A program made the translations under genes and the position numbers. Positions 1-64,000 of a stretch of DNA of 64,000 bases are shown piece by piece. The first letter of the stretch is position 1. Every line of letters starts with the position of its first letter. The stretch lies in NCBI RefSeq assembly GCF_023555375.1, contig NZ_JAJSEE010000003.1, positions 186,001-250,000 of the forward strand. The letters run 5' to 3'. The notes under the pieces were generated by a model. That model was not told the origin of the DNA. It searched no databases and saw only the letters and a list, made by a program, of their open reading frames with translations. Origin of the DNA: Guyparkeria hydrothermalis. GTDB taxonomy: Bacteria > Pseudomonadota > Gammaproteobacteria > Halothiobacillales > Halothiobacillaceae.

Positions 1-1595
1 TCCTGCCGGACCTGACCGCGGCCTCGGACGAGGTGGTCCAGACGCTGGTTGCCAACGAAGCGCCCAGCCATCTCATCTACCTCGCCACCCGCCAGCTGAT
101 GTTCATCGAACGCATCGGTACCACCCTTGACGAGATCACCGGCGGTGGCGAGCAGGCCGTGAATGCCTCCGAGCGCTTCGGCCGTGACGTCGCCCTGTTC
201 GGTGGCGTGCTCAATGGCCTGCTTAACGGCAACCGCATGGCGCCGCGCGTCAACAACACCGAGGTCCGCGACGGGCTGCGCGAGGTGGGCGTTCTGTTCG
301 CCACGGTCAACCAGCTCGTGTCCGCGGTTCTCGAGCAGGCACCGCAGCTGCTGGCCGCCAACCAGGCGGCGCGTGAGATCGACCGCATGTCCGGCGACTT
401 CACCGGCAGCACCTCCGAGCTTGCCCGCGCGCTCGCGGCCGACCAGAACCAGGCCTCCCAGTTCCTCTATCTCGGCTACGCCAGCGGCGCGATCGGCCTG
501 TTGCTGCTCGTCTGGCTGGGCGTGACCCTGGTGCAGGAATCCCGCCGTGCCCTGGCCGAGACCGAGGCGGCCAACCAGCGTAACCAAGCGGCCATCCTGC
601 GCCTGCTCGACGAGATGATGACGCTGGCCGACGGCGACCTGACCGCGCACACCACCGTGACCGAGGACATCACCGGCGCGATCGCCGACTCGGTCAACTA
701 CACCATCGACGCCCTGCGCGACCTGGTCGGCACCATCAACGACACCTCCGTGCGGGTTGCCGAGGCGGTGCGCGCCTCGCAGGACAGCTCGCGGGCACTG
801 GCCGACAAGTCGCGCGGCCAGGCCCAGCGGATCACCGAGATCTCGGACGCCATCGCGCAGATGTCCGACGAGATCGAGAAGGTCTCCGTCAGTGCCCAGG
901 AATCGGCCCAGATTGCCGAGTCGTCGGTTGACGTCGCCCACCGCGGTGGCGATGCGGTGCGTCAGACCATCAAGGGCATGAACCAGACCCGCGAGCAGAT
1001 CCAGGAAACCTCCAAGCGCCTCAAGCGCCTGGGCGAGTCCTCCCAGGAGATCGGCGACATCGTCGGCCTGATCACCGACATCGCCGACCAGACCAACATC
1101 CTGGCACTGAACGCCGCCATCCAGGCCGCGATGGCCGGCGAGGCGGGCCGTGGCTTCGCGGTGGTCGCCGACGAGGTCCAGCGCCTGGCCGAGCGCGTCA
1201 GTGACGCGACCCGCCAGATCGAGCTGCTGGTAAACACCATCCAGACCGACACCTCCGAGGCGATGCTCGCCATGGAGCAGACGACCTCGAACGTCGTCGA
1301 CGGTGCGACCTTGGCCGAGAACGCGGGCAAGGCCCTGTCCGAGATCGAAAGCGTCTCGCTGAAGCTCTCCCAGCAGATCAACGACATCACCTCGGTGGCC
1401 CAGAAGGAGGCCTCGGTGGCCACCGAGCTGCGCGAAGCCGTCAACCGGATCCGTCAGGACACCCAGCAGACGGCAGAGAACGCCACCCAGGCCGCCGACG
1501 AGATCGGCGAACTGGGCTCGCTCTCGCAGGAGCTCAACCGCTCCGTGGCCGGCTTCACGATGCCCGAGCGCGACGACGCCCAGGCAGCGAGCTGA
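1..1595 (+). CDS. pilJ: PilJ-type methyl-accepting chemotaxis protein (5' truncated by window edge)
   Basis: Membrane receptor of the Pil-Chp system that feeds surface or chemical signals to the ChpA kinase controlling type IV pili. The reading frame is open back to base 3, so the GTG at 33 is not the true start and the N-terminal part lies outside the window. Seen in order: part of the periplasmic sensor region, one transmembrane segment near bases 470-540 ([16 protein letters not shown]), a HAMP-like segment, and the signalling coiled coil with a hairpin tip around 1095-1200 ([30 protein letters not shown]). The [20 protein letters not shown] form of the tip is typical of PilJ rather than enteric receptors. 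chpA follows 104 bp downstream on the same strand. No pilK methyltransferase gene lies between them, unlike Pseudomonas. Confidence 0.93.
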
Positions 1596-1699
1596 TAGCG
1601 GCAGGACAGCAGGCGGCCCGGTCGGCCGACGTGAGATGCGGGCGGACCGGGGCACGGATATTCCAGCAGGCGGGATGCCGAAAGGCGGTGAATTGACAG

Positions 1700-4600
1700 A
1701 TGCGGACAGAAAGGAAAGTCGACGCGATCGTATTCGACTGGCTCCGTGAGGGGCTGGAGGAGCGGCTCGCCGAGCTCTTGAGGGCGCTGGAGCAGCTTTC
1801 CGAGGGCGAGAACGTCACCGAGCATGTCTTCGACGCCACCCAGGCGCTGCAGACCATCGACCGCGTTTCTTCCATGGTGGACATCCAGCTCGCGCGGGTG
1901 CTGGTGCGCACCCAGATGGCCGCCCTGGAGCCGCTCGAGGAGCACTCGAACGAGTCGGACGACGGCGACCGGACCGCCATTTCCGCGCAGATCGAGTCCG
2001 TCGCATTGCTTCAGGCGCTGCTCGACCGCATGGCCGCCGGTGCCGAGATCACGCCGGCCAGCCTGCTGCCGATGGTCAACCGCCTGCGCAGCACCCTCCA
2101 GCAACCCCCGCTCGACGCGCGCGAAATGGCTGCGCGTGCCTTCCTGTTGCAGGCCGAACACGAGCTCGGCAAGCGTCCGCACCGCGAGAAGGGCGTCGAC
2201 GAGGAGGCCGAGCTCCGGCCGCTGCTGCGGCGCATGGAGCGGGAAGTGCTCGCGGTCATGCGCGACGACTGGTCGGTGCTGCCGGGTCTGCGCGAGCTGT
2301 CGATGGAGATCATCGCGCACGAACCCAGCCGCAGTGCCATCATCGCCATTCGCGTGGTGGGTGAGCTGCTCCGCCTGACCGAATCCGATCCGGACCGCTA
2401 CGCGCCGGTACTCAAACGTGCCGTGGGGCGCGTCCTGCAGCTGTTCCGCTTGCAATTGCAGGGGCGCAGCGAGTCGGTGATCAACCACGCCGGCCTGGAT
2501 CTGGGCGCCTCGGTGCTGCTCTCGCTCCTGGAACGTGTCGACGATGACGAGATCATCTGTCGGGATCCGGCCGCCGAGTGGCGCGCCCAACTGGACGCCG
2601 CCGATCGGCCGGCCCGTTTCGTCGGCCTGGATGCCGAGGCCCTCGAGGCCGTTCGGCAGGCGCTGGAAGAGGAACTGCTTGCCACCCAGGACGTGCTCGA
2701 CCTGTTCGTGCGGGGCAAGCGCGATGACCTCGAACCGCTGGGACGGATCCTGAGCAAGTTCGAGCAGATGAGTGGCGTGCTCCACACCCTCGGCTATTCG
2801 GCGGCCGCCGCCTCGCTCGAGGCCGGTCGGGAGCGCCTGCAGGCTGTCACCCGCGGCGCCGAGTTGCTCGACGACGACATGCTGATGGACCTGGCCGGCA
2901 CCGTGATGCTCGTCGAGCAGGTCATCGACGGCATCCCGCGCAGCATGGCTGATGGCGATCGGGCCGAGGCGTTGCACGACCAGACGGTGGCCAGCTCGAT
3001 CGGCGCGATTGCCAGTGCGGCGTTCGAATCGCTGAGCGAGTCGCGCGAGAAGATCAATGCCGGCCTCGCCGGGCAGGGCGACGGGGAGGCCCCCGCCAAC
3101 GACCCGTTCGCCCAGGCGGCCGACAAGCTCACCGGCATCGGCGAGGTGCTTCGCCTCTCCGGTCGCGATGCGGCCACACCGCTGGTCATGGCACTGGCTC
3201 GCTGGAGCCGCGCGCAGACCTTCGGTGAGCCCGTCGGCGATGAACACACCCTGTCGGCCCTGAGCGAGATCTTCGCGGCACTGGAGTTCTATCTCGAGAA
3301 CCTGCGCGACTTCGGCAAGGAAATCGCGCGTTTCCTCGAGGCGACCAAGCGCCGTATCGACGATCTCGTCGCTGGGATTGACGAGTCGACCGAGGCCGTC
3401 AGCACGGACGAGGCGGACGCGAGCGATGAGGCCCCGCCGGAAGAGTCGGCGTCGGCCGCGACTGCCCCGACGGTTTCGGACGAGGAGAGCGCCCCCGAGC
3501 CGGTCGACGAGAGCCTCGCCACGCCAGACGAGTTGATCGAGTTCTGGCAGGTCGAAGAGGACGAGTTGGCCACGGATGTTCCCGAAACGGCGGATGCCGC
3601 CGGCAGCGAGACCGTCGAGCCGATCGAGGCCGAGGGTGCCGACGAATCAAGCGGCGAGGAACTGGAGTCGGCGCTGGACTTCGCCCTCGACGAGGGCGAG
3701 GAGGAGCAGCGGGCGGCGCCATCCGAGGCGGAGGACCTGCCCGACCTGCCGGAAACCGTCGAACAGGCGCCGGTCACGACCGACGCCCCGGCGGATCTCG
3801 AGAACCTGAGCCTGCCGGAAGACGAGGTCTCGACTTCGGAGACAGACGAGGCACAAACGTCCGCGTCGGATGCCGAGGCATCGGCCGACATGGACGAGGA
3901 GCAGGCGCTGGCATTGCCCGACGACGAGGTCGCGACGTCAGATGTCGAGCAGCCTGACGAGTCGCCGCTCGACCGTGACGAGGATCTGGAGTCCCTGGGC
4001 GAAGCGGACGGCTCGGATGAGCGGCTGGACGAGGATGAGGAGAAAGCCAGCCCATCGTCGACCGAGACAGACGCCGTGGCGTTTGCCGAGGCCGAGGAAG
4101 AGGGCGCGACGGAGCTCGAGTCGGCGCTGGACTTTGGTCTGGCCGAGGACCAGGACGAGTTGCGTGACGAGGGCGCGCCGGCGGACGAGGCGGGTCCCAT
4201 GGTCGACCTGCCGGATCAGCCGGTAACGGCACCCGAGGAAACGGGCGTGTCCTTGGCCGAGGCGGGCGACACGCTCCCCGAGACCGAGACCGAGACGCCA
4301 ATCACGTTCGAGGAAACCGACGGCAATGACGACGAACGCCACGCTGTCGACGAACCGGAGACGCTGAGCTTCGACGAGGCGGAAGCCGAATCCTCGTCGG
4401 AACTCGAGGCGGCGCTCGATTTCGGTCTTGCCGACGACCAGGACGAATTACGCGCCGACATGGCCGCGGCCGATGACGAGGCGGGGGTCGACCTGCCCGA
4501 CGAGGTCGTCGAGGCCCCTGAGGTGCCCCAACAGACCGGTGCCGAATCCCCGGCGGGTGAATCCGAGGTCACGACCCAATCCGAGACGGCCGCCGAGTCG

Positions 4601-7600
4601 GACGACGACCCGATGATGGCGGAGATGCGCGAGGTCTTCGCCGAGGAAATGGCCGAGACGGTGCCCGAGATGGCCGAGGCCGCCAAGACCTGGCTCGCCG
4701 CCCGGGACGCCGAGGCACTGGTGAGCCTGCGTCGCGGTTTTCACACCATCAAGGGCAGTGGCCGGATGGTGGGGTTGGACAGCATCGGTGCCTGGGCCTG
4801 GGGCTGGGAAAACCTGCTCAACCAGGTGATCGACGGCAAGCGTGACGACACCGATGCCACGCGCCAGGGGGCGGCCAACGCGGTCGCCCTGATGCAAGCG
4901 GCCCTGCCCGACCTCGAAGCGGGGCAAGCCACGCCCGAGTCGCACTGGTCCGATTCCCTGCGCCTGGCAGAACGCCTTGAAGCGGGCGAATCCGTCGAGA
5001 CGCCCGCCCCATCCGTTGAGGTCGGTGCCGAGTTGGCGGTCGAGTCGGGCGCGACCGAATCGACAGATGCCGTCGAGGTTGAAACCGACGAGGCAGCAAC
5101 CGAACTGGTCGAGGCCGAGTCGCCCGCCCCGGTGATCGAGGACCCGGTGCTGCGCGAGATCTTCGACCAGGAGATCGGTGGCTACATCGACGAGTTGCAT
5201 CGGGAGATCGAGGCCGCGCGCGACCATGGCGTCGGCCTGGCCTGCGACAACGACCTGGTGCGTCTGCTGCACACCACACTTGGCTCGGCGCGTACCGCCG
5301 GTGTCGACATCATTGCCGCCCTGGCCCGCTATCTCGAAGACTGGACGCGGGTGCTCGCCGAGCATCAGGAGCGCCTTGGGGGCGACGACCTCGCCCTGTT
5401 CGCCGAGGGGGCCGACGCGATCGAGGCGCTGCGCCGCTGGGCGGTCGACCCCAGCCTCGAGCAACCCGACACCACGGATCTCGAGCAGCGCCTGGATGCC
5501 CAGCTCCAGCAGGTGCTGGCCGACTACGGCGAGGTCACCGAAAGCGCCGAGGCACGCGATTCCCGTCAGGCGGAAGCGACCGAATCGATGCCGGATGCCG
5601 ATCAGGCCCGCGACGAAGATGACGAGGTTGCGGCGCCGGACGGGACGGAGGCGGCCGACGACACGGCCGAGGCCCAGGACGCCGAGCGCGCGTCGGGCGA
5701 CGCCCTGGACGTGAGCGCGGACGATCGGGACGCTGATGCCACCGACGCCGACGAGGCGGCGGATGACTCCGAGCCGGACGACGGGGCACCCGAGACGGCC
5801 GCCGAGTCCGAGGAAGATGACGAAGGCGAGGACTACGCCGACATCGAGCATCGCCCCGACGATGATCCGGCCGAGCAGGACGAGGACATCCTGCAGATCT
5901 TCCTCGACGAGGCGGACGAGCTGCTCGAGCAGGCCGACGCCTACCTGGCGCACTGGCGGGTGCACCCGCACGACCTCGAATCGATCCGGCTGCTGCATCG
6001 CAACCTGCACACCCTCAAGGGCGGTGCGCGCATGGCCGGGCTGCTCAACCTGGGCGATGTCGCGCATCACCTCGAGGGTCGCCTTGACCTGGCACGTCGC
6101 GACGAATCAACCGACAACGAGCCCCTGGTTGCCCTGGTCCAGCACAGTTACGACGTGATCGCCGGGCTGCTCGACCGCGTGCGCAACCAGCAGCCGATTC
6201 CCCAGCAACGCGAACTGATTGGCTGGATCCGCGACCCGGATGGCGCGCGCCGCTTCGCCGAGCGTAGCCAGGGTAGCGAGCCGGTCCGCCGGGACGAATC
6301 GGCCGAATCGCCGGCGCCGGCCGAGGCGGTTGCCGAGGCACCCGCCGACACGCCGAGCACGCCGCCTGCCTCCGCGCCGGCCGAGGCCGGTTCGGGCCCG
6401 GCTCAGGAGGGCGGGGCCGAGCGGCGCGACGAGCAGGTGCGCGTTGCCGCCGGCAGCATCGATGCGCTGGTTAACCAGATCGGCGAGTCGGTGCTGCTGC
6501 AATCTCGCATCGACCGTCAGGTCAACGGCTTCGAGCGCCAGCTGTTCGAGCTCCAGCAGACCGTCACCCGCCTGCGCAGTCAGTTGCGTCGGCTCGAGAT
6601 CGAGACCGAGACGCAGATCAAGGCCGACTTGATGGAAGAGGCCGGGATCAGCGAGGAGCAGTTTGATCCGCTGGAATTCGACCGCTTCACCCAGGTTCAG
6701 GAACTCTCGCGCGGCATCATGGAATCGCTGGGCGACGTGGCCAACATCGAGGAGAGCCTGAGCTCGCTCACCGAACAATCGCAGCTCCTGCTGCTGCAGC
6801 AGTCGCGCCTGGGTCGGAAGATGCAGGACGGCGTGCTCGCGATGCGCCTGGTGCGATTCAACGACGTTGCCGGTCGCCTGCGCCGCATCGTGCGCCAGGT
6901 GGGCGACGAGATGGGGCGCCAGGCCGAGCTGGTGATCGAGAACGGCGATGCCGAGGTCGACCGGGTCACCCTGATGGCCATGCTGCCGTCGCTCGAGCAT
7001 ATGCTGCGCAATTCCATTGCCCACGGCATCGAGTCGCCCGAGGAGCGTCGCGCCAACCACAAGCCGCCCGTGGGCCAGCTGCTGCTCAATATCGACAGTG
7101 GCGGCGGCAACATCACGGTGAGCCTGCGGGACGACGGGCGCGGGCTCGATCTGGATGCCATTCGTCGCAAGGCGATCGAACGCAGCCTGATCCCGGCCGA
7201 TATCGACGTCAGCGACGAAGAGGCCCGCTCGCTGATCTTCCTGCCGGGCTTTTCCACCGCCGGCAATGTCTCCCAGGTCGCCGGTCGCGGGGTGGGGATG
7301 GACGTGGTCGCGAGCGCCACGCGAGAACTCGGCGGTTTCGTCGACGTCGACTCCGAACAGGGCCGTTACACCGAGATCCGCCTCAACCTGCCGCTGACCC
7401 AGGCGATGACCCGCGGCATCCTGATCGCCAGCGGCGACGACCGCTACGCGATCCCCTACAAGGGCGTGGTGGCCGTCACGCGCATGACCGGCGTGGCGCT
7501 CGCCGAGCACTACCGCGAGGAGAAACCGCAGATCGAGTACGAGGGGGAGCATTACCCGCTCTACTACCTCGGCGAACTCCTCTGGGGGCAGCCGCCGGCC

Positions 7601-8323
7601 GAGACGGCACAGGACGTCGCGGCCATCCGGCCGATCATGCTCTTCAAGCTGGGCGAGCGGCGTTTCGCCCTGCACGTGGATCATCAGCTCGGCGGCATCC
7701 AGTTGTTCGTCAAGTCGCTGGGCCCGCAGCTGGGCCGGATTCCCGGGCTTTCCGGGGCCACGATTGCCGACGACGGTGACGTGATCCTGGTCCTCGAGCT
7801 GTTCGAGCTGGTCCAGCAATTCCAGCGTCGCGACTACCAGCGCCGTCTGGGCGCGCAGGCCGCCGTCAAGCCGGTGCGAGCCCGCCCGGCCGTGCTGGTC
7901 GTCGACGACTCGCTCACCGTGCGCAAGGTCACGGCGCGCACACTGGAGCGCAACAACTACGATGTCGTGCTGGCCCGTGATGGTGTCGAGGCCCTCGGCC
8001 TGCTGCAGGACAGTCTGCCGGACCTGGTGCTCACCGATATCGAGATGCCGCGCATGGACGGCTTCGAGCTGCTCGGCGCGATCCGCAACGACCGCGCGGC
8101 GGCCGACACGCCGGTGATCATGATTTCCTCGCGTACCGGCCAGAAGCACCGGTCCCGCGCCGAGGCGCTCGGCGTGTCCGCCTATCTCGGCAAGCCGTAC
8201 ACGGAGCTCGACCTGATCGACACCATCGAGCGCCTGCTGCCGGCACGCCCGGTCGCGGGTGAGGAGGTCACGAGCGAGGCGGAGCCGGGAAATCCGGAAG
8301 CGGGTGACGCGCATGCCGACTGA
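1700..8323 (+). CDS. chpA: ChpA/PilL-type hybrid chemotaxis histidine kinase
   Basis: Cytoplasmic kinase of the twitching-motility chemosensory system, 2207 aa. The N-terminal ~400 residues are helical and FimL/ChpA-like. Long Asp/Glu-rich linkers cover about residues 560-960 and 1320-1400. Histidine phosphotransfer motifs lie near His1015 (HTIKGSGRM), His1191 (HTTLGSARTAG, where the usual Lys is Leu, so probably degenerate) and His1437 (HTLKGGARM). The kinase core follows: N-box near 1765 (MLRNSIAHG), DDGRGL near 1811 and GRGVGMDVV near 1863. A CheW-like domain and a C-terminal receiver (VVDDSLTVRK, phospho-Asp about 2113) end the protein. The ATG at 1700 has AGGCGGTG upstream. P. aeruginosa ChpA is of similar size but carries more Hpt-type domains. 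Receptor and adaptor genes flank it. Confidence 0.95.
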   Translation: MRTERKVDAIVFDWLREGLEERLAELLRALEQLSEGENVTEHVFDATQALQTIDRVSSMVDIQLARVLVRTQMAALEPLEEHSNESDDGDRTAISAQIESVALLQALLDRMAAGAEITPASLLPMVNRLRSTLQQPPLDAREMAARAFLLQAEHELGKRPHREKGVDEEAELRPLLRRMEREVLAVMRDDWSVLPGLRELSMEIIAHEPSRSAIIAIRVVGELLRLTESDPDRYAPVLKRAVGRVLQLFRLQLQGRSESVINHAGLDLGASVLLSLLERVDDDEIICRDPAAEWRAQLDAADRPARFVGLDAEALEAVRQALEEELLATQDVLDLFVRGKRDDLEPLGRILSKFEQMSGVLHTLGYSAAAASLEAGRERLQAVTRGAELLDDDMLMDLAGTVMLVEQVIDGIPRSMADGDRAEALHDQTVASSIGAIASAAFESLSESREKINAGLAGQGDGEAPANDPFAQAADKLTGIGEVLRLSGRDAATPLVMALARWSRAQTFGEPVGDEHTLSALSEIFAALEFYLENLRDFGKEIARFLEATKRRIDDLVAGIDESTEAVSTDEADASDEAPPEESASAATAPTVSDEESAPEPVDESLATPDELIEFWQVEEDELATDVPETADAAGSETVEPIEAEGADESSGEELESALDFALDEGEEEQRAAPSEAEDLPDLPETVEQAPVTTDAPADLENLSLPEDEVSTSETDEAQTSASDAEASADMDEEQALALPDDEVATSDVEQPDESPLDRDEDLESLGEADGSDERLDEDEEKASPSSTETDAVAFAEAEEEGATELESALDFGLAEDQDELRDEGAPADEAGPMVDLPDQPVTAPEETGVSLAEAGDTLPETETETPITFEETDGNDDERHAVDEPETLSFDEAEAESSSELEAALDFGLADDQDELRADMAAADDEAGVDLPDEVVEAPEVPQQTGAESPAGESEVTTQSETAAESDDDPMMAEMREVFAEEMAETVPEMAEAAKTWLAARDAEALVSLRRGFHTIKGSGRMVGLDSIGAWAWGWENLLNQVIDGKRDDTDATRQGAANAVALMQAALPDLEAGQATPESHWSDSLRLAERLEAGESVETPAPSVEVGAELAVESGATESTDAVEVETDEAATELVEAESPAPVIEDPVLREIFDQEIGGYIDELHREIEAARDHGVGLACDNDLVRLLHTTLGSARTAGVDIIAALARYLEDWTRVLAEHQERLGGDDLALFAEGADAIEALRRWAVDPSLEQPDTTDLEQRLDAQLQQVLADYGEVTESAEARDSRQAEATESMPDADQARDEDDEVAAPDGTEAADDTAEAQDAERASGDALDVSADDRDADATDADEAADDSEPDDGAPETAAESEEDDEGEDYADIEHRPDDDPAEQDEDILQIFLDEADELLEQADAYLAHWRVHPHDLESIRLLHRNLHTLKGGARMAGLLNLGDVAHHLEGRLDLARRDESTDNEPLVALVQHSYDVIAGLLDRVRNQQPIPQQRELIGWIRDPDGARRFAERSQGSEPVRRDESAESPAPAEAVAEAPADTPSTPPASAPAEAGSGPAQEGGAERRDEQVRVAAGSIDALVNQIGESVLLQSRIDRQVNGFERQLFELQQTVTRLRSQLRRLEIETETQIKADLMEEAGISEEQFDPLEFDRFTQVQELSRGIMESLGDVANIEESLSSLTEQSQLLLLQQSRLGRKMQDGVLAMRLVRFNDVAGRLRRIVRQVGDEMGRQAELVIENGDAEVDRVTLMAMLPSLEHMLRNSIAHGIESPEERRANHKPPVGQLLLNIDSGGGNITVSLRDDGRGLDLDAIRRKAIERSLIPADIDVSDEEARSLIFLPGFSTAGNVSQVAGRGVGMDVVASATRELGGFVDVDSEQGRYTEIRLNLPLTQAMTRGILIASGDDRYAIPYKGVVAVTRMTGVALAEHYREEKPQIEYEGEHYPLYYLGELLWGQPPAETAQDVAAIRPIMLFKLGERRFALHVDHQLGGIQLFVKSLGPQLGRIPGLSGATIADDGDVILVLELFELVQQFQRRDYQRRLGAQAAVKPVRARPAVLVVDDSLTVRKVTARTLERNNYDVVLARDGVEALGLLQDSLPDLVLTDIEMPRMDGFELLGAIRNDRAAADTPVIMISSRTGQKHRSRAEALGVSAYLGKPYTELDLIDTIERLLPARPVAGEEVTSEAEPGNPEAGDAHAD

Positions 8324-8855
8324 AGGACAGCAAGCAGCCATGGCACAGCAAGAAGAACGGCCCATCGACGAGACGGCAATCCGTGCCGTCCGTCTGCCCA
8401 CGCAGTTGATCGATCTCGAACTGCTGGTGCCCTACTCGTTGATCGCCGAGATCACCGACGTCTCCCTGCCTGAAGGCAGCATCCGACTCGGACGCAGCGA
8501 GGCGACCATGGTCAACTGGCGAGGCCAGCGCGTGCCGCTGGTCAGCCTGGAGGCGATGAACGGCGAATCCCTGCCCACCATTGGGCGGCGGGTGCGCTGC
8601 GCGGTTCTGTACGGCACGGACCCCGAACGGGCCCTGCCGTACTACGCGTTGCTGCTGTCCGGCGTGCCGCGCTCGGAGCAGGTCGAGCGTCGCCAGATCG
8701 AGTCAGCCGGTCCGCAGGACAACCCCCTCTGGCGCGAAGTGGTGCGGATTGGCGGACGTCTTACCGCGATTCCCGATATCCGGGTTCTCGAGGAACGCAT
8801 CGATCAGATGCGGCTCGGTCAGGAGGAGGCCGCGGAGGAGCCGCCCGGCGACTAA
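8313..8855 (+). CDS. CheW-like adaptor protein of the Pil-Chp system
   Basis: Predicted CheW-domain adaptor of 180 aa coupling PilJ to ChpA. The sequence shows the CheW-type β-rich fold with a VPYSLIAEITDVS segment, NWRGQRVPLVSLE, and a hydrophobic C-terminal strand ending in an acidic tail. The ATG at 8313 overlaps the end of chpA by 11 bp, indicating translational coupling. A second in-frame ATG at 8340 is also possible. An upstream extension to 8259 reads through chpA in another frame and is rejected. By position it is the counterpart of ChpC of Pseudomonas. There is no chpB methylesterase gene. A strong terminator follows within 35 bp. Confidence 0.85.
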   Translation: MPTEGQQAAMAQQEERPIDETAIRAVRLPTQLIDLELLVPYSLIAEITDVSLPEGSIRLGRSEATMVNWRGQRVPLVSLEAMNGESLPTIGRRVRCAVLYGTDPERALPYYALLLSGVPRSEQVERRQIESAGPQDNPLWREVVRIGGRLTAIPDIRVLEERIDQMRLGQEEAAEEPPGD

Positions 8856-8886
8856 TCCCGCCTTGCCCGTGATCGCCGCAACGAGA

Positions 8887-8916
8887 AAACCCGGCACGCT
8901 AGCGTGCCGGGTTTTT
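8887..8916. terminator. Bidirectional intrinsic terminator between chp operon and btuM
   Basis: Perfect 14-bp inverted repeat (AAACCCGGCACGCT / AGCGTGCCGGGTTT) followed by a T run on the plus strand and TTTTCT on the minus strand. It lies between the convergent ends of the CheW-like gene and btuM, so it can stop transcription from both sides. Confidence 0.92.
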
Positions 8917-8944
8917 GCTTCTCCGGACGCAGTGGGTCATGGGC

Positions 8945-9556
8945 TTAGCCGTGGCGGCGCACCCGAGCTCCCTCGCGGAGGGTATTGATCAGCGCCATGC
9001 CCGCCAGCGCGATGGCGCTGTAGGTGGCGGCGCTGGTCAGGTAGCCGCCCAGGTAGGGCAACGTGCGCGTGGCGTACTCGACGGCTGCCATTTCACCGAA
9101 CTGGCCGGAGAAGGCGTAGAACGTGACGTTGGACAGGCCAAAGGCCACCGCGCTGCCGACGATGATCCCCCCGGCTATCCACGCCAGTTGGGCGGGGAGG
9201 GTCGCCACCGTCGTCGCTCGCTTGCCGACCAGGCGCCCCACGCCCCAGAGGGCGGCATAGGCGGCCAGTACGCCCGGGTAGGCGGGAGAGAAGCAGCTGG
9301 CCATCGCCGCACCATCCAGCCATACGCTGCCCAGGTCGATCACGACGGCCAGTGCCAGCAATCCACCCAGCACGCGCACCTGCCGGAACCACAACCCCGC
9401 CAGGAAGAAGACCGCCCAGGAGGTGTCCGCCAGGTGCAGCGCCGAGCTGAAGTGGTGGTAGCGCGTGGCGAGCATCGAGACGGCCATGACGGCAAGTGCC
9501 GCGATGGCGACGAGCCGGCTGGCCGGGAAGAGTCGTTCGTCGATGGGATGGGGCAT
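8945..9556 (-). CDS. btuM: BtuM-like solitary cobalamin transporter (ECF S-component family)
   Basis: Predicted inner-membrane protein of 203 aa with about six hydrophobic segments and no signal peptide. It lies directly downstream of btuB on the same strand, 39 bp away, and so falls under the same cobalamin riboswitch. No BtuCDF genes are visible. Size, topology, the HHFSSALHLADTSWAVFFLA segment in the N-terminal half and a single cysteine (Cys88, in AAMASCFSPAYPG) fit BtuM, a solitary ECF-type S component that works without an ECF ATPase module. In Thiobacillus denitrificans BtuM a cysteine at a similar position (Cys80) ligands cobalt. The family call rests on recalled features and context rather than alignment. 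The alternative is an uncharacterised membrane protein co-regulated with btuB. Confidence 0.68.
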   Translation of the reverse strand: MPHPIDERLFPASRLVAIAALAVMAVSMLATRYHHFSSALHLADTSWAVFFLAGLWFRQVRVLGGLLALAVVIDLGSVWLDGAAMASCFSPAYPGVLAAYAALWGVGRLVGKRATTVATLPAQLAWIAGGIIVGSAVAFGLSNVTFYAFSGQFGEMAAVEYATRTLPYLGGYLTSAATYSAIALAGMALINTLREGARVRRHG

Positions 9557-9595
9557 GGTCGGATGACGTCCTGAAAGGCCGGGGAAGGCGCTATG

Positions 9596-11446
9596 TTACC
9601 GGCCGTAGCGCAGGCTCACAAACACGCCGCGCGGCGCCTGATGAAAGCCGTCGACGATTTGGTAGTCCCGGTCGAACACGTTATCGACGCGGGCCTCGAT
9701 GCGCCAGTCAGGCGCCAGACGGTAGCTGCCGCGCAGGTCGGCCACCACGTAGCCCCGGTTGTCGCTTTCCGAACCACTGCGCCCGCGCAGGGTGGTGCCG
9801 ATCGAAAAGGCGCCCAGCTGGCGATCGACGGCCAGGCGACCGCTCCAACGGGGTTGCTTCGGCAACGGCTCGCCCGTGGTCTCGTTCTCGGTCGACAGGT
9901 AGGTGAGGCTCGTGTGAGCGGACCAGGTTTGGTTGGTCCAGCGAGCAACGAGCTCCGCGCCGCGAATGGTCGCCTCGCTGACGTTCTCCGGCACGTAGCT
10001 AGGCGGCGGGCTCGAGATCAGATCGTCTGCCGATGAGTGGAAGGCCGTCGTTTCGATGAGCCACGGCCCCTGGCTCCAGGCGATGCCGACGCGCGAGGTG
10101 CGCGTGCGCTCCGGTTCGAGATCGGGGTTTGCCGTCGCGAAACAAAGGCCGGGTGCGAGGCAGTAGGGCGGGTAATAGAGCAGGTTGAAGGACGGCGTGT
10201 TGAACGAGGTGCCGTGCCCCGCGCTCACTGACCAGGCATCGTCGAGTCGATAGGCAAGGTCCAGCGATCCGGTGTTGGCGGTGCCGAATTGCTCGTTGAA
10301 ATCACGGCGCAGCGCGCCCTGGACATCCAGGCGTTCGCCAAGGCGCGTGTTGAGCTGAGCAAACAGCCCCTGGTTGCGCCGGGCTTCCTCGACGTAGTCG
10401 GTCGTGCTCGATAGCTTGTCGACTGTCTGGTCCGCCCCGAGTGTCAGGGTGGTGGATGACCCGAGAAAGAAGTCGTTTGCCAGTGAGAGCGTGTCGCGTT
10501 GCGTGTCGAAACGCGAGTCAAATTGCCGATCGCGGAAATAGTCCTGGTCGTCGATATGCCGACCGGCCCGGGTGCGCAACTGCCAGAAGCCGATCCGGCC
10601 GGTGGAGGCCGACAGGCCGATGGTGCGTTGCTCGATTTCGCTATTGTTGGTCGGGCCGTCGTATTCGACCTCGGCGGAGGCGGCCAATACATGGGCACGC
10701 ACATGCCCCCCTTCGCCGAACCGGTACCCGGCCTGCAGTTGCAGCGAATCGCGTTGGTAGCCGTCGTCGTCCGGCTCGTCCGCGTAACAGGGCGGGGTAT
10801 ATGGGCCGCCGTTCTCGCAGGCATCGAAGCCATCGGTTTCGCGGTGGGCCACGCCCAGCGCATAGTCGAACGCGCCCTGGCGACCACCGATATGGGCGTC
10901 GGCCTCGCGTTGACCGCGGGAGCCGGCGCCGATGCCACCGGACAGATGAGTCCCGTCCGCGGTGCCCTCGCGGGTGAAGATCTGGATCACCCCGCCGCCG
11001 GCATCCGCGCCCCATTGCCCGGAGCGCGGGCCTCGCACGATCTCGATCCGCTCGATCTGTTCCAACGGGATGTGCTCGAGATACGACTGACCGGCGGATA
11101 CCGAGCCGATGCGTACGCCGTCGAGAAAAACCGCCGTCCGGTTGGCACTCTGCCCCCAGATCGACACGCTCGACAGCTTGCCGGGGCCGCCTTCGTTGCT
11201 GACGATCAGGCCGGCGCGTCCAGCCAGCAGGTCCTGCAACGAACGGGACTGACTGCGCTCGATCTCCTCGCGCGTGATCACGGTCTCGGGCATCGCGGGG
11301 GCAATCGCCGGGGCCTCGCGGGCGGCGGTGATGTTGATCGGTCCCAGCCGGTCATCGGCCTGTGACGGGACGAGGGTAAAAAGACAGGTCAGGCCGGTAA
11401 GCCCGGCGGTGAGCGACGACAGTCGCCCGGCGGAAAAGTGCGTCAT
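9596..11446 (-). CDS. btuB: TonB-dependent vitamin B12 receptor
   Basis: Outer-membrane TonB-dependent receptor for cobalamins, 616 aa, the usual BtuB length. A signal peptide (about residues 1-30, ending near SQADD) precedes the plug domain, which has the landmarks ETVITREEIERSQSRSLQDLL, VFLDGVRIGS and IEIVRGPRSGQWGADAGGGV. A long β-barrel with alternating aromatic strands follows and ends in VFVSLRYGR. The 3' half contains the expected barrel repeats and the protein is not broken. Substrate assignment is strong because a cobalamin riboswitch lies in the leader. btuM follows as the probable second gene of the transcript. Confidence 0.94.
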   Translation of the reverse strand: MTHFSAGRLSSLTAGLTGLTCLFTLVPSQADDRLGPINITAAREAPAIAPAMPETVITREEIERSQSRSLQDLLAGRAGLIVSNEGGPGKLSSVSIWGQSANRTAVFLDGVRIGSVSAGQSYLEHIPLEQIERIEIVRGPRSGQWGADAGGGVIQIFTREGTADGTHLSGGIGAGSRGQREADAHIGGRQGAFDYALGVAHRETDGFDACENGGPYTPPCYADEPDDDGYQRDSLQLQAGYRFGEGGHVRAHVLAASAEVEYDGPTNNSEIEQRTIGLSASTGRIGFWQLRTRAGRHIDDQDYFRDRQFDSRFDTQRDTLSLANDFFLGSSTTLTLGADQTVDKLSSTTDYVEEARRNQGLFAQLNTRLGERLDVQGALRRDFNEQFGTANTGSLDLAYRLDDAWSVSAGHGTSFNTPSFNLLYYPPYCLAPGLCFATANPDLEPERTRTSRVGIAWSQGPWLIETTAFHSSADDLISSPPPSYVPENVSEATIRGAELVARWTNQTWSAHTSLTYLSTENETTGEPLPKQPRWSGRLAVDRQLGAFSIGTTLRGRSGSESDNRGYVVADLRGSYRLAPDWRIEARVDNVFDRDYQIVDGFHQAPRGVFVSLRYGR

Positions 11447-11496
11447 GGATGCGGTTTCACGTGACCGACCAGCCCACCGCGGGTCGGGAATGCCGA

Positions 11497-11688
11497 TCAG
11501 AGGCCGGTCTCCGGGCTCGTGGTCGAGGGGATCTCCCCGGCCGGCATCGCCTTCCCGGCCCGGTGGTTTCCCTTGGGCCAGTGGCTACGTGATGCCGACG
11601 TCACCACCTACCGTTGCGGGGGCAGCGCAGGCATTGGACCTGCTTCCCTGTTTCAGTGCCCGCAATGCGTGATCGGGGCACCACCTCT
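11497..11688 (-). promoter_or_regulatory. Cobalamin (AdoCbl) riboswitch upstream of btuB
   Basis: Read on the minus strand, this leader has the conserved pieces of the cobalamin riboswitch in order: GGTGCCC and GGGCACTGAAA pairing at the 5' end, GGGAAGCAGGTCCAATGCC, the near-invariant GCTGCCCCCGCAACGGTA, then GCCACTGGCC, and the B12 box AGCCCGGAGACCGGCCTC at about 11502-11518. It ends about 50 bp before the btuB start. Riboswitches of this class usually shut off btuB translation or transcription when cobalamin is plentiful. Here it should control btuB and probably btuM. Confidence 0.95.
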
Positions 11689-11701
11689 GACGTCGGGGCG
11701 C

Positions 11702-11730
11702 ATTGTTTGCAATTGCTCGCGTAAAGGCAA
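11702..11730 (-). promoter_or_regulatory. Candidate promoter for the btuB riboswitch transcript
   Basis: On the minus strand a TTGCCT (-35-like) is followed after 17 bp by AACAAT (-10-like), just upstream of the riboswitch 5' end. The -10 match is weak, so this is only a candidate. Confidence 0.35.
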
Positions 11731-11811
11731 GGGCATCTCATGAGCTATTTTCATGGACGAGATGAATCGGATTGCCCTGTGCCCCGGGTCGGGCAAGTCG
11801 ATCGAGTCGGC

Positions 11812-11817
11812 TACAAT
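11812..11817 (+). promoter_or_regulatory. Candidate -10 element for nudE
   Basis: TACAAT lies 46 bp upstream of the nudE ATG in the divergent btuB/nudE region. No convincing -35 hexamer sits 16-18 bp upstream, so support is limited. Confidence 0.3.
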
Positions 11818-11863
11818 GAACGCAGCATTCCGGCGCGAATTTTCACCCAGACCAAGGTCAGTC

Positions 11864-12433
11864 ATGCCCTCGAACGCCCCGCCCATCATTCAGGCGATCC
11901 GTCCCCTGGCCGAAACCCGCCTGTTTCGCGTGGAGGGCGTGGATCTGCGCTTCGCCAATGGCACCGAGGTGCAGTTCGAGCGTCTCAAGGGCAGCAGCAA
12001 TGGCGCGGTGATCGTCGCCGCACTGACGGCCGACGAGGAGTTCGTTCTTATCCGCGAGTACGCCTGCGGCACCGAGCGTTACGAGCTCGGCCTGCCCAAG
12101 GGGCGGATCGATGCGGGCGAGACGGCGGTGGAAGCCGCCAATCGTGAACTCAGGGAGGAGGCCGGCTTCGCGGCCCGCCGTCTGACCCGGCTCAACGAAA
12201 TGACCATGGCGCCCACCTATTCCGGTCAGCGCACGCAACTGGTGCTGGCCGAATCCCTCTATCCGGACCGCTTGCCGGGGGACGAGCCCGAGCCGCTCGA
12301 GGTGAGTTTCCTGCCGATGGCCGAGCTCGACGAGTTCGCCGCCTCGGGCGACTGCTCCGAGGCCCGCTCGCTGGCCGCCATGTTCCTGGTGCGGGCGTAC
12401 CGCCAGCAACGTCAAAGGGAAGGAGCCGCGTGA
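11864..12433 (+). CDS. nudE: ADP-compounds hydrolase (Nudix family) NudE
   Basis: Cytoplasmic Nudix hydrolase of 189 aa acting on ADP-ribose, Ap3A, NADH and similar ADP compounds. The Nudix box is present as GRIDAGETAVEAANRELREE followed by AGF, with all acidic metal ligands intact. The substrate-side segment MAPTYSGQRTQLVLAESL is typical of NudE. The ATG at 11864 (MPSNAPP) gives the family length; an in-frame ATG at 11753 would add a 37-residue tail of atypical composition and is rejected. The gene overlaps cysQ by 4 bp (GTGA). nudE-cysQ pairing is common in gammaproteobacteria. Confidence 0.92.
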   Translation: MPSNAPPIIQAIRPLAETRLFRVEGVDLRFANGTEVQFERLKGSSNGAVIVAALTADEEFVLIREYACGTERYELGLPKGRIDAGETAVEAANRELREEAGFAARRLTRLNEMTMAPTYSGQRTQLVLAESLYPDRLPGDEPEPLEVSFLPMAELDEFAASGDCSEARSLAAMFLVRAYRQQRQREGAA

Positions 12434-13269
12434 ACGAGATGGATAGGCAACAACCGGTCGGCGTCGACCAGGCCCTGCTCGACGAGGTGCGTGCGATCGC
12501 GGAGGCCGCCGGCCACGCCATCATGCGGGTCTACCAGCAGGATTTCTCGGTCGAGCGCAAGGCGGACGCCTCGCCGGTCACCGAGGCCGACCTGGTGGCC
12601 AATCAGCTGATCGCCGAGCGCCTGGCCGGCCTGGGCGATGGCTGGCCGATCATCACGGAAGAGGGGCGCGCCCCGGCGTGGCGCGAGCGGCGAGAATGGT
12701 CGCGCTACTGGCTGGTCGACCCGCTCGACGGTACCCGCGAATTCGTCAAGCGCAACGGCGAATTCTCCGTCAACATCGCCCTGATCGACGCCGGTGTCCC
12801 CGTGCTGGGCGTGGTGCTCGCCCCGGCCGTGGGGCTCGAGTACGCGGCGATCCGCGGTCAGGGCGCCTGGCGCTACCACGACGCGCCCGGCCCCATCCAG
12901 GTGCGCACGCCTGCCGATCCGCCCACCCTGGCACTGTCGCGGTCGCATGCCAGCCGGCGGGAAATGCACCTGATCGAGACGTTCTCGCGCCCGGGTGCCG
13001 AGGCGAGCGTGCTGCGTTGCGGCAGTTCGTTGAAGACCTGCCTGGTCGCCGAAGGCAAGGCGGATCTCTACCCGCGTCTGGGACCGACCTCGGAATGGGA
13101 CACGGCCGCGTCGCAGTGCGTGTTGGAGGCCGCCGGCGGCAAGCTGACCGATCTCTCCGGTCGTCCGCTGCGCTACAACACCCGCGAGTCGCTGCTCAAC
13201 CCGATGTTCGTGGCCCACAACGGCTTGCCGCTGGATTTCGACCGGCTGCACGAGATCGCCGCGCTCTGA
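12430..13269 (+). CDS. cysQ: 3'(2'),5'-bisphosphate nucleotidase CysQ
   Basis: Removes the 3'-phosphate of PAP (and PAPS) during sulfate assimilation and protects against PAP build-up. The 279-aa sequence has the inositol-monophosphatase-family motifs: SPVTEADLVAN near the N terminus, WLVDPLDGTREFVKRNGEF with the metal-binding DPLDGT, and TSEWDTAASQCVLEAAGG at the C-terminal metal site. The start is GTG at 12430, chosen for the GGAAGGAG ribosome-binding site 5-6 bp upstream and the 4-bp overlap with nudE. An ATG nine bases later is the alternative. Confidence 0.93.
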   Translation: MNEMDRQQPVGVDQALLDEVRAIAEAAGHAIMRVYQQDFSVERKADASPVTEADLVANQLIAERLAGLGDGWPIITEEGRAPAWRERREWSRYWLVDPLDGTREFVKRNGEFSVNIALIDAGVPVLGVVLAPAVGLEYAAIRGQGAWRYHDAPGPIQVRTPADPPTLALSRSHASRREMHLIETFSRPGAEASVLRCGSSLKTCLVAEGKADLYPRLGPTSEWDTAASQCVLEAAGGKLTDLSGRPLRYNTRESLLNPMFVAHNGLPLDFDRLHEIAAL

Positions 13270-13318
13270 GTGCCCGCCACGCGGACGGCCGGACCCTCGC
13301 CGTTATCCCGTGCCGAGG

Positions 13319-13615
13319 TTATTCGGGCTTGGGCTGGCCCGCCCGGATGCCGGCCTTGAGGTTGTCCCAGTGGGCCCAGTTCTCGGCCGTGGGCGGCATC
13401 TGCAGATGAAAGCCCAGCTTTTCGATGTGGTCGCGCACGGTGGCGGTGTCGGTACGCGCGAGCTCGCGGTCCTCCGAGAGATCCAGCGCCATCACGAACT
13501 CGAGTTCACCCAGGCGCTCGCGCACCATTCGATCGAGTTCGTCCATGTCCTGCCCCTCGCGGACGAACAGGTACATGTCGGGGTTCTTGCGACTCTTGAA
13601 GATATGCGCCTGCAT
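13319..13615 (-). CDS. YcgL domain-containing protein
   Basis: Small soluble protein of 98 aa matching the YcgL family: an N-terminal IFKSRKNPDMYLFV segment, then LGELEFVMALDLSEDRELA, and the signature GFHLQMPP near the C terminus. Its function is unknown. The ATG at 13615 gives the family length; a longer in-frame reading to 14269 is Arg/Pro/Ser-rich and overlaps the neighbouring gene, so it is rejected. It converges on cysQ. Confidence 0.85.
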   Translation of the reverse strand: MQAHIFKSRKNPDMYLFVREGQDMDELDRMVRERLGELEFVMALDLSEDRELARTDTATVRDHIEKLGFHLQMPPTAENWAHWDNLKAGIRAGQPKPE

Positions 13616-13679
13616 GACGGATCTGGCCTGCCCTAGTGAATGGGCGGGGGATTGTCGCAGATTCCGCCGGGCTTGTCGG

Positions 13680-14336
13680 TCAGCGCAGGCCGGGGAACCC
13701 ACCGGGGTAGCGTCCCGAGTAACCCGGCTCCTTGATCGGGCGGCCGTCGCTGGAATACGGATCGCGTGGCGGGCGATCGTCATGGGGTGGCCGATGAGGG
13801 GGCGGCGGCCGGTGGTGCGGGAAGGGGTAGCCGCTGTCGTACCAGAGCGAGAAACCGTTGTCGTCCAGGCGCATGCCACCGTGGGCGGGATCGCGGTAGC
13901 GGTCGTAGGGCAGCAGATGCTTACCCTGCGGGTAATAGGGGATGTAACGGGGTTCGTCGCGCCACGGGGCGACCACGACCACCTCGGGGTTGGACAGGCG
14001 GCGCTCGAGTGCGCGCCGGTCGGCCTCTTCGCGCGCCTTGCGCTCGGCCTCCTGGCGTTGGTCGTATTCCTCGGCAATCCGCTTGATGCCCTCGCGGGCC
14101 GCCTCGCCGCCACTGCCCGGGGGCGGGGCGGTGATGGTCTGCACCTCCATCTGGCCGTCCATCCCGCCGGTGACCGAGCCGGTGCAGGGCTGGTCGGAGT
14201 AGACAATCCGGCCATCCGAGTGGATGCACTTGTAGACCGTCTCGCCTTCCTGCCCGACGCTCGGGACACTCGCCACGAGGGCGGCGATGGCGCCGAACGT
14301 GACGGCCAGCCGTCGTTTGTGCATCGTCTCGCGCAT
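13680..14336 (-). CDS. Secreted DUF4124 domain protein
   Basis: Predicted periplasmic protein of 218 aa with unknown role. A signal peptide (KRRLAVTFGAIAALVASVPS) precedes a DUF4124 motif, VYKCIHSDGRIVYSDQPC, which carries two cysteines. A charged helix (about residues 75-110, REGIKRIAEEYDQRQEAERK) and a Pro/His/Asp-rich tail follow. The start at 14336 has GGGAG eight bases upstream; an in-frame ATG at 14408 would put 24 extra residues ahead of the signal peptide. The gene lies 64 bp upstream of ycgL on the same strand. Confidence 0.78.
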   Translation of the reverse strand: MRETMHKRRLAVTFGAIAALVASVPSVGQEGETVYKCIHSDGRIVYSDQPCTGSVTGGMDGQMEVQTITAPPPGSGGEAAREGIKRIAEEYDQRQEAERKAREEADRRALERRLSNPEVVVVAPWRDEPRYIPYYPQGKHLLPYDRYRDPAHGGMRLDDNGFSLWYDSGYPFPHHRPPPPHRPPHDDRPPRDPYSSDGRPIKEPGYSGRYPGGFPGLR

Positions 14337-14404
14337 TCTCGCCACTCCCGGCTCTGTCCACACCAATCTATATAGACCAGTCGCCGCGCGGCCGGTTTCG
14401 CGTT

Positions 14405-17400
14405 TCACTGCGCCTGCAGCGCGGCTTCCACGTCCTTGGCCTTGGGCGCGCCCTTGCCCGCCAGTTCCTGGGCGAACACGGCCAGGCGGTGCCCCTCGAG
14501 TAGCTCGAGCAGCGCCTCGCGCCGCTGCCAGTCGACCAGGCCCGGGGTGCCCTTGAGCAGCCGGGTTCTCACCTGCTCGGCCAGCGGCGCGAACGGCACG
14601 CGCAGCATCCGGTCGCGCTCGGGCTGGCGCTCGGTCTTCTCCAGGCGCTTCTCGGCGCCCTCGAGGTAACGCGGCAGGGCGGCAAGCCGCTCGCTGCTCG
14701 CCAGCCAGATCAGGCCGGGGTGGACCAGCAGGTCGATCTGGTCGCCGATCTCCTTGGCCGCCTCGATCACCGACAGCGGCAGCCGCCCGCCCAGCTGGCG
14801 ACGCAGGCGGTGCTGCTGCTCGAGGATCGTGCGTATCTGCTGGGCCAGTGCCATCGCCCGTTGCGGCAGCTCGCCATCCAGTCGGGCCAGGCGCTGGCGG
14901 AAGGTGTCCGGGTCACGCACCGGCGGCTCGCCGGCGACCGCCAGTTCCCAGGCCGCGCGGAAGATCAGTTCCTGGTCGAAGGCGCGATCGGCCCGCCGGG
15001 GTGGCTGCATGCCCTCGGTCGGGACCGGCCGCGGCGACTTCAGCCGGCTGTAGTGCAGGCGCACGGTATCGAGCGTGCGATCACCGCGCAGGTCGGACTC
15101 GGCCTGGCGGACCATCTGGGCGCGATTCAGCAGCATCAGCCGGACCACGCCGGCCTCGTGCACCAGCCGGGCGCGCTCGGGGTCGTCGATCAGCTCGATC
15201 GCGACGTGATCGCCGCGATCCACCAACGCCGGGTGGGCCTCCACCTGTGCCCCGGCACTCTCGATGGTGAGGGTTTCCGGCAGCTCGTCGAAATCCCATT
15301 CGGTCGCCTGGTGATCCTCGAGGCGATGCTTGCTGCGCTGGTTGAACGCCTCCTGCGCGCGTTGCGCCTGCCGGCCGCGCAGGGCATTGAGGTCGCGGTC
15401 GGCGTCGACCGGCTCGCCGTCCTCGTCGACGGCCACGAAGCGCATGCGCAGGTGCTCGGGGAGCTTCTGCTCGTCGAGCAGCGCGGGGTCGACCTCGTGG
15501 CCGGTCATGCGGCGCAGCTCGTCGGCCACGGCCTGCGCGAGCGAGATGTCGGTGTCGGCGATGCGTTCCTCGACCGCCTCGGCAAAGCTCGGGGCCGGCA
15601 CGAAATGGCGACGTTCGGCCTTGGGCAGCGCCCGGATCATCGCCTCGATCTTCTCGCGCCGCAGGCCCGGCACCAGGTGCGTGGTCGGCGGGATGTCGAT
15701 GCGGTTGAGCAGGCCGAGCGGCACGTGCAGGCTCACGCCGTCGTCCGGCTCGCCGGGGGCGAAGTGATACGAGAGCTTGAGGCGATAGCGGCCCGCCTGC
15801 CAGTGATCGGGCAGCTCGGACAGGCGGCGGTCGTCGGGCTCGGTGGCCAGCAGATCGTCGCGGGTCAGTTCCAGTTGTGCGGCCGCGGCGCGGTCGTCCT
15901 TGATCCAGTGATTGAGCTTGCGGGCGTCGGTGACCTCGGCCGGGATGCGGGCCTGGTAGAAGTCGTAGAGCGCCTGGTCGTCGACCAGGAAGGCCGGGCG
16001 GCGCAGCTTGGCCTCGAGTGTGCGGATTTCCTCGATCAGTGCCTGGTTGTGTTGCCAGAACGGCTGGGCCGACTCGAAATCCCCCTCGACCAGGGCCCGG
16101 CGGATGAAGACGTCGCGGGCGGCGACCGGGTCGATCGCGCCGAAGTCGACACGTCGCTTGGTGACGATCGGCAGGCCGAACAGGCGCACGGTCTCGAAGG
16201 CGGTCACCCGGCCGGATTTCGGGTCCCAGGTGGGCTCGTTGTGCTCGTGGGTCACCAGGTGGTCGGCCATCGGTTCGAGCCAGCGCGGGTTGATGGGCGC
16301 GTTCATCCGCGCGAACACCTTGGAGGTCTCGACGATCTCGGCGGCCACCATCCACTTGGGTTGCGCCTTGACGGTCACCGAGCCGGGGAACAGATAGAAG
16401 CGGCGGTTGTGCGCGCCGAGGTACACCGTCGGCGCGCGGCGCTTCTTGCCGCGATGATCACCGGCGGCTTGCTGGTAGCTCTTCGGGGGGGCGGGATCAC
16501 GCATGCCCACCTGGTCGAGCAGCCCGGCGAGCGCGGCCTGATGGAGCTGCTCGATGCGCCCGGCCAACGCGCCGGGGATCTTCTGCTTCTCGCCCTCCTC
16601 GGGCTTGTCGGGCATCACGATCGGCTCGAACTCCGGCAGGCGGATGCGGAACATCTCGTCGACCGAGCCGCGTAGCTGGCCGACCAGATCGTGCCACTCG
16701 GTCAGGCGGTTGGCGTTGAGGTAGCGCTTGATTGCCCACTGGCGTGCCTGGCGGCGGCTCTTGTGGCGGCGCACCTCGTGCCAGGCCGACCAGAGCGCGA
16801 GCGCGCTGGCGAAGTCGGAGTCGGCCAGGGCGAATTCGCGGTGGGCGGCATCGGCCGCGCCCCGCGCCTCGGACGGGCGCTCGCGCGGGTCCTGGATGGC
16901 GAGGAAGGCGGCGACCACCAGCATGTCCTCGGTGGCCCGGTCGCCGTGCTCGCGGGCCGCCACGATCATCCGGCCCAGGGTCGGGTCGATCGGCAGGCGC
17001 GACAGGCGGCGACCGATGTCGGTCAGTCGGCCCTGCTCGTCGAGCGCGCGCAACTCGAACAGGTGCTTGCGCGCCGAGGCCAGCTGGCGGGGCTCCGGCG
17101 GTTCGATGAACGGAAACTCCTCGGCCCGGCCCAGCTTCAACGAATCGAGCTGCAACAGCACCGAGGCGAGGTTGCTCCGCAGGATCTCGGGATCGGTGAA
17201 GGCCGGGCGCGACTCGAAGTCCTCTTCCTCGAACAGGCGGATGCACACGCCCGGGGCGATCCGGCCGCAGCGCCCGGCGCGCTGGTTGGCCGAGGCCTGC
17301 GAGATCGGTTCGATGCCAAGCTTCTGCAGGCGTGCCCGCGGGTGGTAGCGGCTGATGCGCGCCACCCCCGAGTCGATCACGTAGTGGATGCCCGGCACGG

Positions 17401-18505
17401 TCAGCGAGGTCTCGGCGACGTTGGTCGACAGCACGATGCGTCGTCCGGCGTGCGGGGCGAACACCCGCTGCTGGTCGGCGGCCGACAGGCGCGCGTACAA
17501 GGGCAGGATCTCGGTGTTCCTGAGACCGTGACGCGAGAGCTGACGCTCGGTCTCGCGGATCTCGCGTTCGCCGGGCAGGAACACCAGGATGTCGCCGGGG
17601 CCCTCGTGGACCAGCTCGTCGACCGCGTGCATCACGCCGCGGGCAATGGTGGAACCCAGCTCCTCGTCGCGGTCGGCCTCGGGCGGGCGGTAGCGCACCT
17701 CCACGGGGTAGCCGCGCCCGCTCACCGAGATGATCGGCGGGCGGCCGTTTTCCCCGTCGGCAAAATGCTCGGCGAAGCGCTCGGGATCGATGGTCGCCGA
17801 GGTGATGATCAGTCGGAAGTCCGGCCGGCGCGCGAGCAGGCGCTTCATCACGCCCAGCAGGAAGTCGATGTTGAGGCTGCGCTCGTGGGCCTCGTCGATG
17901 ATGAGCGCGTCGTAGCGCAGCAGGTCGCGGTCGTGCTGCAACTCGGCGAGCAGGAGGCCGTCGGTCATCACCGCGACGCGCGAGTCCGGTCGCGTCTGGT
18001 CGGAGAAGCGCACCTTGTAGCCGACCGCCGTGCGCCCGTCGCCCCCGTGCGGCCCCTCGTCGAGCTCCTCGGCCAGCCGCCGGGCGACGTTGCGCGCCGC
18101 GATCCGCCGTGGCTGGGTGTGGCCGATCAGCCCGCGGCGGCCGTAGCCCAGTTCGAGCAGCATCTTGGGGATCTGGGTGGTCTTGCCCGAGCCGGTCTCG
18201 CCGGCAATGATGGTGACCGGGTGAGACTGGATGGCCGCCAGGATCGCCTCGCGCGCCCCGGAGACCGGCAGACTCTCGGGGTAGGCGATGTCGATCGCGA
18301 GCGCCTCGCGCGCGGCGACCTCGTCGGCGGCGGCCGTCACGCGATCGAGCAGGCGGTGCAGGGCGGCCTCGTCGGGCGTGCCCTCCTCCAGCCGGCGCAG
18401 CTGCCGGTCGATCTGTGGCAGATGACGCAGGGCCAGGTGATCGCGATTGGCGTTGATATACGCGAGAATGCTCGCCGGATCGGCGCTGTCGACGGGATGA
18501 CTCAT
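14405..18505 (-). CDS. hrpA: ATP-dependent RNA helicase HrpA
   Basis: DEAH-box RNA helicase of 1366 aa, close to the usual ~1300. Motifs seen: Walker A GETGSGKTTQIPK, DEAH box IIDEAHERSLNIDFLLG, TSATID, and QRAGRCGRI (motif VI). The helicase-associated and OB-type regions follow, then the long C-terminal DUF3418 region characteristic of HrpA. In E. coli HrpA acts in fimbrial mRNA processing and rescue of stalled ribosomes. The ATG at 18505 (MSHPVDSADPAS) is chosen because upstream in-frame sequence overlaps the divergent gene at 18627. A very long opposite-strand open frame over this gene is a GC-rich shadow. Confidence 0.94.
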   Translation of the reverse strand: MSHPVDSADPASILAYINANRDHLALRHLPQIDRQLRRLEEGTPDEAALHRLLDRVTAAADEVAAREALAIDIAYPESLPVSGAREAILAAIQSHPVTIIAGETGSGKTTQIPKMLLELGYGRRGLIGHTQPRRIAARNVARRLAEELDEGPHGGDGRTAVGYKVRFSDQTRPDSRVAVMTDGLLLAELQHDRDLLRYDALIIDEAHERSLNIDFLLGVMKRLLARRPDFRLIITSATIDPERFAEHFADGENGRPPIISVSGRGYPVEVRYRPPEADRDEELGSTIARGVMHAVDELVHEGPGDILVFLPGEREIRETERQLSRHGLRNTEILPLYARLSAADQQRVFAPHAGRRIVLSTNVAETSLTVPGIHYVIDSGVARISRYHPRARLQKLGIEPISQASANQRAGRCGRIAPGVCIRLFEEEDFESRPAFTDPEILRSNLASVLLQLDSLKLGRAEEFPFIEPPEPRQLASARKHLFELRALDEQGRLTDIGRRLSRLPIDPTLGRMIVAAREHGDRATEDMLVVAAFLAIQDPRERPSEARGAADAAHREFALADSDFASALALWSAWHEVRRHKSRRQARQWAIKRYLNANRLTEWHDLVGQLRGSVDEMFRIRLPEFEPIVMPDKPEEGEKQKIPGALAGRIEQLHQAALAGLLDQVGMRDPAPPKSYQQAAGDHRGKKRRAPTVYLGAHNRRFYLFPGSVTVKAQPKWMVAAEIVETSKVFARMNAPINPRWLEPMADHLVTHEHNEPTWDPKSGRVTAFETVRLFGLPIVTKRRVDFGAIDPVAARDVFIRRALVEGDFESAQPFWQHNQALIEEIRTLEAKLRRPAFLVDDQALYDFYQARIPAEVTDARKLNHWIKDDRAAAAQLELTRDDLLATEPDDRRLSELPDHWQAGRYRLKLSYHFAPGEPDDGVSLHVPLGLLNRIDIPPTTHLVPGLRREKIEAMIRALPKAERRHFVPAPSFAEAVEERIADTDISLAQAVADELRRMTGHEVDPALLDEQKLPEHLRMRFVAVDEDGEPVDADRDLNALRGRQAQRAQEAFNQRSKHRLEDHQATEWDFDELPETLTIESAGAQVEAHPALVDRGDHVAIELIDDPERARLVHEAGVVRLMLLNRAQMVRQAESDLRGDRTLDTVRLHYSRLKSPRPVPTEGMQPPRRADRAFDQELIFRAAWELAVAGEPPVRDPDTFRQRLARLDGELPQRAMALAQQIRTILEQQHRLRRQLGGRLPLSVIEAAKEIGDQIDLLVHPGLIWLASSERLAALPRYLEGAEKRLEKTERQPERDRMLRVPFAPLAEQVRTRLLKGTPGLVDWQRREALLELLEGHRLAVFAQELAGKGAPKAKDVEAALQAQ

Positions 18506-18626
18506 CCGACCCATTGTACGAGATGCCGTGGGTTGGATTGTCACGTCCCGTATCGCCACGTCTCGTGCGGTCACCAAAAGCCGCTTGATGGCCGGGCCGC
18601 ACACGCACTCACGCAGAGGTTGCTCC

Positions 18627-19322
18627 ATGCCGGAAAACGTCAGCTTCTTCGCCGCCCTGGCCGTCGGGTTTTTCGGCGGCGTGCACTGCGTCGGCATGTG
18701 TGGCGGGATCGTGGGGGCGCTGACCTTCGGCCTGCCCGCCGAGACGCGCGAGCGGGCCTCGCGGCTGTTTCCTTACCTGCTCGCCTACAACCTCGCCCGG
18801 ATCACCTCCTACACGGTGGCCGGGGCGATTGCCGGGACGGTCGGACTGCTGGGACTGTCGCTGGTGCCGATGCAGCAGGCGCAGCTGGTGCTGCTGGCGA
18901 TTGCCGGGCTGTTCATGGTGATGATGGGGCTGTACGTCGGCGGCTGGTGGTTCGGGTTGACGCGGATCGAGCGGTTCGGCTCGCGCCTGTGGCGCTACAT
19001 CGAGCCGGTCGGCCGGCGATTGATGCCGGTGAGATCGCCCGGTCAGGCCTTCGGGCTGGGGCTGGTCTGGGGGTGGCTGCCCTGCGGGCTGGTTTACAGC
19101 GTGCTGATCTGGGCGCTGTCGGCGGGCGGACCGTTACAGGGGGCGCTGCTCATGCTCGGGTTCGGATTGGGGACCTTGCCGAACCTGCTGGCGATGGGGG
19201 CGTTCGCCGGGCAGTTGTCGGCATTCGTGCGTCGGCCATGGGTGCGTCGGGTCGCCGGCGGCATGGTGGTCGCCTTTGGTGTCTACCAGCTGATGCTCGC
19301 CGGGGCGCGTCTCGCCGGCTGA
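18627..19322 (+). CDS. TauE/SafE-like (DsbD-type) membrane transport protein
   Basis: Inner-membrane protein of 231 aa with six predicted hydrophobic segments. It matches the sulfite-exporter/urease-accessory-like family often found near cytochrome oxidase genes: an N-terminal GFFGGVHCVGMCGGIVGAL, a YNLARITSYTVAGAIAG segment, and WGWLPCGLVYSVL repeating the glycine/cysteine pattern. The paired CxGMCG and LPCG motifs suggest metal or thiol chemistry, as in CcoS-linked homologues, but the substrate is not known. The ATG at 18627 directly precedes the first membrane helix; an upstream in-frame ATG at 18528 adds an unlikely charged leader. Confidence 0.8.
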   Translation: MPENVSFFAALAVGFFGGVHCVGMCGGIVGALTFGLPAETRERASRLFPYLLAYNLARITSYTVAGAIAGTVGLLGLSLVPMQQAQLVLLAIAGLFMVMMGLYVGGWWFGLTRIERFGSRLWRYIEPVGRRLMPVRSPGQAFGLGLVWGWLPCGLVYSVLIWALSAGGPLQGALLMLGFGLGTLPNLLAMGAFAGQLSAFVRRPWVRRVAGGMVVAFGVYQLMLAGARLAG

Positions 19323-19335
19323 ACAACGCGGCTCG

Positions 19336-19614
19336 TCAGCCGGTCACGGCAAAGCTCGTGAGGCCCTCGACCGGTTCCTCGCGTACCGCGAGGTCGGTCA
19401 CCCGCGCGTGCCTGGGGCCGTCGCGCAGCCTCTCCAGCATGGTCGATATCACGTCCGCGTCGCCTTCCAGGACCGCTTCGACCCGGCCGTCGTCGAGATT
19501 GCGCACCCAGCCGGCCACGCCCAGCGCCTCGGCCTGCTGGCGGGTGAAGTCGCGGAAGAACACGCCCTGCACGCGTCCACTCACGTGCACGTGTCGTCGG
19601 ATGGTGTCTGTCAT
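19336..19614 (-). CDS. acyP: Acylphosphatase
   Basis: Small cytosolic enzyme of 92 aa hydrolysing carboxyl-phosphate bonds. It has the two family signatures: HVSGRVQGVFFRDFTR, with the phosphate-binding loop and catalytic Arg, and GWVRNLDDGRVEAVLEG, with the catalytic Asn. A GGGAGG ribosome-binding site precedes the ATG. It overlaps nothing and ends 13 bp from the convergent TauE-like gene. Confidence 0.95.
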   Translation of the reverse strand: MTDTIRRHVHVSGRVQGVFFRDFTRQQAEALGVAGWVRNLDDGRVEAVLEGDADVISTMLERLRDGPRHARVTDLAVREEPVEGLTSFAVTG

Positions 19615-19637
19615 GGTCGCCTCCCTCGGATCGGCAT

Positions 19638-20681
19638 TCAGTCACGTCCCCGCGCGTCGGCTGAGCGCGGGGTGGCCGCCACCCGAGCCGCCTCGGGCAC
19701 CTCCAGGTGGAGCAGGGTGCCCGCGCCGGTGCCTTCGCGCACGATGGTCAATGATCGGGCCTCCCGGTCGAAGGCAATGCCCTCCCACTGGTCGATGCGC
19801 GGCAGCGAGCGCGAGGCGACCGGGCGGCGAATCGCCTCGGCCCAACGCTCGCCCACGTCGCGGCGGAAGAAGTACAGCGAGGAGTAGGTCAGTACGGCCA
19901 GCAGGCGGTTGTCGGACGAGAGGGTCATCCCGGTGGGCAGGCTGGTCTGGCGGCCGGTCAATGGCGAGAGCAGCCAGTTGATCGGATCGGTGGGCACCAG
20001 ACCACCCATCGGGCCGATCAGGCGGGCCTCGTGCACCGTGGCGCGCTCGAGTCGCTGGCGCGGGCTGCCCTCCTCGGCGAACGGCTGACGGGCCGCCAGC
20101 GGCAGGGAAAACAGCCGCGGCGGGTCCTCTCGCTTGGTGAGCAACAGGATCTGGCCGCCCCGGCGGTCGACCACCATGGCCTCGGTGTCCGCCGAGCCGT
20201 CGGGGTAGCGAAAGCGCAGCAGGTGACTGGGCGTGGTGCGTTGCTCCTGTGCCGAGGGCGGCAGCTCGGCCGGCTCGTCGACGAACCACAGCACGTAATC
20301 GGGCCAGCTGTCGCGGTTGTCGCCGGTGTCGGCGACGACCAGGCTGCTCGAGTCGTCGAGACGGATGCTCTCGATCGCCTCCCAGTCGCGCTGTACCAGT
20401 CCCTCGAGTTCCAGGCTCAGGCGTTGACGCCCCTCGGGGTCGATGCCGTGCACCCGCGGGGTGACGCGCTCGCTGGAGCCGGGGTCGTTGATGTTGTCGT
20501 TGTGCGTCCAGAGCAGGCGCTCGTGCTGGACGGACAGCGTCAGGCCGGATGCCTCGTCGATGCCCGCCGGCAATTCGTGCTCGGTCGCCACGGTGGGCGC
20601 CGCCAACGGGGTGCCGGCCGCAGCCAGCAGGAGCAGCAGTCCGAATCGCCAGTGATGTGCGGGGCGTGCGATGGGGGCCAT
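19638..20681 (-). CDS. Secreted protein of unknown function, β-propeller-like
   Basis: Predicted exported protein of 347 aa. The N terminus has a short charged region and a hydrophobic core (FGLLLLLAAAGTPLAA), consistent with Sec export. The mature part has repeated WTHNDNIND, LVVADTGDNRDSWPDYVLW and ILLLTKREDP-type segments resembling those in esterase-like or SdiA-regulated β-propeller proteins, with several Asp/Asn-rich turns that could bind calcium. I do not recognise a specific family. The gene ends 23 bp before acyP on the same strand. Confidence 0.7.
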   Translation of the reverse strand: MAPIARPAHHWRFGLLLLLAAAGTPLAAPTVATEHELPAGIDEASGLTLSVQHERLLWTHNDNINDPGSSERVTPRVHGIDPEGRQRLSLELEGLVQRDWEAIESIRLDDSSSLVVADTGDNRDSWPDYVLWFVDEPAELPPSAQEQRTTPSHLLRFRYPDGSADTEAMVVDRRGGQILLLTKREDPPRLFSLPLAARQPFAEEGSPRQRLERATVHEARLIGPMGGLVPTDPINWLLSPLTGRQTSLPTGMTLSSDNRLLAVLTYSSLYFFRRDVGERWAEAIRRPVASRSLPRIDQWEGIAFDREARSLTIVREGTGAGTLLHLEVPEAARVAATPRSADARGRD

Positions 20682-20856
20682 GGTCAGCGTCGGGGTGAGC
20701 AGACATGGGAACGCCCCGGACCACCCGGGCAGGCCGGGGGAGCGGGGCGCAAGCAGATCCGTTTTACCGGGACGGTTTCCCGAATCGGTTTTTCTGAGAT
20801 CCTCGATGTAGCTCGAGGTTCCCGCGCCGCGGCTTGACCGCGCCGTGGGCGGGTGG

Positions 20857-21072
20857 TCAGGCGGGGCCGTCTCCGGACTTGCCCTGGCCGGCGCCGCGCG
20901 TGTTCATGCCGATCAGCTTGTAGACCGGGCAGAAGTTGATCACGCCGGTGGCCAGCGGAATGATGCCGATATAGCCCCACCAGCCGATCACGTCGAACAG
21001 CGCCAGGGCGATCAGCGCGACGCCGACCACGATGCGCAACCACTTGTCGATCATTCCCACGTTGGCGGTCAT
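20857..21072 (-). CDS. DUF2892 (YgaP-like) inner membrane protein
   Basis: 71-aa protein with two hydrophobic helices and the family pattern NVGMIDKWLRIVVGVALI at the start, then FCPVYKLIGMNT. It corresponds to the membrane domain of YgaP without the rhodanese domain. Proteins of this kind are widespread, and their role is not established beyond links to sulfur metabolism. It stands alone with about 175 bp before the next gene on this strand. Confidence 0.85.
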   Translation of the reverse strand: MTANVGMIDKWLRIVVGVALIALALFDVIGWWGYIGIIPLATGVINFCPVYKLIGMNTRGAGQGKSGDGPA

Positions 21073-21131
21073 CTCTGCATCCTCCGGTTGAACGGGTTAA
21101 CGGGGTATCGAGTACCGTCCCGCGAGTGTAG

Positions 21132-21434
21132 TCACTGCGGCGGGAATTTCCCGTGTTCGACGCGATGCAGCGCGATGCGCTTTTCGAAGAAGATGCTGAA
21201 GTCGGCGTAGTCCCAGCGCGTGATCGGCGGCGTGGGATGCTCGCCGGTGGCGGGTACGGGGGCGTGGCGACGCTCCGGCTCGCCGAAACGCGCGATGACC
21301 TGCTCCTGGGTCAGGCCGTGGACCGAGGCCGACTCGCCGTCGCTCTGGGCGAGGGTCGGGCCGGCGGCCAGGATGCCGGCGATCGCCAGCAGGGCGACGG
21401 CCAGCGGCCGGGCGAGTTGCGTCAGCGGGGTCAT
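21132..21434 (-). CDS. Small exported protein of unknown function
   Basis: 100-aa protein with a clear signal peptide (LARPLAVALLAIAGILAAGP, cleavage near TLAQ). The mature part reads as a single small domain: EQVIARFGEPERRHAPV, then PPITRWDYADFSIFFEKRIA. This resembles the SmpA/BamE-like 'GxP...W.Y' lipoprotein-adjacent fold, but it lacks a lipobox cysteine. The ATG at 21434 has AAGGAG six bases upstream and is preferred over an in-frame ATG at 21455. Confidence 0.72.
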   Translation of the reverse strand: MTPLTQLARPLAVALLAIAGILAAGPTLAQSDGESASVHGLTQEQVIARFGEPERRHAPVPATGEHPTPPITRWDYADFSIFFEKRIALHRVEHGKFPPQ

Positions 21435-21745
21435 GGTCGGCTCCTTGTCTTGCATTGATGACTCGTTCCCTGAATGATCTGCTGTCGCGCCGAGTGGCTC
21501 GGAGGGCCCCAGGCCTGCCGGGCGTGGCTCCGGCGGCCCGCGCGGTGCGATTGCCGCTAGTCTGCGCCAGGCCGCCGTTGGCTGCAAGCGGGATGACCGG
21601 CGGCGCGGGTTAGACTCTGGTTCCGGCACCTGGGCACCAATCGGCGGTTTCGTGGTCGAAATGGCCCGTGGCCGGGATGGCCGTGCCGGGCCGATCACGG
21701 TCGGCCGTTTGACGTATATCCACCCACAGCACATCAGGGGTCTGC
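21435..21745. other. Intergenic region without recognised gene
   Basis: About 310 bp between the divergent small exported protein and the LolC/E gene. Both promoters should lie here. I see no convincing -35/-10 pair, hairpin or conserved repeat. Open frames in it are GC-rich and lack start signals. AGGGG lies five bases before the LolC/E ATG. Confidence 0.5.
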
Positions 21746-22993
21746 ATGCGGCGGACATTCGAATGGATGATCGGGCTGCGCTACACGCGCGCCAAACGAC
21801 GCAATCGCTTCGTGTCGTTCATCTCGGCCACCTCGATCATCGGCATCACCCTCGGCGTGACCGCCCTGATCGTGGTGATCTCGGTGATGAACGGCTTTCA
21901 GGACGAGCTGCGCGAGCGCATCCTCGGCATGACCGCGCACGTCACCGTCAGCGAGCGTGGCGAGGCGCTGGGTGACTGGCCGTCAGTCGCCGAGAGAATC
22001 GAGCGCCATCCGTCGGTACAGGCGGTCGCGCCCTACGTGCAGGCGGAGGGCATGCTCTCGGCCGCCTCGGAGGTCTCCGGGGCGATCATCCGCGGCATCG
22101 ACCCGGCACGCGAGGCCCCGGTCACCGACATCGGCGCGCACATCAAGGAAGGCGAGCTCGCCGCACTGGAGGCCGGCGAGTTCGGCATCGTGCTGGGCTC
22201 GGCGCTGGCCCGCTCGCTGGGCGTCGAGGTGGGCGACCGGCTGATGCTGATCAGCGCCGACGTCGCCGTCACGCCGGTCGGCGGCATGCTGCGCCAGCGG
22301 CGCTTTACCGTCGTGGGCCTGTTCGAGGTGGGCATGTACGAGTACGACCGCGGCACGGCCATGATCCACCTGGCCGACGCCCAGGCCCTGTTCCGCACCG
22401 GCGACGGCGTCTCCGGGCTGCGCCTGAAGCTCGACGACATATTCACTGCGCCGGCCGTGGCGCGGGACCTCAACCAGCAGCTGGGCTACCCGTACGTGGC
22501 GCAGGACTGGACCCAGTCGAACGCCAACTTCTTCCGCGCCATCCAGATCGAGCGCACGGTGATGTTCATCATCCTGTCGCTGATCGTGGCGGTGGCGGCG
22601 TTCAATATCGTCTCGACGCTGGTGATGCTGGTCACCGACAAGCAGGGCGACATCGCCATCCTGCGCACGCTCGGCGCCAGTCCCGGGTCGATCATGATGA
22701 TCTTCATCATCACCGGCGTGGTGATCGGCCTGATCGGCACGCTGGTGGGCGTGGGCGTGGGCGTGCTCATCGCCGAGAACATCGACGTGATCGTGCCCTG
22801 GATCGAGAACCTCGCCGGCACCCAGTTCATGCCCGCGGACGTCTACTACATCAGCGAGGTGCCCTCGCGACTCGACTGGGGCGACGTGGGCCTGATCGGC
22901 CTGATGGCCTTCGCGCTTTCGTTCCTCGCCACGCTCTACCCGGCATGGCGGGCCTCCCGTGTACAACCGGCCCAAGCGCTGCGCTACGAATGA
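21746..22993 (+). CDS. lolC: Lipoprotein-releasing ABC transporter permease (LolC/LolE type)
   Basis: Inner-membrane permease of 415 aa that extracts lipoproteins for transfer to LolA. The N terminus is diagnostic: GLRYTRAKRRNRFVSFISAT, then a first membrane helix and VISVMNGFQDELRERILGM. A large periplasmic domain (about residues 45-265) is followed by three C-terminal helices of the FtsX fold. Only one permease gene is present next to lolD, so the transporter may be a single-type (LolF-like) dimer, or a second permease may lie elsewhere. lolD starts 15 bp downstream. Confidence 0.92.
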   Translation: MRRTFEWMIGLRYTRAKRRNRFVSFISATSIIGITLGVTALIVVISVMNGFQDELRERILGMTAHVTVSERGEALGDWPSVAERIERHPSVQAVAPYVQAEGMLSAASEVSGAIIRGIDPAREAPVTDIGAHIKEGELAALEAGEFGIVLGSALARSLGVEVGDRLMLISADVAVTPVGGMLRQRRFTVVGLFEVGMYEYDRGTAMIHLADAQALFRTGDGVSGLRLKLDDIFTAPAVARDLNQQLGYPYVAQDWTQSNANFFRAIQIERTVMFIILSLIVAVAAFNIVSTLVMLVTDKQGDIAILRTLGASPGSIMMIFIITGVVIGLIGTLVGVGVGVLIAENIDVIVPWIENLAGTQFMPADVYYISEVPSRLDWGDVGLIGLMAFALSFLATLYPAWRASRVQPAQALRYE

Positions 22994-23008
22994 CCGAGAC
23001 GCTGAGAT

Positions 23009-23710
23009 ATGAGTGAGTCGAACCGCACGCCGCGCCCGGTCCTCGAGGCGACCGGGCTGACCCGCACCTTTCGCGAGGGCAGCCTCAACGTCGAGGTGCT
23101 GCGCGGCATCGATCTGGCCATCCATGCCGGCGAGCGGGTCGCGATCGTCGGCGCCTCGGGGGCGGGTAAGTCGAGCCTGCTCTCGTTGCTGGCCGGCCTC
23201 GACCAGCCCACCGGCGGCGAGGTCTGGCTTGCCGGCCAGCGTTTCTCGGCGCTGGGCGAACGTCGTCGAGGCCTGTTGCGCAACCGTCACCTGGGCTTCG
23301 TCTATCAGGCCCATCACCTGTTGCCGGAGTTCTCGGCACTGACCAACGTCGCCATGCCGTTGATCATCCGCCGCGAACCGCGCGAGGCGGCCGAATCGAA
23401 GGCGCGCGCCCTGCTCGAGCGCGTCGGGCTGGGGCACCGGCTCGACCATCGACCCGGCGAGCTCTCGGGCGGCGAGCGCCAGCGCGTCGCCATCGCCCGG
23501 GCGCTGGTCACCCGCCCGGAGGTGGTGCTGGCCGACGAGCCCACCGGCAACCTCGATACCCGCAGCACCGAGGCGGTGTTCGAGGCCATGCTCGAGCTCA
23601 ACCAGGCCATGGGCAGCGCCATCGTCCTGGTCACCCACGATCTGGAGCTCGCCGCCCGCATGGACCGCACCCTGCACATCGCCGACGGCCTGATCACCGA
23701 CCGCAGTTGA
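23009..23710 (+). CDS. lolD: Lipoprotein-releasing ABC transporter ATP-binding protein LolD
   Basis: ATPase of the Lol system, 233 aa. Walker [18 protein letters not shown]-loop [17 protein letters not shown] (typical of LolD), signature [15 protein letters not shown], Walker [13 protein letters not shown] and the switch histidine in VTHD are all present. It follows the permease by 15 bp and forms an operon with it. Confidence 0.95.
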
Positions 23711-23761
23711 GCGCGACCCCCTTGAGCCGGCCGGTCATGCCCGATCGGTTCGGCAAAACAT

Positions 23762-23789
23762 ATTGCGGCTGGCCAATCACGGTCTAGGC
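23762..23789 (+). promoter_or_regulatory. Candidate promoter for the molybdenum hydroxylase operon
   Basis: TTGCGG and TAGGCT are separated by 16 bp, about 75 bp before the start of the 2Fe-2S subunit gene. The match is moderate and the spacing acceptable; it is the best candidate in the 150-bp gap after lolD. Confidence 0.35.
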
Positions 23790-23860
23790 TCCTTGGCACG
23801 TTTCGATCGCCCCTCTCCCGGGGCGATTTCCGACTCTGCGATCGACCAAGGAGAACCGCC

Positions 23861-24346
23861 GTGGCAACACTCACCATCAACGGGCGACCCGTGACCCTCG
23901 AGGTCGCCGATGACATGCCCCTGCTGTGGGCCATTCGTGACTACGTCGGCCTGACGGGCACCAAGTTCGGCTGTGGTGCTGGGCTGTGCGGTGCCTGCAC
24001 CGTCCACGTCGATGGCGAGGCGACCCGCTCCTGCATCACCCCGGTGGCCTCCGCCGACGGCAAGGAGATCACCACCATCGAGGGGCTCTCCTCGGCCGGC
24101 GATCACCCGGTGCAACTGGCCTGGGTGGCCGAGGATGCCCCGCAGTGCGGCTACTGCCAGTCCGGCCAGATCATGCAGGCCGCGGCCCTGCTGGCCGACA
24201 ACCCCGATCCCTCCGACGAGGACATCGACCGGGCGATGAAGGGCAATCTCTGCCGTTGCGGCACCTACAACCAGATCCGTGCGGCGATCAAGCACGCCGC
24301 GGCGGCAAAGATGGCCGGCCGTGACGGCGAGGAGGTGTCGGCATGA
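23861..24346 (+). CDS. 2Fe-2S subunit of a molybdenum hydroxylase (IorA-like)
   Basis: Electron-transfer subunit of 161 aa. The N-terminal plant-ferredoxin-type cluster motif [20 protein letters not shown] and the C-terminal second cluster (CGYCQSGQI ... [12 protein letters not shown]) are complete, with all eight cysteines. The form is that of isoquinoline 1-oxidoreductase alpha subunit or aldehyde oxidoreductase small subunit. It overlaps the Mo-subunit gene by 4 bp (ATGA). No FAD subunit gene is adjacent, so electrons probably pass to a cytochrome or quinone-linked acceptor. Confidence 0.93.
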
Positions 24347-26490
24347 CTACCCGCAGACAGTTTCTGAAGGTTTCCGCCGCGGTCGGTGGCGGGTTGCTGG
24401 TCGGTTTCCGCCTCGGTGCGCCCGAGTCGGCCATGGCCGCCGACGGCGAGGGCGGCAACTCCGGCTCGGCCGGCGTGTTCGAGCCCAACGCCTGGATCGA
24501 GATGCACCCGGATGGCCGGACGATGCTGACCGTCTCGGGCTCCGAGATGGGTCAGGGGGCGATGACGGTGATCCCGATGATGATCGCCGAGGAACTCGAC
24601 CTGCCCTGGGGCGAGTTCGACACGCGATTCGCCCCGGCCGACGAGGCCTACGCCAACCCGGCGCTGGGCAGCCAGGTCACCGGCGGCAGTGCCACCGTGC
24701 GCGGCTTTTACACCAAGCTGCGCGAGGTGGGTGCGGCCACCCGCGAGATGCTGATGCAGGCCGCGGCCAACCGCTGGGGCGTGCCGCTCTCCGAGTTGCG
24801 CACCGAGCCGGGCGTAGTGGTGCACACCGCCACCGGCCGCCAGGTCGAGTACAAGGACCTGGTCGCCGATGCCGCCCAGCTCGAGCCGCCCGAAGAGGTC
24901 TTCACCAAGGACCGCGAAGATTTCCGCATCATCGGCAAGCCGACCAAGCGCCTGGATACCCCGCAGAAGGTCAGTGGCCAGGCGGACTTCGGTATCGACG
25001 CCCGCCCCGACGGCCTGCTGCAGGCCAGCATCGAGCGTTGCCCGGTCTTCGGCGGCAAGCTGAAATCGGTGGACGCCGCCGAGGCCAAGAAGGCCAGCGG
25101 CGTCGAACAGGTGATCGAACTCGAGCACGGCGTGGCCGTGCTGGCGGGCGACTGGTGGAGTGCCGACCAGGCCCGGAAGAAGCTCTCGGTCGAGTGGGAC
25201 GAGGGCGAGCTGGCCGACCTGGATGACGAGGCCGTCGACAAGCAGTTCCAGGAGGGGGTCAAGGCCGATGCCCGCCCGGCCCGCACCGAGGGGCGCGGTG
25301 CCGAAGCGCTCGGCAACGACGAGAACACGCACTCGGCGACCTACCGCGTGCCGTACCTCGCCCACACCACCATGGAGCCGATGAACGCCACCGCCTCGGT
25401 CACCGACGAGGGCGTGACCCTGTGGGTGCCGACCCAGGCGCCCGGCTCGGTGCAGAAGGTGGCCGCCGAGGTGGCCGGCGTCGACCCCGCCAAGGTCACG
25501 GTGCACACCACCTTCCTCGGCGGCGGTTTCGGGCGCCGTTTCGAGACCGACTTCGTTCGCGAGGCAGTCGAGCTCTCCAAGCGCGCCGGTCGTCCGGTCA
25601 AGGTGATCTACACGCGTCCCGACGACGTGCGTCACGACTTCTACCGCCCGGCCGCCTACAACGAGCTGTCCGCCACGCTCGACGACGACGGTCTGCCGGT
25701 GACCTGGGTGCATCGCATCGCCGGCCCGTCGATCTGGTCGCGGGTCGCGCCGGGCATGGTCAAGGACGGCATCGATCCGGCCGCCGTCGAAGGCGCGGCG
25801 GATCACCCCTACCAGATCGAGAACATCGCCGTTTCCTACGCCCAGGTCGACCCGGGCATCCCGGTGGGTTTCTGGCGTTCGGTGGGCCATTCGCAGAACG
25901 CCTGGATCGTCGAGTCGTTCCTCGACGAGCTCGCGCGCCGGGCCGAGATCGATCCGGTCGAGTACCGCCTGAAACTGCTCAAGGACGACTCCCGGCACGT
26001 CGACGTGCTCAAGCGGGCCGCCGAGATGGCCGACTGGGGCGGCGAGTTGCCCGAGGGGCGCGCCCGCGGCGTGGCGTTGGCCAAGTCGTTCGGCAGTTAC
26101 TGCGCCCAGGTCGCCGAGGTCTCGATCGAGGACGGCAAGCCCCGGGTGCACAAGGTCTGGTGCGCGCTGGATTGCGGCATCGCGGTCAACCCGGCCGGGG
26201 TCGAGCGCCAGGTGCATTCCTCGATCGCCTACGGCCTGACCGCGGCCCTGTCCGGCAAGATCACCATCAAGAACGGCCGGGTCCAGGAGCAGAACTTCAA
26301 CGACTACCCGGCGGTGAGCATGGATCAGATGCCGGAGGTCGAGGTCGGCATCGTCGATTCCGGCCAGCCGCCGGGCGGCGTGGGCGAGCCGGGGCTGCCG
26401 CCGCTGGCACCGGCCGTGGTCAACGCGCTGGTGAGCCTGACCGGCAAGCCGATCCGTCGGCTGCCGATCGAGCTGGACGGGGAGGCGTGA
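24343..26490 (+). CDS. Molybdopterin-binding subunit of a Tat-exported aldehyde/isoquinoline-type oxidoreductase (IorB-like)
   Basis: Catalytic subunit of 715 aa in the xanthine dehydrogenase family. A twin-arginine signal opens the protein ([20 protein letters not shown]), so the folded heterodimer should be exported to the periplasm. Landmarks: [24 protein letters not shown], the pterin-contact [18 protein letters not shown], and the C-terminal [18 protein letters not shown], whose Glu is the presumed catalytic base. Length matches IorB rather than the longer XdhB. The substrate cannot be read from sequence; aldehydes or N-heterocycles are typical. xdhC and a MocA-like gene follow directly, and a molybdate transporter operon lies 13 kb downstream. 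Confidence 0.9.
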
Positions 26491-27506
26491 ACGCGTCCCC
26501 GGCCACCGATCGTCAGGGGGCCCTGAATCTGGCGGTCGAGGCCCTCGAGGCCGGCCACGAGGTGGCGCTGGTCACGGTGCTCGAGACCTACGGGTCGGCC
26601 CCGCGCCGGCCCGGTTCGCTCTGGGTGATCGTCGATCCGGCCGGCCCGAGCCCCGAGGGAATCCCTAGGCAGGCCGGCTCGGTCTCCGGCGGTTGCGTCG
26701 AGGACGAGCTGCTCGACTGGCTCGCGGGGCGCCCCGAGGCGTCCCGGCTCGGCGTGCCGATCGAGCGGCGTTTCGACGGCACGACCCACCCGGGCCTGCC
26801 CTGTGGCGGGACCCTGTCGTTGCTGATCGAGTGGCCGCGCCGGGCGGCCGACCTGCGCCCGGCACTGGCCGCCGTGTCGCGTCGCGAGGCGGTCTGGCGC
26901 GAGGTCGACCTGACCAGCGGCGCGGTGACGTTTCATCCGGTCGAGGGCGTCGTGCCCGAATTCCCGGTGTGCCGTGGCGGCCGGCTCGCCGTGCCATTCG
27001 GCCCGGCCTGGCGGTTGGCGGTCATCGGCACCGGTCCGGTCGCCGAGGCGCTGGCCTGGCAGGGGCGGGCGCTTGGATTCGAGGTCGACGTCTGCGATCC
27101 GCGCCCCGAGATCGGCTGGCATGTCGCCGGCGTGCCGCTGCACCGCGAGGCCCCGGAGCGATTCTTCGCCACCCGCAGTCTGGATGGCCGCACGGCGGTG
27201 GTCGCGGTGGCCCACGACCCCCGGCTCGACGACCTGGCCCTGATCGACGCGCTCGAGTCGCCGGCGTTCTACGTCGCGGCGATGGGCGGGGCGGGCACCA
27301 GCCGGGCGCGCCGCGACCGGCTCGCCTCGCTGGGCGTGGACACGACTCGGCTGCGTGCCCCGGCCGGTCTCGATATCGGCTCGCATACCCCGGCCGAGAT
27401 CGCGGTCTCGATCGCCGCCGAGCTGGTCGCCGCACGCGACATCGAGCGTCGACGCGCCGGCACGCCGGCGGCCGTGGGCACGGATGCCCTGCTCGATGCC
27501 CGTTGA
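26487..27506 (+). CDS. XdhC-family molybdenum cofactor insertion/maturation protein
   Basis: 339-aa protein of the XdhC/CoxI family, which bind sulfurated molybdenum cofactor and deliver it to hydroxylases. Seen: VTVLETYGSAPRRPGS at the N terminus, SVSGGCVEDELLDWL, LPCGGTLSLLIEW (with the conserved Cys), and a C-terminal NAD-binding-like half with AVIGTGPVAEALAWQG and YVAAMGG. The start is GTG at 26487, overlapping the Mo-subunit stop (GTGA); N-terminal length fits the family. The gene overlaps the MocA-like gene by 11 bp. Confidence 0.9.
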   Translation: MNASPATDRQGALNLAVEALEAGHEVALVTVLETYGSAPRRPGSLWVIVDPAGPSPEGIPRQAGSVSGGCVEDELLDWLAGRPEASRLGVPIERRFDGTTHPGLPCGGTLSLLIEWPRRAADLRPALAAVSRREAVWREVDLTSGAVTFHPVEGVVPEFPVCRGGRLAVPFGPAWRLAVIGTGPVAEALAWQGRALGFEVDVCDPRPEIGWHVAGVPLHREAPERFFATRSLDGRTAVVAVAHDPRLDDLALIDALESPAFYVAAMGGAGTSRARRDRLASLGVDTTRLRAPAGLDIGSHTPAEIAVSIAAELVAARDIERRRAGTPAAVGTDALLDAR

Positions 27507-28068
27507 CGCGGCAGCCGTCCCGCCCGATCTGGTCGGCGTGGTGCTGGCGGCCGGGCGGGCCGAGCGCTTTGGCTCGGACAAGCGCTGGGCCGAGCTGCGC
27601 GGCGAGCCGTTGCTCGCCCATGCCCTGGCCGCGGCCCGGGCGGTCTGCGAGCGTGTGCTGGTGGTGGTCGAGATGCCCGACCCGCGGCTCGACCGGCTGC
27701 TGGCCCGCCTGCCGGCCGAGGCGGTGATCTGTCCGTGTGCCGGCGAGGGGCTGGCCGCCAGTCGGCGCTGCGCGATCGACCGGCTGGCCGACGAGCGTCC
27801 CGACGGGGTGCTGTTCTTTCTCGGTGACATGCCGATGGTGCCAATCGACCAGGTACGACACCTGGTCGAGCACATGCGTTCGGCCGGACGCCCGGTGCGC
27901 CCCGTGCACGACTCGCAGCCCGGCCACCCGGTCGCCTGCCCGGGCGGCTGGCTCGATCACCTGGCCGAACGCGGTTTCCCTGCCCGCGAGGGCCAGTTGA
28001 TCGACTGTGCGCACCCCGGCGTCGTGCGCGACGTGGATTGCCCCGCCGATCTCGCCGCGTTGCGTTAA
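27496..28068 (+). CDS. MocA/MobA-like nucleotidyltransferase (Mo-cofactor CTP/GTP transferase)
   Basis: 190-aa NTP-transferase-fold protein, most likely a molybdenum cofactor cytidylyltransferase that makes the MCD form used by hydroxylases. The N terminus has VGVVLAAGRAERFGSDKRWA (the nucleotide-binding LAAG.s.RFG..K loop), and the metal site is in FFLGDMPMV. Its position immediately after xdhC, overlapping by 11 bp, supports a role in the same hydroxylase. Upstream in-frame starts lie inside xdhC and are not used. The stop codon TAA is the first base set of a palindromic element (28066-28163). Confidence 0.87.
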   Translation: MPVDAAAVPPDLVGVVLAAGRAERFGSDKRWAELRGEPLLAHALAAARAVCERVLVVVEMPDPRLDRLLARLPAEAVICPCAGEGLAASRRCAIDRLADERPDGVLFFLGDMPMVPIDQVRHLVEHMRSAGRPVRPVHDSQPGHPVACPGGWLDHLAERGFPAREGQLIDCAHPGVVRDVDCPADLAALR

Positions 28069-28163
28069 GGAAGGTCTGCACAAATCCGCTGCCACTCTGG
28101 CCTGTCGAGCCGCTCGTGATCCAGGCATGCCGAGCGCTATCGGATTTGTGCCCCCCTCCCTTA
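28066..28163. repeat. 98-bp palindromic element at the mocA-like gene stop codon
   Basis: Two 23-bp arms, 28066-28088 and 28141-28163, are inverted copies matching at 19 of 23 positions and sharing GCACAAATCCG without mismatch. They enclose 52 bp. The left arm includes the stop codon of the upstream gene. It could be a terminator, but it lacks a T run and is long and TIR-like, so a MITE-type repeat is equally possible. TTA occurs at both outer edges. Confidence 0.7.
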
Positions 28164-28301
28164 CGCGTCCGCGACGGGCAACGACGGCCAGCGCCGGACC
28201 GGACCACGCCCCGGGCCGGCCTGTGCTAAGTTTTTGATTGCTGCCCGGGCGCTCGCCGCGCCCGCGGATCATTCCATCGTGATCGCACCGAAGGACCCCG
28301 G

Positions 28302-29804
28302 ATGAACGAGCGTCCGTCATCGAGTCGTGCCACCGAGCCGCTGCATGCCTCGCGTCACTGCTTCGCCCAACCCCGGTTTGCCGACGAGTCGGCGGTGCTG
28401 GCCGATGCCTACCGCCTGCTCGACGACGCGGTGATCCGCTACCAGGGCCACCCGGTCGGCACCATGGCCAGCCTCGACCCGCGTGCCCCGGCGGAGAACT
28501 ACCGCGACTGCTTTGTGCGCGACTTCGTCTCGGCGGCGTTCCTGATGCTGCTGGAGGGGCGCTCGGACGTCGTGCGCGAGTTCCTCGCCATGATCCTGCG
28601 CATGCGCGGTCAGCAGGAAGAGCTCGAGGGCCAGCAGGTCGCTCCGGGCGTGCTGCCGGCCTCGTTCCGCGTGGTCACCCTCGACGACGGCAGCGAGCAG
28701 CTCTCGGCCGACTTCGGCGACCGGGCGATCGGCCGCGTCGCGCCGGTGGACTCGATGATGTGGTGGGCGGTGCTGCTGCGCGCCTACGTGCGCTTCACCG
28801 GCGACACGGCGTTCGCCCACACCCCCGAGGTCCAGCGTGGGCTGCGCATGATCCTGAGCCTGTGCCTGCAGAGCCGCTTCGAGGTCTTCCCCACGCTGCT
28901 GGTGCCCGACGGCTCGTTCATGATCGACCGGCGCATGGGCGTCAACGGCCATCCGCTCGAGATCCAGGCGTTGTTCGACATGACCCTGCGCGCGGCCGAC
29001 CTGCTGACCATCGACGAGGGCAGCCACTGGCTGATCGACCTGGCCCGGCGTCGTCGGGGCGTGCTGCGCGACTACGTGCGCCGCTACTACTGGCTGGACC
29101 TCGACGTGCTCAACGAGGTGCATCGCTTCTCCACCGAGAAGTTCGGTCACGACGTCGACAACGTCTTCAATATCTACCCCGAGTCGATCCCCGAGTGGGT
29201 CGCCGACTGGCTGCCCGACGACGGCGGTTACTTCGTCGGCAACCTCGGCCCGGGGCGGATCGATTTCCGTTTTTTCTCGCAGGGCAATTTCCTGGCGACG
29301 ACCACGGGGCTGGCGACCGCCGAGCAGGGCGGCCTGTTGATGCACACCGTGACCGAGCGCTGGGACGACCTCGTCGGGCAGATGCCGGTCAAGCTGGTGT
29401 ACCCGCCGGTGCGCGGTGCCGAGTGGCGGCTGATGACCGGCTCGGACCCCAAGAACGTGCCCTGGTCGTACCACAACGGCGGCAACTGGCCGGTACTGGT
29501 CTGGCCGATGGTGGCCGCTGCCCTGGTGGCCGACCGCCAGGACCTGGGCGAGCGTGCCTTCCGTGTCGCCGAGCGCCGCCTGATGGCCGACAACTGGCCC
29601 GAATACTACGACGGTCGGCACGGTCGGTTGATCGGCCGGCGGGCCAACCTGCACCAGGTCTGGAGTGCCACCGGCCTGCTGCTGGCGCGCCACCTGCTGG
29701 CCGACCCCGGTCGTCTGGTGGAGCTGGCGCTGACCGAGGACGAAGACAGTGCCCCCGGCAACGGACGCGGCGGGTCGGCACAACGAGAACAGGGAGACGA
29801 CTGA
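28302..29804 (+). CDS. GH100 alkaline/neutral invertase
   Basis: Cytoplasmic sucrose hydrolase of 500 aa, family GH100 as in cyanobacteria and plants. Seen: YQGHPVGTMASLDP, NYRDCFVRDFVSAAF, PGVLPASFRV, FGDRAIGRVAPVDSMMWW (likely catalytic Asp150), the signature LVPDGSFMIDRRMGVNGHPL followed by EIQALF, and a C-terminal WPEYYDGRHGRLIGRRA with the second carboxylate. No signal peptide is present. A 5-bp gap to the SPS gene shows an operon that both makes and cleaves sucrose. The start has AAGGA about eight bases upstream. GH100 outside cyanobacteria and plants is uncommon but known in some sulfur-oxidising proteobacteria. Confidence 0.92.
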   Translation: MNERPSSSRATEPLHASRHCFAQPRFADESAVLADAYRLLDDAVIRYQGHPVGTMASLDPRAPAENYRDCFVRDFVSAAFLMLLEGRSDVVREFLAMILRMRGQQEELEGQQVAPGVLPASFRVVTLDDGSEQLSADFGDRAIGRVAPVDSMMWWAVLLRAYVRFTGDTAFAHTPEVQRGLRMILSLCLQSRFEVFPTLLVPDGSFMIDRRMGVNGHPLEIQALFDMTLRAADLLTIDEGSHWLIDLARRRRGVLRDYVRRYYWLDLDVLNEVHRFSTEKFGHDVDNVFNIYPESIPEWVADWLPDDGGYFVGNLGPGRIDFRFFSQGNFLATTTGLATAEQGGLLMHTVTERWDDLVGQMPVKLVYPPVRGAEWRLMTGSDPKNVPWSYHNGGNWPVLVWPMVAAALVADRQDLGERAFRVAERRLMADNWPEYYDGRHGRLIGRRANLHQVWSATGLLLARHLLADPGRLVELALTEDEDSAPGNGRGGSAQREQGDD

Positions 29805-29808
29805 CGCC

Positions 29809-31992
29809 ATGACGAAAACGGGAGGTCGAGACGGACTGTATATCTGCCTGGTCAGCGTGCACGGGCTGATCCGCGGCGAGAACCTCGAACTGGGGCGTGA
29901 TGCCGACACCGGCGGGCAGACCCTCTACGTGGTCGAACTGGCCCGCGCGCTGGCCCGGCGCCCGGAGGTCGCGCGGGTCGACTTGTTCACGCGCCGGGTG
30001 GTCGATCCGCGCGTGGACGCCGACTACGCCCAGCCCGAGGAAGACCTGGGCGACAACGCCCACATCATCCGCATCGACGCCGGCCCGGAGGAATACCTGC
30101 CCAAGGAACGGCTGTGGGACTACCTCAACTGCTTCGTCGACGGGGCGCTGGCGCATATCGACCAACTGGGCGTCACGCCGGCGCTGATCCACAGCCATTA
30201 CGCCGATGCCGGCTACGTCGGCGTGCGCCTGGCCCATCACCTCGGGGTGCCGCTGGCGCATACCGGCCACTCGCTGGGACGCGTCAAGCGTCGCCGGCTG
30301 CTGGCGCGCGGCGAGAGCAGCGCGACCATCGAGTCGACCTACGCCATGTCCACCCGCATTCGCGCCGAGGAAGAGGTGCTGCTCGCCGCGGACCTGGTGG
30401 TGGTCAGCACCGGCCAGGAGATCGAGGAGCAGTACGGACTCTACGACTGGGCCGACCCGGAGAAGATGACGGTGATCCCGCCGGGCGTGAACCTCGAGCG
30501 GTTCACGCCGCCGCCCGAGCAGTTCGCCCCGCCCATCTGCGACGAGCTCAAGCGGTTCCTGCGCGAGCCCGAACGGCCGATGGTGCTGGCGCTGTCGCGC
30601 CCCGACGAGCGCAAGAACATCGCCACCCTGATCGAGGCCTTCGGCGCCCACCCCGAACTGCGCCAGCAGGCGAACCTCGTGGTCATCGCCGGCAACCGCG
30701 ACGACATCCGCGACATGGATGCCGGGCCGCGCAAGGTGCTCACCGATATCCTGTTGCTGATCGACTACCACGATCTCTATGGCGTGGCCGCCTACCCGCG
30801 CCACCACCAGTCCGACGACGTGCCCGACCTCTACCGGCTGGTGACCCGCAGCGGCGGGGTGTTCATCAACCCGGCGCTGACCGAGCCGTTCGGCCTGACG
30901 CTGATCGAGGCGGCCGCCGCCGGTGCGCCCATCCTGGCGACCGAGGATGGCGGTCCGCGCGACATCATCGCCGCCTGCGAGAACGGCGAGCTGATCGATC
31001 CGCTGGATGCCGAGGGCATCGGCGAGCGGATCGCCGCGTTGCTGGGCGATCGCGAGCGCTGGCGACGCTACTCGGAAAACGGCATTCGTCGCGTGCGCGA
31101 GTGCTATTCCTGGGATGCCCACGTCGAAAGCTACCTCGAGCGCGTGGCCGGCCTGTTCGAGGGCGAGGCCCGTGCCGTGCGTCCGAGCCTGCCGGACCAC
31201 GTGCTCACCCAGGTCGATCGGGCGCTGGTGGTCGAGCTGGCCGCCCTGGGCGATTCCACCGATGCGGCGATGCGCCGTCGGCTGGTCGAGACCCTGCGCG
31301 CCCATCGCCGCCAGGCGGGTTTCGCGGTGGTCTCCGACCGGCCGCGCCGCGAGGTGCTCGCCGCGCTCAAGGAACTGGGCGTGCCCACGCCCGACGTGCT
31401 GATCACCCGTGGCGGCACGCAGATCCACTATGGCCCGCGCCTGTCGCGCGACGAGGGCTGGAGTCGTCACATCGGCTACGCCTGGCAGCCGGATCGCGTC
31501 TACAACCTGCTGGCCCAGACGCCCGGCGTGGAGCTGCGTTCGCGCGCCGTGCAGGGGGTGCACGCCGTGCATGCCTTCATCGCCGACACCGATGCCTTTC
31601 CGGGTTTCGAGGCGCTGGAGAACCAGCTGCACCAGCTCGACATCCACGCCAACCTGGTGCGCCTGTCGCGCAACGAGCTGCTCGCCATGCCGGTGCGTGC
31701 CTCCAAGGGCTTCGCGCTGCGCTACTTCGCCACCCAGTGGGGCATCGCTCTCGATCATCTGCTGGTCGCCGGCGGGGTGGCCACCGACGAGGACATGCTG
31801 CGCGGCAACCCGCTCGGCGCGGTGGTCACCGCCGACGGGGCGCAGGAGCTGCCCGGCCTGACCGATCTCGACCGGGTGATCTTCACCCGGGCCCAAGGGC
31901 CGGGCGGCGTGCTCGAGGCCATCGAGCACTACGATTTCTTCGGCGCCTGCGCCCTGCCCGCGGAGTCGCCGAATGACGGGGTGGCATCATGA
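29809..31992 (+). CDS. Sucrose-phosphate synthase with degenerate C-terminal HAD domain
   Basis: Makes sucrose-6-phosphate from UDP-glucose (or ADP-glucose) and fructose-6-phosphate; 727 aa. The GT4 domain occupies about residues 1-460: LVSVHGLIRGENLELGRDAD, DTGGQTLYVVELARAL, HSHYADAGYVG, GHSLGRVKRR, SRPDERKN and NPALTEPFGLTLIEAAAAG with the retaining-GT Glu. Residues ~490-720 are an HAD-IIB domain like sucrose phosphatase, but the first catalytic motif is replaced (RALVVELAALGDS in place of DxDxT) and the GDSGND motif reads AGGVATDED. It is therefore probably a non-catalytic appendage. The ATG at 29809 is used; an in-frame ATG at 29749 lies inside the invertase gene. It overlaps the SPP gene by 4 bp. 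Confidence 0.93.
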   Translation: MTKTGGRDGLYICLVSVHGLIRGENLELGRDADTGGQTLYVVELARALARRPEVARVDLFTRRVVDPRVDADYAQPEEDLGDNAHIIRIDAGPEEYLPKERLWDYLNCFVDGALAHIDQLGVTPALIHSHYADAGYVGVRLAHHLGVPLAHTGHSLGRVKRRRLLARGESSATIESTYAMSTRIRAEEEVLLAADLVVVSTGQEIEEQYGLYDWADPEKMTVIPPGVNLERFTPPPEQFAPPICDELKRFLREPERPMVLALSRPDERKNIATLIEAFGAHPELRQQANLVVIAGNRDDIRDMDAGPRKVLTDILLLIDYHDLYGVAAYPRHHQSDDVPDLYRLVTRSGGVFINPALTEPFGLTLIEAAAAGAPILATEDGGPRDIIAACENGELIDPLDAEGIGERIAALLGDRERWRRYSENGIRRVRECYSWDAHVESYLERVAGLFEGEARAVRPSLPDHVLTQVDRALVVELAALGDSTDAAMRRRLVETLRAHRRQAGFAVVSDRPRREVLAALKELGVPTPDVLITRGGTQIHYGPRLSRDEGWSRHIGYAWQPDRVYNLLAQTPGVELRSRAVQGVHAVHAFIADTDAFPGFEALENQLHQLDIHANLVRLSRNELLAMPVRASKGFALRYFATQWGIALDHLLVAGGVATDEDMLRGNPLGAVVTADGAQELPGLTDLDRVIFTRAQGPGGVLEAIEHYDFFGACALPAESPNDGVAS

Positions 31993-32876
31993 GCGAACTT
32001 GCCCCCGTCCTGCTGTGCTGCGACCTCGATCGCACCCTGATCCCCAACGGTCGGGCGGAGGAATCCCCCGATGCGCGTCCGCGGCTGGCCCGCTTCTGCG
32101 CCCACCCGGCGGTGCAACTGGTGTTCGTCTCGGGACGGGACCTGCAGCTGGTGCTCGACGGCGTCGACGAGTGGTCCCTGCCGCAGCCGGACTACATCAT
32201 CGGCGACGTCGGCACCACCATCTACGCGCCGCGCTCGCAGGCGGGCCACGGTGATGGCGACTGGATCCACTGGCCGGCCTGGACCGACCAGATCGCCCCG
32301 GACTGGAACGGGCTGACCCACGACGACGTCACCGACATGTTCGCCGACATCTCCGCCATTCGCCCGCAAGAAGCGGCCAAGCAGGGGGCGTTCAAGGCGA
32401 GCTACTACGTCGACCGGCAGGCGAACCAGGAGGTGCTCGACGCCGAGCTGCACGGCCGCCTGTGGCGCAATGGCGTGGATGCCCGACTGGTCTGGTCGCT
32501 GGACGAGGCGGCCGACGTGTTGCTGCTCGACGTGCTGCCGACCAGCGCCAGCAAGCTCCACGCGATCGAATTCCTGATCCACCATCTCGCCTTCGACGAG
32601 CACCGCGCGATGTTCGCCGGGGACTCGGGCAACGACCTGCATGCCCTGGGCAGCCACATCAACGGTGTGCTGGTCGCCAACGCCGACCTGGCGGTCAAGG
32701 CGCGTGCCCGGGAACTGGTGCGTGCCGGCGCGCTGGAGGACACGCTCTATCTGGCGCAGGGCGGACTGTTCGGCATGAACGGCAATTACGCCGCCGGCGT
32801 GCTCGAGGGCCTGGTGCACTTTCTTCCCGAAACCCGGGAGCAGATGTGCCTGTCGACCGACGAGGCCCCGAGTTGA
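31989..32876 (+). CDS. Sucrose-phosphate phosphatase
   Basis: HAD-superfamily (IIB) phosphatase of 295 aa that removes phosphate from sucrose-6-phosphate. Intact motifs: CCDLDRTLIPNG (nucleophile Asp and DxDxT), VFVSGRDLQLVL (motif II), GAFKASYYVD, and MFAGDSGNDLHAL (motif IV). It complements the dead HAD domain of the upstream synthase. ATGA overlap with SPS and TTGA overlap with the next gene indicate tight coupling. Confidence 0.92.
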   Translation: MSELAPVLLCCDLDRTLIPNGRAEESPDARPRLARFCAHPAVQLVFVSGRDLQLVLDGVDEWSLPQPDYIIGDVGTTIYAPRSQAGHGDGDWIHWPAWTDQIAPDWNGLTHDDVTDMFADISAIRPQEAAKQGAFKASYYVDRQANQEVLDAELHGRLWRNGVDARLVWSLDEAADVLLLDVLPTSASKLHAIEFLIHHLAFDEHRAMFAGDSGNDLHALGSHINGVLVANADLAVKARARELVRAGALEDTLYLAQGGLFGMNGNYAAGVLEGLVHFLPETREQMCLSTDEAPS

Positions 32877-33703
32877 GGTCCGGGCGGAGGCCCTGGTGGT
32901 CACCGGGGCAATGGCTGGCCCGCCTGTTCGGCGCGCAAGCCGGCGAGATCGAGATCCCGCCCGCGGCGTGGCGGCGTGTCTGCGACGACCAACCCGAGCT
33001 GGCGATGCTGTCGACCGACGAGCGCGACCGGTTGCGATCGCTGGCCGCGCAATTCCTTGGCGGTCGACCGTTCTACGCCGGCGGGGCATTCGAGCTCACG
33101 GACGCGATGCAGCTGCGCATCGCGGCACTCGCCTGCCTGCCGGTCCTCGAGCTGGGACTGACGTGGCTGGACGCGATCCGATCGGTGATCGTCTACCCGG
33201 ATGCCTTCGAGGTCGACCACGAGGAAGTCGACGAGAGCGGCGTGGTCCACGAGGTGCGCGACCTGCGCGCCGGGGAGGCCTGGTCGCACGGCACGCTGGT
33301 GCTCTCCTGGGCCGATATCGAGGCCGGCCGCGACCCCGACTTGGCCATGAGCGTGGTGATCCACGAGGTGGCGCACTTCATCGACGGGGCCAATGGCGCG
33401 GAGAACGGCTTCCCGCCGTTGGGCAAGGGGCACGACCGCGCCCGCTGGACGCAGGACTTCCAGGCGGCCTTCGACCGGCTCAACCGCGAGGTCGAGGCCG
33501 GGCATGAGCCGGTGATCGACCCCTACGCGGCCACCAACCCCGCCGAGTTCTTTGCCGTGCTCAGCGAGTATTTCTTCCGGCTGCCCGAGGAACTGTGGCA
33601 GGCCGAGGCCGGCCTCTACGCGCACCTGTCGCGTTTCTATGGCCAGGACCCGCGGGCGCGGCTCGTTGCGGTGTCGGCTGGCAAAATCGCTGCAGACGTC
33701 TAA
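32873..33703 (+). CDS. mtfA: MtfA-type zinc-dependent peptidase
   Basis: 276-aa metalloprotein of the MtfA (Mlc titration factor, DUF980/peptidase M90) family. The zinc site is VVIHEVAHFIDGANG (HEVAH) with a third Glu ligand downstream in NPAEFFAVLSEYFF. In E. coli MtfA binds the glucose-PTS repressor Mlc and has aminopeptidase activity. The best start is TTG at 32873, overlapping the SPP stop (TTGA); the next in-frame ATG, at 33004, would remove part of the conserved N-terminal domain. Linkage to sucrose genes is notable. Confidence 0.87.
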   Translation: MRSGRRPWWSPGQWLARLFGAQAGEIEIPPAAWRRVCDDQPELAMLSTDERDRLRSLAAQFLGGRPFYAGGAFELTDAMQLRIAALACLPVLELGLTWLDAIRSVIVYPDAFEVDHEEVDESGVVHEVRDLRAGEAWSHGTLVLSWADIEAGRDPDLAMSVVIHEVAHFIDGANGAENGFPPLGKGHDRARWTQDFQAAFDRLNREVEAGHEPVIDPYAATNPAEFFAVLSEYFFRLPEELWQAEAGLYAHLSRFYGQDPRARLVAVSAGKIAADV

Positions 33704-33773
33704 GGTCATGCACAGGCCCGGCGCGCAAGACGCCGGATGAGGTTTCCACTCAATTCACGGAGGGCTACCACCC

Positions 33774-34271
33774 ATGTGTGCAGCCAAGGCGAAGAAAGGT
33801 CAGAAGACGCTCGACAATCTCCAGCAGGCACTCTCAATGGAGCTCACGGCGGTGCATCAGTACATGCTGCACGCCCACGTGCTCGAGGACTGGGGTCTGG
33901 ATCGGCTGTCGAAGAAGATGCACGGCGAGGTCCAGGAAGAATTGGGCCATGCCAGCCAGTTCATCGACCGGATCCTGTTCCTGGACGGCGACCCGGTGGT
34001 GACCGAGGCGAAGTCGGCCAAGCGCTCGAACTCGCTGGGTGACATGTTCAAGGCCGATCTGAAAGAGGAGCTGGCCTCGATCCAGTTCTACGGCAAGGCC
34101 GCGATCGAGGCGCGCGACGAGGGCGACGTGGGTACGGTCCACATCTTCGAGGAGATCCTGATGGATGAGGAAGGGCATGCCGACTGGCTCAAGCGTCAGC
34201 TCGAACTGATCGAGCGTATGGGTGAGCCGAATTACATCCTCGCCTACCACACACCGGATACCGGCGAGTAA
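33774..34271 (+). CDS. bfr: Bacterioferritin-type ferritin, haem-ligand Met replaced
   Basis: Iron-storage subunit of 165 aa. The sequence is bacterioferritin-like throughout (LTAVHQYMLHAHVLEDWGLD, FIDRILFLDGDP, EEILMDEEGHADWLKRQLEL). Ferroxidase ligands are present: Glu23, Glu56, His59, the Glu of the DLKEEL segment, and the Glu/His of DEEGH. The position equal to E. coli Met52, the axial haem ligand, is Leu57 (EELGHA instead of DEMKHA), so haem binding is not expected at the usual site. CGGAGGG lies before the ATG. A terminator follows. A VIT-type iron transporter gene is 800 bp downstream on the other strand. Confidence 0.9.
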   Translation: MCAAKAKKGQKTLDNLQQALSMELTAVHQYMLHAHVLEDWGLDRLSKKMHGEVQEELGHASQFIDRILFLDGDPVVTEAKSAKRSNSLGDMFKADLKEELASIQFYGKAAIEARDEGDVGTVHIFEEILMDEEGHADWLKRQLELIERMGEPNYILAYHTPDTGE

Positions 34272-34335
34272 GGTGACGGTGCCTGCCTGATAGCGCCCGA
34301 GAGTTGGCGCTTTCCCCTACTGGATGAGGCAGGCC

Positions 34336-34366
34336 GGGCCGACCCCGAGGGGGCGGCCTTTTTTAT
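34336..34366 (+). terminator. Intrinsic terminator of bfr
   Basis: GGCCG-ACCCC-GAG-GGGGC-GGCC hairpin followed by TTTTTT, 65 bp after the bfr stop. A looser flanking pair (GCCTGCCT / AGGCAGGC) extends the structure upstream. Confidence 0.88.
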
Positions 34367-34373
34367 GCCCGTC

Positions 34374-35039
34374 TCACCGGTCGGTGGCGGCCGCGTCGGT
34401 AACGGAGAGGTGATCGATGGCCAGTTGCGCGACCTGACCCGACCAGAGCAGGGCGAAATGATTTACCGGCACCCGGCGGTGCGCGGCAAGGCGCTCCACG
34501 CGGGTCTCGGCGACGGCCACGGTGCCGTCGTTGGGGATGTCGAGTTCGCCGGGGAGCAATCGCCCCGGGCCGATTGGGCGGTCGCCGGCCAGCATGAGGG
34601 TGTTCGGGGCGGTCCAGTCAGGCGGGTCACCGGCCAGGCCGTCGACGAGGCTGCCATCGAGCAGCCATCGCCCCACTCGGGTCTCGCCCAGTCGGCGGGC
34701 CACCCCGCTGCCGGCCAGTGGCGAGCCCAGCAGCACCACGCGCGTGGCCGGTGAGCGCGCCTCGGGGTGTCGGGCGAACAGGTGGGCCAGCACCAGGCCG
34801 CCCAGGCTGTGGGCGAGGAAATGGAGGGGTGGGTCGGGCTGGTCGGCCAGCCAGCGGGCGAGGCGCTCGGCGTTATCGGCCGGCCTCGCGCGCGACGGGT
34901 AGCCGAAATGGACCGGGTGGAAGCCGGCGCGCCTGAGCCGGTGGGCGAGTGGCCACATCGCCCAGCGACCCATCCACAGCCCGTGCAGCAGTACCACGCG
35001 CGGGCCGGGCGTCACCGGTTTTTTGGCCACCCGGGCCAC
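34374..35039 (-). CDS. α/β-hydrolase (lipase-like)
   Basis: 221-aa soluble hydrolase. Seen: the oxyanion region VVLLHGLWMGRWAM, the nucleophile elbow FLAHSLGGLVLAHL (Ser in AHSLGG), VVLLGSPLAGSGVARRL, and a C-terminal catalytic His in VPVNHFALLWS. No signal peptide. It resembles PGAP1-like or RsbQ-type lipases and small esterases; the substrate is unknown. The stop lies just beyond the bfr terminator, and a 10-bp gap separates it from the VIT gene upstream on the same strand. Confidence 0.8.
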   Translation of the reverse strand: MARVAKKPVTPGPRVVLLHGLWMGRWAMWPLAHRLRRAGFHPVHFGYPSRARPADNAERLARWLADQPDPPLHFLAHSLGGLVLAHLFARHPEARSPATRVVLLGSPLAGSGVARRLGETRVGRWLLDGSLVDGLAGDPPDWTAPNTLMLAGDRPIGPGRLLPGELDIPNDGTVAVAETRVERLAAHRRVPVNHFALLWSGQVAQLAIDHLSVTDAAATDR

Positions 35040-35049
35040 CGGGGCGGTG

Positions 35050-35754
35050 TCAGGAAAGACCGGAGAGCAACTGGCCGACCAGCGCGGTGACGCCCATGGT
35101 TGCCGCGCCCCAGAACGCGGTGCGGAAACCGCCGAGCATCATCGAGGCCCCGCCGGTGCGCGAGCTCAAGGCGCCGAGCACGGCCAGCACCAGCAGGGTG
35201 AGCGGCACGGTAAGCATCATCATGCGCTCGGCGGGCACGATCAGCGCCACCAGTAGCGGCAGGGCGGCACCGGCGGCGAACGAGGCGGCCAGCGGAATGG
35301 CGGCGAGCAACGGCCGGGTGTCGGTGATCTGGTGCAGGCCCATTTCCTCGCGGGCATGCGCGCCGAGCGCATCGTGCGCCATCATCTGGCGGGCGACCGT
35401 CTCGGCCGTCTGTGCATCCACGCCGCGTTCGACGTAGATGTCGCGCAGCTCGCCCAGCTCGTGCTCGAAGTTGATTTCCAGCTCGCGCGCCTCCATGTCC
35501 AGGTCCGCCTTTTCCGTGTCCTGGCGCAGGCGCAGGGCGACGTGCTGACCGGCGGCCAGGGCCAATGCCCCGGCGACCAGGGCGATCACCGCGGCATGCA
35601 GCACCTCGGCGGGTGGCAGGCCGCTAGCCAGCAGGCCGGCGATCAGGCTGGACAGGGCAACCAACCCGGCGATCGCCCCCAGTACGGCGGCCCGGACGCT
35701 GCGGTAGCGGTTGAGACGGTGATGTTCCCCGTGAAGGTCGGGCCGTTTGGTCAT
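35050..35754 (-). CDS. VIT1/CCC1-family transporter
   Basis: 234-aa membrane protein of the vacuolar iron transporter family (Fe2+/Mn2+ transport by family analogy). It begins EHHRLNRYRSVRAAVLGAIA, followed by two hydrophobic helices, a long cytoplasmic charged helix (about 85-150; EKADLDMEARELEINFEHEL) and three further helices ending in VGQLLSGL. The family metal-binding cytoplasmic domain is present in shortened form. AGGGAGA precedes the start. The neighbouring bacterioferritin makes iron the likeliest cargo. Confidence 0.85.
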   Translation of the reverse strand: MTKRPDLHGEHHRLNRYRSVRAAVLGAIAGLVALSSLIAGLLASGLPPAEVLHAAVIALVAGALALAAGQHVALRLRQDTEKADLDMEARELEINFEHELGELRDIYVERGVDAQTAETVARQMMAHDALGAHAREEMGLHQITDTRPLLAAIPLAASFAAGAALPLLVALIVPAERMMMLTVPLTLLVLAVLGALSSRTGGASMMLGGFRTAFWGAATMGVTALVGQLLSGLS

Positions 35755-35965
35755 GCCTGTCTCCCTGTGCCTGACCGGCCGATCGGCCGGGTGGTAATCT
35801 GAACGTGGCGGCGGTCACGCGATGGCGTGCCGTAAGCACAGACCGGATAGTGCCACGGCCCCGACGGCAACCCAACCGGCGTGTGCCCCGCCGCCGGGTG
35901 GCCCGGGGCAGGTCGCCCGAGAATATCCTCCAGGAACGCATTCCAGCCGAGACCCAGCAACCCGC

Positions 35966-37906
35966 ATGCAGCACCCGCTCGACATCAACCCGGACCACCT
36001 TTGCCAACGCCTGCAGCAGGCGCTCGACGGCATGGGCGAGCGTGTCGGTCCCGACCTGGCGCTGGCCGTCGAACGGTTGTGCCAGTCGGTCGCGAACGAC
36101 TCACCTGCCGCCGTCGGCCCGCGGGTCGCCGTCGCCTTGGCCGATGTCCAGGCCGACCTCGCTACCCTGGTGGCCGCCTTGCTGGCCGATCCGGCACTGG
36201 ACGACGCCCCGGGCGAGGACAATGCCGCCGCCTTCATCGCGCCACGATTGGGGCGACAGGAGTACCGGGGCGTGCAGCGCCTGCTCGGGGCGATCGAGCG
36301 ATTGCGTGGCTGGGAAACGCGCTACCCCGAGCCGCAGGACGAGGGGCAGCGCGAGTACTGGCGCCGCCTGCTGCTCGCCGGCGCGCGGGATGCCCGGGCG
36401 GTGCTGATCGATCTGGCCTACCGGCTGGAAGGAATGCGGGCGCTCGGCGAGGAACCCGACGAGGCGCGGCGCCGGCGGTTTGCCGGCATGACGCTGGCCG
36501 TCCATGCGCCGATCGCCCATCGGCTCGGCCTCGGTCAGATCAAGTGGGAGCTCGAGGACCTGGCTTTCCGCCATCTCGAACCGAACACCTACGTCGAGAT
36601 CGCCGGCCTGCTCGACGAGCGTCGCACCAGCCGCGAGTCGTACCTGGTCCAGGTCGAGCAGAAACTGAACCACGCCCTGCTCCAGGCGGGCATCCGCGCC
36701 GAGGTCTACGGGCGGCCCAAGCATATCTACAGCATCTGGGGGAAGATGCGCCGCAAGCAGCTCTCCTTCGAGGAGCTGTTCGACGTGCGCGCGCTGCGGG
36801 TGCAGGTCGATTCGGTCACCGACTGCTACGCCGCGCTCTCGGTGGTCCACGAGCTGTTCCGCCCCATCCCGAGCGAATACGACGATTACATCGCCCGGCC
36901 CAAGCCCAACGGCTACCAGTCGCTGCACACGGCCGTCGAGGCCGACGAGGGCAAGGTGGTCGAGATCCAGATCCGCACCGAGCGCATGCACGCCTTCGCC
37001 GAGTTCGGCGTCGCCGCCCACTGGCGCTACAAGGGCGGCGGTGGCGGCGAAAACCCCTTCGACATGCAGGTCGAATCGCTGCGCCGTGGCCTGTCGCGTG
37101 GCGAGATCCGGCCACTGGCCGCGCCAATGGTGTATGCCTTCACGCCGAATGGCGAGTTGGTGGAGCTGCCGGCGGGGGCGACGGTGCTCGATTTTGCCTA
37201 TCGCATCCACACCCACCTGGGGCACCGCTGTCGCGGGGCGAAGGTCAACGGCCAGATCGCGCCCCTCAAGACCGAGGTGGCCAATGGCGACACGGTCGAG
37301 GTGCTGACCCACAAGGAGCCGGCGCCCAGCCGCGAGTGGGCGCACGCCAAGAGCGGCTTTCTGCGCTCGGCGAGCTCCCGGGCGAAGGTGCGCAACTGGT
37401 TCGCGCAGTTCGATCGCGAGGATGCCCGCGAACGCGGGCGCCTGATCTGCGAACGGCTGTACCGGCGCTTTTCCATGGACGCCCCCGCCCGCCGGCAGTT
37501 GCTCGAGGCACTGGGCGTGAACAGCGACGACCAGCTGTTCCTGGCCGTGGGGCATCACCGCATCGCCCCGGAGACGCTGCAGGCCGCCGCCCGCGGCCAG
37601 TTGGGCGCGGCGGCGGACCGCTCCGCGCGCCCGCCGCGCGAGGAGCCGGCCGCAGGCGAGCCGTTGCCCGAGCCGCCGGGCGGGCGCAGCCTCGTCATCG
37701 AGAACCAGTCGATCGACGGGCTCAAGGTCATCCCGGCCAAGTGCTGCAACCCGCAACCGGGTGAACGGGTGATGGCGTTCCTGAGTCGCTCGCAGGGCTA
37801 CAAGCTCCACCGCCCCGATTGTCGCAACCTCGCCCACCTGGCCGGCCAGTACCCGGAACGGGTGTTGCCGGTCGAGTGGCCAGGGGCCGAGGACCGCTCC
37901 GGCTGA
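35966..37906 (+). CDS. relA: RelA-type (p)ppGpp synthetase lacking the C-terminal ACT/RRM domain
   Basis: Synthesises (p)ppGpp, normally on stalled ribosomes; 646 aa. The N-terminal hydrolase region lacks the HD motif, as in RelA. The synthetase domain has GRPKHIYSIWGKMRRKQLSF, ELFDVRALRV, EYDDYIARPKPNGYQSLHTA (RelA-type ExDD) and VEIQIRTERMHAFAEFGVAA. The TGS domain (VYAFTPNGELVELPAG), helical region and zinc-finger-like Cys domain (VIPAKCCNPQPGE, DCRNL) follow. The protein then ends 20 residues after DCRNL; E. coli RelA continues for about 90 residues with the ACT/RRM domain. The downstream 37 bp before the next gene cannot encode it. The start is ATG 35966, though its ribosome-binding site is weak. 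Confidence 0.92.
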   Translation: MQHPLDINPDHLCQRLQQALDGMGERVGPDLALAVERLCQSVANDSPAAVGPRVAVALADVQADLATLVAALLADPALDDAPGEDNAAAFIAPRLGRQEYRGVQRLLGAIERLRGWETRYPEPQDEGQREYWRRLLLAGARDARAVLIDLAYRLEGMRALGEEPDEARRRRFAGMTLAVHAPIAHRLGLGQIKWELEDLAFRHLEPNTYVEIAGLLDERRTSRESYLVQVEQKLNHALLQAGIRAEVYGRPKHIYSIWGKMRRKQLSFEELFDVRALRVQVDSVTDCYAALSVVHELFRPIPSEYDDYIARPKPNGYQSLHTAVEADEGKVVEIQIRTERMHAFAEFGVAAHWRYKGGGGGENPFDMQVESLRRGLSRGEIRPLAAPMVYAFTPNGELVELPAGATVLDFAYRIHTHLGHRCRGAKVNGQIAPLKTEVANGDTVEVLTHKEPAPSREWAHAKSGFLRSASSRAKVRNWFAQFDREDARERGRLICERLYRRFSMDAPARRQLLEALGVNSDDQLFLAVGHHRIAPETLQAAARGQLGAAADRSARPPREEPAAGEPLPEPPGGRSLVIENQSIDGLKVIPAKCCNPQPGERVMAFLSRSQGYKLHRPDCRNLAHLAGQYPERVLPVEWPGAEDRSG

Positions 37907-37943
37907 CAACAAACCGTCATGCGCGCGGGGTAGCGTGGCGCCA

Positions 37944-39134
37944 ATGGAAAAGACACCTGTTTCCCCGCCGCTGCACCTGGCCGACGTCACCATGTTCTGG
38001 GGGCCGGCCTCGGGCGGCGTGCGCCGTTACCTCGAGGCCAAGCGCCACCACATCGCTGATTGCCCGGATTGCCAGCACAGCCTGCTGGTGCCCGGCCCGC
38101 ATTCGGCGTGGTCGGCCGATGCCAATCAGTGGCTGCGCCAGTTGCCGGCCTGGCGCCTGCCCGCCGGCGATGGCTACCGGTTTCCCCTGCGCCCCGGTCC
38201 CTGGCGGGAGGCGTTGATCGAGCTGGCGCCCGATGCGATCGAGGCGGGCGATCCCTACGTCACCGCCCACGCCGCCCAGGCCGCGGCGAAACGACTGGGC
38301 GTGCCGGCGGTCGGCTTCTTCCATTCGGACCTCTCGCGCTTGCTCGCGCTGCGTTGCGGCGACTGGGTCCGGCCGCTGTCGGGGCGCTATCTGGGCCGGC
38401 TGTATCGCCGATTCGACTGGATGTTCGCCCCGAGCGACGTCATGGCCAGCCAGTTGGCCGACCTGGGCGTGCGCCATGTCAGCGTGCAGCGCCTGGGCGT
38501 GGATACCTCGATCTTCCGTCCCTCCGCGGTCCAGCCGGGACTGCGTGACGCGCTCGGGATCCCGCGCGATGCCCGCTTGCTGGTGTTCGCCGGGCGCAAC
38601 ACGCGCGAGAAGCACGTCGACCAGCTGGTCGCGTCGCTCGACGAGCTCGACGATCGTTACTACCTGTTGCTGATCGGCGCGGGCATGCCCGTCGGCAGCC
38701 ATCCCCGTCTGCGCGTGGTCGATTACGTCGCCGACGAGCACACGCTGGCCGCCTACCTCGCATCGGCGGACGCCTTGCTGCATGCCGGCGATGCCGAGAC
38801 CTTCGGCCTGGTGATCCTCGAGGCGATGGCCTGCGGCCTGCCGGTGGTCGGCGTGGATGCCGGGGCCACGCCCGAGCTGGTCGACGAGACGGTGGGCGAG
38901 CTGGTGCCGCAGGCGCGGGCCGCGGCACTCGCGCGGGGCGTGACGCGCCTGTTCGACCGCGACTGGCTGACCGCCGGCGCCGCCGCGCGCCGACGGGCCG
39001 TGCGTCACTACGGCTGGGGGCCGCAGCTCGATCGGCAATTGCTGAGGATGGGCCAGCTCTGCCGCGAGGGGCGGGTCAGCGACGACATTGGCCGCGAGGC
39101 ATCGTGGCCAGGGAAGGGCTCGGTTTCCGCCTGA
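37944..39134 (+). CDS. GT4-family glycosyltransferase
   Basis: 396-aa glycosyltransferase with GT-B fold. Seen: VTMFWGPASGGVRRYLEAKR at the N terminus, GFFHSDLSRLLALR, VFAGRNTREKHVDQLV, and the donor-site DAETFGLVILEAMACGLPVV with the conserved Glu. It resembles mannosyl- or glucosyltransferases acting on lipids or phosphatidylinositol-type acceptors; the acceptor is unknown. The start is ATG at 37944 or GTG at 37935. It follows relA by 37 bp and may share its transcript. Confidence 0.83.
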   Translation: MEKTPVSPPLHLADVTMFWGPASGGVRRYLEAKRHHIADCPDCQHSLLVPGPHSAWSADANQWLRQLPAWRLPAGDGYRFPLRPGPWREALIELAPDAIEAGDPYVTAHAAQAAAKRLGVPAVGFFHSDLSRLLALRCGDWVRPLSGRYLGRLYRRFDWMFAPSDVMASQLADLGVRHVSVQRLGVDTSIFRPSAVQPGLRDALGIPRDARLLVFAGRNTREKHVDQLVASLDELDDRYYLLLIGAGMPVGSHPRLRVVDYVADEHTLAAYLASADALLHAGDAETFGLVILEAMACGLPVVGVDAGATPELVDETVGELVPQARAAALARGVTRLFDRDWLTAGAAARRRAVRHYGWGPQLDRQLLRMGQLCREGRVSDDIGREASWPGKGSVSA

Positions 39135-39174
39135 TCGGGCCACGCGGGCCCGCGGTCGTGTCGCTCGGCCCGGA

Positions 39175-40272
39175 TTACCTCGCCAATGCCGCGCTCTTGA
39201 CCAGGGCGATCACGGCCTGGCCGGCATCCAGCCCCATGTCGGCCACGGCGCGGTCGGTGACCTCGCTGACCAGCCGCTGACCGTCCTCCAGGGTGAGGAA
39301 CACGGCCCGGCGGCCCGGGGCGCTGGTGTCGATCCGTTCGATCCGGGCCGGGAGCTGGTTCTGCATCGAGATGTTGTCGAGTCGCTTCCGGGCCAGTGCC
39401 ACGTCGTCGGCGCGCACGCGCAGACGACGTGGGCCGTGCTCGGTCGTCGAGCCGTCCGCGCCCAGTTGAAAGGTGACCGGCTGGCCGGTGCCCGTTTGGG
39501 GTGTGGTGACGAAGCGCAGGCGATGCGGGTCGCCGTCGACGTGCTCCACGTGCCCGTCGAGCGAGGCGACCGGGCCTTCCTCGGTGAACAGCGGCGAGTC
39601 GACCCGCCCGAGCGCCTCCTTCAATGTCTCGACCCGCTCGACGCGCCCCTCGCTCATGAACACCACCCGGTCGGCGAGGCGCTCCACCTCCGCCGGGGCG
39701 TGGGTGATAATCACCGTGGGAATGCCGAAATCGCGGATCACCGTCTCGAACAGGTCCAGGAGCTCTGCCTTGGCGCGCCAGTCGAGCGCGGCTAGCGGCT
39801 CGTCCATCATCAGCACGCGGGGTTTGCCGATCAGGGCCCGGGCGATGGCGATGCGCTGGCGCTCGCCGCCGGAGAGCTTGCCCACCGCCCGGTCGAGCAG
39901 CGGGCCGAGGCCGGTGCGTTCGATGATCTGGTCGCGGTCGATCGCCGCCCCCCGGTCCGCTGGGGCGCGTCTGGCGGCGAAGTCCAGATTGCCGCGCACG
40001 GTGCGGTGGGCGAGTAGGGCGGCATGCTGGAAGACCATGCCGATGTCGCGCTGCTCGGCTGGCAGGGCGTGCCGGCCGTCCTGCCAGGTCTCGTCGTGAA
40101 AGCGCAGCTGTCCGCGCGTCTGCCGGTCCAGGCCGGCCATCGCGCGCAGCAATGTGCTCTTGCCCGATCCCGAGCGACCGAACAGCGCGGTCACGCCGTC
40201 GGAGTCGAAGGCGAAGTCGCCGGAGGCCATGCGGAACTCGCCGACGGTCAGTGTGAGGTTGCCTGCGAACAT
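39175..40272 (-). CDS. modC: Molybdate ABC transporter ATP-binding protein ModC
   Basis: ATPase of 365 aa powering molybdate uptake. Walker A FGRSGSGKSTLLRAMAG, Q-loop FQHAALLAHRTVRGNL, signature [15 protein letters not shown], Walker B VLMMDEPLAALDWR, switch His in ITHA. The C-terminal Mop/TOBE domain (residues ~300-365; NQLPARIERIDTSAPGR, VALVKSAAL-type end) binds molybdate and is typical of ModC. It is the last gene of modABC, and its start lies 4 bp after the modB stop. Confidence 0.95.
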   Translation of the reverse strand: MFAGNLTLTVGEFRMASGDFAFDSDGVTALFGRSGSGKSTLLRAMAGLDRQTRGQLRFHDETWQDGRHALPAEQRDIGMVFQHAALLAHRTVRGNLDFAARRAPADRGAAIDRDQIIERTGLGPLLDRAVGKLSGGERQRIAIARALIGKPRVLMMDEPLAALDWRAKAELLDLFETVIRDFGIPTVIITHAPAEVERLADRVVFMSEGRVERVETLKEALGRVDSPLFTEEGPVASLDGHVEHVDGDPHRLRFVTTPQTGTGQPVTFQLGADGSTTEHGPRRLRVRADDVALARKRLDNISMQNQLPARIERIDTSAPGRRAVFLTLEDGQRLVSEVTDRAVADMGLDAGQAVIALVKSAALAR

Positions 40273-40276
40273 GCCC

Positions 40277-40969
40277 CTACCCCAGTCGTGCCGAAAACCG
40301 GCGGTTGATCAGGTACACGCCCACCAGCGTGGCGAAGGAGAAGATCACCATTACCGCCGAGAGCAGGTGGGCCTGGGCGTACTCGAACGACTCGACGTGG
40401 TCGAAGATCGCGATCGAGACCATGCGCGTCTGCCCCTCGATGTTCCCACCGACCATCAGCACCACGCCGAACTCGCCCACGGTGTGGGCGAAGGTGAGCA
40501 CCGAGCCCACCAGCAGGCCCTGGCGCGACAGCGGCAGGATCACCGTGAAGAACCGGTCGAGAAAGCCCGCGCGCATCAGCCGGGCGGCATCCAGGACCTC
40601 CTCCGAGAGCCCCTGGAAGGCGGACATCATCGGCTGGACCATGAATGGCAACGAGAACAGCACCGAGCCGATCACCAGCCCGGCGAAATTGAAGGTCAGC
40701 TGGCCATCGAAGCCGAACCGGCCCAGGAACTCGGTCAGCGGCCCGTTGGGGTTCATGGCGATGATCAGGTAGAAGCCCAGCACCGTCGGGGGCAGCACCA
40801 GCGGCAACGAGACCAGTGCCTCGAAGACCACCCGCCAGCGCGATCGCATGCGGGAAAGCCCCCAGGCGATCGGCACGCCGATGAGTAGCAGCAGGATGGT
40901 GGTCACCGCCGCGACCTGCAGGGTCAGCCAGATCGGATGGGTGTCGAGCGGGATGCCGAACAGGGTCAT
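40277..40969 (-). CDS. modB: Molybdate ABC transporter permease ModB
   Basis: 230-aa inner-membrane permease with five to six helices. The EAA-type coupling loop reads FQGLSEEVLDAARLMRAG, and the family signatures LPPTVLGFYLIIAMNPNGPL and GEFGVVLMVGGNIEGQTRM are clear. Its position between modA and modC fits the standard modABC order. Confidence 0.95.
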   Translation of the reverse strand: MTLFGIPLDTHPIWLTLQVAAVTTILLLLIGVPIAWGLSRMRSRWRVVFEALVSLPLVLPPTVLGFYLIIAMNPNGPLTEFLGRFGFDGQLTFNFAGLVIGSVLFSLPFMVQPMMSAFQGLSEEVLDAARLMRAGFLDRFFTVILPLSRQGLLVGSVLTFAHTVGEFGVVLMVGGNIEGQTRMVSIAIFDHVESFEYAQAHLLSAVMVIFSFATLVGVYLINRRFSARLG

Positions 40970-40993
40970 GGAAAGTCCTCGGGGAACGGTTCC

Positions 40994-41758
40994 TCAGGGC
41001 GTGTCGTAGCCGTACTTGGCGATGATCGCCGCGCCCGCGTCGCCGCGGACGAAGGTCAGGAAGTCATCGACCACCTCGGGGTGTTCGCTGCGGGTCAGCG
41101 CCACGGCACCCTGCTCGATCGGGTCGTAGTCCTCGGCCGGCGGCATCCAGGTGTGGCCTTTGCCCGCGACCGGGCTTTCCGGGTCCCGCAGCTGCGACAG
41201 GGCGACGAACCCCAGCTGGGCGTTGCCGGTGGTGACGAACTGGAAGGTCTGCGTGATGCTTTCACCGGTGGCGATCTTTCCCGCGTCTCGGTAGCGCTGG
41301 TAGAGGCCGCGCTTTTCCAGCACCTGCTGCGCGGCCAGTCCATAGGGCGCGGCCTTGGGGTTGGCGGCCGCCAGATAGCGGAAGTCGCCGTCGGCCAGGA
41401 TTGCTTCGGCGCGCTCGTCGACCGGCAGGTCCAGGCTGAACAGGGCGAGTTGTCCCCGGGCGTAGACGAAGAAGTCCCGCGCGTCACCGGCCTCGACCAG
41501 GAGCTCGGGGCGATCCGTGTCGGCAGAGAAATAGGCATCGAACGGCGCGCCGTTCTGGATCTGCGCGAGCAGCTTGCCCGATGGGCCGAAGGAGAACCGC
41601 ACGTCGTGACCGCTCTTCGCTTCCCAGGCCGCGCCGATCTCCTCGGCCGCCTTGGTGAAGTTCGCGGCGACCGCCACGGTGATGGTCGCGGCCTGGACCG
41701 CCGTCGCGGTCAGCCAGCCGCTGGCGAGCAGGGTGGTCATCAGGGTCTTCTTCCACAT
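40994..41758 (-). CDS. modA: Periplasmic molybdate-binding protein ModA
   Basis: 254-aa solute-binding protein of the ModABC importer. A signal peptide (TLMTTLLASGWLTATAVQA) is followed by ITVAVAANFTKAAEEIGAA, FSFGPSGKLLAQIQNGAPFD with the oxyanion-binding Ser, YFSADTDRP, and the C-terminal NAQLGFVALSQL. AAGGAG precedes the start codon. First gene of modABC, 84 bp downstream of modE. Confidence 0.95.
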   Translation of the reverse strand: MWKKTLMTTLLASGWLTATAVQAATITVAVAANFTKAAEEIGAAWEAKSGHDVRFSFGPSGKLLAQIQNGAPFDAYFSADTDRPELLVEAGDARDFFVYARGQLALFSLDLPVDERAEAILADGDFRYLAAANPKAAPYGLAAQQVLEKRGLYQRYRDAGKIATGESITQTFQFVTTGNAQLGFVALSQLRDPESPVAGKGHTWMPPAEDYDPIEQGAVALTRSEHPEVVDDFLTFVRGDAGAAIIAKYGYDTP

Positions 41759-41796
41759 CTCGAACTCCTTGTTTCGTTCTTCGATGAGTCGCTGGG

Positions 41797-41805
41797 TATA
41801 TATCG
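41797..41805 (-). promoter_or_regulatory. Candidate ModE operator half-site upstream of modA
   Basis: CGATATATA on the minus strand, 39 bp before the modA start. The same nine bases occur at the modE start (42634-42642). Published Mo-boxes contain a CGnTATATA half, which this matches; the second half is not clear. Confidence 0.45.
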
Positions 41806-41842
41806 GTGCGCAAGGCGAGATGCCGCGCGAGCGATTACGTCG

Positions 41843-42646
41843 CTACTCGTCCACGCCCAGGATGACGTGGCTGGCCTTGATCTGCGCACAGGTCTTGCCG
41901 CCCTCGCGCAGGCCCAGGGCAGTGACGCTCTCGTTGGTCACCACCGCGGTCAGCCGGGCGCCGCCGGGCAGGGCGATGGCCACCTCGCTGTTGACCGCGC
42001 CGGTCTCGATCCGCTCGACCGTGCCGCAGAGGTGGTTGCGCGCCGAGGTGCGCGAGGCGGCATCGGCCAGGATGACGAAGCTCGACTTGACCAGGGCGTG
42101 CACGTCACCGCCCTCGGCCAGCCCCATGTCCTCGACGCTCTGGCTGGTGATGACGGCGACCAGCTCGTCGCCGCCGTTCAATGCGACGACGACCTCGCTG
42201 TTGACCGTGCCCCGGGTGATCGCCTTCACCTTGCCGGCCAGATGGTTTCGGGCGCTTGTCTTCATGTTGATTCGCCTGATCAGGTCCAGTTGATCGGTGA
42301 TCTGTTCGCGTTCGAACAGGGCGAGCATCTCGCGCTGCAGGCCGTCGAGCCGCCGCCAGGCGGCCAGCAGTTGCCGGCCCTCCTCGGTCAGTTCGGCGCC
42401 GCCGCCGCGACTGCCGCCATGGCGGGTGGCCACCAGTGGCCGGTCGGCGAGGTTGTTGATCGCGTCGATCGCGTCCCAGGCCGCCTTGTAGGTCATGCCG
42501 ATCGCGCGGGCCGCGCCGCTGATCGAGCCGGTTTGCTCGAGCGCGGCCAGCAGCCGCAAGCGGCGGTCCGAGATCTCACCCGCGCCCAGCTTCAGGCCCA
42601 GCGAGCCAGTGAACGACGCGGTATGTTCTTTACTATATATCGACAT
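41843..42646 (-). CDS. modE: Molybdate-responsive transcriptional regulator ModE
   Basis: Cytoplasmic regulator of 267 aa. The N-terminal winged helix-turn-helix reads LGLKLGAGEISDRRLRLLAA, LEQTGSISGAARAIGMTYKA, AWDAIDAINNLADRPLV with the glycine-rich SRGGGAELTEEG wing, as in ModE. Two Mop/TOBE repeats follow (TSARNHLAGKVKAITRG and TSARNHLCGTVERIETG), which bind molybdate at a dimer interface. The start is ATG 42646; an in-frame ATG at 42679 is the alternative, and neither has a good ribosome-binding site. The gene lies between phrB and modA, all on the minus strand. Confidence 0.92.
   Translation of the reverse strand: MSIYSKEHTASFTGSLGLKLGAGEISDRRLRLLAALEQTGSISGAARAIGMTYKAAWDAIDAINNLADRPLVATRHGGSRGGGAELTEEGRQLLAAWRRLDGLQREMLALFEREQITDQLDLIRRINMKTSARNHLAGKVKAITRGTVNSEVVVALNGGDELVAVITSQSVEDMGLAEGGDVHALVKSSFVILADAASRTSARNHLCGTVERIETGAVNSEVAIALPGGARLTAVVTNESVTALGLREGGKTCAQIKASHVILGVDE
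42634..42642 (-). promoter_or_regulatory. Candidate ModE operator half-site at the modE start
   Basis: CGATATATA on the minus strand covers codons 2-4 of modE; a further CGATAT lies directly upstream across the ATG. The sequence is AT-rich against a GC-rich background and is shared with the modA leader, which suggests autoregulation. Confidence 0.4.
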
Positions 42647-42715
42647 ATCGGCAGAGACAACGAGGGGTGGATGTCCCACATCTTACCCGTGAGGCGGCGC
42701 GTGGGCAGAGGCTCC

Positions 42716-44167
42716 TTAGCGCTGGTAGTCCTTGATCTGCTGGAAGGCCTCCAGCGCCCGTTCGCGCGAGGCCTTGAGATCGACGATCGGTTCGGGGTAG
42801 GTCTCGCCCAGCCTCACCCCGGCGCGTGCCAGCGTCTCCGGTTTCGCCTCCCAGGGCGCGTACAGGGCCTTGTCGGGCAGTTCGGCCAGCTCCGGCACCC
42901 AGCGACGGATGAAGGCGCCCTCGGGGTCGAACTTCTCGCCCTGCAGGACGGGGTTGAAGATGCGGAAGTAGGGGGCGGCATCCGCGCCGGTGCCCGCCAC
43001 CCACTGCCAGCCGGCGGTGTTGCTGGGCAGATCCGCGTCGACCAGCGTGTCCATGAACCAGTCGGCGCCGATACGCCAGTCGACCAGGCAGTTCTTGGTC
43101 AGAAACGAGGCGACGATCATCCGCGCGCGATTGTGCATCCAGCCGGTCGCCCACAAGGCGCGCATGGCCGCGTCGACCACCGGGATGCCGGTCTTGCCGC
43201 GTTGCCAGGCCACGATGTGATCCGTGGCGTTGCGCCAGGGCAGGTGGTCGAAGCGGGCGTCGAGATTGTCGGTTTCGGTCCGCGGGAAGTGGTAGAGCAG
43301 ATTGGCGCCGAACTCGCGCCAGCCGACCTCGCGCAGGAAGTGCTCCGGGCCCTTGTCGTCGAGGGCGTCCGGGTACTCGCTGCGCACCCGGGCGACGACC
43401 TGGCGCGGGGAGATCTCACCGAAGTGCAGGTGCGGCGAGAGCCGCGAGGTGCCGTCCAGGTCGAGCCGGTTGCGGGTCTCGTGGTAGCGCGAGACGTCGT
43501 CGAGGAATGACTCGAAACGATCCCAGGTACCCGCCTCGCCCGGCGTCCACCAGTCGGCAAAACCGTCGGCCCAGTCGAGTTGCGGCAGGAGCTCGAGCGA
43601 GTCGATCGGCTCGCTCGCGATGGCCTCGTCCACGGCTGGCAGTCGCTCGGGGTCGGACAGGACGGGTAGGTCGATGCCCTCGGCGAGCAGCGCCTTCCAG
43701 TAGGGGGTGAAGACCTTGTAGGGCGCGCCCTGCTTGTTGAGCACGTTCCAGGGCTCGTGCAGGTAGTTGCCGGCAAACGACTGGACGCTCAGGCCCTGCT
43801 CGCGTAGTGACTGCTTGACCGCCCGATCGGTGGCGATGCCGGCCGGTTCCAGTCGACGGTTCCAGTGCACGACGGTCGCGTCGGTCTCGGCGGCCAGCCG
43901 GGCCAGCACCTCGGCCGGCTCGCCGCGGCGCACGATCAGCCGACTGCCCCGTGCCCGAAGGTCGCGATCGAGCGCCTCGAGGCTGTGATGCAGCCACCAG
44001 CGGCTGGCCCCGCCCCGGAGAAAGCCGTCGCGGCCCTCCTCCGAGCCCTCCGGCGGTACGATATAGACGGGTATGATGTGCTCGGATGCCAGCGCGGCGT
44101 CGAGTGCCGGATTGTCGGCAAGGCGCAGATCCTGGCGGAACCAGACAAGGGTGGTCGATGTGGACAT
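42716..44167 (-). CDS. phrB: Deoxyribodipyrimidine photolyase
   Basis: 483-aa light-dependent repair enzyme for cyclobutane pyrimidine dimers. N-terminal antenna domain: TTLVWFRQDLRLADNPALDA; FAD domain: RLSPHLHFGEISPRQV, REFGANLLYHFPR, WQRGKTGIPVVDAAMRALWA, TGWMHNRARMIVASFLTKN, GADAAPYFRIFNPV. These are class I CPD-photolyase signatures. The ATG at 44167 (MSTSTT) is used; a longer open frame upstream continues over the divergent efflux gene and is a shadow. modE follows 69 bp downstream and may be cotranscribed. Confidence 0.93.
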   Translation of the reverse strand: MSTSTTLVWFRQDLRLADNPALDAALASEHIIPVYIVPPEGSEEGRDGFLRGGASRWWLHHSLEALDRDLRARGSRLIVRRGEPAEVLARLAAETDATVVHWNRRLEPAGIATDRAVKQSLREQGLSVQSFAGNYLHEPWNVLNKQGAPYKVFTPYWKALLAEGIDLPVLSDPERLPAVDEAIASEPIDSLELLPQLDWADGFADWWTPGEAGTWDRFESFLDDVSRYHETRNRLDLDGTSRLSPHLHFGEISPRQVVARVRSEYPDALDDKGPEHFLREVGWREFGANLLYHFPRTETDNLDARFDHLPWRNATDHIVAWQRGKTGIPVVDAAMRALWATGWMHNRARMIVASFLTKNCLVDWRIGADWFMDTLVDADLPSNTAGWQWVAGTGADAAPYFRIFNPVLQGEKFDPEGAFIRRWVPELAELPDKALYAPWEAKPETLARAGVRLGETYPEPIVDLKASRERALEAFQQIKDYQR

Positions 44168-44203
44168 GGACGGTTGGCTAATGGCTGCAGGGAGGAATGG
44201 CCG

Positions 44204-45328
44204 GTGAGTATGGCAAAGCGCCCTGATTTTTTTCTGCTGCTCGCCGGCCTGGTCGCGGCACTGGCCCTGCCCGCGGGGCACGCATTGGCCGCGTCCCAAT
44301 CGGCCGATGCCGACGCGCCGGTGGTGCTGGTCGCCCCCGTGGCAACCGGCGTGGTCGAACGGGCACCGCTGGTCGGCGAGGTGGCCGCCGAGACCACCGC
44401 CTCGGTCGGCTTTCAGGCCACCGGGCGGATCAGTGAACGCCCGGTGCGCCGGGGCGAGCGCGTCGAGGCTGGTGAGCCGCTGGCCCGACTCGACAACCGT
44501 GATCTGGCCGCGCGGGTCGACTCGGTCGAGGCCGAGCTCGCCCAGGCCGAGTCCGAGGCACGCCTGGCGCGGCAGGAGCTGGCGCGCACCCGTGAGCTGC
44601 GCGAGCGGCAGGTGGCCAGCGAGCAGGCCCTCGACCAGGCCATCTCGCGCGAGCAGGCGGCCCGGGCCCGCGCGGCCAGTACCCGCGCCCGGCTGGTCGA
44701 GGCGCGCAATGCCCTCGATTACGCCACGCTGGCGGCGCCCTTCGCGGGCGTGGTGATCGAGCTGGTCGCCGACGCCGGTGACGTGGTGGCCACCGGCCAG
44801 CCGGCGGTACGGCTGGCGGCCGACGACGGCCGGCTGGTCGAGGTGGATGTGCCCGAGCAGCGGCTCGCCGGTCTGCCCGACACGGCGAGGGCCCATCTCG
44901 AGGGCGATGACGTCGAGCTCGAGGCCACGCTCGACTCGGTGAGCGGCGCGGCCGATCCGGCCAGCCGGACGTTCGCCGCCCGTTATCGCCTGCCCGCGGC
45001 CGACGGACGGCCCTGGTCGCTGGGCCAGACCGCCACGCTGGCGTTCCGGTCCGAGATCTCGCAGCGGCGCGTGCCGGTCGGTGCCGTCTTCGCCCGTGAC
45101 GACGAGGCGCGGGTGTTCCGGGTGGTCGATGGCCGGGTCGAGGCCGCATCCGTGCGCGTGCTGCGCATCGAGGCCGGTTATGCCGTGATCGAGTCCGATT
45201 TGCCGGCGGGCGTACTGGTGGTGATCGCCGGGGTCAATCGCCTTCACGACGGCCAGGCCGTCACGCCGCGCCGCGGCGACGAGGTGGCGGCCGGGGCGGG
45301 GGACGAGGCCGAGGAGACCGCGCCTTGA
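44204..45328 (+). CDS. RND efflux periplasmic adaptor (membrane fusion protein)
   Basis: 374-aa adaptor linking an RND pump to an outer-membrane channel. An N-terminal signal/anchor (FFLLLAGLVAALALPAGHAL) precedes the β-barrel and lipoyl halves (VGFQATGRISERPVRRGERV, EAGEPLARLD), an α-helical hairpin (about residues 100-160, AELAQAESEARLARQELART) and LDYATLAAPFAGVVIELVAD. The start is GTG 44204 with GGAGGA seven bases upstream; an ATG six bases later is possible. It overlaps the pump gene by TTGA. No TolC-like gene is adjacent. Confidence 0.9.
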   Translation: MSMAKRPDFFLLLAGLVAALALPAGHALAASQSADADAPVVLVAPVATGVVERAPLVGEVAAETTASVGFQATGRISERPVRRGERVEAGEPLARLDNRDLAARVDSVEAELAQAESEARLARQELARTRELRERQVASEQALDQAISREQAARARAASTRARLVEARNALDYATLAAPFAGVVIELVADAGDVVATGQPAVRLAADDGRLVEVDVPEQRLAGLPDTARAHLEGDDVELEATLDSVSGAADPASRTFAARYRLPAADGRPWSLGQTATLAFRSEISQRRVPVGAVFARDDEARVFRVVDGRVEAASVRVLRIEAGYAVIESDLPAGVLVVIAGVNRLHDGQAVTPRRGDEVAAGAGDEAEETAP

Positions 45329-48300
45329 GCCAGTCGGTCGTCAGCCGTTTCAATCTCTCCGCGCTGGCGGTCCGCGAGCGGTCGATCACCCTCTACCTGA
45401 TCCTGCTGGTCGCCCTCGCCGGGCTGTATGCCTTCGTCTCGCTGGGGCGGGCAGAGGACCCGGCCTTCACCCTCAAGGTGATGCTCGCCGAAGCGCACTG
45501 GGATGGCGCGACGGCCCGCGAGATGCAGGAGCAGGTGGGCGAGCCGCTGGAGCGCGCGCTCGACAACGTGCCCTACTTCGACTTCGTCGAGACCATTGCC
45601 CGGCCCGGGTCGGTGTATCTGCGCATCAACTTCGAGGAAGCCACCCCGCCCGAGGCGGTCAATGACGTCTTCTACCAGGTGCGCAAGCACCTCTCCGATG
45701 CCGGCCCGCAACTGCCCCCCGGGGTCGCCGGGCCGTTCTTCAACGACGACTTCTCCGACGTCTATTTCACGCTCTACGCCCTGACCGCGCCGGGGGTGGA
45801 TCAGCGCACGCTGGTGGATGCCGCCGAGACGCTGCGGCGCGAGGCGCTCCGGGTCGAGGGCGTCGACAAGGCCCACCTGATCGGCGAGCAGGACGACCGG
45901 GTCGAGATCCGCCTCGACCCGGCCCGCATCCAGTCGATGGGATTGAGCGTCGAGTCGGTCGCGGCGGCCATCGACGGGCAGAACCGCCTGACCGGCCGCG
46001 GCCTGATCGAGACGGACGGCCCGCGACTCTACCTGCGGGTCGGGCCGGGACTGGATGCCGACGGGCCCGAGACCATCGAGCGCATCGCGGCCACCCCGCT
46101 GACCATCGACGGGCGGGTGCTGCGCGTCTCGGACGTGGCCGAGGTCTCGCGTCGATTGGCCGATCCGCCCGCCTTCATGGTCGAGAACAACGGCGAGCGC
46201 GCCCTGATGGTGGGCGTGATCATGGAGGACAACGTCAACGGCCTGGCGCTCGGCGAGCGCCTGTCGGCCTTCGAGGAGCGTGTCGCCGCCGGGCTGCCGG
46301 CCGGCGTGGCACTCGAGAAGGTCACCAACCAGGCCGATGCGATTCGCCTCGCGGTCGATACCTTCCAGATCAAGTTCCTGCTCGCCCTGGGCGTGGTGAT
46401 GCTGGTGGGCTTCCTGGCCCTGGGGTTGCGCGCCGGGCTGGTGGTCGCGCTGGCCGTGCCGCTGACCCTGGCCGTGACCTTCGTGGTGATGCAGGTGACC
46501 GGCAAGAACCTCGATCGGATCACCCTCGGGGCGTTGATCCTGTCGCTGGGCCTGCTGGTGGACGATGCCATCATCGCCATCGAGATGATGCTGGTGAAGC
46601 TCGAGGAGGGCGCCGATCGCATCGCGGCGGCGGGGCATGCCTGGACGGTCACCGCCATGCCGATGCTGGTGGGCACCCTGGTCACCGTGGTCGGCTTCGT
46701 GCCGATCGGCTTTGCCCAGTCGAACGTGGGCGAGTACGCCGGCAATATCTTCTGGATCCTGGGTATCTCGCTGATCGCCTCGTGGTTCGTTGCCGTGGTG
46801 TTCACGCCGTACCTGGGCGTGAAGCTGTTGCCGCGCATCGAGCCGTCGCCGGGCGAGATGTACACCGGGCGGGCCTACCGGGCACTGCGCTGGCTGGTCA
46901 CCGGTTGCGTCGCGCATCGCTGGTGGGTGGTCGGCGGCACCCTGCTGCTGTTCGCCGGCTCGGCGGTACTGATGGGGCAGGGGGTGGCCAAGCAGTTCTT
47001 CCCCAGTTCCGATCGCCCCGAGTTGCTGATCGACATCCAGCTGCCCGAGGGCAGCTCGATCGCCGCGACCCGCGAGGTGGCCGAACGGGTGGCCGCGGCG
47101 ATCGAGGACGACCCGGCGCTCGAATCGCTCTCGACCTATATCGGCCGCGGCGCGCCGCGCTTCTTCCTCGCGCTCAACCCCGAGCTGCCCGATCCCGCCT
47201 TCGCCAAGATCATCGCCGTCACCCACGACGCCGAGGCGCGCGAGGCCCTGAGCGCCCGCCTGGAGACGATGATCAGCGAGGGTGCCTTCCCGGAGGCGCG
47301 CGTGCGCCCGCACCCGCTGCTCTACGGTCCGCCGGTGGTTTGGCCGGTGCAGTTCCGCGTGATGGGGCCGGAGATCGAGGAACTGCTGACGATCGGCGAG
47401 CGGGTGCGCGCCGTGATGGCCGAAAACCCGCACCTGGTCGACCCGCACCTGGAATGGGGGCGGCAGGTGCCCACCCTGTCGCTGTCGCTCGACCCGGCGC
47501 GGCTGGCCGCGCTGGGCCTGACGCCGGTCGGGGTCCAGGAACAGCTGGCCCGGCTGATCAACGGCCAGGTGGCCACCGAGTTGCGCGAGGGTATCCGCGG
47601 CATCGAGGTGCTGGTGCGGGCCGAGCCGGCCGTGGCACGCGACCCGGCCCGGCTCGAGAGCCTGCCGATTCGCCTGGCCGACGGGTCCAGCGTGCCGCTG
47701 GCGCAGCTCGGCGAGATCGAGGTGCAGACCGAACTGCCGGTGTTCAAGCGGCGTAACCAGACCCCGTATCTCAACGTCAACGCCGAGATCCGTGGCGCCC
47801 AGCCGCCGGATGCCACCTTCGCCAGCTGGGACGACCTGGCCGAGCTGCGCGCCGACCTGCCGGCCGGCTACCGCATCGAGATCGGCGGCACCGTCGAGCA
47901 GTCGGGCCGGGCGCAGGACTCGATCAAGGTGGTGATGCCCTTGATGGTGGTGCTGATGCTCACCCTGCTGATGCTCAACATGCGCTCGTTCCCGGGGCTG
48001 TTCATGGTGCTCCTGACCGCCCCGCTGGGCCTGATCGGCGCGGCCGGTGCCCTGGCGCTGTTCAACCAGCCGTTCGGCTTCGTCGCGTTGCTGGGGCTGA
48101 TCGGGCTGGCGGGTATCCTGATGCGCAACACCCTGATCCTGGTCGGGCAGATCGACGAGAACCGTCGCGCCGGCGACGACCGCCACACCGCGGTGATCGA
48201 GGCGACCATCCGGCGGGCCCGGCCCGTGGTGCTGACCGCCCTGGCCGCGGTCCTCGCCTTCGTGCCGCTCACCGCCAGCACCTTCTGGGGGCCGCTGGCG

Positions 48301-48405
48301 GTCACGTTGATCGGCGGGATCGCCGTCGGCACCGTCCTGACCATCGTGTTCCTGCCGGCGATGTACGCGGTCTGGTTCCGGGTCCGGCCGCCGACGGCGG
48401 CCTGA
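45325..48405 (+). CDS. RND-family efflux pump permease
   Basis: 1026-aa inner-membrane proton-driven exporter of the AcrB/HAE type. Twelve helices in two halves with two large periplasmic loops are apparent. The proton-relay pair Asp-Asp is in LGLLVDDAIIAIEMMLVKLE. The second half has FGFVALLGLIGLAGILMRNT and PLTASTFWGPLAVTLIGGIA. The only suitable start is TTG 45325, overlapping the adaptor stop and preceded by GAGGAG. The substrate cannot be assigned; it resembles the smaller, divergent HAE branch rather than CzcA metal pumps, since the metal-binding residues of CzcA are not obvious. Confidence 0.92.
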   Translation: MSQSVVSRFNLSALAVRERSITLYLILLVALAGLYAFVSLGRAEDPAFTLKVMLAEAHWDGATAREMQEQVGEPLERALDNVPYFDFVETIARPGSVYLRINFEEATPPEAVNDVFYQVRKHLSDAGPQLPPGVAGPFFNDDFSDVYFTLYALTAPGVDQRTLVDAAETLRREALRVEGVDKAHLIGEQDDRVEIRLDPARIQSMGLSVESVAAAIDGQNRLTGRGLIETDGPRLYLRVGPGLDADGPETIERIAATPLTIDGRVLRVSDVAEVSRRLADPPAFMVENNGERALMVGVIMEDNVNGLALGERLSAFEERVAAGLPAGVALEKVTNQADAIRLAVDTFQIKFLLALGVVMLVGFLALGLRAGLVVALAVPLTLAVTFVVMQVTGKNLDRITLGALILSLGLLVDDAIIAIEMMLVKLEEGADRIAAAGHAWTVTAMPMLVGTLVTVVGFVPIGFAQSNVGEYAGNIFWILGISLIASWFVAVVFTPYLGVKLLPRIEPSPGEMYTGRAYRALRWLVTGCVAHRWWVVGGTLLLFAGSAVLMGQGVAKQFFPSSDRPELLIDIQLPEGSSIAATREVAERVAAAIEDDPALESLSTYIGRGAPRFFLALNPELPDPAFAKIIAVTHDAEAREALSARLETMISEGAFPEARVRPHPLLYGPPVVWPVQFRVMGPEIEELLTIGERVRAVMAENPHLVDPHLEWGRQVPTLSLSLDPARLAALGLTPVGVQEQLARLINGQVATELREGIRGIEVLVRAEPAVARDPARLESLPIRLADGSSVPLAQLGEIEVQTELPVFKRRNQTPYLNVNAEIRGAQPPDATFASWDDLAELRADLPAGYRIEIGGTVEQSGRAQDSIKVVMPLMVVLMLTLLMLNMRSFPGLFMVLLTAPLGLIGAAGALALFNQPFGFVALLGLIGLAGILMRNTLILVGQIDENRRAGDDRHTAVIEATIRRARPVVLTALAAVLAFVPLTASTFWGPLAVTLIGGIAVGTVLTIVFLPAMYAVWFRVRPPTAA

Positions 48406-48424
48406 TGGCCGCCGCCTTAGGCGG

Positions 48425-48469
48425 AGAAGTCAGAGGTCAGAAGGAAGAAGTCAGAAGGAAGACATCAGT
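48425..48469. repeat. Degenerate GAAGTCAGA-type tandem repeat upstream of pstS
   Basis: About five imperfect copies of a GAAGTCAGA/GAAGGAAGA unit. An 18-bp stretch (48438-48455, CAGAAGGAAGAAGTCAGA) is repeated exactly and in the same orientation after pstB (53707-53724). The intergenic part after it (48500-48535) also has a short CTCTCAC triplication. Confidence 0.75.
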
Positions 48470-48566
48470 GAAAAGACGTGATGGCGAGCCTGACGGCGTC
48501 ACCATCCCGCTCTCACCTCTCACCTCTCACCAGTCTCTGTTTCGCTGTCACCGAACCGTTGTCACA

Positions 48567-48584
48567 CTTTCATCTTGCTGTCAC
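48567..48584 (+). promoter_or_regulatory. Pho box (PhoB-binding site) upstream of pstS
   Basis: CTTTCAT-CTTG-CTGTCAC: two 7-bp direct repeats separated by 4 bp, exactly the 18-bp PhoB layout. A further CTGTCAC lies at 48545-48551, in the same 11-bp register. The site ends 64 bp before the pstS ATG and predicts induction by phosphate starvation. Confidence 0.8.
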
Positions 48585-48648
48585 AAACGATCCTCAGACT
48601 CCACTTCCTCAATCGCGTTGTGTTGAAACCAACTGAGGTATTTCCCGT

Positions 48649-49665
48649 ATGAAACCGTTTGCCGTAACCAGCATTGGCCTGGCCGCCGTCATGGCCGCCT
48701 CCATCAGCACGGCCCACGCCCGTGACCAGATCCGCATCGTCGGTTCGTCCACCGTCTTCCCGTTCGCCAGCTACGTCGCTGAAGAGCTGGGCGCGACCAC
48801 CGACTGGCCGACCCCGGTCATCGAGTCCACCGGTTCCGGCGGCGGCATGAAGCTGTTCTGCGAAGGCAACGGCCTGGACACCCCGGACATCACCAATGCC
48901 TCGCGTCGGATGAAGCCGTCCGAGTTCGAGCGCTGCCAGGAAAACGGCGTCACCGACATCACCGAGGCCATGATCGGCTACGACGGCATCGCCTTCGCCC
49001 AGAGCAACACCAACGACAAGGTCAGCCTGAGCCGCGAGCAGATCGCCATGGCGCTGCTCGAGCAGGTGCCGGTCGACGGCAAGCTGGTCGAGAACCCGTA
49101 CAAGAAGTGGAGCGACATCGACTCCTCGCTGCCGGATCGCGAGATCCGCGTCTACGGCCCGCCGACCACGTCCGGCACCCGTGACGCCTTCGAGGAGCTG
49201 GTACTCGAGGCCGTGACCGAAGAGATGGAAGCCTACGGCAACGAAGGCTACGCCAACCTGCGCAAGGACGGTGCCTACATCGACGCCGGCGAGAACGACA
49301 ACCTGATCGTTCAGAAGCTCGAGAACGACACCGACGCCTTCGGCATCTTCGGTTACTCCTTCCTCGAGGAAAACAGCGACAAGCTGGTCGGCTCGAACAT
49401 CGACGGCGTTGCGCCGGAGCCGGAAGCCATCGGTTCGGGTGAGTACCCGGTCTCCCGTTCGCTGTTCTTCTACATCAAGAACAGCCACGCCGACGACGTC
49501 CCGGCCATGGCCGACTACGTCGACCTGTTCATGAGCGACAAGATGCTCAGCGACCTGGGTTACCTCAAGGGCATCGGCCTGATCCCGCTGCCGCAGGCAG
49601 AGCTCGAGGAACTGCAGACGTCGGTTGCCGAGCGCAAGAAGCTTCAGCTGTCCGATCTCAAGTAA
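48649..49665 (+). CDS. pstS: Phosphate ABC transporter substrate-binding protein PstS
   Basis: 338-aa periplasmic phosphate receptor. Signal peptide (VTSIGLAAVMAASISTAHA), then IRIVGSSTVFPFASYVAEEL, STGSGGGMKLFCEGNG, TNASRRMKPSEFERC and YGPPTTSGTRDAFEELVLEA, the binding-site loops of PstS. Codon use is strongly biased, as expected for high expression. Preceded by a Pho box, followed by a terminator hairpin and a large structured repeat before pstC. Confidence 0.95.
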   Translation: MKPFAVTSIGLAAVMAASISTAHARDQIRIVGSSTVFPFASYVAEELGATTDWPTPVIESTGSGGGMKLFCEGNGLDTPDITNASRRMKPSEFERCQENGVTDITEAMIGYDGIAFAQSNTNDKVSLSREQIAMALLEQVPVDGKLVENPYKKWSDIDSSLPDREIRVYGPPTTSGTRDAFEELVLEAVTEEMEAYGNEGYANLRKDGAYIDAGENDNLIVQKLENDTDAFGIFGYSFLEENSDKLVGSNIDGVAPEPEAIGSGEYPVSRSLFFYIKNSHADDVPAMADYVDLFMSDKMLSDLGYLKGIGLIPLPQAELEELQTSVAERKKLQLSDLK

Positions 49666-49715
49666 GCGAAGGATGCGCCCCAGGGACGGGGCAGGGACGC
49701 CCTCCCAGGGATGGG

Positions 49716-49745
49716 GAAAGCCGGCAGGTCAATCTGCCGGCTTTC
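49716..49745 (+). terminator. Hairpin after pstS (terminator or attenuator)
   Basis: Perfect 12-bp stem (GAAAGCCGGCAG / CTGCCGGCTTTC) with a 6-nt loop, followed by TCTTG. The T run is poor, so partial termination between pstS and pstC is likely, which would favour PstS over the membrane subunits. Confidence 0.75.
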
Positions 49746-49749
49746 TCTT

Positions 49750-50016
49750 GGGAAACGCTGCACGATTCGATGGCACCTCTGGCTTGCGGGTTTGTTCGCA
49801 ATCAAGGCGCCGCGCCGAAGGCGGGCTTGTTGCCCGGCGAGGGGCTCCAACGCCGAGTGCGGGCAAACCCGCAAGCCCCTTCGGGCGGGCCGCCAAGGGC
49901 CCATTTTCGGTGTTGCAGCCCTTGTGAATGGCCACAGCCATTCGCGGCGGACTGCGCCTTGCAACTGGGCCCTTGGCGGTCCCGCAGAGGCGCTATCGAA
50001 TCGTGCAGCGTTTCCC
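49750..50016. repeat. Large three-way-junction palindromic element E1 between pstS and pstC
   Basis: 267-bp element. Outer arms 49750-49771 and 49995-50016 pair perfectly over 22 bp, and pairing continues to about 32 bp with one mismatch and one G-U. Inside are two arms: a perfect 14-bp stem (49781-49794 / 49864-49877) and another perfect 14-bp stem (49890-49903 / 49966-49979). The second encloses GTTGCA / TGCAAC and a small hairpin (49926-49932 / 49937-49943). The two arms contain the same core (GTTGCAGCCCTTG ... GCGGCGG ... CGCCTTGCAAC) in opposite orientations. A second member lies at 52617-52824. No gene is present between pstS and pstC apart from this element and the preceding hairpin. 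Confidence 0.85.
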
Positions 50017-50164
50017 TTGTCGCAAGCGTTTGGCCTTTCGATGACCGAATGCTTGCAACAGGAGCCAGGTTCTCAATAATGGGCCGCCTACATACGACCG
50101 CCTGAGCCGACGATCGACCGGATGCCCGGGATCATCGGCCACCGACAAGACGGAACACGCTGTC

Positions 50165-51424
50165 ATGCAGACCGACCAGATACTGATGACGTTCTTCGCC
50201 GGGGTGCTATTCCTCGGGGTGCTGGGGTTCTTCCTCGGTCGCTCCAAGGCCGCCCGGGTTCGCGCCGGCGGGGCGCACATGCATTCCCAGCCGGATCAGT
50301 ACGCCTGGTTCACCGTGTTGAGCGCGGCCGGCCCGGCGGTGGTCGTCGCGATGCTCGCGGCCATCGTGCTGGGCGTGTTCGAAAGCGCCTTCCCCGGCTG
50401 GCTGGCCGTGGTCGGCGCGCTGGGCCTGGGCGCCTTCGGGTTGTTCGTCGGCCTCAACCGGGTCCGCCCGGAGCTCCGCGCCCGTGACTCGCTCGAGCGG
50501 GCGGTCAAGTGGGTGCTGATCGGCGCGGCGTCGATCTCGATCCTCGCGACCTTCGGCATCCTGTTCTCCATCCTGTTCGAGGCGATCCGCTTCTTCCAGA
50601 TGGAAAGCTTCTGGTACTTCATTACCGGCACCAACTGGGCGCCGGGCGACGCCTTCCTCGAAGGCGCCGGACGGGCCGAGGCCTCGGAAGGCCCGTCGGG
50701 CAACTTCGGCGCCCTGCCGCTGTTCGCCGGCACGTTCATGATCACCGCCATCGCCATGCTGGTGGCCGTGCCCATCGGGGTCTCGGCGGCGATCTACATG
50801 TCCGAGTACGCGCCGTCCAAGGTGCGCGACGTCGCCAAGCCGGTGCTCGAGGTCCTCGCCGGCATCCCGACCGTCGTCTACGGCTTCTTCGCCGCGATCA
50901 CGGTCGCCCCGCTGATCGTCTCGGCCGCTGACTCGGTCGGGCTGGAGGCCTCGTTCAACAACGCGCTGGCGCCCGGGATCGTCATGGGCATCATGATCAT
51001 CCCGTTCATCTCCTCGCTGTCCGACGACGTGATCAGCTCGGTGCCCACGGCCATGCGCCAGGGCTCGCTGGCATTGGGCACCACCCGCAACGAGACCATT
51101 CGCCACGTGGTGCTGCCCGCCGCGCTGCCGGGCATCGTCTCGGCAACGCTGCTGGGTGTCTCGCGCGCGCTGGGCGAGACCATGATCGTGGTCATGGCCG
51201 CGGGCATGCGCCCCAACCTCACGGCCAATCCGCTCGAGGACATGACCACGGTGACCGTGAGCATCGTCTCGGCGCTGACCGGCGACAACGAGTTCGAGTC
51301 CGCGGCCACGCTCTCGGCCTTTGCCCTCGGCCTGATGCTGTTCGTGGTCACCCTGGCGCTCAATTTCGTCTCGGTCGTGATGATCCGCCGCTTCCGCGAG
51401 AAGTACGCGGTCAACAACCTGTAA
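50165..51424 (+). CDS. pstC: Phosphate ABC transporter permease PstC
   Basis: 419-aa inner-membrane permease, with an N-terminal extension of two to three helices relative to E. coli PstC. The core has AIYMSEYAPSKVRDVAKPVL, EVLAGIPTVVYGFFAAI, the coupling loop REGSLALGTT-like segment (MRQGSLALGTTRNETIRHVV) and SRALGETMIVVMAAG, all typical of PstC. pstA follows 25 bp downstream. Confidence 0.94.
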   Translation: MQTDQILMTFFAGVLFLGVLGFFLGRSKAARVRAGGAHMHSQPDQYAWFTVLSAAGPAVVVAMLAAIVLGVFESAFPGWLAVVGALGLGAFGLFVGLNRVRPELRARDSLERAVKWVLIGAASISILATFGILFSILFEAIRFFQMESFWYFITGTNWAPGDAFLEGAGRAEASEGPSGNFGALPLFAGTFMITAIAMLVAVPIGVSAAIYMSEYAPSKVRDVAKPVLEVLAGIPTVVYGFFAAITVAPLIVSAADSVGLEASFNNALAPGIVMGIMIIPFISSLSDDVISSVPTAMRQGSLALGTTRNETIRHVVLPAALPGIVSATLLGVSRALGETMIVVMAAGMRPNLTANPLEDMTTVTVSIVSALTGDNEFESAATLSAFALGLMLFVVTLALNFVSVVMIRRFREKYAVNNL

Positions 51425-51449
51425 TTCGATTCACCGGAAAGGTCCCGTC

Positions 51450-52616
51450 ATGGCCCAGTCCCTCGACGACATCTCCCGCCAGCTGAAGAAGCGCCATCGC
51501 AAGTCCGCCCGGATGAAATGGCTGTCGATGTCGGCGCTGATCGCCGCCGGTATCTTCCTGCTGTTCTTCCTCGCCGACATGCTGATCAAGGGCATGCCGG
51601 CCTTCCAGCAGGCCTATATCCAGGTGGAGGTCGACTACAACGAGCGGGCCGCCGAACTGCCGCTGGCGGCGGTCGAGGCGGACTACCGCGAGCTGGTCAG
51701 TCGCGGTTACCTGCGCCTGATCCCCGGGCGCATGGCGGAAGACGACTCGCTGCTGGGTACCACGCAGACCGAGTGGGTGCTGGCCGACGACGCGGTCGAC
51801 CAGTACCTCAAGGGAGGCAAGGCGCGCCTCAAGGACAAGCAGGTTGCCGTGATCGACCGGATGGTCGAGGAAGGACGCGCCGAGCTGCGTTTCAACACCG
51901 GCTTTTTCACCAATGGCGACTCCAAGCTCCCGGAGATGGCGGGCCTGGCCTCGGCGGCGATCGGCTCGGTGCTGGTGCTGATCGTGACCCTGGCCTTCGC
52001 CTTCCCGGTGGGGGTGATGACGGCGGTCTACCTCGAGGAATTCGCGCCGGACAATCGGTTCACGCGCTTTCTCGAGATCAACATCAATAACCTCGCCGCG
52101 ATCCCCTCGATCCTGTTCGGTCTGCTGGGTCTGGCGATCTTCATCAACTTCTTCGGCGCGCCGCGCTCCTCGGCCTTGGCCGGTGGCCTGACGCTGGGCC
52201 TGATGACCCTGCCGATCATCATCATTACCTCGCGCGCGGCGCTTCGGGCCGTGCCCGACTCGATCCGTCAGGCGGCCTACGGCGTGGGCGCGACCCGCTG
52301 GCAGACGGTGCGCGACCACGTCCTGCCGCTGTCGATGCCCGGGATTCTCACCGGTTCGATCATCGGCCTGGCCCAGGCGCTGGGCGAGACCGCGCCGCTG
52401 ATCATCATTGGCATGATCGCCTACATCCCGGATGCCCCGGGCAGCTTTACCCAGGCGGCCACCGTGCTGCCGGCGCAGATCTTCACTTGGGCCGGGATGC
52501 CCGAGTCGGCCTACGTCGAGCGCACCGCCGCCGGCATCCTCGTGCTGCTGTCGGTGCTGATCACGCTCAACGCCACCGCGGTCTATCTGCGCAAGAAGTT
52601 CGAGCACCGCTGGTGA
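51450..52616 (+). CDS. pstA: Phosphate ABC transporter permease PstA
   Basis: 388-aa inner-membrane permease. One N-terminal helix (SALIAAGIFLLFFLADMLIK) is followed by a ~120-residue periplasmic insert (DUF3333-like; YNERAAELPLAAVEADYREL), then the permease core: VYLEEFAPDNRFTRFLEINI, NNLAAIPSILFGLLGLAIF, RQAAYGVGATRWQTVRDHVL and AQALGETAPLIIIGMIA. The long form with the insert is common in Pseudomonas-like pst operons. A repeat element separates it from pstB. Confidence 0.94.
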   Translation: MAQSLDDISRQLKKRHRKSARMKWLSMSALIAAGIFLLFFLADMLIKGMPAFQQAYIQVEVDYNERAAELPLAAVEADYRELVSRGYLRLIPGRMAEDDSLLGTTQTEWVLADDAVDQYLKGGKARLKDKQVAVIDRMVEEGRAELRFNTGFFTNGDSKLPEMAGLASAAIGSVLVLIVTLAFAFPVGVMTAVYLEEFAPDNRFTRFLEININNLAAIPSILFGLLGLAIFINFFGAPRSSALAGGLTLGLMTLPIIIITSRAALRAVPDSIRQAAYGVGATRWQTVRDHVLPLSMPGILTGSIIGLAQALGETAPLIIIGMIAYIPDAPGSFTQAATVLPAQIFTWAGMPESAYVERTAAGILVLLSVLITLNATAVYLRKKFEHRW

Positions 52617-52824
52617 TGGAGCCTCTGTACGAGTCCGATATCGCTCTGGGCTGGCGAAACGGTTATCAGGCGAGCCGGCCAGCCCCCTGCGGGCGCACCC
52701 TGAGCCAGGCATCTGCTGTGTTGCCGCCCTTGGAAAGGGAGCAACCCTTCCGCGGCGGGCGGTCGCCTTGCAGCTGCCAGGCTCAGGGCGCGCAGAACGT
52801 CATCGGACTCGCACAGAGGCTCCT
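52617..52824. repeat. Palindromic element E2 between pstA and pstB, related to E1
   Basis: 208-bp element directly after the pstA stop. Outer arms 52618-52639 and 52802-52823 pair at 21 of 22 positions. Inside are a 7-bp hairpin (52649-52655 / 52678-52684) and a longer arm (52698-52706 / 52780-52788, extended by GCGC/GCGC). The latter encloses the core shared with E1 (GTGTTGCCGCCCTTGG ... CGCGGCGG ... CGCCTTGCAGCTG) and a small hairpin (52732-52739 / 52745-52751). The outer arms resemble those of E1 but differ at several places, with the partner strand changed to keep pairing. Confidence 0.82.
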
Positions 52825-52875
52825 CCGGCCTAACCACTTTTTCCCACACGTCAACCAACGACAGGTACGGCGAGC

Positions 52876-53691
52876 ATGACAACCAAACTCGCATCCCCCG
52901 GCGCCCCGGTCACCTTCAACCAGGAGACCACCCACGATCTCGAGCTGACCGTGCGGGATCTCAAGCTCTGGTACGGCGACAAGCAGGCGTTGCACGGCAT
53001 CGACCTGGACGTCTACCAGAACAACATCACCGCGCTGATCGGGCCGTCGGGCTGCGGCAAGTCGACCTTCCTGCGCTGCCTGAATCGCATGAACGACCTG
53101 ATCCCGTCGGTGCGCGCCGAGGGCGAGATCATGATGGAGGGCAAGAACGTGCTCTCCAAACAGGTCGACGAGGTCGCCCTGCGCAAGAAGGTGGGCATGG
53201 TGTTCCAGAAGCCTAACCCGTTCCCGAAGAGCATCTACGAGAACATCGCCTACGCGCCGCGCATGCACGACATCGTCTCCAAGGGCAGTGAGCAGGACGA
53301 ACTGGTCGAGCGTTCCCTGAGGGCCGCCGGCCTGTGGGACGAGGTCAAGGACCAGCTCGACAAGCCGGGCACCTCGCTTTCCGGCGGTCAGCAGCAGCGT
53401 CTGTGCATCGCGCGGACGATTGCCGTGCAGCCCTCCGTGATCCTGATGGACGAGCCCACCTCCGCGCTCGACCCGATCTCGACGGCCACGATCGAGGAGC
53501 TGATGCACGAGCTGAAGCAGGACTTCACCATCGTGGTGGTCACCCACAACATGCAGCAGGCCGCGCGCGTCGCCGACTACACCGCCTTCTTCCACCTCGG
53601 CAAGGTGATCGAGTATAACGACACCGCGACCATGTTCTCCACGCCGGAGAAGCAGCAGACCGAGGACTACATCACGGGACGCTACGGCTGA
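52876..53691 (+). CDS. pstB: Phosphate ABC transporter ATP-binding protein PstB
   Basis: 271-aa ATPase. Walker [20 protein letters not shown] (PstB-specific), Q-loop [20 protein letters not shown], signature [15 protein letters not shown], Walker [15 protein letters not shown], switch [19 protein letters not shown]. Last gene of the pst operon; no phoU follows, and fbp converges from the other strand. Confidence 0.96.
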
Positions 53692-53697
53692 CGAGAC

Positions 53698-53764
53698 GTC
53701 AGAAAGCAGAAGGAAGAAGTCAGAGGGGTGCGGTGCGCACGCTGTCTGACCCCTGACTTCTGAT
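53698..53764. repeat. GAAGTCAGA-type repeat with inverted copy downstream of pstB
   Basis: AGAAGTCAGAGGGGT near 53717-53731 faces ACCCCTGACTTCT near 53750-53762, giving a hairpin-forming pair. The 18-bp stretch at 53707-53724 is identical to the one upstream of pstS. Confidence 0.72.
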
Positions 53765-53784
53765 TTCTTTGCTCTCCCCAAGAA

Positions 53785-53817
53785 AAAGCCCCGCGAGTCG
53801 ATGACCCGCGGGGCTTT
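53785..53817. terminator. Bidirectional terminator between pstB and fbp
   Basis: Perfect 11-bp stem (AAAGCCCCGCG / CGCGGGGCTTT) with an 11-nt loop. T-rich flanks on both strands (TTTCTT on plus; TTTTTCTT on minus) serve the convergent pstB and fbp genes. Confidence 0.9.
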
Positions 53818-53843
53818 CTTGTATCCGAACTGTCCGGAAGGCC

Positions 53844-54848
53844 TTAGCCTTCCTTGTGGTAGTCCCAGATGCGCTGGACTTCGTTCTTGGAGCCCAGGAT
53901 GACCGGCACGCGCTGGTGCAGCTTTTCCGGCTCGATGGTCATGATCCGGTCCGGGCCGGTGATCGACAGGCCACCGGCCTGCTCGACGATCATGGACATC
54001 GGGTTCGCCTCGTACATCAGGCGCAGCTTGCCGCCGCGCTCGCGGTGCTTGCTGTCGATCGGGTACATGAACACGCCGCCGCGGACCAGGATGCGGTGTA
54101 CTTCGGCGACCATCGAGGCGACCCAGCGCATGTTGAAGTCCTTGTCGCGCTCGCCTTCCTTGCCGGCCAGGCACTCGTCGACGTAGCGCTTCACCGGCGC
54201 GTCCCAGAAACGCATGTTCGACATGTTGATGGCGAACTCGGCGGTGTCTTCCGGGATGGTCATGTTCGGGTGGGTCAGCTTGAACTCGCCGACCGAGCGG
54301 TCGAGCGTGAAGCCGTCGACGCCGTCACCGATGGTCAGGACCAGGATGGTGGACGGGCCGTAGGTGACGTAACCGGCGGCGACCTGCTCGGTGCCCGGCT
54401 GCATGAAGTCTTCCTCGGTCGGGTTCTCCTTGCCGGTGGGGGCCTTGAGGACCGAGAAGATGGTGCCGACGGTGACGTTGACGTCGATGTTCGACGAACC
54501 GTCCAGCGGGTCGTAGGTGCACAGGTACGGGCCGCGGTGCTTGCCGGCCGGCAGGTCGTAGACCTCGTCCATTTCCTCGGAGGCCAGGCCGGCGACGTGG
54601 CCGCCCTCGGTGAGGATGTCGGTGAACTCGTCGTTGGAGATGATGTCGAGCTTCTTCTGGGTCTCGCCCTGGACGTTCTCGGTCTCAGCCGAGCCCAGCA
54701 GGCCGATGAGGTTGCCGCGGCCGACCTGGTCGGCGATCAGCTTGCAGCCGGCGGCCACGTCGCTGATCAGGCCGACGAAGTCGGCATCGACGCGACCCTG
54801 GCGCTGGTGTTCGGCCAGGTACTGCGAAAGTCGCTTGGCATCAGACAT
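53844..54848 (-). CDS. fbp: Fructose-1,6-bisphosphatase, class I
   Basis: 334-aa cytosolic enzyme of gluconeogenesis and the Calvin cycle. Metal/substrate motifs: [12 protein letters not shown]-type N-terminal loop, [20 protein letters not shown] (central metal site), [20 protein letters not shown], and [20 protein letters not shown] at the sugar-phosphate site. The ATG at 54848 gives the normal class I length; an in-frame ATG at 54935 adds 29 residues absent from the family. It also supplies fructose-6-phosphate for sucrose synthesis. Confidence 0.95.
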
Positions 54849-55132
54849 GGAAAAATCCTCTGTGTCAGTCGAATGGGTAAACGGGATATCGGAGACAGGA
54901 AGTCTTTGAATGGTTGGGAAGAACGTCCCAGGCATTCAGAGCCGCCCTGCGACAAAAATCGGCGCCTATAGTAACCGATCGCCGGCGGCAACCGAACCAC
55001 GGCCGCCGAGCGGCGCCGGCATGCGGTTGTCGGGCGGCTGCAGGGTGAGGTCAAAATGGGTATGCTTGTCGGCGCTACTGCTCGGGCGGCGCACGCCGCC
55101 CCGCTGAACCCACGGACCCGGAGTCATCGGTC

Positions 55133-55840
55133 TTGGACGATCAGGACATCAAAACCGTCCGCGCCCCCCGCACCATCGAGCGCTCGCTCGGCCGGCTGTT
55201 CGAGGCCCGCAGCCACGTCTGGCTGATCCCCGATGACGATCCCGACTTCCAGGGCCAGGTCCAGGTGGTGGGCAACGAGCCCGAGGCCCGTCGGCTGGTG
55301 CTCGACTGCCCCGACCCGGTGGTGCTGCGCCACGTGCTGCACGCCAAGCGGGTGCGCCTGCAGGCGGTGATCGATGGTCTCCTGAACTGGTTCTACTCCA
55401 CCGATCTGGTCACCCGGGAAGAGGGCGGCGACTGCTACCTCGCCATCGGCTACCCCGAGGTGATGCAGCGCCTGCAGCGCCGCGCGGCATTCCGCATCGA
55501 CCTGCCGCCGGACGTGCCGGGCACGCTCGCCTTCTGCACCCCCGGGCGGCGGGCCGTGACCTCGGGTCACGTGGTCAACCTGTCGGCGACCGGCTGTGCC
55601 GTGAGCGTGGTGGGTGACAAGGACCCGAACCTGAAGCCCGGCGACGAGGTGCCCGCCGCCCGCCTGAAGGTGGGGGACGGCATCGACGTGCGCCTGGAAT
55701 TCATCGTGCGCAACCGTCGCCCCGGCGTGGGCAAGAGCATGGTCTACGGCCTGGAGTTCGCTGCGCTGCCGCCGCGCGACAGCCAGCTAATCGACCGCGA
55801 GGTGATGCGCCTGCAGCGCCTGCGCCTCACCAGGGGCTGA
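55133..55840 (+). CDS. PilZ-domain (YcgR-like) c-di-GMP effector
   Basis: 235-aa protein with an N-terminal YcgR-like domain (residues ~20-120) and a C-terminal PilZ domain. The PilZ c-di-GMP signature is complete: RRAAFRIDLP (RxxxR) and NLSATGCAVSV (N/DxSxxG). In enterobacteria YcgR brakes flagellar motors; here, with type IV pili but no flagellar genes in view, it may act on twitching. The start is TTG 55133 with GGAG nine bases upstream. Confidence 0.88.
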   Translation: MDDQDIKTVRAPRTIERSLGRLFEARSHVWLIPDDDPDFQGQVQVVGNEPEARRLVLDCPDPVVLRHVLHAKRVRLQAVIDGLLNWFYSTDLVTREEGGDCYLAIGYPEVMQRLQRRAAFRIDLPPDVPGTLAFCTPGRRAVTSGHVVNLSATGCAVSVVGDKDPNLKPGDEVPAARLKVGDGIDVRLEFIVRNRRPGVGKSMVYGLEFAALPPRDSQLIDREVMRLQRLRLTRG

Positions 55841-55853
55841 GCCCCGCCAAACC

Positions 55854-56159
55854 TCACGTCCGCAACAGGCCGTTGTCGCCGGTGCCGAACGGGTTGGGCA
55901 CGTAGCCGTCGGCGGCCTCGTCGTTGTCCCAGCGTTCCTCGTCGATCAGATAGCGGAACGCGTACTCGCCGCCCTGCGGCAGGCTGACCGTGGTCCGGTA
56001 GCTGCCGTCGCGCTGGCGCTTGAGCGGTAACGTTTCATCGCCCCAGCCGTTGAAATCGCCACGCACCTCGACGCGGTGTTTCTCGCCATCGTTCGGCCGA
56101 TAGCTGAACGTGACGCGACACTCCGGGCGCACCTTTAGCGGCTTTTTCGTGATCGCCAT
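55854..56159 (-). CDS. Stand-alone CBM48/isoamylase early-set domain protein
   Basis: 101-aa protein consisting essentially of one E-set domain: VTFSYRPNDGEKHRVEVRGD, FNGWGDETLPLKRQRDGSYR and the AFRYLIDEERWDNDEAAD turn. Such domains bind glycogen-like α-glucans next to branching enzymes or AMPK β, but no partner domain is present. A GGAGGT ribosome-binding site seven bases upstream fixes the ATG at 56159. Function unknown. Confidence 0.87.
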   Translation of the reverse strand: MAITKKPLKVRPECRVTFSYRPNDGEKHRVEVRGDFNGWGDETLPLKRQRDGSYRTTVSLPQGGEYAFRYLIDEERWDNDEAADGYVPNPFGTGDNGLLRT

Positions 56160-56302
56160 GACCTGACCTCCGCTGGTGGGTGGGCGTGCATGCCCGACCC
56201 GTTTCATTTAGGCGACGCCGGGGTGTTTGGCAACCCGGCCAAGTGCCTGTTTACGCGTTGGTCTTGACGGTTGTGTGACGGAAGGTGGGGCGGGTGGCCG
56301 GA

Positions 56303-56659
56303 TCAGCGGCTGAGGTTCTTCTCGAGCACGCGCATCAGTCGTCCCTCGCTGACCAGTCCGGCGGTGACGAAGGCCAGCAGCAGGAGCACCAGCAGCCCCA
56401 CGGCCAGGAACAGCATCGGCGCGGTCACGGCGAGCAGGGCCTGGGTGGCCGAATCGAGGTTGCCGCTCTGCATCAGCTCGAGCACGTGCAGCGGGTTGAC
56501 CAGGATGGGGCGCTGGAAAAAGGCCCAGACGTAGAAGCCGACGGTCATCGCACCCAGCAGCAGGGCAATCACCGGCCAGATGCGGATCAGCCGGCGGCGT
56601 CGCGAGATGATCTGGCGCATCTCGCGCTGCATGTCGTTGGCGGACGGTTTCTTGGCCAT
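56303..56659 (-). CDS. Small inner membrane protein, two helices
   Basis: 118-aa protein with a basic N terminus (REMRQIISRRRRLIR) and two hydrophobic segments (IWPVIALLLGAMTVGFYVW; APMLFLAVGLLVLLLLAFVT). I do not recognise the family. It starts 5 bp after the moaD stop on the same strand, so the two are probably cotranscribed. Confidence 0.72.
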   Translation of the reverse strand: MAKKPSANDMQREMRQIISRRRRLIRIWPVIALLLGAMTVGFYVWAFFQRPILVNPLHVLELMQSGNLDSATQALLAVTAPMLFLAVGLLVLLLLAFVTAGLVSEGRLMRVLEKNLSR

Positions 56660-56664
56660 GGCGT

Positions 56665-56892
56665 TCAGCCTCCGGTCACCGGTGGGAAGAAGGCGACCTC
56701 GTCGCCATCCGCGAGCGGGTGGTCGAGGTCGACGTACTCGTGGTTGACGGCCGCCAGGGTGTTGCTGGGGCGCTCGATGTCGGTAACCCGCCGCCAGGCC
56801 TCGGCCACAGTGGCCGGGGTCTCGTCGAGGCGGGTCTCGTCAAAGCCGATGCGCTCGCGCAGGCTGGCAAACAGGCGGACGGTGATGCTCAT
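56665..56892 (-). CDS. moaD: MoaD-like molybdopterin synthase small subunit
   Basis: 75-aa ubiquitin-like sulfur carrier. It begins ITVRLFASLRERIG, has LAAVNHEYVDLDHPLADGDE and ends FFPPVTGG, with the C-terminal Gly-Gly needed for adenylation and thiocarboxylation. MoaD donates sulfur to precursor Z in molybdopterin synthase; MoaE is not adjacent. The product would serve the hydroxylase at 24-26 kb. Confidence 0.92.
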   Translation of the reverse strand: MSITVRLFASLRERIGFDETRLDETPATVAEAWRRVTDIERPSNTLAAVNHEYVDLDHPLADGDEVAFFPPVTGG

Positions 56893-57097
56893 GGTCGGTC
56901 GATTCGCTGGCGGTGTATGTCGGCATTGCCGGCCGGTTCGATGCGTGGAGACGGCCGGTCTGACTGGACATATTGTCTGCTAAAGTCTGAGTCAATCCTA
57001 GTCCGGATTGTGGCCCGGATTGCGCCCCGAGCTACGTTAGCCAGCGGGGTTTCCGGGGTAACCGTGCCCGGCCAACGACACTCGAGGACGCCCCCGC

Positions 57098-59506
57098 ATG
57101 AAATGGATCAAGCGCATTGGCCTGCTGTTCGCCGCGATCGTCCTGGTCGCCATCCTGGCGATCACCGCCTTCGCCCTGACCTTCGATCCCAACGACTACA
57201 AGCCGCAGATCGCCGCCCAGGTGGAAAAGCAGACCGGGCGCAGCATCCAGTTCAACGGCGACCTGTCCGTGACGATCTTCCCCTGGCTGGGCGCGGCGAC
57301 CGAGGACGTGGTGCTGGCCAATGCCGAGGGATTCGAGCCCGAGTCGATGGTCACGGTCAAGCGTCTCGAGGCCCAGGCCGCGCTGCTGCCGTTGCTGCGC
57401 GGGGAATTCGAGATCGGCACCCTGCTGCTCGAGGACGCCGAGATCCACCTGACCCGCCACGAGGACGGGCGCAGCAACTGGGACGACCTGGTCGAGCGCT
57501 CCGCCGAGTCGGCCGAGACCGCGGGCGGCGAGCCGGACACGGTCGAGCCGCAGGACGGTGACGGCCCGGCGATGGTGCTTACCGTCGGCGGCGTGGACAT
57601 CCGCAACGCCACCCTGCACTGGCGCGACGAACAGGCGGGCCAGCAGCTGACCATCGACGGCCTGGACCTGACCACCGGCGAACTGGCCGACGGCGCGCCC
57701 ACCGACATCGAGCTGGTTTCCGGCTTCCGGCTGGCCATGCCCGACATGCCGCCGATGAGCGGCAGTGTCGATCTCACCACCCGTGCCCAGATCTGGCTCG
57801 ATCGCCAGGACATGCTGTTCGAGGGGCTCGATCTCAACCTCGTCGCCAGCCAGGAGGGCGAGACGGGCGGCGAGGCCGGTCTGCCCGAGCGCATCGAGGC
57901 CATGCTGCAGGTCGAGAAGGCCGACGTGCGCCTGGCGAAATCGCAGGCGCGGCTCGACGGCGTGGTGCTGGATCTCAACGGCAAGGCGGTTGGGCCGCTC
58001 ACCTATCTGGAAAGCCGTCTCGAGACCGTGCTCGAGGCCGACTGGGCCGCCGGGCGCTACGAGCTGCCGCGCCTCAGCATCGAGGCCGACCTCAAGGGGC
58101 TGCCGGAGATGAGCGAGACCCTGCAGGTCGCGGCGAGTGCCGCCCTGGCCGCGGACATGCAGGCCGGGACCGCGACCATCGACGACCTCGAACTGACCTC
58201 CGACCCGGTCGTGGCCAACGGTCGGCTCGACGTCAGCGGCCTCGACAGCGGTGAGCTGGTCGCCGCCGGCCCGATCGAGGTCGCGGCCTTCGATCCGCGC
58301 GTGCTCGCCGATCGGCTGGGGATCACCCTGCCCGAGATGCGCTCCGCCGAGGCCCTGCGCGAGGTCGCGCTCTCCGGCCATATCGACGTCACCCCGTCGC
58401 GGGCGATGCTCGACGACCTGCGGGTCACGCTCGACGGCAACGCACTGACCGGGCGTGCCGGCATCGACAACCTCGAGACCGGTCGCCTGTTCGCGCGCCT
58501 CGAGGGCGGTGAGCTCGACGTCAATCCCTACCTCGCCCCGAAGGCCGCGGGTGACAAGGCCCCGGGAGAGACGGACGGCGGCGAGTCGTCCGGTGGCAGT
58601 GGGTCGGGTCAGGCCGCGGCCAAGACCGCGGAGATCGACTTGCCGGTCGAGACCCTGCGCGGGCTCAACCTGGATGCCCGCCTGCAACTGGAAAGCCTGC
58701 GCTACGAGGACTATCGCCTGACCAGCCCGGTGGTGCACCTGACCGCCGCCGGCGGCCAGCTGCGACTGGCGGAGCTGGCCGCCAAGGCCTTCGACGGCTC
58801 GATCAACGCCAGCGGTGCGCTGGACGTGCGCGGCGAGGTGCCGAGCTACGCCGGCAAGGGGCGCGTGCAGGGCGTCGCGCTGCAGCCGCTGCTCACCGCG
58901 GTAATGGACGAGGATCGACTGCTTGGTCGCGGCGACGTCGCCTTCGACGTCACCACCCAGGGCAAGCGGGTCGACCAGCTCAAGGCGGGCCTGGACGGTA
59001 CCGCGGACATGGCCCTGCGCGACGGCAAGATCAAGGGCTTCGACATCGGCTACCTGCTGCGTCGGGCCCAGGCGCGCCTGGAGGGCAAGACCGAGCCGGA
59101 ACCCGAGGAGCTGTCCACCGACTTCACCTCGATCACCGGCACGGCCACCATCCGCAACGGCGTGGTGCGCAACGACGATCTTGCCGGCGCCTCGCCGCTG
59201 CTGCGGGTGGCCGGCAAGGGCGAGGTCGACCTGCCGCGCGAGCAGATCGACTACCAGGTCACCGCGACCGTCGTGAACACCGCCACCGGCCAGGGCGGCA
59301 AGGAGCTCGAGCGCCTCAAGCAGGTGCCGGTGCCGATTCGCATCCAGGGCAGCTTTGCCGATCCGTCCATCTCGCTCGACCTCGAGGCGCTGGCCCGCGA
59401 GGCGGCCAAGGGCGAGGTCAAGACTCGCGTCGAGGAAGAGATCGACAAGCGCCTCGGCGACGATGCCGCGCCGGTCAAGGAACTGCTCAAGGGCTTCGGC
59501 CTGTGA
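57098..59506 (+). CDS. AsmA family protein
   Basis: 802-aa protein with one N-terminal membrane anchor (LLFAAIVLVAILAITAFALT) and a long periplasmic β-groove region. The opening FDPNDYKPQIAAQVEKQTGR and the C-terminal AsmA-2 part (DVTTQGKRVDQLKAGLDGTA, FDIGYLLRRA, VDLPREQIDYQVTATVVNT) are characteristic. AsmA-like proteins are thought to move phospholipids between membranes. A low-complexity Gly/Ser linker lies near residues 490-510. Upstream gap of 205 bp to the divergent moaD. Confidence 0.92.
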   Translation: MKWIKRIGLLFAAIVLVAILAITAFALTFDPNDYKPQIAAQVEKQTGRSIQFNGDLSVTIFPWLGAATEDVVLANAEGFEPESMVTVKRLEAQAALLPLLRGEFEIGTLLLEDAEIHLTRHEDGRSNWDDLVERSAESAETAGGEPDTVEPQDGDGPAMVLTVGGVDIRNATLHWRDEQAGQQLTIDGLDLTTGELADGAPTDIELVSGFRLAMPDMPPMSGSVDLTTRAQIWLDRQDMLFEGLDLNLVASQEGETGGEAGLPERIEAMLQVEKADVRLAKSQARLDGVVLDLNGKAVGPLTYLESRLETVLEADWAAGRYELPRLSIEADLKGLPEMSETLQVAASAALAADMQAGTATIDDLELTSDPVVANGRLDVSGLDSGELVAAGPIEVAAFDPRVLADRLGITLPEMRSAEALREVALSGHIDVTPSRAMLDDLRVTLDGNALTGRAGIDNLETGRLFARLEGGELDVNPYLAPKAAGDKAPGETDGGESSGGSGSGQAAAKTAEIDLPVETLRGLNLDARLQLESLRYEDYRLTSPVVHLTAAGGQLRLAELAAKAFDGSINASGALDVRGEVPSYAGKGRVQGVALQPLLTAVMDEDRLLGRGDVAFDVTTQGKRVDQLKAGLDGTADMALRDGKIKGFDIGYLLRRAQARLEGKTEPEPEELSTDFTSITGTATIRNGVVRNDDLAGASPLLRVAGKGEVDLPREQIDYQVTATVVNTATGQGGKELERLKQVPVPIRIQGSFADPSISLDLEALAREAAKGEVKTRVEEEIDKRLGDDAAPVKELLKGFGL

Positions 59507-59558
59507 GTCGGGAGCGATCGCCTGCCACGCGACCGGGCAAACGGCCCCGCCGCGGACC

Positions 59559-60614
59559 GTGACGGCCCCGTTCGCCGAACGTCTGCTGGCCTGGTTCGAC
59601 GACCACGGTCGGCATGACCTGCCGTGGCAGCACCCGCGCACGCCCTACCGGGTGTGGGTCTCGGAGATCATGCTCCAGCAGACCCAGGTGGCCACGGTCA
59701 TCCCGTATTTCGAGCGTTTCATGGCGCGCTTCCCCGATATTGAGTCGCTCGCGGCGGCCGAGGCGGATGACGTGCTCTCGCTCTGGTCGGGACTGGGTTA
59801 CTACGCCCGTGCCCGCAACCTGCATGCCGCCGCGCGCCGCCTGGCGGAATCGGGCGTGCCCGAGACGGTCGACGGCTGGGCCGACCTGCCGGGCGTGGGC
59901 CCGTCCACCGCCGCGGCGATCGTCGCCCAGGCCTTCGATCGCCGTGCGGTGATCCTGGACGGCAACGTCAAGCGGGTGCTCGCGCGGCACGCCGCCATCG
60001 ACACCCCGCAGGAAACCGCCGCCACGCAGCGCAGGCTGTGGGCGCTGGCCGACGAGCACACCCCCGCGACCCGTGCCGCCGACTACACCCAGGCGATCAT
60101 GGACCTGGGCGCCACCGTCTGTCGCCGTGGCAAGCCACGCTGCGTTGTCTGCCCGGTCAGTGAGGACTGCGAGGCCCGACGACAGGATCGGCAGGGCGAG
60201 TTGCCCGTTCGCCGGCAACGCAAGCCCAAGCCGGTGCGCCGGCGCGTCTTGCTGTGGCTGGAGGACGGCGAGGGTCGGCTGTTGCTGGAAAAGCGCCCCG
60301 CCACCGGCATCTGGGGCGGGCTGGCCTGCCCGCCCATCGTCGAGCGGGCCGAGGATGCCGACGAGCGGATTGCCCGGCTGGGTCTGCATCGAGAGGGCGA
60401 GTGGCACCACCTGGGTTTCCTGCGCCACGTGTTCAGCCATTTCGAGCTGGACGCCGAGGTGCTGGGCGTGACGGTCGAGCACGGCGGCCTTGCCGAGGGG
60501 CAGGGCGAGTGGCATCGCCCGGAGCGGCTGGCGGATGCCCCGCCGGTCGGTCTGCCGGCCCCCGTCCAGCGCCTGATCCGCGAGCGGCGGCGCGCCTCGC
60601 TCGGTGATGGCTGA
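59559..60614 (+). CDS. mutY: A/G-specific adenine glycosylase MutY
   Basis: Removes A opposite 8-oxoguanine; 351 aa. The active-site helix is [20 protein letters not shown] (catalytic Glu). The helix-hairpin-helix [17 protein letters not shown] is followed by [13 protein letters not shown] with the catalytic Asp. The 4Fe-4S loop [17 protein letters not shown] has the Cx6Cx2Cx5C spacing. The C-terminal NUDT-like domain ([28 protein letters not shown]) is present. The start is GTG at 59559, leaving 52 bp after the asmA-like gene. yggX follows, a common pairing. Confidence 0.95.
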
Positions 60615-60697
60615 CGACCCGGCCAACCTCAACGCCGGCGGCGGGGCACTGTTATCATCGCCGCACACCATGCATTCGAGCCGCGAACGAGGTTTTC

Positions 60698-60979
60698 ATG
60701 ACTGACCGCACCGTCTTCTGCCAGCGCCTGCAATGCGAGGCCGAGGCCCTGCCCAAGCCGCCGTACCCGGGGGAGCTGGGCGAGCGCATCTACAACAACA
60801 TCTCCAAGGCGGCCTGGCAGCAGTGGTTGGGCCACCAGACCATGCTGATCAACGAGTACCGCCTGACGCCGATCGACCCCAAGGCGCGCGAATTCCTGGT
60901 CCGCGAGATGGAGAAATTCCTGTTCGAGGGCAAGGAAGACAAGCCCGAGGACTACGTCCCGCCGAGCGAGGGCGAATAA
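60698..60979 (+). CDS. yggX: Fe(2+)-trafficking protein YggX
   Basis: 93-aa oxidative-stress protein that protects Fe-S clusters. It shows the family N terminus [20 protein letters not shown] with the redox-relevant cysteine, then [17 protein letters not shown] and [13 protein letters not shown]. The gene lies 83 bp after mutY, as in many gammaproteobacteria. Confidence 0.95.
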
Positions 60980-61000
60980 GAGGGGCGCGCGACGCCCTCT

Positions 61001-61068
61001 GTAGGAGCGGCTTTAGCCGCGAATGCCAAGTGTCTGTCGCGACCTTTCGCGGCTAAAGCCGCTCCTAC
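61001..61068. repeat. REP-type inverted pair (BIME-like)
   Basis: GTAGGAGCGGCTTTAGCCGC with its extension (61001-61023) and a perfect 23-bp inverted copy (61046-61068) flank a 22-bp spacer. The GTAGGAGCGGCTT...CGCGA core is the widespread REP sequence mobilised by RAYT transposases in Pseudomonas, Halomonas and Xanthomonas. No RAYT gene lies in the window. It sits between yggX and the convergent nucleotidase gene. Confidence 0.9.
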
Positions 61069-61097
61069 GGAGCCTTGGGGCGAGGCTTTCGCCGTCG

Positions 61098-61835
61098 TTA
61101 TCGGCCGGCCAGAACCGCCGTCGCGGCCAGGAAATCATCCAGCGGCTCGAACGGCGCGGTGTCCATCGCCTCGCCGCGGCTGTTGGGCAGCGTGATCGCG
61201 CGCAGGTGGCGGATGCCGAAGTCCTCGGCGGCGGCCAGCGCCACCAGGTTGTCGTCGACCAGCAGGGTGCGATCGGGGTCGAAGTGCAACTGTTCGGCCA
61301 GTCGGTCCCAGAAGCGGGGCGACTCCTTGGCCGCCCCGATCTCGTGGGCGTTGAACAGGCGGTCGAGTCGCGTGGCGAGATCGACCCGCTCGAACTTGAG
61401 ATCGACGCTGGCCGGGTGGGCATTGGTCACCAGCACGCGCTGCTTGCCCGCTACGCCCAGGCGCTCGAGGAAATCGGGTACGCCGTGGCGGTAGCGGATG
61501 TGGTGGGCCAGCTCGCGCTTGAGGGCGACGAGATCGAGCTCGTTGCGGCAATCGGGCGCCAGCGCGCGGTGCCAGTCGTCCAGGCAGTACCAGGCCAGCT
61601 GGCCGCGCAGGCCCTCGAAACGGGCATTGAGGCGCGCCATCGCCTCGGGCTCGGCCAGCCCGCTCAGTTCGACGTAGCGCCGCGGGAAGTGCTCCTTCCA
61701 GAAGCGGGCGTCGAAGTCGAGGTCGAGCAGCGTGCCGTCCATGTCGAGCAGCACGGTGTCGATCTCGCTCCACGGCAGGGCGAGGGACGCAGGGGAGGCG
61801 GCCCGAGGTGTTGCACTCCAGGGTGTTTCGCTCAT
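61098..61835 (-). CDS. yrfG: HAD-family GMP/IMP nucleotidase (YrfG-like)
   Basis: 245-aa soluble hydrolase. HAD motifs: VLLDMDGTLLDLDFDARFWK (nucleophile DxDGT), VLVTNAHPASVDLKFERV (motif II, Thr), and the motif III-IV region with Lys in GAAKESPRFW and LLVDDNLVALAAAEDFGI. The FWKEHFP segment after motif I is typical of YrfG. The ATG at 61835 (MSETPW) gives the family length; an in-frame ATG at 61904 lies further upstream. Confidence 0.88.
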   Translation of the reverse strand: MSETPWSATPRAASPASLALPWSEIDTVLLDMDGTLLDLDFDARFWKEHFPRRYVELSGLAEPEAMARLNARFEGLRGQLAWYCLDDWHRALAPDCRNELDLVALKRELAHHIRYRHGVPDFLERLGVAGKQRVLVTNAHPASVDLKFERVDLATRLDRLFNAHEIGAAKESPRFWDRLAEQLHFDPDRTLLVDDNLVALAAAEDFGIRHLRAITLPNSRGEAMDTAPFEPLDDFLAATAVLAGR

Positions 61836-61945
61836 GGGTGTCGGCTTCGAACAATTGGATGGGACCGGCTGGCGGCCGGTCCCGGAGTCTACCAGTAGAG
61901 ACAATCGCGCCGGGGCGGCGGTTCCGGCGGTGGAGGGGAATCAGG

Positions 61946-62161
61946 ATGGCTGAATCGACGGTACGCATCGAACTCAACGGCGAGCCGCGCGACGTGCCCG
62001 AGGGCACCACGCTCGAGGCGCTGGTCACGCTCGCCGGCACCAGCGGCAAGCGCTACGCGATCGAGGTCAACGGCGAGATCCGCCCCCGCGCCGAGCACGC
62101 CAGTGCGGTGGTCGCCGACGGTGACCGGGTCGAGATCGTCCAGGCGATCGGCGGGGGCTGA
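61946..62161 (+). CDS. thiS: Thiamine sulfur carrier protein ThiS
   Basis: 71-aa ubiquitin-like protein. It opens STVRIELNGEPRDVPEGTTL, has YAIEVNGEIRPR, and ends GDRVEIVQAIGGG with the terminal Gly-Gly that carries sulfur in thiazole synthesis. thiG, the usual next gene, is not adjacent; a gamma-glutamyltransferase gene starts 3 bp later instead. Confidence 0.92.
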   Translation: MAESTVRIELNGEPRDVPEGTTLEALVTLAGTSGKRYAIEVNGEIRPRAEHASAVVADGDRVEIVQAIGGG

Positions 62162-62163
62162 GC

Positions 62164-63861
62164 ATGAACGCCTTGCGCCGGCTCGCGATCGTTCTCGTTC
62201 TCCTGCCGTGGGGGCTCGTGCAGGCGAGCGCCACGTCACCGGGGCAGGCCGCGGTGGCCACCGCCCATCCGATGGCCACCGCGGCCGGGCGCGAGGTGCT
62301 CGAGGCCGGCGGCAATGCCTTCGACGCGGCGGTGGCGATTACCGCCGCGCTGGCCGTGGTCGAGCCGTACAGCTCCGGGCTGGGTGGCGGCGGCTTCTAC
62401 CTGCTCCATGACGCGGCGAGCGGGCGCGACGTGATGCTCGATGCCCGCGAGCGGGCGCCGGGGCAGGCGACGCGCGACATGTATCTCGACGACGAGGGCA
62501 ATCCCCAGCCCGATCGGTCCGTCGACGGGGCGCTGGCCGCCGGCATCCCCGGCATTCCCGCCGCGCTCGATCACCTGGCCGCCGATTACGGCGCACTGCC
62601 GCTGACCACGACCCTCGATCCGGCCATCCGCGCCGCGCGCGAGGGTTTCGAGGTCACCGAGATGTATCGCCGCCTGGCCGGTTTCCGCGAGGAGGTGCTG
62701 GCCGCCGACCCGGGCAGTCGCTCGATCTTCCTCGACGGGGGCAAGCTGCCGGAGATCGGCCACGTCATTCGCCAGCCGGACCTTGCCGAGACGCTCGAGC
62801 GCATCGCTATCGAGGGCCGTGACGGCTTTTACCAGGGCGAGCTGGCCGGTCGCCTGGTCGACGGGGTGCGCAAGGCCGGCGGCATCTGGTGTCGCTCGGA
62901 CCTGGCCGGCTACCGCGTGGTCGAGCGCGAGCCGGTAATCAGTCGCTTCCGCGGCTTCGAGGTGGTCTCCGCCGCGCCGCCTTCCTCCGGTGGCGTGGCC
63001 ATCGCGCAGATGCTGAACACCTATGACGCCCTCGCGCGCCGCGCCGGCGAGCTGGACGACCTGTCCGTGCTGGGCCTGCACTACCGGGTCGAGGCGATGC
63101 GTCGTGCTTACCGTGATCGCGCCGAATACCTGGGCGATCCGGACTACGTCGACATGCCGATCGAACGGCTGACCAGCGACGACTACGCCGCCGGGCTGGC
63201 GGTGGGTATCTCGCCCACCGACGCCACGCCCTCGTCAAGCCTCGCCCCGGTGGTCACCGAGCCGGAAGGACCGCACACCACGCATTTCTCCGTGATGGAC
63301 GCGGATGGCAACTACGTCGCCGCGACCCTCTCGATCAACTACCCCTTCGGGGCCGGCGTGACCGTGCCCGGCACCGGCGTGCTCCTGAACGACGAGATGG
63401 ACGACTTCTCGCAGAAGCCCGGCGTGCCCAATGTCTACGGGCTGGTCGGCGCCGAGGCCAATGCGGTTCAGCCGGGCAAGCGACCGCTGTCCTCCATGTC
63501 ACCCACCTTCGTGCGCAGCGACGATCTGGTCGGCGTGCTCGGCACGCCCGGTGGTTCGCGCATCATCACCATGGTGCTCGGCGGCGTGCTGGCGGCGACC
63601 CGCGGCGAGCCCCTCGACGACTGGGTGACCGGGCCGCGCATCCATCACCAGTACCTGCCGGATCGCATCGAGGTCGAGCCCGGCCTGCTAAGCGACGAAC
63701 AGCGCGCCGAACTCGAGTTGATGGGGCACCGAATCGAGGTCAATGACGGCTTTGGCAACATGCAGGCGGTCGCCTGGTGGCGTGACGACGGCCGGCTCGA
63801 GGCGGCCAGCGACCCACGCGGAGAAGGGCGGGCCGCCGTGTTTGCCCCCGAGGCGCCATGA
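62164..63861 (+). CDS. ggt: Gamma-glutamyltransferase
   Basis: 565-aa periplasmic Ntn-hydrolase that cleaves glutathione and transfers γ-glutamyl groups. Signal peptide (RRLAIVLVLLPWGLVQASA), N-terminal ATAHPMATAAGREVLEAGGN and SSGLGGGGFYLLHD, and the autoprocessing site before Thr372 (GPHTTHFSVMDADGNYVAAT) that creates the small subunit. The lid/oxyanion region PLSSMSPTFV is also intact. A putative coding frame overlaps its stop (ATGA). Confidence 0.94.
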   Translation: MNALRRLAIVLVLLPWGLVQASATSPGQAAVATAHPMATAAGREVLEAGGNAFDAAVAITAALAVVEPYSSGLGGGGFYLLHDAASGRDVMLDARERAPGQATRDMYLDDEGNPQPDRSVDGALAAGIPGIPAALDHLAADYGALPLTTTLDPAIRAAREGFEVTEMYRRLAGFREEVLAADPGSRSIFLDGGKLPEIGHVIRQPDLAETLERIAIEGRDGFYQGELAGRLVDGVRKAGGIWCRSDLAGYRVVEREPVISRFRGFEVVSAAPPSSGGVAIAQMLNTYDALARRAGELDDLSVLGLHYRVEAMRRAYRDRAEYLGDPDYVDMPIERLTSDDYAAGLAVGISPTDATPSSSLAPVVTEPEGPHTTHFSVMDADGNYVAATLSINYPFGAGVTVPGTGVLLNDEMDDFSQKPGVPNVYGLVGAEANAVQPGKRPLSSMSPTFVRSDDLVGVLGTPGGSRIITMVLGGVLAATRGEPLDDWVTGPRIHHQYLPDRIEVEPGLLSDEQRAELELMGHRIEVNDGFGNMQAVAWWRDDGRLEAASDPRGEGRAAVFAPEAP

Positions 63862-64000
63862 GCCGGTTTGCCCTGGGTTGCTTCCGCACCACGGCCCGGC
63901 CGGCGGGTGACCAGAGGCTGTTCCGCCTCCCGCCCGCGCAACGTCGCCTGGCGACCACGACCGGATCGTTCACGCGGGCGTTGCATCGGCATACTGGCCA
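63858..64000 (+). CDS. Possible start of a further gene, truncated at the window end
   Basis: An ATG overlaps the ggt stop (ATGA) and the frame stays open to the end of the window (47 codons, Arg/Thr-rich, strong GC at third positions). The translation matches nothing I recognise, and the length is too short to judge. It is offered only because overlap coupling is common in this window. Confidence 0.25.
   Translation, partial: MSRFALGCFRTTARPAGDQRLFRLPPAQRRLATTTGSFTRALHRHTG

Follow-up and report, generated by a model that had tools for sequence, protein, structure and literature searches.

Organization of the btuB-btuM locus

The stretch of DNA analysed, referred to here as the window, comprised 64,000 nt of Guyparkeria hydrothermalis (GCF_023555375.1, NZ_JAJSEE010000003.1, positions 186,001 to 250,000 of the forward strand). 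On its minus strand, in the order of transcription, a cobalamin riboswitch was followed by btuB and, after 39 bp, by an open reading frame encoding a membrane protein of 203 aa that contains a single cysteine, an arrangement that had been described in the original prediction and was confirmed by open reading frames, Rfam and NCBIfam. The coordinates and counts given there were likewise correct, except that the aptamer had been ended at 11688 and extends 15 bases further, to 11703.

The aptamer (nt 11485–11703, minus strand) matched RF00174 over its full length (model positions 1–189 of 189), scored 98.7 bits in cmscan (E 1.9e-23; gathering threshold, 31.5 bits), and was the sole gathering-level Rfam match within the window. 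A second cobalamin match in the genome (contig C5, nt 126496–126646; 25.2 bits, below the 31.5 threshold) was rejected, as it lay antisense within an open coding frame of the opposite strand, the product of which we take to be a UPF0126/TRIC-type channel.

Between the aptamer and the btuB start, a hairpin with a 6-bp stem and an 11-nt loop was located at nt 11465–11487 of the minus strand by reading of the sequence and alignment with relatives; it was nearly invariant in the five close relatives aligned (L037 to L041). This hairpin, which we take to be P13, is the probable expression platform and may hide the ribosome-binding region of btuB, which would amount to translational control. Folding of the whole leader RNA showed no extra stability over shuffled sequences (z -0.97); thus, it is the conserved hairpin, by itself, that argues for an expression platform.

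The btuB gene (nt 9596–11446, minus strand) encoded a TonB-dependent cobalamin receptor of 616 aa, for which the best NCBIfam model was TIGR01779 (TonB-dependent vitamin B12 receptor); the score of 391.6 bits (E 6.4e-117) did not reach the cut-off set for this model, 599.7. The Pfam domains Plug (PF07715) and TonB barrel (PF00593) were both present. The 39-bp spacer (nt 9557–9595) separated it from the 203-aa reading frame (nt 8945–9556, minus strand), which begins with an ATG codon and is designated btuM here for a predicted inner-membrane cobalamin-binding protein with an S-component fold. Downstream of btuM lay a convergent gene (nt 8259–8855, plus strand), and between the two an inverted repeat preceded by an A-run and followed by a T-run was read by eye at nt 8885–8915. 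The repeat is a probable two-way terminator and, together with the convergent neighbour, would limit the transcription unit to btuB-btuM. It was absent from the list returned by a consensus terminator scan; the promoter and terminator scan gave 0 promoter-like sites and 2 terminator-like sites versus 1.6 expected.

Elsewhere in the window, nt 1700–8323 (plus strand) encoded a 2207-aa protein in which several Hpt-like regions and a receiver were recognised by eye, followed by a presumably CheW-like gene; we assume that the large protein resembles a ChpA-type chemosensory kinase.

Assignment of the 203-aa protein to the BtuM family

Pfam (E 1) gave zero matches for the 203-aa protein and NCBIfam a chance-level match only. 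The similarity to BtuM that had been anticipated was borne out when the protein was searched as a single sequence with phmmer against all PDB sequences, 8c7p/8ovv being matched with an E of 2.5e-16 and the next entry with 0.016. A profile of alignment A2, containing the window protein and 80 homologues (81 sequences), retrieved from PDB only BtuM 8c7p/8ovv (E 1.2e-64; next match 0.23). The same entries, titled as tagless BtuM with cyanocobalamin and hydroxycobalamin, were found by Foldseek (E 1.5e-06). Their chain is probably BtuM of Thiobacillus denitrificans, since H28, D67, Cys80, Y85 and R153 occupy the positions given in PMC6072759.

Cys88, the only cysteine in the protein, fell in register with Cys80 in the phmmer alignment to 8c7p, as had been expected, and H35, D74, C88, Y93 and R164 stood opposite H28, D67, C80, Y85 and R153 of the solved chain; according to PMC6072759, the pocket residues H28, D67, Y85 and R153 were mutated in addition to Cys80. 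The predicted model had a mean pLDDT of 92.8 and was superimposed by VIA-align on 8c7p with a Z of 20.2 and an rmsd of 2.5 over 176 residues. After BtuM, the closest structures were TmRibU (11.7), RibU (11.0), ThiT (10.9) and BioY (10.8), with FolT and CbiM also within the range of Z 8.4 to 11.7. The ECF S components RibU, ThiT, BioY and FolT thus share the predicted fold, but only 9 to 15% identity, with the 203-aa protein.

On sequence and predicted structure, the 203-aa protein is a member of the BtuM family with a predicted S-component fold. It shares with T. denitrificans BtuM 32% identity over the aligned fold, the S-component fold itself, the cobalt-ligating cysteine and the pocket residues, as well as a linked btuB, a cobalamin riboswitch and a host without EcfT/CbiQ. 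In a survey of 40 genomes, including its own, a BtuM match was found in 19, and in 18 of these 19 btuM was preceded by a riboswitch on the same strand of its contig; in the single exception (G008), btuM was cut by the contig start. This recurrence indicates that the linkage of riboswitch and btuM is beyond chance.

Cobalamin uptake and utilization

The btuB-btuM pair very probably forms a riboswitch-controlled cobalamin uptake unit in which BtuM carries cobalamin across the inner membrane without an ATPase, with Cys88 on cobalt and with intracellular sinks for the cofactor. BtuB with TonB would bring cobalamin across the outer membrane. By analogy with the characterized protein, BtuM would bind it from the periplasmic side in the base-off form with Cys88 as the cobalt ligand, could strip cyanide from cyanocobalamin, and would move the corrinoid through the inner membrane with no ATPase. 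MetH and an unlinked PduO-type adenosyltransferase, standing in for BtuR, may act as sinks keeping the flow inward, and plentiful cobalamin would cause the riboswitch to close the btuB leader. That BtuM alone would carry B12 through the inner membrane follows from what was reported for the T. denitrificans protein (PMC6072759); according to PMC11109136, it is still unclear by what means a solitary S component transports a large cofactor without ATP. Speaking against this explanation are the missing BtuR, the BtuB score below the curated cut-off, the presence of MetE, and the modest score of the PduO-type enzyme.

The genome (2,433,989 bases in 9 contigs, 99.91% complete) contained six FecCD matches in three places and two Peripla_BP_2 matches. 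One set, on contig C4, comprised FhuC, FhuD, FhuF and a FhuB that exceeded the cut-off of one model, along with a FauA/FhuE-like receptor; another, at 329–331 kb of contig C1, was Fec-like and accompanied by a FecA-like receptor. Neither of the two binding proteins had a BtuF match at E 1e-5, and by their sequences the two importers resemble the Fhu and Fec systems for iron. The weak FecCD matches at 438–440 kb of contig C1 were rejected as BtuC candidates, belonging to an ABC-3/ZnuA (Zn/Mn) metal importer. No BtuCDF-like system was recognised among the FecCD and Peripla_BP_2 matches of this genome, the best models being FhuB/FecC, FhuD/FecB and ZnuA/ABC-3, in agreement with the original prediction of uptake without BtuCD. 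BtuCDF, an ABC importer, does the same job behind BtuB, and in relatives devoid of BtuM the corresponding locus contained genes resembling btuF or btuC, which served as positive controls: in G012 and G016, of the same family, the riboswitch and btuB were followed by a protein resembling BtuF (133.4 and 141.9 bits, respectively), with BtuR confirmed in G012, and in G025 by a permease with BtuC as its best model (238.6 bits).

These data bear on the possibility that BtuM acts chiefly at the periplasmic face, where it would bind cobalamin and serve as a decyanating enzyme, cobalamin itself being imported by the Fec-like ABC system or by a transporter of the SbmA/BacA type. The Fec-like set is complete, is of the same superfamily as BtuCDF, and has permeases that also match BtuC models at about 165 to 194 bits. 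However, its best models are FhuB/FecC/FecE/FecB, it is accompanied by a FecA-like receptor and lacks a cobalamin riboswitch, and its binding protein gave no BtuF match at the threshold at which the btuB neighbours of BtuM-less relatives did. Furthermore, PMC6072759 describes rescue by BtuM of E. coli growth without BtuC and BtuF, and import by such another system is considered unlikely. Still less probable is that BtuM works as the S component of an ECF module that was missed; its predicted fold is that of S components, but no CbiQ/EcfT-family match was obtained in this nearly complete genome by a PF02361 profile search, in which 10 of 14 controls gave a match, and the negative outcome for EcfT/CbiQ is that expected from the original prediction. 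That the 203-aa protein is an unrelated membrane protein merely lying behind btuB would fit the lack of a model for it in the curated Pfam and NCBIfam libraries, but is refuted by the PDB profile search (E 1.2e-64), opposed by the fold, the pocket and the conserved linkage, and can practically be dismissed.

Regarding the fate of the cofactor under uptake through BtuM, CbiC was not found in the genome, so de novo synthesis of B12 is unlikely, and the gene content suggests that B12 is probably imported rather than synthesized by the organism. Only one match to the B12-binding domain was over the cut-off, in a 1243-aa frame also possessing the MetH activation domain and thus corresponding to MetH. 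MetE was encoded as well, and B12 is therefore probably useful, but not essential, for methionine. MetH was present in all 19 BtuM-bearing genomes and also in 15 of the 21 without BtuM, for which reason it was discarded as a predictor of BtuM, being a weak one.

BtuR (PF02572) was detected neither in the window nor in the genome; a PduO-type adenosyltransferase unlinked to btuM was identified with TIGR00636 at a modest 120.4 bits versus a cut-off of 108.45. This differs from T. denitrificans BtuM and the usual btuM context, in that the present genome has no linked btuR and no BtuR-family enzyme, an unlinked PduO-type enzyme being found instead. In most hosts btuM co-localises with btuR, and BtuR has been proposed as a trap, according to PMC6072759. 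BtuR was encoded within the fetched flanks of 55 of 80 named BtuM loci and in those of 0 of 14 loci of the Halothiobacillaceae clade; in one of these 14 (L045), the sequence following btuM is a single base long. A tentative proposal, somewhat less probable than its opposite, is that BtuM uptake in the Guyparkeria/Halothiobacillus clade is uncoupled from BtuR, with cobalamin pulled by MetH and/or the unlinked PduO-type enzyme. If this is true, the clade would represent a natural experiment on the driving force of transport by solitary S components.

BtuM homologues in related bacteria

From 324 relatives obtained from a collection of named genomes, 80 loci were kept for comparison, the nearest being those of a Halothiobacillaceae MAG (83%) and Guyparkeria sp. 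SCN-R1 (78%). In an alignment of 95 homologue rows, consisting of the window protein, the 80 loci and second copies, the cysteine column held C in 94 rows and A in one, and all five pocket residues were kept in 81. A tree of 93 of these rows placed the window protein within a Halothiobacillaceae/Thioalkalibacteraceae clade. The protein is thus a further member of a known family, with the missing BtuR as a modest twist. The locus adds a well-supported case of BtuM in sulfur-oxidising Gammaproteobacteria, in a family unrecognised by Pfam and NCBIfam models, and the clade without linked BtuR, together with lineages possessing tandem pairs, offers comparisons for ideas on trapping and oligomers. 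The more novel material is found in the relatives and consists of btuM genes arranged in tandem and of a homologue lacking the cysteine.

The latter homologue (L116, nt 5959–6507, plus strand) was encoded by an intact frame in a MAG and had Ala at the site of the conserved cysteine; a riboswitch motif of its own immediately preceded the gene, and no btuB was found there. It is a natural counterpart of the C80A mutant of T. denitrificans BtuM, which, according to PMC6072759, lost cobalamin binding and retained cobinamide binding. In three Nitrospira/Nitrospiraceae MAGs (L082, L086 and L087), no btuB ended within 1.5 kb upstream of btuM, which was near BtuR-like and PduO-like genes.

A tandem btuM pair behind btuB, with a BtuR gene, was observed in 11 of the 13 Lysobacteraceae/Rhodanobacteraceae loci among the 80 kept (L051, L053, L055, L066, L075, L079, L094, L098, L108, L109 and L115); the remaining two (L090 and L112) had a single btuM. 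First and second copies formed two separate clades, suggesting that the pairing is old; the cysteine was kept in both, and Trp47 was replaced by Met in all 11 first copies. The tandem arrangement suggests either a hetero-oligomer formed by the two copies or a separate corrinoid specificity for each. Among publications on BtuM and tandem arrangement, as judged from titles and the beginnings of abstracts, none was about tandem btuM. The gene was also in tandem in two Nitrosomonas loci (L070 and L111), and a gammaproteobacterial MAG (L058; contig 38 of G033) possessed two btuM copies about 4 kb apart.
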